A stretch of 20,554 nt of DNA, taken from positions 1 to 20,554 of the IMG/VR virus record IMGVR_UViG_3300035157_001307; one strand, written 5' to 3'. Below the pieces are notes generated by a model. It was not told where the DNA came from. It made no database searches and saw only the letters and a program-made list of their open reading frames with translations. Source of the DNA: a virus. How positions within the stretch are numbered: position 1 is the stretch's first letter; every line of letters starts with the position of its first letter. A program made the translations under genes and the position numbers. Of the stretch, positions 1 to 20,554 are shown piece by piece.

Positions 1-3000
1 GTTGAACATTATTAATAGTCCATGTCTTCAAATTAGGTGATAGTATTACACCAGATCCGGGAGTTTTCGCAGTAATTGTAGTTCCATTCTCAGTATATCC
101 TGCACCCTTTGTTATAACATCTACACCTACAACCTTTCCGTTCGCTACTCTTGCAATGAGTTTAGCACCCACACCATCACCATTGATAATCATGTCAGGG
201 ACACTGAAGTAGTCCTTACCACCACTCTTGATCGCTACAGAATCTATTCTTCCATTGACAATCACTGGATCAAATGCTGATTTAGATCCCTCAATGACCA
301 ACGCATCAGGTTTGAAGTTATCGTTTATAAAGAGTGAACCAAAATCATCACCCTTTGTTTTTACGTGTACACCATCAACTTCTCCTCTAATCACTGCAGA
401 TGCAGTCGCGTTAGAAGTCGATATTCCTTGTGTACCATCAATAGTTACGGATACCGGTGGATAGTTGAAAGAATGAACACCAGTTCCGGGTAGAGTCATC
501 TCTACATAATCAACTAACGAAGTTGAAATAGAGACTCTGAAATTATTATCATCTATCTTTACGACATAATAATCACTACCAACTGTAAGACCAGAGATAT
601 TTGATACCGTTCCTCCACCATATCGTATCAATTCTCCTGATGAGTATTTGTGATTAGGTATGTTTATGACATCTGTAAAGGTATTGATACCAACGCTATC
701 AACTGTGTTCTCTCTATTTTGGAAGTTTGTTGACGATATGATTTCTATACTGTCTACCTTTAGTCTAGACTCCTTTGTTTCAAATTTATGTAATCCACCA
801 CCATTTGTTGCAATCGGAAGTGTTGTGATACCTGCAAGTGCCTCGTTACGGGTTTTGGCGAGTGATAGGGTAAAGTCGTCATTCTTGATGACAAAATAAC
901 TTGATTTGTTAACAAGATTTCCCGGAGTAGTGCCAATTCCAATGGTCGTTGAACCATCGGTTCCGTAGACAACCTCTTCACCATGTTTGAATCCATGTGG
1001 TTCAGTAAATGTAAATTTATCAGTGCTAGTATTCAGAACACCACCAACACTGGTACTATCAAAGAATACTTCATGTGGAGCGAGTCTCATCTTCGCTTCA
1101 GCAGTTGCCTGACCATTACCACCGGTAATTTTTACGTCAGGAGTTCCTTTATAGTCTAATCCGCGAGAAGTTACTTGTATCTCCTGCAGTTTACCACTCA
1201 CATGTGCGATAACAGATGCACCTATACCAGTATGTCCGTCTTGCTGCACGGATATACGAGGTGGATTGATTACATCATAATCTGATCCTTGATTCAGTAC
1301 ATCTACTGTCTCTACAGATCCATAGTAAATTTTATCGGAAGATTTGTATGAATATGCTTCTACACCATTTACAAAGAGTCCTACACCCTTACCAGTCTCT
1401 GTTTTATCTTTGGTAGAACCGAATTCTGGTTGAGTAAACTTACGAAGTAATTTTTGTGCACCAATTGTACCAAAACCAACTTCAAATGGAGTAAGTGAGT
1501 GATTTGTGTTTGTTCCAATATCAGCAGTATCAAATGCAAAGACATATTCACCTCTACGAGCGTTCTCTGCCGATAGAGAGAGTGAAATCGTGGATTGGGT
1601 TAGATTGGTCACATAATAAGATTGACCAGTGCTGAGACCCGCTACAGGTGATCCTGTTACAAGAGGATTATAGAGAACTATATCACCATGCTGTAGATTA
1701 TGATCAGGTATCGTAATTACTTGAGATCTTGTTGAAATTCCAGATGAACTGAATGTTCTTATTCTCTTTTGTACATCTATGGGGTAATGAGGTAAACTAT
1801 TTGATGCAACAACGACAGTATCACCTTGTGCGTAGGTATTTTGTACATCTGCAACATTATTGTTCTGCTTTCTTAGTTTTGCTTGTATGTGATAATTCTT
1901 ACCCGCTAAAAGAGAGGGTGCACTGATATAAACAATACGATCATTCAATATACCTGTAATCGTACCGTCTTGAGATCCACCATCAGCGTCATTGACAGAT
2001 ATGAGTTGTCCAGACTTGTAATAATGTTTCGCAGTCAATATAAGTTCATAGTTTCCTGCAGAGATTGTCTTGAAATCCTGTACAACATGTTTCGTTGCAA
2101 TATTCTCTAACCACTCACTATATCTAAGGTCTGTCTTAGTGGCACCAAGTGTTTTGATTTTATATTCACTACCTTTTTGCTGTAAAACACCACTTCCTTC
2201 AAAACCAACAATAGAATTCAATACTCTTAGTTTGACTGGACGATATAACTTACCATCTTCATATGATATGACATTATCACCTTGATTTACAGTAGCACCA
2301 ATTGATACAGTCCCTACACCAGTGACATTCAAAAATTCTGTAACAGTTTTATCAGTATATGCATAAACTCTCCTTCCTATGGTCACAGAATCTGATTTTG
2401 CAAATCCAACAGTTGAATCTACATGTATGACAGAAGAACCTGATGTAAGTTCACTTGTAAGATTAGTTTTTACAGTAGGCAAGAATTTACCTTCAATAGT
2501 ATCTGAAGATAATCGTATCTTATAATAAGTCTTATCTTGAATAACTATATTTTCAACATCAAAGACAGATGCTAATGCATAATCGCCCTGTGATATAGAT
2601 TGAGACTTAATTTTTTTCGGATCTCCGCTTATAAGTTCTGCAATCAATACATCATTTACAGTATATTCTGCATCCGATGGTTTGAAGAGAAATTCCTGCG
2701 GTTTGATCATATCAACCGCTTCATTATACAAAGTTCCAAAGAGAATCTTGAAACCTTCCTCTGTTCCCTTGGCACTGTAGAAGTCCTGTGCCTGTTTTAG
2801 GAAAAGACGACTATCTAATTTGCCAGTAAAGTTACGGTTTACAAAACCGGGTGCAATTTGACCCTTTACCTTTTTGAAAAATTTCTGTAAGAATATATTA
2901 CTTAGATTTGTTACTCGTGATCTATCAGCGTGTGTTGAAACTCCTGATTGAGTAAATGTCAAATATTCTGGAGCATTCGTTTTCTGATTGTTCTCAATAC

Positions 3001-3376
3001 CACTGAAACCTCTTACACATCCTGTAAATGATGTAGAACCTATACCTGTATATGTGATTATCTCATCATCAATCTTCAAAAGTCCGTATGAAGACGGCCA
3101 TCCATTTGTCGAATCAACGTATATTGTTTTGCTGTTTGGGGGAATATAGTTTGATACTGAGGTAAATCCAGTCAGATTATCGCTATTGAGAAAATCAATA
3201 CTTTTATACTCATTGAGATTCTCAGCAATATCAACTGGTCCTCCTTGATATTCCTGTGATATGTAATATTGCTTTAGAAATTCGCCAAATACAGGATTGT
3301 CAGAACCTATAGATTCAGGTATCTGACTTTCAATTACTTCATGTATTTTGACTCTGGATAGTGAGGTTTCTATCAT
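1..3376 (-). CDS. Large baseplate/virion structural protein in the gp7 position (3' end outside window)
   Basis: The minus-strand frame is open where I translated it, from an ATG at 3376 to the left edge, giving at least 1,125 residues with no stop. The ATG overlaps the gp6 stop by one base (TAATG), so it is translationally coupled to gp6. The N-terminal part (about residues 1-250) is a distinct domain that includes the segment LFLKQAQDFYSAKGTEEGFK. The rest is beta-rich and repetitive, with recurring short motifs such as GSDYDVINPP, GLDYKGTPDV, GGKDYFSVPD and KGAGYTENG, each followed by a V/I-x-I strand and a glycine-rich turn. T4 gp7 (1,032 residues) directly follows gp6 in T4, and marine T4-like phages carry very large structural proteins here. 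The gp7 equivalence is inferred from position, not from a recognised motif. Confidence 0.8.
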   Translation of the reverse strand, partial: MIETSLSRVKIHEVIESQIPESIGSDNPVFGEFLKQYYISQEYQGGPVDIAENLNEYKSIDFLNSDNLTGFTSVSNYIPPNSKTIYVDSTNGWPSSYGLLKIDDEIITYTGIGSTSFTGCVRGFSGIENNQKTNAPEYLTFTQSGVSTHADRSRVTNLSNIFLQKFFKKVKGQIAPGFVNRNFTGKLDSRLFLKQAQDFYSAKGTEEGFKILFGTLYNEAVDMIKPQEFLFKPSDAEYTVNDVLIAELISGDPKKIKSQSISQGDYALASVFDVENIVIQDKTYYKIRLSSDTIEGKFLPTVKTNLTSELTSGSSVIHVDSTVGFAKSDSVTIGRRVYAYTDKTVTEFLNVTGVGTVSIGATVNQGDNVISYEDGKLYRPVKLRVLNSIVGFEGSGVLQQKGSEYKIKTLGATKTDLRYSEWLENIATKHVVQDFKTISAGNYELILTAKHYYKSGQLISVNDADGGSQDGTITGILNDRIVYISAPSLLAGKNYHIQAKLRKQNNNVADVQNTYAQGDTVVVASNSLPHYPIDVQKRIRTFSSSGISTRSQVITIPDHNLQHGDIVLYNPLVTGSPVAGLSTGQSYYVTNLTQSTISLSLSAENARRGEYVFAFDTADIGTNTNHSLTPFEVGFGTIGAQKLLRKFTQPEFGSTKDKTETGKGVGLFVNGVEAYSYKSSDKIYYGSVETVDVLNQGSDYDVINPPRISVQQDGHTGIGASVIAHVSGKLQEIQVTSRGLDYKGTPDVKITGGNGQATAEAKMRLAPHEVFFDSTSVGGVLNTSTDKFTFTEPHGFKHGEEVVYGTDGSTTIGIGTTPGNLVNKSSYFVIKNDDFTLSLAKTRNEALAGITTLPIATNGGGLHKFETKESRLKVDSIEIISSTNFQNRENTVDSVGINTFTDVINIPNHKYSSGELIRYGGGTVSNISGLTVGSDYYVVKIDDNNFRVSISTSLVDYVEMTLPGTGVHSFNYPPVSVTIDGTQGISTSNATASAVIRGEVDGVHVKTKGDDFGSLFINDNFKPDALVIEGSKSAFDPVIVNGRIDSVAIKSGGKDYFSVPDMIINGDGVGAKLIARVANGKVVGVDVITKGAGYTENGTTITAKTPGSGVILSPNLKTWTINNVQ

Positions 3377-5481
3377 TAGTATGTACTACTACTGCTGCTA
3401 CTTGATGATGTTGATGACGAAGATGTATTCACGGGTGTGATTGAGGTGAGAGTGTCACGAATCTGTACACTATTTACTGAGTGAACAGAACCGGTCATTT
3501 TAGTTCCATCTGACATAGTGTGGAATGGACCGTAATATGCTTGACCATTGACATAACCAACTAATAGACCACCAGTCCCTGATGCACTCGAAACAATAGC
3601 ACCCCTTACCTTATTACCATTACTATAACTTGATTGAACATCAAATCTTGTTCCAGACACGTTCGCTCCTGATGATATCAAATCTTGTCTCATAGTAAAG
3701 TTACTCTTATCACTGCTGAGTTGTAAATACAACTCTTTTCTTCCTAGAACGTCATTTGATAATGGCACTGCCTGTATCTCAATGATATTCTCTGGTAAGA
3801 GTGTAGAAGTTATGTTCACTGTGTTTATAATGATCTCACCTTTCTTATAATCGACTGTACCAAAGTTTGTAGACACTATCTCGACGTCTACAGCGTCTGT
3901 GAGTTTGAATAAGAACAAATTACCTATATCTGACCCCGGAACCACTTTATCGGCAATGTAGACCGTTCCATCGACCCCTGAGACACTGAATCCTGTACTC
4001 TTGATATTGTAAGAGTCTAATTCATGATAAAACTCATTGTCGAAACACAATTCATATTGTGTAAATTGATCTATCAATGATTTTAGATTTCTTCTAATGA
4101 TTACATTAGTGATGTTAGATGTAATCGAATCATCAACACCATCAATAACCGAAGTCATCTTAGAGTATTTGAATCTACCACCAAACTTATTGAGATCTGC
4201 TTGCTTTCCAAATTCTGAGACAGCATCTATGACATTTGTTTTTAGAGTATCGGGAGCACCAACAAAGTTTGTATTGTAGTAGATGTAACTATCCAACTCA
4301 ACATATAAGAATTTTAGATCCACAAAAGATGGAACAATACCCGCTATAGAATAACTCTTTAGAGATTTCAGTATCGATGTCTTTGTAGAATCAGGTAAAA
4401 AATTACCATTTCTGGGTTTTGCTGCGATAAAGACACGACCATATTGAGGTGGATTTAGATCTTCTCCCCCAAATGCACTCACAGATTCTATATTTGTGTA
4501 TATTGATGGTAATAATGCCTCATAATCCGTAGCAGTAACCGCACGATTCTGTGCAGCATACCTTCTAGGTGCATAGTTTCTGATACTTTCAACGCTTTCT
4601 ATATCATCTCCACCCTCTGCTGCCCTCAATGTGCGTATATCTGCTTCCAAAGTATTCACATCTGCTCCACTATCGTCCTTTACAGTGCCTGCAAAGTTGA
4701 AATACTTCGCACCATTACCAGTAGGACCATCTGTAACAATATAAGATGCGGTTACGACATTACCTGTTTCTAATTTTTTACCAAAGATACCGTCACCAAA
4801 TATAATTTCATACTTCTCATCTGTTGTCTCTTGTGTAAGATATATGTTTGAGTTTCCATTGATACCAACAATGCTATCTACTGCCTTGAAATTAGTTACA
4901 GTTGTATCAGAAGCAGAGTTCTGAACTGTGACATTCAAAGTAGATAAATCAATACCATTGTTAGGTAGAACATAAGTTTGATTAGGTTGTGATAAATCTA
5001 TTGTCCATTTCTTCTCAAGATATTGTCCCTGATGAATTAAAGCAGCACCTGTTGCCTTTCCATTGTTTGCAGGAACAGTTAATTTTTCTGCTAAAGAGAA
5101 AAGGTAGTTTTTCTGATCAAACCCTGCATTTGCGAAAACACCCGGTTGAATACTCACAGAAGCAGCAGTTGAAGATATGCCTGCAAAGTTGAATCTAACC
5201 ACACCAACTGCAGCACGTTTTGATCTAGGTGTATATCCAATATTTCTTGCTAATGATACAACATTCTCTCTCAACGTCGCCGAGTCAATAAATGACTCAT
5301 TAGCAACCATATTAGTATTATATGCTGTAATGTAGGAATTATATGCTAACGTATTGAGAAGAATTGAAAGATTTGATCCTTCAAAGTCAAAATCTGTGAA
5401 TTTTGAGTTTTGTCTCAAATAACTTTTTATAGAGGTCTTTATGTCCTCAAAGTTTAGGTTTGTAAATTGTGTAAGAGCCAT
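3376..5481 (-). CDS. 6: Baseplate wedge protein gp6
   Basis: This 701-residue protein belongs to the T4 gp6 / baseplate J family, which forms the inner ring of the baseplate wedge. The N-terminus is characteristic: MALTQFTNLNFEDIKTSIK, then the segment around YNSYITAYNTNMVANESF with an RSKRAAVG turn near residue 90. The middle carries the baseplate-J-type stretch IRNYAPRRYAAQNRAVTATD. T4 gp6 is about 660 residues, so the length fits. The ATG at 5481 overlaps the gp25 TAA stop, and the gene's own stop overlaps the next start, so gp25, gp6 and the gp7-position gene form one coupled late unit. An oddity is the C-terminal tail, residues 687-699, which is serine except for one threonine and ends in TY. 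Such a tail is not needed for the gp6 fold. Confidence 0.95.
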   Translation of the reverse strand: MALTQFTNLNFEDIKTSIKSYLRQNSKFTDFDFEGSNLSILLNTLAYNSYITAYNTNMVANESFIDSATLRENVVSLARNIGYTPRSKRAAVGVVRFNFAGISSTAASVSIQPGVFANAGFDQKNYLFSLAEKLTVPANNGKATGAALIHQGQYLEKKWTIDLSQPNQTYVLPNNGIDLSTLNVTVQNSASDTTVTNFKAVDSIVGINGNSNIYLTQETTDEKYEIIFGDGIFGKKLETGNVVTASYIVTDGPTGNGAKYFNFAGTVKDDSGADVNTLEADIRTLRAAEGGDDIESVESIRNYAPRRYAAQNRAVTATDYEALLPSIYTNIESVSAFGGEDLNPPQYGRVFIAAKPRNGNFLPDSTKTSILKSLKSYSIAGIVPSFVDLKFLYVELDSYIYYNTNFVGAPDTLKTNVIDAVSEFGKQADLNKFGGRFKYSKMTSVIDGVDDSITSNITNVIIRRNLKSLIDQFTQYELCFDNEFYHELDSYNIKSTGFSVSGVDGTVYIADKVVPGSDIGNLFLFKLTDAVDVEIVSTNFGTVDYKKGEIIINTVNITSTLLPENIIEIQAVPLSNDVLGRKELYLQLSSDKSNFTMRQDLISSGANVSGTRFDVQSSYSNGNKVRGAIVSSASGTGGLLVGYVNGQAYYGPFHTMSDGTKMTGSVHSVNSVQIRDTLTSITPVNTSSSSTSSSSSSSSTY

Positions 5482-5885
5482 TATAGTCTAGTGGGTTCTA
5501 GAATGAAGTCTATTGTCTGCTGTGGTAAAGGCAAACCTATAATATCGTATGAAATTTCAACGTTCAGACTATTTTCGTCCGGAGTAGAAGAAACGTTGAC
5601 ATTTTTCAAATTAACTCTGGGTTCAAAGTTTGTTATAACAGTTTCAATTTCACTAACGAGGGGATCGATCAAATCATCTGTTGCCAATTCAAAAAGTGAC
5701 CCTGTTAGTCTTGTACCTACATCGTTTCTAAAAAATACTTCTCCAATTTTTATTCTCACAAGATTCTGCACCGCACGTTTGATGGCATCTGCATCTTTGA
5801 GCGTTATTATATCATTTGTGATTGGGTGTCTTGAAAAGGATAATGATATATCCCTAAAACCCCTTGATATTTTTTTGAGAGGCAC
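5481..5885 (-). CDS. 25: Baseplate wedge protein gp25 (gp25-like lysozyme family)
   Basis: This 134-residue protein matches the size of T4 gp25 (132) and its small baseplate-wedge family. In the baseplate it initiates sheath assembly and binds gp6 and gp53. Visible family features are the N-terminal KKISRGFRDISLSFSRHP, then KRAVQNLVRIKIGEVFFRND around residues 36-55, and the core EPR motif at 88-90 (FEPRVNLKNV). The start is GTG at 5885, because no ATG lies near the conserved N-terminus. Its stop overlaps the gp6 ATG (TAATG). Upstream is a short gap with two TAAATA elements that may be late-promoter variants. Confidence 0.94.
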   Translation of the reverse strand: MPLKKISRGFRDISLSFSRHPITNDIITLKDADAIKRAVQNLVRIKIGEVFFRNDVGTRLTGSLFELATDDLIDPLVSEIETVITNFEPRVNLKNVNVSSTPDENSLNVEISYDIIGLPLPQQTIDFILEPTRL

Positions 5886-5902
5886 TTTTATACAATACTC
5901 GT

Positions 5903-5920
5903 GTATTTAGTGCTATTTAG
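5903..5920 (-). promoter_or_regulatory. Possible tandem late-promoter elements upstream of gp25
   Basis: Reading the minus strand, CTAAATAG (5920-5913) and CTAAATAC (5910-5903) lie 18-35 bases before the gp25 GTG. T4 late promoters use TATAAATA, and NATAAATA has been reported for T4-like cyanophages. These copies keep TAAATA but have C before it. The position ahead of the structural operon is what makes them plausible; the match is partial. Confidence 0.35.
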
Positions 5921-5934
5921 ACAGTTTCTAAGAG

Positions 5935-6654
5935 TTATCTCTCGTCCGACTTATGCTGTTGACTAAAGTGGTGGTAATATTGTTCATCTATGTCTGCCAT
6001 GACTACTTCTCTATCTTTCTGTGTCTTCCAGAAATATTCCTCTTGATCACCAAGACCTAGATTATCATGCCCATTCTCAACCTGATAGTACTCTGTAGAG
6101 ACCTTGAAGTCGGGTACTTTAGGTTCTGGGGGTGTTAGACTATTATCATAGATTCTCATCCTGTTATTAGGGTAGAGAGCGAACTGACCGTTGTTCAATG
6201 CTATGAGATTGTGTGACTTGTGTTCCGCAGGTGTTTCAGCAGTAGAACAGTCAATGCTATCTGCAGAGTCGTGATAGTTGTCCAGTGTACAGATGTATTC
6301 TCCTCTAATGCTTCCGTGATCACGGGTATTAATTTCATAATCCGCACTTCCGATGATCGATTTTGTGATTGCTGTGACTCCATAATCCATACAGTTCCAA
6401 AATTGTAGATTAGGTAGGTTCATGTCTGGATCTGGAGTCTTTGGTGAAGACACAAATGCACTGATTGGTAGTTTGTCAAATAATGCAGCATATTCATACA
6501 AATATGTCTCAAAGTAAAAGGCACGTCCGGGCATAGACTTTGCAGACACCCACACTCCCTTTACGAACTCACCATGTCCGTCTTTATGGTCTCTTAGATA
6601 TTCTTTTCTCACCCACACATGTATTGCAGGTAAATTGCAGATCAACGTTGACAT
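5935..6654 (-). CDS. Conserved-type phage protein of unknown function (239 aa)
   Basis: The protein begins MSTLICNLPAIHVWVRKEYL and has aromatic-rich blocks (AFYFETYLYEYAALFDKLPI at about 45-64; LQFWNCMDYGVTAI; NGQFALYPNNRMRIYD near 155-170). The strongly hydrophobic and aromatic N-terminal two thirds looks like a compact globular domain. The C-terminal 60 residues are charged and rich in Q, E and H. There is no signal peptide or membrane span. From memory, similar proteins sit beside gp25 in marine T4-like phages, but I know no function. It precedes gp25 with a 49-base gap and has its own sigma70-like promoter at 6675-6703, so it may be transcribed at a different time from the baseplate genes. 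Confidence 0.85.
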   Translation of the reverse strand: MSTLICNLPAIHVWVRKEYLRDHKDGHGEFVKGVWVSAKSMPGRAFYFETYLYEYAALFDKLPISAFVSSPKTPDPDMNLPNLQFWNCMDYGVTAITKSIIGSADYEINTRDHGSIRGEYICTLDNYHDSADSIDCSTAETPAEHKSHNLIALNNGQFALYPNNRMRIYDNSLTPPEPKVPDFKVSTEYYQVENGHDNLGLGDQEEYFWKTQKDREVVMADIDEQYYHHFSQQHKSDER

Positions 6655-6674
6655 AATAATCTATCTCTGTACTA

Positions 6675-6703
6675 ATTATACACACAAAAAAGGAGGACGT
6701 CAG
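6675..6703 (-). promoter_or_regulatory. Sigma70-like promoter fused to the upstream terminator
   Basis: On the minus strand CTGACG (6703-6698) is followed by 17 bases and then TATAAT (6680-6675), which points at the 239-aa gene starting at 6654. The -35 hexamer sits in the loop and 3' arm of the terminator hairpin at 6692-6709, so one stretch ends one transcript and starts the next. Confidence 0.6.
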
Positions 6704-6709
6704 TCCTCC
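6686..6709 (-). terminator. Intrinsic terminator after the 55-aa gene
   Basis: The minus-strand hairpin is GGAGGAC / TGAC loop / GTCCTCC, followed by a run of six T. The stop codon of the 55-aa gene (6702-6700) lies in the loop. Confidence 0.85.
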
Positions 6710-6867
6710 GTTTCTGTACCCAAGTATTTCACTTCGATGTCGTCAGGGTGTGGGGTTCCGTCACGATAAAATTGTTCTGCATATTCTTGAGTCACCTCAA
6801 GCATCTCTTCCTCATCAATGTCAGAACGGACTTTTTCACCCTGCAAGTATATATCGTACCTTTCCAT
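6700..6867 (-). CDS. Small acidic protein of unknown function (55 aa)
   Basis: The ATG at 6867 opens a 55-residue frame, starting MERYDIYLQGEK and ending DDIEVKYLGTETED. It is rich in D and E with no cysteines and no membrane span. It lies 36 bases downstream of the glycosyltransferase stop and shares its transcript. The frame ends exactly at the terminator, with the TGA in the hairpin loop, which supports it as a real gene. Only a weak AGAG precedes the start. The family is not recognised. Confidence 0.7.
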   Translation of the reverse strand: MERYDIYLQGEKVRSDIDEEEMLEVTQEYAEQFYRDGTPHPDDIEVKYLGTETED

Positions 6868-6903
6868 CTCTGTCGGTTGTATATTGTGATACTACAACAG
6901 TAC

Positions 6904-7665
6904 TTATATAATTCTTGTCTTCTCGTGTCCTACTCTGATCGTTGGGTCACACCATATCTCGAATCCTGCTTTGATTGCCTCAAGACAGAAAGAAACGTCT
7001 TCACCACACATATCTTGGACAGCACCAGATTCAAATACTTGCATCTGAGGAGCAAACCATGGATACTTCATATCAGGATGTTCAAACACACCTTTCTTGA
7101 TCATGACCCATCCGAACCCTGTATAGTCACATGTAAATGGTTTTCTTCTCTTCTGAATACCATCAACCATCTCATGATTCATGACTCCACCATTCTGTTC
7201 AAATTCGTCTTCTTCTAACCAATGTGCAACAGATGTAGTTCTACCATCTTCTGTACAATACCATCCTGCAGCGATATCCTTATCCATCCATACAAGTTTA
7301 TAGAATGCTTCTAAATTGAATACAATATCACTATCAATCCACAACTGAAGATCATATTCAAGTTTACCTTGCCATGGTAACTGATCTGGTCCTTTGAGTA
7401 CGTTTGCTCCTAATACTTTACATCTAGCAAAGTTGACCATTGAAGAATAGTCTTGTGAGATCTGAATTGCTGCTCCTTGCTGTACACATTCAAAACAGAG
7501 TTGCACAAAGTTCTTCAAAAAGGTGTATGACACTCCTCTACCGGGAAGACAGAATACAATCTTTTTACCTTTGATAAGTTTTCTTGCTTTCTCTATCGAG
7601 AACTCACCGTCATCTGTCTTATCTGTTTTTGGTGGAGTTGTCACCACCTTGAATCCTTTTGCCAT
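6904..7665 (-). CDS. Glycosyltransferase, GT-A-type fold (phage)
   Basis: This 253-residue protein has a GT-A layout. A first beta strand KKIVFCLPGRGVSYTF (34-49) begins the nucleotide-binding half. A DxD motif in LQLWIDSDIVF (D111, D113) would bind metal and a nucleotide sugar. A late GEDVSFCLEA block (221-230) resembles the family's acidic acceptor/catalytic region, and H247 in VGHEKT could be a further metal ligand. There is no signal peptide, so it probably acts in the host cytoplasm on a glycan, modified DNA base or protein. T4-like phages use such enzymes on DNA or surface polymers, and the target here is unknown. It has a good sigma70-like promoter 23 bases upstream and is cotranscribed with the 55-aa gene. 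Confidence 0.8.
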   Translation of the reverse strand: MAKGFKVVTTPPKTDKTDDGEFSIEKARKLIKGKKIVFCLPGRGVSYTFLKNFVQLCFECVQQGAAIQISQDYSSMVNFARCKVLGANVLKGPDQLPWQGKLEYDLQLWIDSDIVFNLEAFYKLVWMDKDIAAGWYCTEDGRTTSVAHWLEEDEFEQNGGVMNHEMVDGIQKRRKPFTCDYTGFGWVMIKKGVFEHPDMKYPWFAPQMQVFESGAVQDMCGEDVSFCLEAIKAGFEIWCDPTIRVGHEKTRII

Positions 7666-7687
7666 TACAGAAATTGTTTTTCATTTC

Positions 7688-7716
7688 ATTATACATTGTA
7701 ATTTATACACCGTCAA
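7688..7716 (-). promoter_or_regulatory. Sigma70-like promoter of the glycosyltransferase
   Basis: On the minus strand TTGACG (7716-7711), 17 bases, TATAAT (7693-7688). The spacer also contains TATAAATT, close to the T4 late element TATAAATA, so both early and late transcription are possible. Confidence 0.65.
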
Positions 7717-7724
7717 CAACCCAT

Positions 7725-7749
7725 AAAAAAAGGCGACTTTTGTCGCCTT
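7725..7749 (-). terminator. Intrinsic terminator after the small-gene group
   Basis: The minus-strand hairpin is AAGGCGAC / AAAA / GTCGCCTT followed by a T run. It lies 80 bases beyond the stop of the 42-aa gene and ends the HNH-to-42-aa transcript. Confidence 0.88.
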
Positions 7750-7828
7750 AAAGAAATAATTGATTATACCCTGTCGCCAAAACTCACAGAGTTAGTTATA
7801 TAAAATCTTACCTATGTCGAATAATTTG

Positions 7829-7957
7829 TTAATCTTCGTCATAATTGAAAGGATCCTGCTTTCTAATCTTCCAAAGTTTGTATTGGTTTCTGACCCAACG
7901 AATAGGACGCCACTTCTTTACATGCTCTATCGTAAACGGTGTATGTTTAAGTTTCAT
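7829..7957 (-). CDS. Small basic protein of unknown function (42 aa)
   Basis: The 42-residue frame starts MKLKHTPFTIEHVKKWRP and is strongly basic and tryptophan-rich (WRPIRWVRNQYKLWKIRK), with an acidic end (NYDED). A strong Shine-Dalgarno (GAGGAGG) lies about 7 bases before the ATG, the clearest support for the start. It overlaps the 38-aa gene by 11 bases. The basic and aromatic composition would suit nucleic-acid or membrane contact, but no family is recognised. Confidence 0.7.
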   Translation of the reverse strand: MKLKHTPFTIEHVKKWRPIRWVRNQYKLWKIRKQDPFNYDED

Positions 7958-8063
7958 CACTCGCCTCCTCGAATTTTTGTTCCCAAGAGTCATCAGGAGT
8001 AAAAATGACAGGACCTTGTGCTATCGCCTCTGCCAATTCATCTAGTAGTGGATCTTTTTCCAT
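7947..8063 (-). CDS. Small acidic protein of unknown function (38 aa)
   Basis: The ATG at 8063 begins MEKDPLLDELAEAIAQGPVI and the frame ends FEEASDET. The N-terminal half would form an amphipathic helix. Its 3' end carries the Shine-Dalgarno of the next gene and overlaps it by 11 bases, and its start overlaps the upstream membrane-protein gene by 26 bases. This three-gene chain supports translation. Function unknown. Confidence 0.6.
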   Translation of the reverse strand: MEKDPLLDELAEAIAQGPVIFTPDDSWEQKFEEASDET

Positions 8064-8244
8064 TTTTTTGAAAAATCAAATAGTATGCCAACATAAAGAC
8101 GAGTGGCACGGTTATCATATGCATTGTAACCATCATTTCAAAATCTGTCAAACCGGTACCCACTGTTACTTGGTCTGTCCATGTACTTCTGATGAAGTAG
8201 ACAGGTGGGTTCGCCATAAAGTAAGAAATAGCAGAAAAGATCAT
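8038..8244 (-). CDS. Small membrane protein (68 aa)
   Basis: The protein starts MIFSAISYFMANPPVYFIRS and has one clear transmembrane segment, residues 38-58 (MVTMHMITVPLVFMLAYYLIF), followed by a basic tail (QKNGKRSTTR). The positive-inside rule places the C-terminus in the cytoplasm. The N-terminal 20 residues are also hydrophobic and may be a second membrane contact. It is followed by the overlapping 38- and 42-aa genes. A possible promoter lies in the 3' end of the preceding gene. Function unknown. Confidence 0.72.
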   Translation of the reverse strand: MIFSAISYFMANPPVYFIRSTWTDQVTVGTGLTDFEMMVTMHMITVPLVFMLAYYLIFQKNGKRSTTR

Positions 8245-8267
8245 TAGTAAGTTTGTTCTCTATTTTG

Positions 8268-8295
8268 ATTATATAGAGTCATACTTAATTGTCAC
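8268..8295 (-). promoter_or_regulatory. Weak sigma70-like promoter before the 68-aa membrane gene
   Basis: On the minus strand GTGACA (8295-8290), 16 bases, TATAAT (8273-8268), within the last codons of the 52-aa gene. The -35 differs from consensus at its first base. Confidence 0.4.
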
Positions 8296-8427
8296 CTGTT
8301 CTGGGGTGTAACAACTCTTTACACCGGCATTTATCATTTGGCGAAATAGTTCTTGTCGCCGTAATGCCTCTTCCTCACTGAGATGGTGAAATGCAATCTT
8401 TTTATCGAGATATACGGAATAACTCAT
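8269..8427 (-). CDS. Small protein of unknown function (52 aa)
   Basis: The ATG at 8427 overlaps the TGA of the HNH gene (ATGA), a typical coupled junction. The 52 residues begin MSYSVYLDKKIAFHHLSEEE and contain a helical, charged centre (EEEALRRQELFRQM). No membrane span or metal motif is present. The coupling suggests it is made together with the endonuclease, though a functional link is only inferred. Confidence 0.65.
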   Translation of the reverse strand: MSYSVYLDKKIAFHHLSEEEALRRQELFRQMINAGVKSCYTPEQVTIKYDSI

Positions 8428-8807
8428 AAAACTATACACTTTGTAGGAATTCCTCCCCTACCTCTTATATATCTCTTTCTCTGTGCAGGGGCAAGTGATG
8501 CTCTCCACACCTCTATTGCTTCCCATCGCTTCTGGTCAAAGAAGTCTTGCTGAAAATACCAGATTTCCACGGATTCATGTGATTTAGATTTGTTACAATC
8601 ATCGCAGCAACATAGCATATTTGTCAACTCACTCTGCCCACCGTGTGTCTGTGCATGTATGTGATCTATTGTATCCCCGTATTCTCCACAGTATGCACAT
8701 TTATAATCCCACGCTTCCTTGATGTGTTTTCGCCACATCTTTTTCGCCTTCCCATAATTACTCGCCAACATTTCATAAAGGTACTCTGAAGGTTTGCTAA
8801 GTAGCAT
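8424..8807 (-). CDS. HNH endonuclease
   Basis: This 127-residue protein is a compact HNH nuclease. The motifs are CAYC (C37, C40), the DH pair D48-H49 in TIDHIHAQTHGG, N63, and CDDCNKSK (C68, C71, N72). The two CxxC pairs form the structural zinc site, and the DH...N...N residues are the usual metal-dependent nickase/cleavage site. Free-standing HNH nucleases in T4-like phages are often homing enzymes, and others act in packaging or host-DNA attack. Its start codon lies only 28 bases from the divergent sulfotransferase start. I see no intron or inserted-gene scar next to it. No convincing promoter is visible in the 28-base gap. Confidence 0.88.
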   Translation of the reverse strand: MLLSKPSEYLYEMLASNYGKAKKMWRKHIKEAWDYKCAYCGEYGDTIDHIHAQTHGGQSELTNMLCCCDDCNKSKSHESVEIWYFQQDFFDQKRWEAIEVWRASLAPAQRKRYIRGRGGIPTKCIVL

Positions 8808-8823
8808 ACATATTGGGTATAGT
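8794..8823 (+). promoter_or_regulatory. Weak candidate promoter for the sulfotransferase run
   Basis: TTGCTA (8794-8799), 18 bases, TATAGT (8818-8823). If used, transcription would start about 6 bases before the ATG at 8836, giving a nearly leaderless message; no Shine-Dalgarno precedes that ATG. The match is poor. Confidence 0.3.
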
Positions 8824-8835
8824 ATTATTATCTAT

Positions 8836-9852
8836 ATGAAACCGAAGTTTATTATGAGTGCCGGTACTGGATGGTCGGCAACCACTCCCCTGTGGTACAC
8901 TTTACAGTTGGATAACAAATATCTTCATACAGGTTACAGAAAAGAAGGATCATATCTAAAAGAGTTGTCAATGAGTCCCCAAGAGAGATTGAGGGCGAAT
9001 TTGCATGCAAGAAAAAATCAAGGGATCTCTGCTGTTCAAAAAACAAGAGAGATGGCAAAGAAAGTATTGAAAGAGAGAGACGAGTACCAAACTAAGAATA
9101 TAAAGGAAGTAGGTAGTCTAGTCCCCTCTTGGGAATATCAAGGATCATTAGCAGCAGTCAGAGAAGACCTATATTTGACTCAAGAAGACATAGATGAGTT
9201 TATTTCACTACCTCAGAGTCTAGACAAGTACATTGCATACTATAAAAAAGTTTGGGAGACTCTACAGGAGCATAACTGTCCTCATCATGCAGTTGCAGAC
9301 TTCTCTAACTCGAATGCATCTCTTTCTAGATCATTCGTCGAGTCTATTATGCCAAAATTACAAGAACACTTTGATGTCAAGGTACTTATGATAGTCAGAG
9401 ACCCGATTCGTCGTCTTTGGTCTGAAAGTGGTGCCTTTTTGAAGGGCACTCAAGAAGATCATGAAAGAGCATTCCTTGAGAGAGTGGTATCTGGTCGGTG
9501 TTGGGATTATATGGAGATTATAGAGAGTTATGAGGGTCTTGTTCCAATGCACATTGTAATCATGGAACAACTATGGGAAGGATATGGGCAGGATGAAGAA
9601 AAATACAAATTATCCAAGTTTCTGAACTATGATATCGATGAAGTCCATGTAAATGTGTATTCACCTGACTATGGACCGAATGCACCTCAATATCCGGGTT
9701 TGCCAGATCAGTGGCACTCAGACAAATACTACTTACGGGAAGAATTGTACAATCAGGTCAGACCATTATTCAAAGTTTACGAACAATGGGTAGACAAGTA
9801 CGGAAGTCTTCCTTTATACTGGGGTCAACCTTATAATTATGCAAAAACCTAA
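8836..9852 (+). CDS. Sulfotransferase-like protein, copy 1 of 3 (338 aa)
   Basis: The protein opens MKPKFIMSAGTGWSATTPLW. The glycine- and threonine-rich turn at 10-20 follows the first beta strand, as in the 5'-phosphosulfate loop of PAPS-dependent sulfotransferases. The 3'-phosphate site is also present: VLMIVRDPIRRLWS (R188, S196). Between them, AVADFSNSNA (152-161) occupies the place of the acceptor-side motif in this superfamily. A shared C-terminal block, GPNAPQYPGLPDQWHSD, ends in a WVDKYGSLPLYWG tail. It would transfer sulfate from PAPS to a hydroxyl or amine, with target unknown. The 8836 ATG is chosen over an upstream TTG because it aligns with the starts of copies 2 and 3. It overlaps copy 2 by 14 bases. 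Confidence 0.82.
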   Translation: MKPKFIMSAGTGWSATTPLWYTLQLDNKYLHTGYRKEGSYLKELSMSPQERLRANLHARKNQGISAVQKTREMAKKVLKERDEYQTKNIKEVGSLVPSWEYQGSLAAVREDLYLTQEDIDEFISLPQSLDKYIAYYKKVWETLQEHNCPHHAVADFSNSNASLSRSFVESIMPKLQEHFDVKVLMIVRDPIRRLWSESGAFLKGTQEDHERAFLERVVSGRCWDYMEIIESYEGLVPMHIVIMEQLWEGYGQDEEKYKLSKFLNYDIDEVHVNVYSPDYGPNAPQYPGLPDQWHSDKYYLREELYNQVRPLFKVYEQWVDKYGSLPLYWGQPYNYAKT

Positions 9853-10750
9853 ATTTCTGTTACTCGCAGGCACTGGTTGGTCTGCCACCACTCCATTGTG
9901 GATGACTCTCAAAGAACAAGGCATTTTGAACACTGGATTATGTAAAGAACCACAAACACTCACTAATATATGTTTTGCAGACGATAATTTTTGGGCATTC
10001 AAACAAAAACCAAAGATAGAGTATGTCCGGTCGAAGAAAAAACACTCAGAACATGATATACAGTTACTCTTAGGTGAAAAATCAACTTTAGACGACTACG
10101 TTACTTACTATCAGTCAATTGTAGGCAAAACTCCTTATGTTGGCGACTTTAGTAATGACAATGCCTTTTTGCCGGGTTGGTTTATCTCTGTTTTAGCAGA
10201 GAGACTCAAGGAAGTGTTTGATGTCAAGGTTTTGATGATATTTCGTGATCCTGTAAGAAGAAGTTACTCATATGCTTCTGCTGCATATGGAGCGAAGTCA
10301 GAAAAGAACTCTAAGATTAGCAGTAACTGGGATAATAACGATCCGAAGTCAAGATTCGAGTGGAGAAAGATAAAAAAGAATAATCCTGATAGTATTACCT
10401 ATTGGAAAAACCTAATCTCCATGTTAGACCCGAATATGGCGAGGTTTTCTTATGTTGACATCTATAAGAAGTACAAATATTCCTTTGATACACTTCCAAT
10501 CGTCATGGAGGACTTATGGGGTGGCAAAACAGAAGAACTTGAAGATTTCCTAGGATGCAAACTTGACGGTTTACATCGAAACTGCTATTATCCGGAAAAG
10601 GGCACTCAAGCACCACAATACGAAGAATTGCCAGATCAGTGGATGAGTGATATGCAGGATATTTCAGCAGCAGACTATCAATTCGGTAGAAACCTACTTA
10701 GATTCATCTATGAAGAGTGGGAACATGAGTTTGAAGCAAATCCATGGTAA
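9839..10750 (+). CDS. Sulfotransferase-like protein, copy 2 of 3 (303 aa)
   Basis: This is the diverged middle copy. It has the same start (MQKPKFLLLAGTGWSATTPLW; phosphosulfate-loop region 11-21), the same acceptor-side motif (VGDFSNDNAF, about 101-110) and the 3'-phosphate motif VLMIFRDPVRRSYS (R136, S142 or S144). It also shares the C-terminal GTQAPQYEELPDQWMSD block. It lacks about 45 residues that copies 1 and 3 carry between the phosphosulfate loop and the acceptor motif, and has a different lysine-rich middle (KSRFEWRKIKKNN). It ends EFEANPW instead of the PLYWG tail. It probably uses the same cofactor with a different acceptor. It overlaps copies 1 and 3 by 14 and 7 bases. Confidence 0.8.
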   Translation: MQKPKFLLLAGTGWSATTPLWMTLKEQGILNTGLCKEPQTLTNICFADDNFWAFKQKPKIEYVRSKKKHSEHDIQLLLGEKSTLDDYVTYYQSIVGKTPYVGDFSNDNAFLPGWFISVLAERLKEVFDVKVLMIFRDPVRRSYSYASAAYGAKSEKNSKISSNWDNNDPKSRFEWRKIKKNNPDSITYWKNLISMLDPNMARFSYVDIYKKYKYSFDTLPIVMEDLWGGKTEELEDFLGCKLDGLHRNCYYPEKGTQAPQYEELPDQWMSDMQDISAADYQFGRNLLRFIYEEWEHEFEANPW

Positions 10751-11718
10751 AACCACAGTTTATACTTAGCACTGGCACTGGATGGTCAGCAACGACTCCC
10801 TTGTGGTACACACTACAAGTAGATAATCCCTTTTTACATGTAGGAATGAAGAAAGATCCCGGATATCTTGATATGTTGAGAAGAACACCGGAAGAGAGAA
10901 TGATAACTGACCGAAAGAACTTTAGAATCAATGGTCGTTCATGGACAACGAAGAATCGTCAGTGGTCAAAGATTGTTTTACAGATGAATAAGGAATTATT
11001 TGAAGAAGGAGCAATACAAACTCGTGGAGGAGCACTTACAGAAGCAAGAAGGCATTTATATTTTACACAAGAGGACGTAGATGAGTTTAGCGAGACACCT
11101 TTATCATTTGAGAAGTATCTCTCTTACTATCGTAAGCACTGGAAATACCTACAGGAGAATAATTGCCCCTACAAGGCAGTTGCAGACTTTTCAAATTCAA
11201 ATGCCAATCTTCCAGATTGGTATATTGACGAATTTATGCCAAAACTTCAAGAACACTTCGATGTCAAGGTACTTATGATAGTCAGAGACCCAATTCGTCG
11301 TCTTTGGTCAGAAGTCAATAGCGATGATCAGGAACATTTCTTCATGAGAAAGATTCAAAGTGGAGATTATTGGAATTATATTGATATTATTGAAAAATGG
11401 GAGAGAGTTTGCCCGATTCATGTCATCATAATGGAACAATTGTGGGAAGGTGACCAACAAGAGAGAGAAAGACAACGATTATCTGACTTTTTAGACTATG
11501 ACATCAAAAAAATTCATGAAAATGCATATTGTCCTGACCGTGGACCCGATGCTCCGCACCTTGTGGGTCTTCCAGACCAGTGGACAAGCGATAAATACAT
11601 GTTACAAGATGAATTATACGAGAAAGTAAGACCTTTGTTCCCCGTTTATCAACAATGGGTGGACAAGTATGGTAGTTTACCGCTATACTGGGGAAAACCA
11701 TACAACTATGAGGTATAA
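10744..11718 (+). CDS. Sulfotransferase-like protein, copy 3 of 3 (324 aa)
   Basis: Copy 3 is the close relative of copy 1. It has MVKPQFILSTGTGWSATTPLW (phosphosulfate-loop region 11-21), AVADFSNSNA (145-154), VLMIVRDPIRRLWSE (R181, S189), the GPDAPHLVGLPDQWTSD block and a WVDKYGSLPLYWGKPYNY end nearly identical to copy 1. It lacks about 14 residues in the central variable region, just after the RRLWSE motif. A 32-base stretch at 11260-11291 is identical to 9373-9404 in copy 1, including third codon positions, pointing to recent duplication or conversion. The ATG lies inside the end of copy 2, so the three are almost certainly one transcript. The acceptor is unknown. Confidence 0.82.
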   Translation: MVKPQFILSTGTGWSATTPLWYTLQVDNPFLHVGMKKDPGYLDMLRRTPEERMITDRKNFRINGRSWTTKNRQWSKIVLQMNKELFEEGAIQTRGGALTEARRHLYFTQEDVDEFSETPLSFEKYLSYYRKHWKYLQENNCPYKAVADFSNSNANLPDWYIDEFMPKLQEHFDVKVLMIVRDPIRRLWSEVNSDDQEHFFMRKIQSGDYWNYIDIIEKWERVCPIHVIIMEQLWEGDQQERERQRLSDFLDYDIKKIHENAYCPDRGPDAPHLVGLPDQWTSDKYMLQDELYEKVRPLFPVYQQWVDKYGSLPLYWGKPYNYEV

Positions 11719-11724
11719 TCAATT

Positions 11725-12129
11725 ATGCTTGACCCTTTTGGTCATAGCAGCATGGGCAAACCTTCTCCTCAAGTAACTATGACAGAGAAAATAACCAAAA
11801 ATTTCCCGGTTTCAGACGTTTTTGCAAAAGTAAAGTTTACAATGCCGGAAACCACCTATACAAAAAAGGAAGTTGATGCCCTCATTGCTAAAGCATTGGC
11901 AGAAGCAAAGGCAATTGACGAAGCATCTATGGCAAAACACAACAGAGATGCCACGATTATCAGTATGATTCTCGGTTTTACTGTTTTAGCGTTCTTTGTA
12001 GACGGTTTATTACGTCTTTTAGGGGTTGTTCCACCATTCATGGGTATAGATATCGATATTTTAGACAAAATTACTGAAAGAGTCGAAGGAGATATACTAC
12101 AAAACTTCAAAAATGTGATCCGAAAATGA
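11725..12129 (+). CDS. Single-span membrane protein with coiled-coil-like segment (134 aa)
   Basis: The N-terminus (MLDPFGHSSMGKPSPQ) is polar and flexible. Residues 47-70 (KKEVDALIAKALAEAKAIDE) form an alanine-rich amphipathic helix. A transmembrane segment follows at about 77-100 (TIISMILGFTVLAFFVDGLL), then a PPFMGIDIDILDKITERV tail. Its last bases overlap the next gene's start (ATGA). A second membrane protein follows directly, so the two may act together at the host membrane. No family with a known function is recognised. Internal methionines at residues 10 and 19 could be alternative starts. Confidence 0.8.
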   Translation: MLDPFGHSSMGKPSPQVTMTEKITKNFPVSDVFAKVKFTMPETTYTKKEVDALIAKALAEAKAIDEASMAKHNRDATIISMILGFTVLAFFVDGLLRLLGVVPPFMGIDIDILDKITERVEGDILQNFKNVIRK

Positions 12130-12365
12130 ACTCGACCGTACTTTTCCTGTATTTTTTACTTTTCATGACGACTTTGGTCTCTGCCATCGTCTTTATGTGG
12201 AAAAGTATGACAGAATCCTTCAAAGCATTGGGTCAACCAATCAAACATAACGTTCACCCAGAGATGAGAGACGTTCAAAGCGGTACAGAATTGCTAGTTT
12301 TCCATGCATCAGACGATGAAGACGACGATGATAGCGAAGGAGACGTCGTAGTCGTTAGAAGATGA
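12126..12365 (+). CDS. Small membrane protein with acidic tail (79 aa)
   Basis: The first 24 residues (MNSTVLFLYFLLFMTTLVSA and on) form one hydrophobic membrane anchor with no signal-peptidase site. A short basic stretch follows (WKSMTESFKALGQPIKHN), then a conserved-looking HPEMRDVQSGTELLVF strand region. The tail has seven acidic residues in a row (63-69) and ends VVVVRR. It is coupled by overlap to the gene on each side (ATGA upstream, ATGATG downstream). From memory, similar proteins occur near purM in marine T4-like phages. Function unknown. Confidence 0.8.
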   Translation: MNSTVLFLYFLLFMTTLVSAIVFMWKSMTESFKALGQPIKHNVHPEMRDVQSGTELLVFHASDDEDDDDSEGDVVVVRR

Positions 12366-13225
12366 TGAAATATCCAGTCAATATTGATGCAGGCAATGAA
12401 TTTGTTGAGCGTCTAAAGAAAAAAGCACCTTCAATCGGTGGTTTCAACGGTCTTTTTCCAATTCCAAAGGGTTATGAGGAACCTTTGTTGGTTTCTGCCA
12501 CTGATGGAGTGGGCACAAAGATCAAATTTTGCAGTCAGGCACGAGATTACAGCACAATCGGCATCGATTTAGTGGCAATGTGTGTCAATGACATCATTAC
12601 CTGTGGTGCAAAACCACTATATTTCCTCGATTACATCTCTTTGAACACAATCAACCCAGTTGTGGATCAAATTATGGAAGGAATTCTCAAAGGATGTGAA
12701 ATTTCGGACATTGAATTGCTAGGAGGAGAGACAGCAGAGCATCCTTGTGCCTTTGATATTGATCTGGCAGGGTTCTGCACCGGCATTGTCGAGAAAGAAT
12801 TGCTGATTGATGGCAGTCATATCAAAGAAGGAGACAAAATTATCGGTTTACCCAGTAGTGGAGTGCATAGTAACGGGTATTCCCTGATTCATCGTCTCAT
12901 GCCTTACGAAAAAGAACTGCTGACACCGACTAAAATCTATACAAAAGAGGTTGAAGAGATACTTGACGAGTATCCAGTACTTGCAATGGCACATATTACA
13001 GGCGGTGGACTTGAAGAGAATCTCAATCGAGTCATACCAGAGGGTCTAAAGGCGAATATTGACTGGAATTCTTGGAAGAGACCAGAGATATTTGATAGAA
13101 TACAGAGACACGGAGTCGAAGAATCAGAAATGAGAAGAGTTTTCAACTGTGGTATCGGTTATTGTTTCATTGTACCACCAGAAGTTTCATTCGGTTGCAC
13201 AATTGGAGAGGTTGTGCTATCATAA
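12362..13225 (+). CDS. purM: Phosphoribosylformylglycinamidine cyclo-ligase (AIR synthetase)
   Basis: PurM catalyses the fifth step of purine synthesis, the ATP-dependent ring closure of FGAM to AIR. Family motifs are intact: NIDAGNEFV near the start, TDGVGTK (47-53), GIDLVAMCVNDI (67-78), GGETAE (121-126), SSGVHSNGYSL (165-175) and TGGG (213-216). Cellular PurM is about 345 residues and this one is 287. It lacks the N-terminal SYKDAG-type lead-in and is trimmed at the C-terminus after a short GEVVLS. purM is a known auxiliary metabolic gene of marine T4-like cyanophages, thought to raise nucleotide supply during infection. Two adjacent ATGs (12362 and 12365) are possible; the first overlaps the preceding stop. 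Confidence 0.95.
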   Translation: MMKYPVNIDAGNEFVERLKKKAPSIGGFNGLFPIPKGYEEPLLVSATDGVGTKIKFCSQARDYSTIGIDLVAMCVNDIITCGAKPLYFLDYISLNTINPVVDQIMEGILKGCEISDIELLGGETAEHPCAFDIDLAGFCTGIVEKELLIDGSHIKEGDKIIGLPSSGVHSNGYSLIHRLMPYEKELLTPTKIYTKEVEEILDEYPVLAMAHITGGGLEENLNRVIPEGLKANIDWNSWKRPEIFDRIQRHGVEESEMRRVFNCGIGYCFIVPPEVSFGCTIGEVVLS

Positions 13226-13229
13226 AGGA

Positions 13230-13328
13230 ATGGAAACATATTTTATATTCATGATTACTTTGGCATGCATCGCTCTCATAGCGGTATTGATTTGGTTCTT
13301 TGTATGGTTCCGGAGTTGGATCGTATGA
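13230..13328 (+). CDS. Membrane micro-protein (32 aa)
   Basis: The 32 residues (METYFIFMITLACIALIAVL, then IWFFVWFRSWIV) are almost entirely one transmembrane helix followed by a short WFRSW end. It begins 4 bases after the purM stop and overlaps the next micro-gene (ATGA at 13325). AAAGGA lies directly before the ATG, too close for a standard Shine-Dalgarno. Its place in an unbroken chain of overlaps, with a hydrophobic pattern that out-of-frame reading rarely gives, supports it. Function unknown. Confidence 0.55.
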   Translation: METYFIFMITLACIALIAVLIWFFVWFRSWIV

Positions 13329-13417
13329 GTATCCTGTATCTGATTCCCCTTTTCTGGGCATGCATTGCAATCGCCCTTTTGATCATTCTCATTATTAGAC
13401 ATCGTTATGGACTTTAG
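13325..13417 (+). CDS. Membrane micro-protein (30 aa)
   Basis: The 30 residues (MSILYLIPLFWACIAIALLI and on) form one transmembrane helix ending in a basic RHRYGL, which would stay in the cytoplasm. Its start overlaps the previous stop, and its end overlaps the DUF3310 start by 11 bases. It resembles the 32-aa neighbour in having a WxCIA or ACIA core, so the two may be relatives or partners. Function unknown. Confidence 0.55.
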   Translation: MSILYLIPLFWACIAIALLIILIIRHRYGL

Positions 13418-13706
13418 TAAAGGTCGTTGGAACATGGACGTCGGTGTTGGTAACACAGCACTCGATTCTTCCTCCCCTATGTTCTCTGCTGACTCTTATA
13501 TTGATACAAAATACGATCCTTCACATTATCAGAGAGGCAAGATCCAAGTATGGGACTTCATCGCCGATCAGAATCTTGACTTCTTCAAGGGTAATGTGGT
13601 AAAATACGTATGTCGTGCAGGATCCAAGTCCGGAGAGTCGGAACTGGATGACCTCATGAAGGCAAAAGTGTACGTGGAGAAGGCAATTGAACTGTTGGCA
13701 CTGTAA
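13407..13706 (+). CDS. DUF3310 (SaV-like) family protein
   Basis: This 99-residue protein carries a complete DUF3310 domain from about residue 37 to the end. The motifs are DPSHYQRGKIQVWDFIADQ, LDFFKGNVVKYVCRAGSK and the helical ELDDLMKAKVYVEKAIELL. The HY, GN-KY and Y-RAG-K features define the family, common in phages and often placed near nucleotide-metabolism genes. Its biochemical role is not firmly established, although such proteins have been labelled nucleotide kinase-like. The first 36 residues are a variable polar extension. Its last 20 bases overlap the TTG-started zinc-ribbon gene. Confidence 0.88.
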   Translation: MDFSKGRWNMDVGVGNTALDSSSPMFSADSYIDTKYDPSHYQRGKIQVWDFIADQNLDFFKGNVVKYVCRAGSKSGESELDDLMKAKVYVEKAIELLAL

Positions 13707-13842
13707 TACTGAACTCATATGGGGTTCGGACTTCAACGGAGAAGATTACGGAGTCGAAGAAGAATATTCAATCGTCACCAATCTCACATGCCCCAAGTGC
13801 CAGTCATTCGTACAAGTGTACTATCCCAATCAAAATGATTGA
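13687..13842 (+). CDS. Zinc-ribbon micro-protein with TTG start (51 aa)
   Basis: Read from TTG at 13687, the frame gives MNCWHCNTELIWGSDFNGED and on to TNLTCPKCQSFVQVYYPNQND. The cysteine pairs C3-C6 and C35-C38 are spaced for a classic four-cysteine zinc ribbon. No ATG exists in frame, and GGAG about 8 bases upstream fits a Shine-Dalgarno for the TTG. The start lies inside DUF3310, and the end overlaps the next micro-gene's ATG. An ATG-only search would miss this gene and instead pick an arginine-rich out-of-frame reading. Likely roles are nucleic-acid or protein binding. Confidence 0.72.
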   Translation: MNCWHCNTELIWGSDFNGEDYGVEEEYSIVTNLTCPKCQSFVQVYYPNQND

Positions 13843-13918
13843 TGACATTATCGTATTCTTTATTATCGTATTCTGTATGATACTTCAAGTCTATCATCGT
13901 AAACGAAATGACGACTAA
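13835..13918 (+). CDS. Membrane micro-protein (27 aa)
   Basis: The 27 residues (MIDDIIVFFIIVFCMILQVY, then HRKRNDD) form one transmembrane helix with a basic end, the same plan as the 30-aa gene upstream. It overlaps the zinc-ribbon stop at its start and the next gene's ATG at its end. The chain of overlaps is the main evidence. Function unknown. Confidence 0.5.
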   Translation: MIDDIIVFFIIVFCMILQVYHRKRNDD

Positions 13919-14078
13919 AACCTATCACATCTATCTGAAAGAGGAATGTCTGTTCAAAGATCTGAATCAAGAAGAATTCGATGTGATATGGGGAAGACTG
14001 TATCGATCATACTTCACACAGGATGTGACATATGTCGAGGTCAGTCCAGAACCCGAAGACATTGACCCCTCTTATTAA
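13908..14078 (+). CDS. Small acidic protein of unknown function (56 aa)
   Basis: The ATG at 13908 gives MTTKTYHIYLKEECLFKDLN and on to an acidic, proline-rich end (SPEPEDIDPSY). The YHIYLK strand, EEF helix and SYEEVS/VTYVEVS-like strand give a small alpha/beta pattern common in phage hypothetical proteins. It overlaps the preceding micro-gene by 11 bases. No catalytic motif is visible. Confidence 0.7.
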   Translation: MTTKTYHIYLKEECLFKDLNQEEFDVIWGRLYRSYFTQDVTYVEVSPEPEDIDPSY

Positions 14079-14079
14079 C

Positions 14080-14361
14080 ATGATTTCACCTCGAATACAA
14101 CCAAATCGTAAATGGTTTGGAATCGCCACTCTTGGATATTTTGCTTCAGCATTTCTGACAGGAGGACTGATCTATCTGGCACAGAGTAATCACAGACTCT
14201 CAGATACGAACGATGCATTATCAGCAGACATGCAGTTACTGATCGAAGCATATACATATGGTGATAAAGACTTCTGTCTGTTAGCACCACAACCAGACGA
14301 TTTCATTATATGGGAAGAAATGCCTTATCGAACTGGACCCGGTGGATACGGAGGTAGATGA
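14080..14361 (+). CDS. Single-span membrane protein (93 aa)
   Basis: From the ATG at 14080 the protein begins MISPRIQPNRKWFGIATLGY. A transmembrane segment spans about 12-34, preceded by basic residues, so the N-terminus is probably inside and the C-terminal domain in the periplasm. The outer part is polar, with one cysteine (C66) and a glycine-rich end (TGPGGYGGR). An upstream in-frame ATG at 14032 would add 16 residues but overlap the previous gene by 47 bases; it has AGGA about 8 bases before it, so the start is uncertain. It ends with an ATGA overlap into the SGNH gene. Confidence 0.72.
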   Translation: MISPRIQPNRKWFGIATLGYFASAFLTGGLIYLAQSNHRLSDTNDALSADMQLLIEAYTYGDKDFCLLAPQPDDFIIWEEMPYRTGPGGYGGR

Positions 14362-15071
14362 AATTAGTTACATTCGGTTGTTCTTGGACAAATGGTGTAG
14401 GTATACACTATAGAGAAGGAATGACTCTTGAAGAGTATCAAAAGGAAAGAAAGAACTCTGATAATAAAGAACTTAGAGATAAACTGACCTTTCGAGCACA
14501 TCTATCAGAAAGACTCGGTTATACAAATGTCAATCATGCCTGTGGTGGAAGTAGTAACCAACTACAGGAGAGACTTGCTACAGAATATTTCAACAACAAT
14601 TCCCTAGAAGACACAGTAGTCCTCTGGGGCATTACTTCGATTACTCGTAATGAACTTACAATAAACGGTGAACGTAAGAACTTTCATTATGGTAATACTG
14701 TAGATGAATATATGCAATACTATATCGATCACTTCTATGATGAGAAGACTGAGTTAGAAAGACTTGGTAATATGATGGTACATTGGAATAAGTTCTTTGA
14801 AGGGCACAATATACCAAATCTCTGGTTTCAGACTTTCAATACCTATAGGTTCCCTCAGAAGATCGATCGCCTTCTACCTCGTGACTTACTGACTCATCTC
14901 ACCCGCCCCGTTTTACGAGATGTTCATCGTTCAGCATGGAATATTGATTCAAAAAGAATACGAGAAGCAAAAGATAAAGGATTAGTCAACCCTTACTCCC
15001 TACATCCAACTAAGGAGACTCATATACTGATAGCAGATATGTTAGAAAAACCCCTACGGGAAATTTTATAG
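14358..15071 (+). CDS. SGNH/GDSL-hydrolase-like protein
   Basis: This 237-residue protein opens with VTFGCSWTNG, where S9 fits the block I nucleophile (GDS in the family, GCS here). GGSSNQ (63-68) fits the next glycine/asparagine blocks, with N67 as a possible oxyanion residue. A strand VVLWGITSITRNE (87-99) follows. Near the end, NPYSLHPTKETH places H216-P217 at the catalytic His position. The Asp usual three residues before that His is replaced by Y213, so the triad is altered or completed differently. SGNH enzymes remove acyl or acetyl groups from sugars and lipids. With sulfotransferases and a glycosyltransferase nearby, a role in surface-glycan modification is possible but inferred. It is the last gene of the plus-strand run. 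Confidence 0.72.
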   Translation: MKLVTFGCSWTNGVGIHYREGMTLEEYQKERKNSDNKELRDKLTFRAHLSERLGYTNVNHACGGSSNQLQERLATEYFNNNSLEDTVVLWGITSITRNELTINGERKNFHYGNTVDEYMQYYIDHFYDEKTELERLGNMMVHWNKFFEGHNIPNLWFQTFNTYRFPQKIDRLLPRDLLTHLTRPVLRDVHRSAWNIDSKRIREAKDKGLVNPYSLHPTKETHILIADMLEKPLREIL

Positions 15072-15182
15072 CGAAAAAAATTTTGATATTTGATGTAACT
15101 GTAATTCGATATCACTCTCGCGTCTGGAAACGTTTGTAGGTTAGAAGGACCCATTGTTTTAATAACGGGCACCGCCCCCCAT

Positions 15183-15315
15183 AAAAAAACGGGGGAAAAT
15201 CGGGGCAACTGTTTTTTTAGGTGCTGTCCGATTCCCCTCCGTTCGGGTAGTGTGTGAGATCGGGGGTGGTTCATGCTAACCCGTTTGCCGAGTGTAATTA
15301 GAACCCCCTCCCCAT
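15183..15315 (-). ncRNA. Putative phage small RNA (about 130 nt)
   Basis: The transcript is predicted on the minus strand from about 15315, seven bases after a consensus -10, to a T7 run at 15189-15183. The 5' domain folds as GGGGGUUC with GAACC-A-CCC (one bulged A), enclosing ACUCG-GCAAA-CGGGU. The 3' domain is an intrinsic terminator: ACGGAGGGGAAUCGG pairs imperfectly with CCGAUUUUCCCCCGU around an A-rich internal loop, followed by U7. A central single-stranded-looking ACACACUACCCG joins the two. No convincing reading frame is present, and the fold is not a tRNA cloverleaf. An RNA that regulates or titrates host or phage messages is the simplest guess. I recognise no known RNA family. Confidence 0.6.
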
Positions 15316-15321
15316 GTCTCT

Positions 15322-15350
15322 ATTATAGTCCGCACTTATAAGTCTGTCAA
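15322..15350 (-). promoter_or_regulatory. Consensus sigma70 promoter of the putative small RNA
   Basis: On the minus strand TTGACA (15350-15345), exactly 17 bases, TATAAT (15327-15322), a perfect match in both boxes. No CAATCAATCA leader and no supported protein start follows, unlike the early-gene promoters to its right. Confidence 0.78.
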
Positions 15351-15543
15351 CTGGGTTGTTTACATTTGGCAACAGTTTGCTTTTTTCAAAATCCTGCAAA
15401 GTTGTCTCAAGGTTTAGACGATCCTTATAACGAACTGTTGAAAACGAAATTTTACACGATACTGTCATGATAACGATTTTCGAGGATTGTGTGAGTTTTG
15501 TGAAGACTGGTTGACTTTTTATATGAAGTCCGCTAAGAGGAAG

Positions 15544-15582
15544 AAAGAAATCATGCTTTTAGATTTTTTTGATGATTTCTTT
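15544..15582 (-). terminator. AT-rich terminator-like hairpin at the end of the early region
   Basis: AAAGAAATCAT (15544-15554) pairs perfectly with ATGATTTCTTT (15572-15582), an 11-base stem with a 17-base loop. It lies 20 bases past the stop of the last early gene. On the minus strand the tail is CTTCC rather than a pure T run, so strength is uncertain. Confidence 0.5.
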
Positions 15583-15601
15583 TATTTTGCGTGATGCCCT
15601 C

Positions 15602-15868
15602 CTAACTCCATAAATCATCTATAAGTATGTCAGTCATCATGCTGTCAAAAGTCCTTCTATCATGTAATAGTAGATCGATTGCATTGCTGACCATTCTCCT
15701 TATTTGCATGTAGGTATTTGAGTCAAGTGTTTCTCTTGTAAAATTTTCGCATCTATCGATTACTATAGAAACAGTTTCAAGAATGTCTTTTGTTGCTATA
15801 GAATCGCCAACTGTGTAACCGTCATATCTCTCTTTTACAACAACTGGAACTGCATCAAATAAATTCAT
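15602..15868 (-). CDS. Early-region protein of unknown function (88 aa)
   Basis: The start is placed at the ATG at 15868 (MNLFDAVPVVVKERYDGYTV). The longer frame would begin at 15901, inside the -10 box TATAATG, which cannot be transcribed as a start. The protein is helical and charged (VSIVIDRCENFTRETLDSNT; IRRMVSNAIDLLLHDRRTF) and ends DILIDDLWS. It has one cysteine, no membrane span and no recognised family. It has its own promoter and an AATCAATCA leader, and is the last cassette before the terminator at 15544-15582. Confidence 0.75.
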   Translation of the reverse strand: MNLFDAVPVVVKERYDGYTVGDSIATKDILETVSIVIDRCENFTRETLDSNTYMQIRRMVSNAIDLLLHDRRTFDSMMTDILIDDLWS

Positions 15869-15899
15869 GATCTTAGGGTTGATTGATTTGCTTACTACC

Positions 15900-15927
15900 A
15901 TTATAGTCGGTAGTGACTAGAGTGCAA
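15900..15927 (-). promoter_or_regulatory. Promoter of the 88-aa early gene
   Basis: On the minus strand TTGCAC (15927-15922), 16 bases, TATAAT (15905-15900) preceded by GAC. The leader carries AATCAATCA. The -35 lies in the 3' arm of a CATTGTA/TACATTG-type hairpin of the array family. Confidence 0.7.
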
Positions 15928-15935
15928 TGTACAAA

Positions 15936-16394
15936 TTATACAATGCTAAATTCTAGTTGCTGATCGGTTTCTGGTAGATCGGCAAGTGTTAGAGGTTTTT
16001 GAAAAATTACCATGCCGTCATAGAAATTGATTTCTGTGTCTGTGTTTTGATCTCTTACTATCCACTTACCTCTAACTTGTACTATCCTAACCTTACCATT
16101 AGTATGCAAGTGTAAAATAGCGTTGAGTCTTTCTTTTGTTGTCTTAGTGTAGTAACCTGCTGAGAATAGTTTGACTTTCTGGTTATCGTAGTTTGTAGGA
16201 TTGTATGAACAGATTAGATTGCCATGTAGAAAAACATCTACTATTCTACTACCGTCCTGCCTAACTCTAGTTTCTGTGTTGCCAGATTTTTGGTTGCAAT
16301 TCATTCTCATTAGTAGAGATGTATCCTGACTTGGTTTTGAAAATGTGTTCCAGATATATGACTGAGTAGTTAGGTTAGTGAGATCAAATTCCAT
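15936..16394 (-). CDS. Early-region protein of unknown function (152 aa)
   Basis: The start is set at the ATG at 16394 (MEFDLTNLTTQSYIWNTFSK), because the upstream in-frame ATGs lie in or before the -10 box. The protein has a beta-rich pattern: TETRVRQDGSRIVDVFLHGN, then SAGYYTKTTKERLNAILHLH, then VRIVQVRGKWIVRD. From memory, similar sequences recur in cyanophage early regions as hypothetical proteins. It has no membrane span or metal site. Its promoter is the best in the array (TTGACA, 17, TATAAT). Its 37-base leader-plus-promoter tract is identical to that of the 113-aa gene at 18105-18446. Confidence 0.82.
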   Translation of the reverse strand: MEFDLTNLTTQSYIWNTFSKPSQDTSLLMRMNCNQKSGNTETRVRQDGSRIVDVFLHGNLICSYNPTNYDNQKVKLFSAGYYTKTTKERLNAILHLHTNGKVRIVQVRGKWIVRDQNTDTEINFYDGMVIFQKPLTLADLPETDQQLEFSIV

Positions 16395-16419
16395 TTTGTT
16401 TTGTTTGATTGATACCTTC

Positions 16420-16448
16420 ATTATAGAGAATAAAAAAAGGACTGTCAA
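16420..16448 (-). promoter_or_regulatory. Consensus promoter inside a terminator
   Basis: On the minus strand TTGACA (16448-16443), 17 bases, TATAAT (16425-16420). The TTGA is exactly the loop of the terminator hairpin at 16437-16456. Confidence 0.82.
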
Positions 16449-16456
16449 CAGTCCTT
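16432..16456 (-). terminator. Intrinsic terminator fused to the next promoter
   Basis: The minus-strand hairpin is AAGGACTG / TTGA / CAGTCCTT followed by a run of T. It ends the 113-aa gene at 16470-16811, and its loop supplies the -35 box of the next cassette. Confidence 0.88.
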
Positions 16457-16469
16457 AGTGTATAAAATG

Positions 16470-16811
16470 TTACGCTCTGACCTTGCGATTGTAAAATGCT
16501 TTTCTATCGCTGTATCCTGTAATTCTCTGAAGTTCGTCAGATAAATCTTGGAAAAATGTCTCTCCATTGTATCCTAGTTTTTCGATCTCATAATATGTAA
16601 ATGGAATTGCTGAAAGTGCTAAACCTGAGAACCAGTATTCTAGACTTTCATATCCTCCTACCTCTACCATGTAGCGATCGAAGCACCATTCAAATTTATC
16701 TGAGTCTGACCAGTTTTTGCAGTCAGTATTGTCAAGAATAGCATTGTTTGAATAGTCATTCTCTAGATCAGAGTTGATTGCGTCTAGTAGAATTGTTTTG
16801 AGTGTGGTCAT
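16470..16811 (-). CDS. Early-region protein of unknown function (113 aa)
   Basis: The protein begins MTTLKTILLDAINSDLENDY and is acidic in its first half, with an aromatic-rich centre (WCFDRYMVEVGGYESLEYWF) and a basic end (SDRKAFYNRKVRA). It looks like a small soluble helical protein. It has one promoter upstream, a CAATCAATCAATC leader running directly into the ATG, and a strong terminator after the stop, so it is a complete single-gene transcription unit. No family recognised. Confidence 0.82.
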   Translation of the reverse strand: MTTLKTILLDAINSDLENDYSNNAILDNTDCKNWSDSDKFEWCFDRYMVEVGGYESLEYWFSGLALSAIPFTYYEIEKLGYNGETFFQDLSDELQRITGYSDRKAFYNRKVRA

Positions 16812-16834
16812 GATTGATTGATTGCTATACTGCT

Positions 16835-16862
16835 ATTATAGTCGATACTGGACTATTGTCTA
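16835..16862 (-). promoter_or_regulatory. Promoter of the 113-aa gene
   Basis: On the minus strand TAGACA (16862-16857), 16 bases, TATAAT (16840-16835). The -35 touches the 7-base hairpin CTATGTA/TACATAG at 16860-16880. Confidence 0.65.
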
Positions 16863-16880
16863 TGTACATTTGATACATAG
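16860..16880 (-). repeat. Array hairpin (CTATGTA/TACATAG)
   Basis: A member of the recurrent inter-cassette hairpin family: 7-base arms, 7-base loop CATTTGA on the plus strand. It lies directly after the stop of the 68-aa gene at 16885. There is no T run, so termination is doubtful. Confidence 0.6.
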
Positions 16881-16884
16881 GTAA

Positions 16885-17091
16885 CTAATTTCTATATTCA
16901 TAGGGATTAGTCCAGTTGACTCTTTGATTCTCAGTAATGTATCCGTCAGCAGCAAGAAATTCAGTATAATCTTGCCATGCAAAAACTTTTGCCAGTTTTG
17001 TGACCTTCTTACCTTCTCTTTTGCATCTAAGAGTGTAAACTTTCCAATTATACTTGAATTGCTCGATTGCTTGAATTTTAGTTGTTTTCAT
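16885..17091 (-). CDS. Early-region basic protein of unknown function (68 aa)
   Basis: The protein starts MKTTKIQAIEQFKYNWKVYT and is strongly basic in its first half (RCKREGKKVTKLAKVFAWQD), with an aromatic, asparagine-rich end (WTNPYEYRN). This composition would suit nucleic-acid binding, but no motif is recognised. The ATG follows a TCAATCAATC leader without a spacer, and there is no Shine-Dalgarno. It is a single-gene unit with hairpins on both sides. Confidence 0.78.
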   Translation of the reverse strand: MKTTKIQAIEQFKYNWKVYTLRCKREGKKVTKLAKVFAWQDYTEFLAADGYITENQRVNWTNPYEYRN

Positions 17092-17114
17092 GATTGATTG
17101 AATTGCTTACTTAC

Positions 17115-17142
17115 ATTATAGTCAAATGGAGCGATCGGGCAA
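17115..17142 (-). promoter_or_regulatory. Promoter of the 68-aa basic gene
   Basis: On the minus strand TTGCCC (17142-17137), 16 bases, TATAAT (17120-17115) preceded by GAC. The -35 is the foot of the hairpin at 17140-17160. Confidence 0.7.
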
Positions 17143-17160
17143 TGTACATTTGATACATTG
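17140..17160 (-). repeat. Array hairpin (CAATGTA/TACATTG)
   Basis: Perfect 7-base arms with the 7-base loop CATTTGA on the plus strand. There is no T run after it on the minus strand. It separates the three-gene operon at 17202-17734 from the next cassette. Confidence 0.65.
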
Positions 17161-17201
17161 TTTTGTATCCCTTTCGCCCCTCTAAACAAGTAGAATAAAA
17201 G

Positions 17202-17402
17202 TCACTCATTCATTAGGTCAATTATTTCAAGTTGTTCCCAGTTGTAGGTTGAAATCTTGCCTAAGTCGTTTATGAGTACAATTTTTTGATTAGTGTCAAA
17301 TCTCAAAAATACCTGATAGTCGATTGTGAGATACTTGACTTTATCGCCTATTCCAATATCTGAGAATGACTTATAAAATCGGTTAGTTGTTTCTATTGGC
17401 AT
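17202..17402 (-). CDS. Early-region protein of unknown function (66 aa)
   Basis: The protein starts MPIETTNRFYKSFSDIGIGD. The pattern of strands (DKVKYLTIDYQVFLRFD, QKIVLINDLGKISTYNW) followed by a short acidic helix resembles a small SH3-like beta barrel, though this is only a fold impression. GAGG stands 4 bases before the ATG, and the gene overlaps the 59-aa gene by 10 bases. It is the third gene of an operon driven from 17758-17785. Confidence 0.75.
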   Translation of the reverse strand: MPIETTNRFYKSFSDIGIGDKVKYLTIDYQVFLRFDTNQKIVLINDLGKISTYNWEQLEIIDLMNE

Positions 17403-17572
17403 AAGTCCTCAAACATTTGAGTAGCAACTTCTTCTAGTCTGTTTTGAATGTTTTTGTTCATAAGATACAACTCTTCCATTCTATCCTTAGAATAGTTGTT
17501 TTCAATTCTGAAGTCCTCATAGGCAACTTCAAAACAATTTTCTAGTATCGCTTCATGATGTAAAACTGACAT
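17393..17572 (-). CDS. Early-region helical protein of unknown function (59 aa)
   Basis: The 59 residues (MSVLHHEAILENCFEVAYED and on to LEEVATQMFEDLCQ) are predicted almost wholly helical, with regular charged positions. A perfect AGGAGG lies 8 bases before the ATG. This contrasts with the first genes of each cassette, which have the CAATCAATCA leader and no Shine-Dalgarno. It overlaps the 66-aa gene and is 12 bases from the 49-aa gene. Confidence 0.72.
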   Translation of the reverse strand: MSVLHHEAILENCFEVAYEDFRIENNYSKDRMEELYLMNKNIQNRLEEVATQMFEDLCQ

Positions 17573-17584
17573 TGAAAAATCCTC

Positions 17585-17734
17585 CTATAGTGATTGAATA
17601 AAGGTTTCTTTGTTGGTATCAATTTCCTCGATAGCAACAATTTTTAGAGTTTTTTGAAAATAGTCCTCTGCTATGATTCTAGCGTGGTCTAAGTCTTTTG
17701 TGAATTTGACTGGACTTGAGTAAATTACAAACAT
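17585..17734 (-). CDS. Early-region protein of unknown function (49 aa)
   Basis: The first gene of a three-gene operon, starting MFVIYSSPVKFTKDLDHARI, with a helix (ARIIAEDYFQKT) and a strand (LKIVAIEEID). An alternating beta-alpha-beta plan is visible. The leader carries ATCAATCAATCAC, and the last codons plus the stop contain the start of the next gene's Shine-Dalgarno (TATAGGAGG). No family recognised. Confidence 0.7.
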   Translation of the reverse strand: MFVIYSSPVKFTKDLDHARIIAEDYFQKTLKIVAIEEIDTNKETFIQSL

Positions 17735-17757
17735 AAGTGTGATTGATTGATGTTTCT

Positions 17758-17785
17758 AGTATAGTCGAGTTATGGTATAAAACAA
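17758..17785 (-). promoter_or_regulatory. Promoter of the three-gene early operon
   Basis: On the minus strand TTGTTT (17785-17780), 16 bases, TATACT (17763-17758) preceded by CGAC. The -35 lies at the loop/arm junction of the hairpin at 17772-17802. Confidence 0.62.
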
Positions 17786-17802
17786 TGTACATTTTATACC
17801 AT
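17772..17802 (-). repeat. Array hairpin (ATGGTATAAAA/TTTTATACCAT)
   Basis: Perfect 11-base arms around a 9-base loop (CAATGTACA on the plus strand). This variant moves the array's core sequence into the loop and adds a new stem. It may terminate the 69-aa gene's transcript, although no T run follows. Confidence 0.6.
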
Positions 17803-17812
17803 GTATCATTTG

Positions 17813-18022
17813 TTACTTGTCTGCATGAGTCGTAAGAAATTCATGAATGTCATCACAAATTGCTGTTAGTTCATCATCACTTGCACCCATACTAGGGTCA
17901 TAGTCAACAAAGTCTTCAATAGGGTCTCCACCCATTGTTACTTGCCTGATTGAAACAGTATTTTCTTCAATAAATGCTTCATGAAGTAAGGTCTCATTTT
18001 GGTAAGTGTGTTCAAAGATCAT
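17813..18022 (-). CDS. Early-region acidic protein of unknown function (69 aa)
   Basis: The start is set at the ATG at 18022 (MIFEHTYQNETLLHEAFIEE). The longer frame would begin upstream of the promoter, in the preceding terminator. The protein is very acidic, especially DPIEDFVDYDPSMGASDDEL, with a C-terminal helix. Small acidic early phage proteins sometimes mimic DNA or bind host polymerase, but there is no sequence proof here. It is a single-gene cassette. Confidence 0.78.
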   Translation of the reverse strand: MIFEHTYQNETLLHEAFIEENTVSIRQVTMGGDPIEDFVDYDPSMGASDDELTAICDDIHEFLTTHADK

Positions 18023-18049
18023 TTTGTTTGATTGATTGCTTATATACCC

Positions 18050-18076
18050 ATTATAGTCGATTATGAAAAAAGGCAA
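18050..18076 (-). promoter_or_regulatory. Promoter of the 69-aa acidic gene
   Basis: On the minus strand TTGCCT (18076-18071), 15 bases, TATAAT (18055-18050) preceded by CGAC. The -35 is the 3' foot of the terminator at 18066-18096, and the T run is in the spacer. Confidence 0.68.
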
Positions 18077-18096
18077 TGTACATTTTATACATTGCC
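18066..18096 (-). terminator. Intrinsic terminator, array hairpin family
   Basis: The minus-strand hairpin GGCAATGTA / TAAAATG / TACATTGCC is followed by six T. It lies 9 bases after the stop of the 113-aa gene at 18105. This is the fullest member of the array family and shows that the family derives from terminators. Confidence 0.85.
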
Positions 18097-18104
18097 CTGT
18101 ATCA

Positions 18105-18446
18105 TTATACAAAGAGTGCCTTTTCTAAGAAATTGACAACTCTTCTTGCCTGAGTACCTAAACAACGTTGAACTGCCTGCTCATTTACAAAAAGTTCTTC
18201 GATTTCCCATTTATCATTTTTCATCATGTCATCAAAATCTTTTGATGTTCCCCCATGTATATTTACAGATAGGTCATCATGGGATAATTTATAATGTACA
18301 GTTGCAACAGTTTTGTTTTGTACTCTGATTGCACTTGTAAATTCGTTGCCTGTATGGTAACTGTTCCATACTGTAACGTGATTTCTTAGACTGCATGATT
18401 CTCTTTTGTTGATAGCATAGAGAAGTCTTTTTTGATAAGAGTCCAT
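18105..18446 (-). CDS. Early-region protein of unknown function (113 aa)
   Basis: The start is set at the ATG at 18446 (MDSYQKRLLYAINKRESCSL), downstream of the promoter; the longer frame would begin in the -10 box. The protein is moderately basic, with strands (HVTVWNSYHTGN, FTSAIRVQNKTVATVHYKL) and a helical C-terminus (AQRRVVNFLEKALF-like). The plan faintly resembles the 152-aa protein at 15936, with which it shares an identical leader. A distant relationship is possible but unproven. Confidence 0.8.
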   Translation of the reverse strand: MDSYQKRLLYAINKRESCSLRNHVTVWNSYHTGNEFTSAIRVQNKTVATVHYKLSHDDLSVNIHGGTSKDFDDMMKNDKWEIEELFVNEQAVQRCLGTQARRVVNFLEKALFV

Positions 18447-18478
18447 TTTGTTTTGTTTGATTGATACCTTCATTATAG
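18442..18478 (-). repeat. 37-base leader repeat, copy 2 (copy 1 at 16390-16426)
   Basis: These 37 bases, from the -10 box to the start codon, are identical to 16390-16426. They carry TATAATGAAGG, ATCAATCAAAC and AACAAAATGG. The coding sequences after them differ. Confidence 0.9.
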
Positions 18479-18499
18479 TGGGTATGGTATCAAGGTCAA
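18472..18499 (-). promoter_or_regulatory. Promoter of the 113-aa gene at 18105
   Basis: On the minus strand TTGACC (18499-18494), 16 bases, TATAAT (18477-18472). The -35 lies in the loop of the hairpin at 18484-18517. Confidence 0.72.
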
Positions 18500-18517
18500 T
18501 GTGACATTTGATACCAT
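18484..18517 (-). repeat. Array hairpin (ATGGTATCAA/TTGATACCAT)
   Basis: Perfect 10-base arms with the loop holding GTCAATGTGACA. It lies 11 bases past the stop of the 77-aa gene. No T run. Confidence 0.6.
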
Positions 18518-18527
18518 GTATAATTTG

Positions 18528-18761
18528 TTACCAACTAAAGTTCAATGACTTGACAAATGATTGCCTATGAACTAGACAGGCATCTATCGCTTCATTTTCA
18601 GTTTTGAACCACCCTAAACTTTCATCATCACAAAATCTTGCAACATATAAGGGTTTTTCATGACCGCACCATTCTAGTCGAACTCTGTAACGCTCATCTA
18701 GTGTATTTCCGTATAGAGTACCGTCAGGTCTTTTTTTGATAATGATTGTTTCTTTTTTCAT
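18528..18761 (-). CDS. Early-region protein of unknown function (77 aa)
   Basis: The start is set at the ATG at 18761 (MKKETIIIKKRPDGTLYGNT). A longer frame would start 75 bases upstream, before the promoter. Strands (ETIIIKKRPDGTLYG, YRVRLEWCGHEKPLYVARFC) followed by a helix (TENEAIDACLVHRQ) suggest a small beta-sheet protein with three cysteines, not spaced as a zinc site. The leader has TCAATCAATCATC. No family recognised. Confidence 0.78.
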   Translation of the reverse strand: MKKETIIIKKRPDGTLYGNTLDERYRVRLEWCGHEKPLYVARFCDDESLGWFKTENEAIDACLVHRQSFVKSLNFSW

Positions 18762-18783
18762 GATGATTGATTGACTTGATTCT

Positions 18784-18811
18784 ATTATAGTTGCTAGTGT
18801 AGAGAAAGCAA
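18784..18811 (-). promoter_or_regulatory. Promoter of the 77-aa gene
   Basis: On the minus strand TTGCTT (18811-18806), 16 bases, TATAAT (18789-18784). Just upstream the inverted repeat GGTATCA-TT-TGATACC contains the stop codon of the 68-aa gene. Confidence 0.68.
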
Positions 18812-18832
18812 TGTATAAAATGTAACAAGGTA

Positions 18833-19039
18833 TCAAATGATACCCTGTTCAATTTGCTCAAGTAATTGATCGCCATACTCAAAAACAATTTCGCCTGATA
18901 CGTTATCTCTGACTATTGAATAACCATATTCTAGACCGCAGTCTATTGCATAATCTTCAATAGTGTCATAATCGTTAGAATGAACGTCTCCGCCTACAAA
19001 TTTGTTAGGGGTTTCGCAAGTGTATTTGAATTGAGTCAT
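18833..19039 (-). CDS. Early-region acidic protein of unknown function (68 aa)
   Basis: The protein starts MTQFKYTCETPNKFVGGDVH and is acidic with many tyrosines (NDYDTIEDYAIDCGLEYGYS). A final helix reads DQLLEQIEQGII. The leader has CAATCATCAATCAATC leading straight to the ATG. The TGA stop lies within the inverted repeat GGTATCATTTGATACC, so the frame reaches exactly to the inter-cassette element. No family recognised. Confidence 0.78.
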   Translation of the reverse strand: MTQFKYTCETPNKFVGGDVHSNDYDTIEDYAIDCGLEYGYSIVRDNVSGEIVFEYGDQLLEQIEQGII

Positions 19040-19065
19040 GATTGATTGATGATTGACTTGATTCT

Positions 19066-19093
19066 ATTATAGTAAAAAAGGGATAGAAGTCAA
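19066..19093 (-). promoter_or_regulatory. Promoter of the 68-aa acidic gene, fused to a terminator
   Basis: On the minus strand TTGACT (19093-19088), 16 bases, TATAAT (19071-19066). TTGA is the loop of the terminator at 19080-19103. Confidence 0.78.
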
Positions 19094-19103
19094 CTTCTAC
19101 CCC
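19074..19103 (-). terminator. Intrinsic terminator fused to the next promoter
   Basis: The minus-strand hairpin GGGGTAGAAG / TTGA / CTTCTATCCC (one G-U pair in RNA) is followed by six T. It ends the 64-aa gene and supplies the next -35 box. Confidence 0.88.
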
Positions 19104-19114
19104 TGTATCATTTT

Positions 19115-19309
19115 TTACAAATGGTCGTGCCATTTTGTACCAAATGCACTCATCATTTCGTGGTCAGTTGGTTCATAATCAACTACACCGTCAATAATTT
19201 CGAGAGCGTCATATAAATCATTATAATTTACGTCTCGATCTCTTACATCTAGATTTTCTTGTCTAGTGATGTAGGCATCTAGGTAAGTCTGAATTTCTTT
19301 TAGTGTCAT
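19115..19309 (-). CDS. Early-region acidic protein of unknown function (64 aa)
   Basis: The start is set at the ATG at 19309 (MTLKEIQTYLDAYITRQENL), because the longer frame begins in the promoter region. The first 30 residues form an amphipathic helix. The rest is acidic (DLYDALEIIDGVVDYEPTDH) and ends in WHDHL. The leader has TCAATCAATCAC. The terminator lies 12 bases after the stop. No family recognised. Confidence 0.77.
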   Translation of the reverse strand: MTLKEIQTYLDAYITRQENLDVRDRDVNYNDLYDALEIIDGVVDYEPTDHEMMSAFGTKWHDHL

Positions 19310-19336
19310 AATAAAGTGATTGATTGACTTGTTTCT

Positions 19337-19363
19337 ATTATAGTCGATTTTGGAAAAAAGCAA
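19337..19363 (-). promoter_or_regulatory. Promoter of the 64-aa gene
   Basis: On the minus strand TTGCTT (19363-19358), 15 bases including a T run, TATAAT (19342-19337) preceded by CGAC. The -35 is the foot of a weak 6-base array hairpin (AATGTA/TACGTT with one G-U pair) at about 19362-19380. Confidence 0.65.
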
Positions 19364-19378
19364 CGTACATTTTATACA

Positions 19379-19516
19379 TTATACTGTATCATTCTTACGT
19401 TGACGAAATTTCCTGAGTTGTTCACGATTGAATGAACGATAATCGATTTCGGTAGCGATCGCCATGCCTACAGTATATAAAGCGTAGCAACCGCCCATGA
19501 TAATAAGAATTTCCAT
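19379..19516 (-). CDS. Small protein with hydrophobic N-terminus (45 aa)
   Basis: The 45 residues begin MEILIIMGGCYALYTVGMAI, a single probable membrane anchor, followed by a basic tail (REQLRKFRQRKNDTV) that would lie in the cytoplasm. The start is 3 bases after the stop of the 115-aa gene, so it is the second gene of that unit. No good Shine-Dalgarno is visible. The TAA stop leads directly into the array hairpin, as in neighbouring cassettes. Function unknown. Confidence 0.65.
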   Translation of the reverse strand: MEILIIMGGCYALYTVGMAIATEIDYRSFNREQLRKFRQRKNDTV

Positions 19517-19519
19517 AGT

Positions 19520-19867
19520 TTAGTAGTAAGTAATTTCTCCATTTTCGATACATTCAAGAATTTCAGCAACTTCATTGCTATTCTTATCTTTTGTATCTTG
19601 CCACTCTTGCCAAGTGAGTTTCCTGTATATCTCAAAGAGTTTACTAACGTCTAAACCCTCCATACCATTTTCACTAATAAATTCACTAACATATTGTAGG
19701 TCATTCTCGTCATAACCCTCGCCATCACGAAGTGAACCCGCACACACGAATTTGAAAGCAATGTCAATAAAGAAGTGCCTACCAAACTCTTCTGATTTTA
19801 TAGTTTGCATAGGTATAAACTTGCCATGCTCATCATCTAGGTAGTTTTCAAAAATCCAAGTTCTCAT
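19520..19867 (-). CDS. Early-region acidic protein of unknown function (115 aa)
   Basis: The protein starts MRTWIFENYLDDEHGKFIPM and is strongly acidic, with helices around FIDIAFKFVCAGS and EVAEILECIENG and a tryptophan-rich segment LTWQEWQDTKD. No metal or nucleotide motif is visible. Its leader has TTCAATCAAAAC and no Shine-Dalgarno. It is followed 3 bases later by the 45-aa membrane gene. Confidence 0.8.
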   Translation of the reverse strand: MRTWIFENYLDDEHGKFIPMQTIKSEEFGRHFFIDIAFKFVCAGSLRDGEGYDENDLQYVSEFISENGMEGLDVSKLFEIYRKLTWQEWQDTKDKNSNEVAEILECIENGEITYY

Positions 19868-19890
19868 AATGTTTTGATTGAATTACTATA

Positions 19891-19919
19891 ATAATAATCG
19901 GTATGCTAGTATAAGTCAA
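19891..19919 (-). promoter_or_regulatory. Promoter of the 115-aa gene
   Basis: On the minus strand TTGACT (19919-19914), 17 bases, TATTAT (19896-19891). The -35 is the 3' end of the hairpin at 19916-19938. Confidence 0.7.
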
Positions 19920-19938
19920 TGTACATTTTATACATTGA
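19916..19938 (-). repeat. Array hairpin (TCAATGTA/TACATTGA)
   Basis: Perfect 8-base arms with the loop CATTTTA on the plus strand. Its left arm on the plus strand also encodes the TTGA of the next promoter. It overlaps the last codons of the 80-aa gene, whose stop is at 19930-19928. No T run. Confidence 0.68.
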
Positions 19939-20170
19939 CCCATTTGATTTTGCCTTCTGAGTTGAGTATATCGAAGCATATCTCACAAAGACAGTCAGCA
20001 TCAGGTTCAGCACCTCGCCAGTCATAATCCTCTTCTAAGGGATAATCCCAGTAATAGTATAGGTCAGGTTGATAATCGGGTAATGCTGTCTTTGATGATT
20101 TTGGGAACATTTTTGTAGGTTCTTCAATATGCTCATCATTGAAGTTACCACACTTGTCACACATTGCCAT
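19928..20170 (-). CDS. Putative zinc-binding protein of unknown function (80 aa)
   Basis: The protein begins MAMCDKCGNFNDEH, with C4-C7 as one CxxC pair. A second pair is C62-C65 in DCLCEICFDIL, with C60 beside it. Four cysteines in two such pairs suggest a zinc ribbon whose middle (PDLYYYWDYPLEEDYDW) is rich in aromatic and acidic residues. The ATG overlaps the stop of the 101-aa gene (TAATG), so the two are coupled. Its own 3' end runs into the array hairpin. Confidence 0.75.
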   Translation of the reverse strand: MAMCDKCGNFNDEHIEEPTKMFPKSSKTALPDYQPDLYYYWDYPLEEDYDWRGAEPDADCLCEICFDILNSEGKIKWVNV

Positions 20171-20475
20171 TATACGTTACCATGCTGTAAATGAACGAGG
20201 TAGAAATCCCAGTCATTGAGTAGAATGTCTCTCACTCTTTCACGATCAAGACTATCGCCCTCGCCCCATGTATAGGTCTCAGAATTTCTCTTAGTGATTG
20301 TTGCTAAGTATTGATGAGTAGCAATAAGAACATCAGTCTTATTGAGTGGAGCGTCTCCTATAACTTTTCTCATAGGGTAAACAGGGTCAACTTCTCCATA
20401 GAATGAAAGAACGTAGTCAATAAAATCTGAGAGTTCTTTGTTTAGATCTCTTTCTGGTCTAGTGAATGAATCCAT
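20170..20475 (-). CDS. Early-region protein of unknown function (101 aa)
   Basis: The protein starts MDSFTRPERDLNKELSDFID, with a helical N-terminal half (ELSDFIDYVLSFYGEV), then KTDVLIATHQYLATITKRNS and an acidic-basic DSLDRERVRDILLNDWDFYL helix. It is soluble and has no cysteines. The leader is TTCAATCAATCAC next to the ATG, with a TTGACT, 17, TATTAT promoter upstream. It is the first gene of a two-gene unit with the zinc-binding protein. Confidence 0.8.
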   Translation of the reverse strand: MDSFTRPERDLNKELSDFIDYVLSFYGEVDPVYPMRKVIGDAPLNKTDVLIATHQYLATITKRNSETYTWGEGDSLDRERVRDILLNDWDFYLVHLQHGNV

Positions 20476-20496
20476 GTGATTGATTGAATTACTATT

Positions 20497-20525
20497 ATAA
20501 TAGACGCTATGCTATTATAAGTCAA
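20497..20525 (-). promoter_or_regulatory. Promoter of the 101-aa gene
   Basis: On the minus strand TTGACT (20525-20520), 17 bases, TATTAT (20502-20497). Its upstream side is the same TGTACATTTTATACA element found in the other cassettes. Confidence 0.7.
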
Positions 20526-20533
20526 TGTACATT

Positions 20534-20554
20534 TTATACAATTTCAGCAATTTC
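20534..20554 (-). CDS. 3' end of a further early gene (partial)
   Basis: The last bases read on the minus strand as EIAEIV followed by TAA at 20536-20534. The stop falls inside the array element, as in several neighbouring cassettes, which is the reason for proposing it. Seven codons are too few for certainty. Confidence 0.35.
   Translation of the reverse strand, partial: EIAEIV

Follow-up and report, generated by a model that had tools for sequence, protein, structure and literature searches.

The window, by which we mean the whole stretch of 20,554 nucleotides analysed here, comes from an uncultured T4-like cyanophage. This 20.5-kb fragment carries genes for baseplate wedge proteins resembling gp6 and gp25, a purM of the phage type and a gene of the ferredoxin family. 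On its minus strand, a sigma70-type promoter (15322..15350) with TTGACA at 15350-15345, a 17-nt spacer and TATAAT at 15327-15322 matches the consensus at 12 of 12 positions. It is followed by a predicted small RNA (sRNA) of ~133 nt (15183..15315, minus strand), whose start (~15315) is placed from the promoter and whose end is placed from a U-run. The succession of promoter, two hairpins and U7 had been proposed in the initial annotation and is confirmed in the sequence. The promoter had also been called the best in the window; its perfect score stands but its uniqueness does not, as a second 12/12 promoter lies at 16448-16420 on the minus strand. Two exact TTGACA-17-TATAAT promoters compare with ~0.04 expected by chance from base composition. 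The second one, the promoter of a 170-aa gene, is overlapped by the listed TTG start (16448) of that gene; translation more likely begins at an ATG at ~16394 (MEFDLTN), as in contig L096. The leader CAATCAATCA occurs eight times between 16824 and 20486 on the minus strand and is, as annotated, absent from the sRNA. The sigma70 consensus and the position of the gene make early expression plausible.

The RNA folds with a minimum free energy (MFE) of -47.2 kcal/mol (z -3.2 to -3.5), and none of 200 shuffled sequences is equally stable. The local jump in GC content noted earlier is borne out (0.519 in the sRNA vs 0.376 in the window), with only 0.3% of 133-nt windows as GC-rich. A 5' hairpin (15259..15315, minus strand; positions 1-57 of the MFE structure) contains a module (15268..15305) composed of helix P2, an internal loop UAAUUA/UUAGSAU, helix P3 and a GCAAA loop. 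The hairpin is followed by a linker (15245..15258, minus strand) that is unpaired in the MFE structure and consists of CUCACAC (15258-15252) and then ACUACCC. The mean unpaired probability of CUCACAC is 0.74 in the window and 0.85-1.0 in four relatives. An intrinsic terminator (15183..15244, minus strand) with a long GC-rich stem and U7 (15189-15183) completes the RNA; it was missed by an automated terminator scan of the window because its loop exceeds the length that the scan allows. A pseudoknot between ACCCG of the linker and CGGGU of the hairpin, spotted by eye in the window, was dropped since the partner is not kept in the related phage L003.

Two close relatives among uncultured phages in IMG/VR, L002 and L003, were found via a search with the product of the upstream 99-aa gene (P0002; 15602..15901, minus strand), which is 87-88% identical and syntenic in both. 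In the same gap, all three phages have identical promoter boxes and U7 and share the linker CUCACACNNUACCCGAA and the stretch GAGGGGAAUCG without a change, while the sequence of the 5' hairpin varies. L002 has kept linker and terminator but lost the conserved hairpin module, which is thus not essential within this clade. Directly after the terminator, ~125 bp are nearly invariant in the three phages and hold a late-promoter-like element (15057..15182, minus strand), a neighbour outside the RNA with its core CTAACCTACAAACGTTTCCAGACG at 15144-15121. The convergent genes further downstream are unrelated: they encode a 237-aa protein in the window, which we read from its sequence as SGNH-like and for which a search gave no relatives, an endonuclease VII-like protein in L002 and a ferrochelatase-family protein in L003. 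Hence, the unit is conserved on its own account and not as the leader of a neighbour. A leader or attenuator of downstream genes was rejected because the genes that follow are convergent and different in all three phages. Upstream of the promoter, a second CTCACAC is located at 15495-15489 (minus strand), and the stretch TTCACAAAACTCACACAAT that holds it is kept in L002 and partly in L003.

The internal loop UAAUUA/UUAGSAU is common to the window, L003, L097, L100, L117 and L238, mostly together with a GCAAA loop. These six phages were picked by the loop letters and not by pairing, so that P2 provides an independent test. All five P2 pairs vary on both sides among the six phages, with a covariation score of 1.067 against 0.305 +/- 0.12 in shuffles and at most 0.387 when slid; in a hand alignment, the variation in P3 is compatible with pairing too. 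A covariance model (R1) built from four of the six recovers L003 (E 0.0023) and L097 (E 0.11), neither of which was used in building it. R1 gave no match in eight isolates or two host genomes, nor in 101 host-family genomes, a search that carried no positive control. The 5' hairpin is a previously unrecorded cyanophage motif backed by compensatory changes. The fold of L097 is particularly clean (hairpin, open linker, terminator; z -6.8). Near the same site, L104, L109, L128, L156 and L194 have hairpins that share a GGCA..TAAG(A/T)CC closing and differ in their interiors; this pattern has eight matches, including L097, L100 and L119, and none in a reversed-sequence control.

A gene dedicated to a phage small RNA had been proposed in the initial annotation. 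L002 and L003 keep the promoter, the unpaired linker, the terminator and the position beside differing convergent genes, the 5' hairpin carries compensatory changes in more distant phages, and no open reading frame is conserved, all of which supports that proposal. The initial annotation had passed over the Yfr1-like CUCACAC linker, the late-promoter-like element immediately past the terminator and the relatives at this site. We consider it very probable that this is a real, transcribed RNA gene. The earlier statement that it belongs to no known family holds against Rfam 15, in which the sRNA has no match at gathering or relaxed thresholds. Likewise, no similar DNA is present among INPHARED phages, and a genome-wide pattern scan of bacterial genomes found no copy.

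The linker recurs beyond this clade. L096 and L097, which were found by protein alignment search and not by RNA features or the CUCACAC motif, have CUCACAC just before a T-tailed hairpin, followed by the late element. Among 24 stretches that matched this layout in a pattern scan, 12 are true cyanophage sites. Altogether, 13 contigs (window included) from about seven lineages have an unpaired CUCACAC just before a terminator and upstream of a late-promoter-like element. In eight of the 13 the motif is present by construction because the scan searched for it. The preceding AC lies outside the seven searched letters and is found in 7/13 contigs and 4/7 lineages (p 0.0005). Hairpin and CUCACAC tend to occur together (hairpin in 9/13 contigs with the motif vs 3/95 without; Fisher p 4e-8, with counts made partly by eye). 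The intergenic regions of L096 and L097 also contain many short GTATCAAATGTTAC / GTATAATTTGTTAC repeats between small early genes, which look like operator sites of a regulator.

The known RNA most similar in layout is the cyanobacterial Yfr1 (RF01116), which also has a 5' hairpin, an unpaired linker with CUCACAC and a 3' terminator hairpin with a U-run; in the host strain WH7803 it consists of a hairpin, ACUCCUCACAC and a terminator. CUCACAC makes up 7/11 letters of the Yfr1 seed. Linker lengths are 16-20 nt in Yfr1 and 14 (window, MFE), 18 (L002) and 13 nt (L097) in the phage RNAs, two hairpins being present. However, the phage RNA is phage-encoded, longer (~133 vs 54-69 nt) and has a different 5' hairpin, and the ultraconserved ACUCCUCACAC is absent from its unpaired region, where the window has GAUCUCACACAC. 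What phage RNAs and Yfr1 have in common is only CUCACAC, or ACCUCACAC in 7/13 contigs; position -2 is A in 12/13 phage RNAs and U in Yfr1, and the UCCU of the Yfr1 motif is not kept. Yfr1 acts via pairing through its motif, and UCCU is needed for the pairing with ppa (PMC6778093). The Yfr1 covariance model, which does detect host Yfr1 (WH7803), has no match at E up to 10 in 15100-15400. Judged by its sequence, the window sRNA is not a member of Yfr1, because the full motif is absent. Yfr10, Yfr12, Yfr18 and other RNAs with a Yfr1-type motif resemble the phage RNA in being small and variable in structure and place (PMC6778093, PMC2518516), but the motif is complete in them and in some cases placed in a loop, whereas the phage RNA has a core of 7-8 nt only.

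Through the Yfr1 motif, Yfr1 and Yfr10 base-pair with mRNAs as well as with Yfr2 (PMC6778093). Host Cyano-1 RNAs, which we take to belong to the Yfr2 family from their GUGUGAGGAGU 5' end, mostly begin with (GU)GUGAGG, and CUCACAC is complementary to the 5' end of these Yfr2/Cyano-1 RNAs. For most Yfr2 5' ends, the best duplex predicted with the window RNA is centred on the open CUCACAC. Its energy is only weakly better than for shuffled sequences (p 0.03-0.38 depending on the Yfr2 variant), which is suggestive but not significant for the window RNA by itself. Other non-coding RNAs are known from T4-like cyanophages, namely CfrI, PhotoRC-II, wcaG, manA and glnA (PMC9964418, PMC12197685). CfrI is antisense to psbA, while wcaG, manA and glnA are cis-regulatory leaders (PMC9964418, PMC12197685). 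None matches the sRNA. The manA RNA is located elsewhere on four related contigs. Interference with a host sRNA by imitation is a known strategy of phage or prophage RNAs such as AgvB (cited in PMC12197685); these RNAs differ from the one predicted here in host and sequence.

Relatives keep the RNA at the same spot, and therefore it probably serves as a regulator in the course of infection. The best reading, which we hold tentatively, is an sRNA that is made early, acts in trans and has a seed like that of Yfr1. We infer transcription, timing, targets and effect, whereas the anatomy of the gene, its conservation, the covariation in the hairpin and the exposure of the seed are read directly from the DNA. 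Host RNA polymerase would make the sRNA early from the consensus sigma70 promoter and would stop at the strong intrinsic terminator, immediately ahead of the element that resembles a late promoter. Single-stranded CUCACAC would be exposed between the 5' hairpin and the terminator hairpin, and the linker could pair in trans with RNAs bearing GUGUGAG(G). Candidate partners are host ribosome-binding sites of the Yfr1-target kind or the conserved 5' end of Yfr2/Cyano-1. The phage RNA might thereby imitate or compete with the host sRNAs Yfr1 and Yfr10. Such a Yfr1-like mechanism is the likeliest mode of action, albeit a rather doubtful one.

The gene lies where early and late genes meet. The core of the late element, CTAACCTACAAA..T..CC.RACG, is often followed by GATAAATAT, occurs in ~90 records of isolated phages and in at least 120 stretches from IMG/VR, and sits upstream of small structural-region genes. 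It contains ATAAATA, which resembles a T4-type late promoter; the conservation upstream extends further than in a T4-type late promoter. The main rival explanation starts from this position, exactly between the last early gene and the late-promoter-like element: the unit might be a transcription boundary that stops early transcription before the late promoter, the RNA being a by-product and hairpin and terminator keeping early RNA polymerase away from the late promoter. In most cyanophages a plain GGGGCAG..TTGCCCC terminator stands alone at this site, with no such RNA, and the loss of the hairpin module with retention of the terminator in L002 also fits a boundary. However, a consensus promoter aimed into a boundary is unneeded, and the conservation of the linker and of the hairpin internal loop goes beyond terminator function. 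We hold this explanation to be rather unlikely, if worth weighing.

Ten units with a near-consensus sigma70 promoter abutting a terminator were found in 1.18 Mb of cyanophage sequence (L134, L176, L183, L193, L195, L196, L197, L229, L238 and L256, isolate S-SSM4), defined by a -10 box followed within 10 nt by a hairpin and a T-run. All ten lie at most 260 nt upstream of the late element, with none elsewhere and none in resampled controls; the scanned loci were gathered around the late element, and qualifying stretches account for a percent or two of bases. The RNAs predicted for these units are 25-30 nt long. In S-SSM4 (NC_020875), the unit is located near 27,413-27,470. The locus L208 falls narrowly outside the criteria of the scan; its promoter is followed by AGGGTTAACTCACACTAACCCTATTTTTTT, with ACUCACAC in the hairpin loop as in Yfr10-type RNAs. 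The gene in the window may be a long version of an orphan promoter unit of this kind. Units in which a promoter abuts a terminator also support the boundary explanation and a site for polymerase loading or replication priming. According to the latter, the sigma70 promoter loads polymerase, or a short RNA opens the DNA beside the AT-rich late element; origins of T4 use a promoter and an R-loop. The strict location of the ten units speaks for it, as does an RNA length that ranges widely (25-133 nt) while promoter and place recur. Yet it leaves the conservation of linker and hairpin unexplained, and the promoter beside the AT-rich element is the sole origin-like feature seen at the site. We regard loading or priming as improbable.

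In L097, L100, L117 and L119, the hairpin starts directly after a stop codon, which would suit a structure in the 3'-UTR that protects or tunes the early mRNA upstream of it and is released by processing in the manner of an sRNA. In contrast, the unit of the window, L002 and L003 lies ~250 nt past the upstream gene and has its own exact promoter; a 3'-UTR structure is improbable. A small protein gene, encoded by the longest frame across the sRNA (84 aa from ATG 15274) or a 56-aa frame (15468-15298), is highly improbable and was rejected for want of frame conservation: open frames are present in the window, but L002 and L003 conserve neither their start codons nor their reading frames, and the changes in P2 are compensatory for RNA pairing. 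The earlier judgement of no credible protein frame in the ~133 nt holds, and related phages show a compensated P2 helix rather than a conserved frame.

Returning to the trans-acting sRNA, a broader and more speculative proposal, to which we give rather low credence, is a cyanophage family of orphan-promoter RNA genes at the early/late junction. At its short end would be RNAs of 25-30 nt, whose promoter abuts a hairpin terminator, and at its long end structured RNAs of 133 nt; a subset with a Yfr1-like seed would take over or titrate the host Yfr1/Yfr2 network in infection. Hardly any regulatory RNAs encoded by marine cyanophages are known, and those published are mostly finds of Rfam searches or antisense RNAs. 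What is new here is an unrecorded structured RNA with compensatory changes, a fixed genomic place and part of the seed found in an sRNA that nearly all cyanobacteria possess. Promoter-terminator units occur at the same place, one of them in isolate S-SSM4, which makes the question testable in culture. If the pairing through the seed is real, these phages would act at the level of RNA to reprogram the carbon and nitrogen metabolism of their hosts.

Follow-up and report, generated by a model that had tools for sequence, protein, structure and literature searches.

A promoter -35 box in the loop of a terminator hairpin: putative nested terminator-promoters in a cyanophage small-gene array

Can a single stretch of about 40 bp end one gene and start the next? 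The question arises in the window, by which we mean the whole 20,554-base virus record analysed here. A preliminary description of the window reported three hairpins, each followed by a T-run and then TATAAT, and proposed that at each of them the loop holds the -35 box of a promoter and the T-run falls in the 16-17-base spacer. The window is a fragment of a Kyanoviridae-type (T4-like) cyanophage, with marine photosynthetic bacteria as hosts. We placed it among Kyanoviridae-like T4-type cyanophages because it contains late-type genes (baseplate wedge, gp6 and gp25 types), PurM and a Kyano_Gp96 protein. A search of phage records for DNA closely similar to the window gave no match. From 15.6 to 20.5 kb the minus strand carries an array of small genes, most of them with their own TTGNNN-15..17-TATAAT-like promoter.

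For a terminator and a promoter to occupy common bases, what one needs must be what the other leaves free. An intrinsic terminator fixes its paired arms and T-run and leaves its loop free; a promoter fixes the -35 and -10 hexamers and leaves free the sequence of the 17-bp spacer. The loop could therefore hold the -35, with the 3' arm and T-run occupying the spacer, and since a 3' arm reaching several nucleotides past the -35 plus a T-run just fits, both signals could lie within ~40 bp. In RNA form, the upstream transcript would fold at its 3' end and terminate inside the spacer. As duplex DNA, the same site would be bound by the host RNA polymerase holoenzyme, which would start the next gene at an expected point ~7 bp after TATAAT. 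Nesting of this kind would occur twice in the window, within the array of small genes that mostly have promoters of their own. We consider it probable (about 0.8) that an intrinsic terminator and a sigma-70 promoter are overlaid in the element's ~40 bp, with each of the two using bases that the other leaves free. The nested design is supported by sequence, geometry, conservation, covariation and enrichment.

Of the three hairpins, two have a -35 in the loop. The features at the first site, at 16.4 kb, are as follows.

16420-16456, minus strand: putative nested terminator-promoter 1; stem arms 16456-16449 and 16444-16437, loop TTGA 16448-16445
16448-16443 and 16425-16420, minus strand: predicted promoter of element 1, -35 TTGACA and -10 TATAAT, with a 17-bp spacer that holds the T-run
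16470-16811, minus strand: upstream gene that terminator 1 would end; 113 aa, weak PHROG match of unknown function, 88-96% identical in both relatives
15936-16403, minus strand: downstream gene that promoter 1 would start; Pfam Kyano_Gp96, in-frame start region near 16403, 89-94% identical in both relatives

The hairpin (16456-16437, minus strand) reads AAGGACTG/TTGA/CAGTCCTT. Orthologous elements lie between the same two genes in the relatives G002 (AAGGGAACT/TATTGAC/AGTTCCCTT) and G001 (AGGGAACTG/GTTGA/CAGTTCCCT). The stems differ among the three sequences yet stay paired, and TTGACA with a 17-bp spacer is present in 3/3.

The second site is at 19.1 kb.

19066-19104, minus strand: putative nested terminator-promoter 2; hairpin 19104-19079 with loop TTGA, -35 TTGACT 19093-19088, 16-bp spacer, -10 TATAAT 19071-19066
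18833-19039, minus strand: small gene that lies downstream of element 2 and that relative G001 lacks

This hairpin, AGGGGTAGAAG/TTGA/CTTCTATCCCT on the minus strand, contains one G.U pair. Its orthologue in G002 keeps the hairpin and has the G.U pair at another position; G001 lacks the downstream gene and its neighbours. Repeat families (D1-D10) are found within 15.5-20.55 kb, and neither nested element is a copy of the other.

We found that the third site, at 6.7 kb, has a different loop.

6675-6709, minus strand: terminator with TATAAT 11 nt after the stem; loop TGAC, which includes the TGA stop codon (6702-6700) of ORF 6700-6867

The hairpin (6709-6692, minus strand, GGAGGAC/TGAC/GTCCTCC) is followed by a T-run and then by TATAAT at 6680-6675. 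The loop contains TGA, TAG or TAA closing the upstream frame in 9/12 orthologous sites, the window included (the others are L005, L014, L019, L020, L022, L028, L032 and L044), so the coding sequence extends into the hairpin. At 17-bp spacing the window has CTGACG, which matches 4/6 letters of TTGACA; the orthologues have CTAGAC, GAGGAC, AGGACT, GGACTA, GTGCAC and GTACAC, which match at most 3/6. We therefore ruled out this loop as a -35. The site resembles the nested elements in having a hairpin and T-run with TATAAT directly after, and differs in that its loop lacks a -35.

The three minus-strand hairpins are thus where the preliminary description put them, and a T-run and TATAAT follow each one. 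Predicted RNA folds were -10.6, -16.0 and -12.9 kcal/mol at 16.4, 19.1 and 6.7 kb, respectively, and none of 200 shuffles of any of the three was as good. The proposed -35 in the loop, and the T-run in a promoter spacer (17 bp at 16.4 kb, 16 bp at 19.1 kb), held for two sites and failed at 6.7 kb. Likewise, the proposal that one element ends one gene and starts the next stands as a prediction for two of the three sites, where it would take ~40 bp, is kept in relatives and recurs in other phages. The 6.7-kb site, in the late region, had been offered as proof of a design used across the genome; it is no such proof, because what its loop carries is a stop codon, with no conserved -35.

We found more such hairpins in the window than chance would give. 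The window contains six terminator-like hairpins, four with TATAAT just downstream and two with TTGA in the loop at promoter spacing; in 60 dinucleotide shuffles the corresponding means were 0.52, 0 and 0. A scan for a TTGA-loop hairpin followed by TATAAT, which the preliminary description had suggested, thus gave two in the window and none in the 60 shuffles, and the arrangement recurs in viral contigs.

To describe this recurrence we scanned viral contigs for TTGACA-N4..9-T6-N2..7-TATAAT and scored hairpins of at least 6 pairs, with at least 2 G-C, a loop of 3-10 and an overlap with the -35 of at least 3. In the shuffles the hexamers and the run were held fixed and the flanks permuted; clusters were merged at up to 14 mismatches, and some relatedness remains. 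Among the viral-contig matches listed, 41/117 distinct T6 sites had a nested hairpin with the loop overlapping the -35 (2.49 expected). The 41 sites are not 41 independent events, because clusters share ancestry and the sites are a sample among the matches listed. With A6 in place of T6, the hairpin was found in 0/124 sites among the matches listed (1.0 expected). With ACAGTT in place of TTGACA, it was found in 9/96 among the matches listed (1.71 expected); ACAGTT is also found within TTGACAGTT hairpins, which makes this control impure, and three of the nine (L510, L468 and L501) are themselves TTGACA-in-loop hairpins. The T6 pattern in bacterial and archaeal genomes gave 3/117 among the matches listed (1.86 expected), and a narrower scan of viral contigs gave 13/80 among the matches listed (1.78 expected). 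Among the matches listed, the spacer was exactly 17 in 35/41 nested sites, and 19/41 nested stems, whose sequences vary by site, contained G.U pairs.

A separate sample, 2.50 Mb of loci fetched without any T-run pattern, yielded 265 distinct terminators, related sequences among them. TTGA was in the loop of 15/45 terminators with TATAAT after them and of 12/220 others (odds ratio 8.7).

Among the matches listed, 36 nested sites had enough flanking sequence; a co-directional ORF ended within 100 nt upstream of 29 and started within 200 nt downstream of 31. The site lay between co-directional ORFs for 25/36 nested sites, compared with 34/70 hairpin-less T6 sites and 40/118 A6 sites among the matches listed. 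Promoters without a hairpin thus often lie between co-directional ORFs too, which counts against the nested explanation. A TGA in the loop closed a frame of at least 50 codons in 8/66 elements, a count that includes the weak P-RSM6 dyad described below, compared with 2 and 2 in the other frames; with a Fisher p of ~0.10, we report this excess as an observation only.

We found a second, bulged form of the element near cyanophage regA. In a survey that kept 80 loci of 596 relatives, TTGAC-16..19-TATAAT was present near regA in 33/80. Eight sites near regA form nested hairpins of the simple kind, in which TTGAC is enclosed by stems such as AGGGATC/GATCCCT and GGGTTCC/GGAACCC. There are also 22 distinct bulged elements, 19 of them in regA loci, of the type GGGAGGC-AACTGG-CAAAAT-CCAGTT-GAC-GCCTCCC, with a predicted fold of -20.6 kcal/mol that none of 200 shuffles equalled. 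We aligned 14 of the 22, omitting six with a shifted register or an extra base (L615, L636, L637, L638, L646 and L660) and two near-duplicates (L641 and L656). In the alignment 96.7% of cells pair, both sides have changed at 4/7 outer pairs, and TTGAC is invariant in 14/14. The covariation score of the outer stem was 0.244, compared with 0.145 when shuffled (0/500 as high) and at most 0.139 when slid. Two other measures of this stem are weak on their own, since 40/500 shuffles matched the four pairs changed on both sides and 265/500 matched the further pair types. An Rfam search at the gathering score found no family over the nested or the bulged element.

Three manA RNAs (RF01745) lie at L585:1038-1235, L590:1971-2159 and L594:1986-2085. 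In P-SSM2 and L594 the manA RNA begins downstream of the nested element, directly after it and without covering it; in L590 it is downstream of regA. Sub-threshold matches to the ROSE_3 thermometer also lie downstream of cyanophage regA, at L640:1992-2054 and L609:1043-1107 (E 0.014 and 0.13); they may be upstream of hsp20.

Other promoters of the array have an inverted repeat that ends at the -35. The preliminary description read three of them, at 18071, 19914 and 17137, as terminators with the -35 at the 3' foot of the hairpin.

18050-18098, minus strand: hairpin of 13 pairs and T-run, then TATAAT; the -35-like TTGCCT forms the stem's 3' foot, with a spacer of 15
16858-16889, minus strand: inverted-repeat cassette copy of the CAATGTA..TACATTG type, family D2, without a T-run
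17138-17169, 17781-17812, 18072-18103, 19359-19390, 19915-19946 and 20521-20552: the other six D2 copies

At all three the TTG of the -35 does end an inverted repeat, but only 18071 has a T-run. Family D2 (CAATGTAYMAAATGTACATTG type) has seven copies that end at the -35 TTG of small-gene promoters, and five of the seven lack a T-run right after the stem. The view that every foot site is a terminator is not supported, since a T-run is missing at most of them, and we rejected the repeats without a T-run as canonical intrinsic terminators. The D2 repeats may instead serve as an operator or a recombination cassette. One further foot-type site, 19342, which the preliminary description did not list, has a T-run.

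Could the nested sites be terminators and nothing else, in an AT-rich genome where a loop like a -35 and a TATAAT would be incidental? The hairpins and T-runs are strong, and the 6.7-kb site, with a stop codon in its loop and without a conserved -35, is just such a terminator. However, incidental hexamers would not account for the dependence of TTGA in the loop on a downstream TATAAT (15/45 versus 12/220), for the exact 17-bp spacing in most nested sites among the matches listed (35/41), or for the retention of TTGACA while the stems change, both in the 16.4-kb relatives and in the bulged class. The ACAGTT control also counts against this reading (9/96 among the matches listed, with L510, L468 and L501 being TTGACA-in-loop hairpins). 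We regard a terminator alone as unlikely.

The opposite reading, a promoter alone, takes the dyad over the -35 as a DNA operator for a repressor or activator, with no RNA terminator. It draws on the seven sequence-conserved inverted repeats of the array that end at the -35 TTG, five without a T-run, which may indeed be operators. For the nested class we dropped it on the A-run control: among the matches listed, the nested dyad occurs with a T-run in 41/117 sites and with an A-run in 0/124. Moreover, the stems vary by site, and 19/41 among the matches listed contain G.U pairs, which RNA tolerates and DNA sites do not. We give this reading even less credence than a terminator alone. Our results are most consistent with the nested terminator-promoter, and we infer that the element both terminates and initiates in the cell.

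The nested terminator-promoter might in addition be coupled, with the polymerase staying after RNA release at the T-run and re-initiating in place; upstream expression would then feed downstream expression, because the polymerase would re-initiate from the promoter under it. This extends the nested explanation and does not exclude it. According to excerpts of Kang 2020 (PMC6978380), E. coli RNA polymerase mostly stays on the DNA after intrinsic termination and re-initiates nearby, in vitro at 37%, or 55% with added sigma-70, and here the distance between terminator and promoter is nearly zero. Upstream traffic could occlude the promoter instead, which is as likely a priori, and passages of Song 2024 (PMC11347151) argue that recycling is of little weight for phages with their own polymerase. 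For early genes, according to passages of PMC2984593, the host polymerase is thought to serve cyanomyoviruses. By analogy, coupling of termination to re-initiation is plausible at the nested elements; we hold it only tentatively.

The PeSL (promoter-early stem-loop) cassettes of T4-type phages are reportedly composite terminator-promoters too. They are likewise described as small intergenic units, an intrinsic terminator and a sigma-70-like early promoter repeated among variable small genes. The window elements have the GC-containing stem and T-run of a PeSL terminator and, in sequence, a matching promoter (TTGACA-17-TATAAT at 16.4 kb, TTGACT-16-TATAAT at 19.1 kb). They lack the tandem order, in which the promoter is downstream of the stem-loop: RB49 has three clear cassettes in its first 50 kb, with GAAA or TTCG loops and TTGACA 13-16 nt after the stem, whereas in the window the -35 is in the loop and the T-run in the spacer. 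Because it would work like PeSL without the tandem geometry, we call the element a nested variant. In the recycling papers (PMC6978380 and PMC11347151), as far as their excerpts go, termination beside a promoter could likewise feed re-initiation, but at separate sites within ~1 kb; here both signals are on the same bases. Our literature search found no description of a -35 in a terminator loop; the two PeSL papers, Arbiol 2010 and Comeau 2014, may contain one.

We found that the element is present in some cultured phages. Among 11 named T4-type phages, P-SSM2 has one nested site, at the end of regA (record position 142801), and S-PM2 has one, before hli03. In these two phages the upstream gene stops at the TGA within TTGA, so that, unlike the 6.7-kb loop, this TGA serves as both stop codon and part of the -35. 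A related-pattern search gave no match in T4, RB49, KVP40, nt-1, Syn9, P-SSM4, HTVC008M or P-TIM40, and we rejected a match in P-RSM6 as a terminator, since its dyad is weak and no T-run follows. With nested sites in only 2/11, the element is not a general T4-type trait. Upstream of talC in P-TIM40 (169027; L085:19027), a hairpin with a GTTGACA loop and a T-run lacks TATAAT at promoter spacing and is possibly a degenerate nested element.

Lactococcus phage WRP3, which has a Gram-positive host, has five pattern matches, four with a hairpin (record positions 25658, 27766, 70580 and 77246) and all four of those between co-directional genes. Of the other carriers, L223 resembles a Methylophilales phage, L156 a phage with rIIA and L225 a psbA-carrying cyanophage. 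The nested arrangement therefore spans phage groups and host phyla, and we infer that it arose convergently. For L106, a search of phage records gave no protein relative. It is a more doubtful step, one we would rank just below coupling, that host-polymerase phages recurrently, and probably by convergence, use nested terminator-promoters as a device in which the polymerase passes directly from termination to re-initiation and relays transcription through small-gene arrays, sometimes with a stop codon in the same bases. Because Lactococcus WRP3, Prochlorococcus P-SSM2 and Synechococcus S-PM2 are cultured, the effect of the element on gene expression is directly testable. With almost no distance between terminator and promoter, the elements are natural substrates for testing whether recycling of the polymerase after termination matters in cells. 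They also carry a warning for annotation, as a terminator finder will report one half of such an element and a promoter finder the other.

Nesting would save space and would let small gene units be added or lost. Between the window and its relatives, the sequences look as if promoter-bounded small-gene units had been gained and lost. Four adjoining small genes (18833-20170) are common to the window and G002 and absent from G001, where the genes on either side are conserved, and the window gene at 17813-18022 is without a match in either. A repeated leader (CAATCAATCAATCATG type) lies 5' of many small-gene start codons at 15.6-20.5 kb, with no obvious Shine-Dalgarno sequence; one pair of 45-nt copies is 93% identical. 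On the plus strand, 8794-11718 encodes three tandem related proteins with a common TGWSATTPLW motif. They had no PHROG or Pfam family match at the cut-off; from their motifs, we take them to be possible sulfotransferases.
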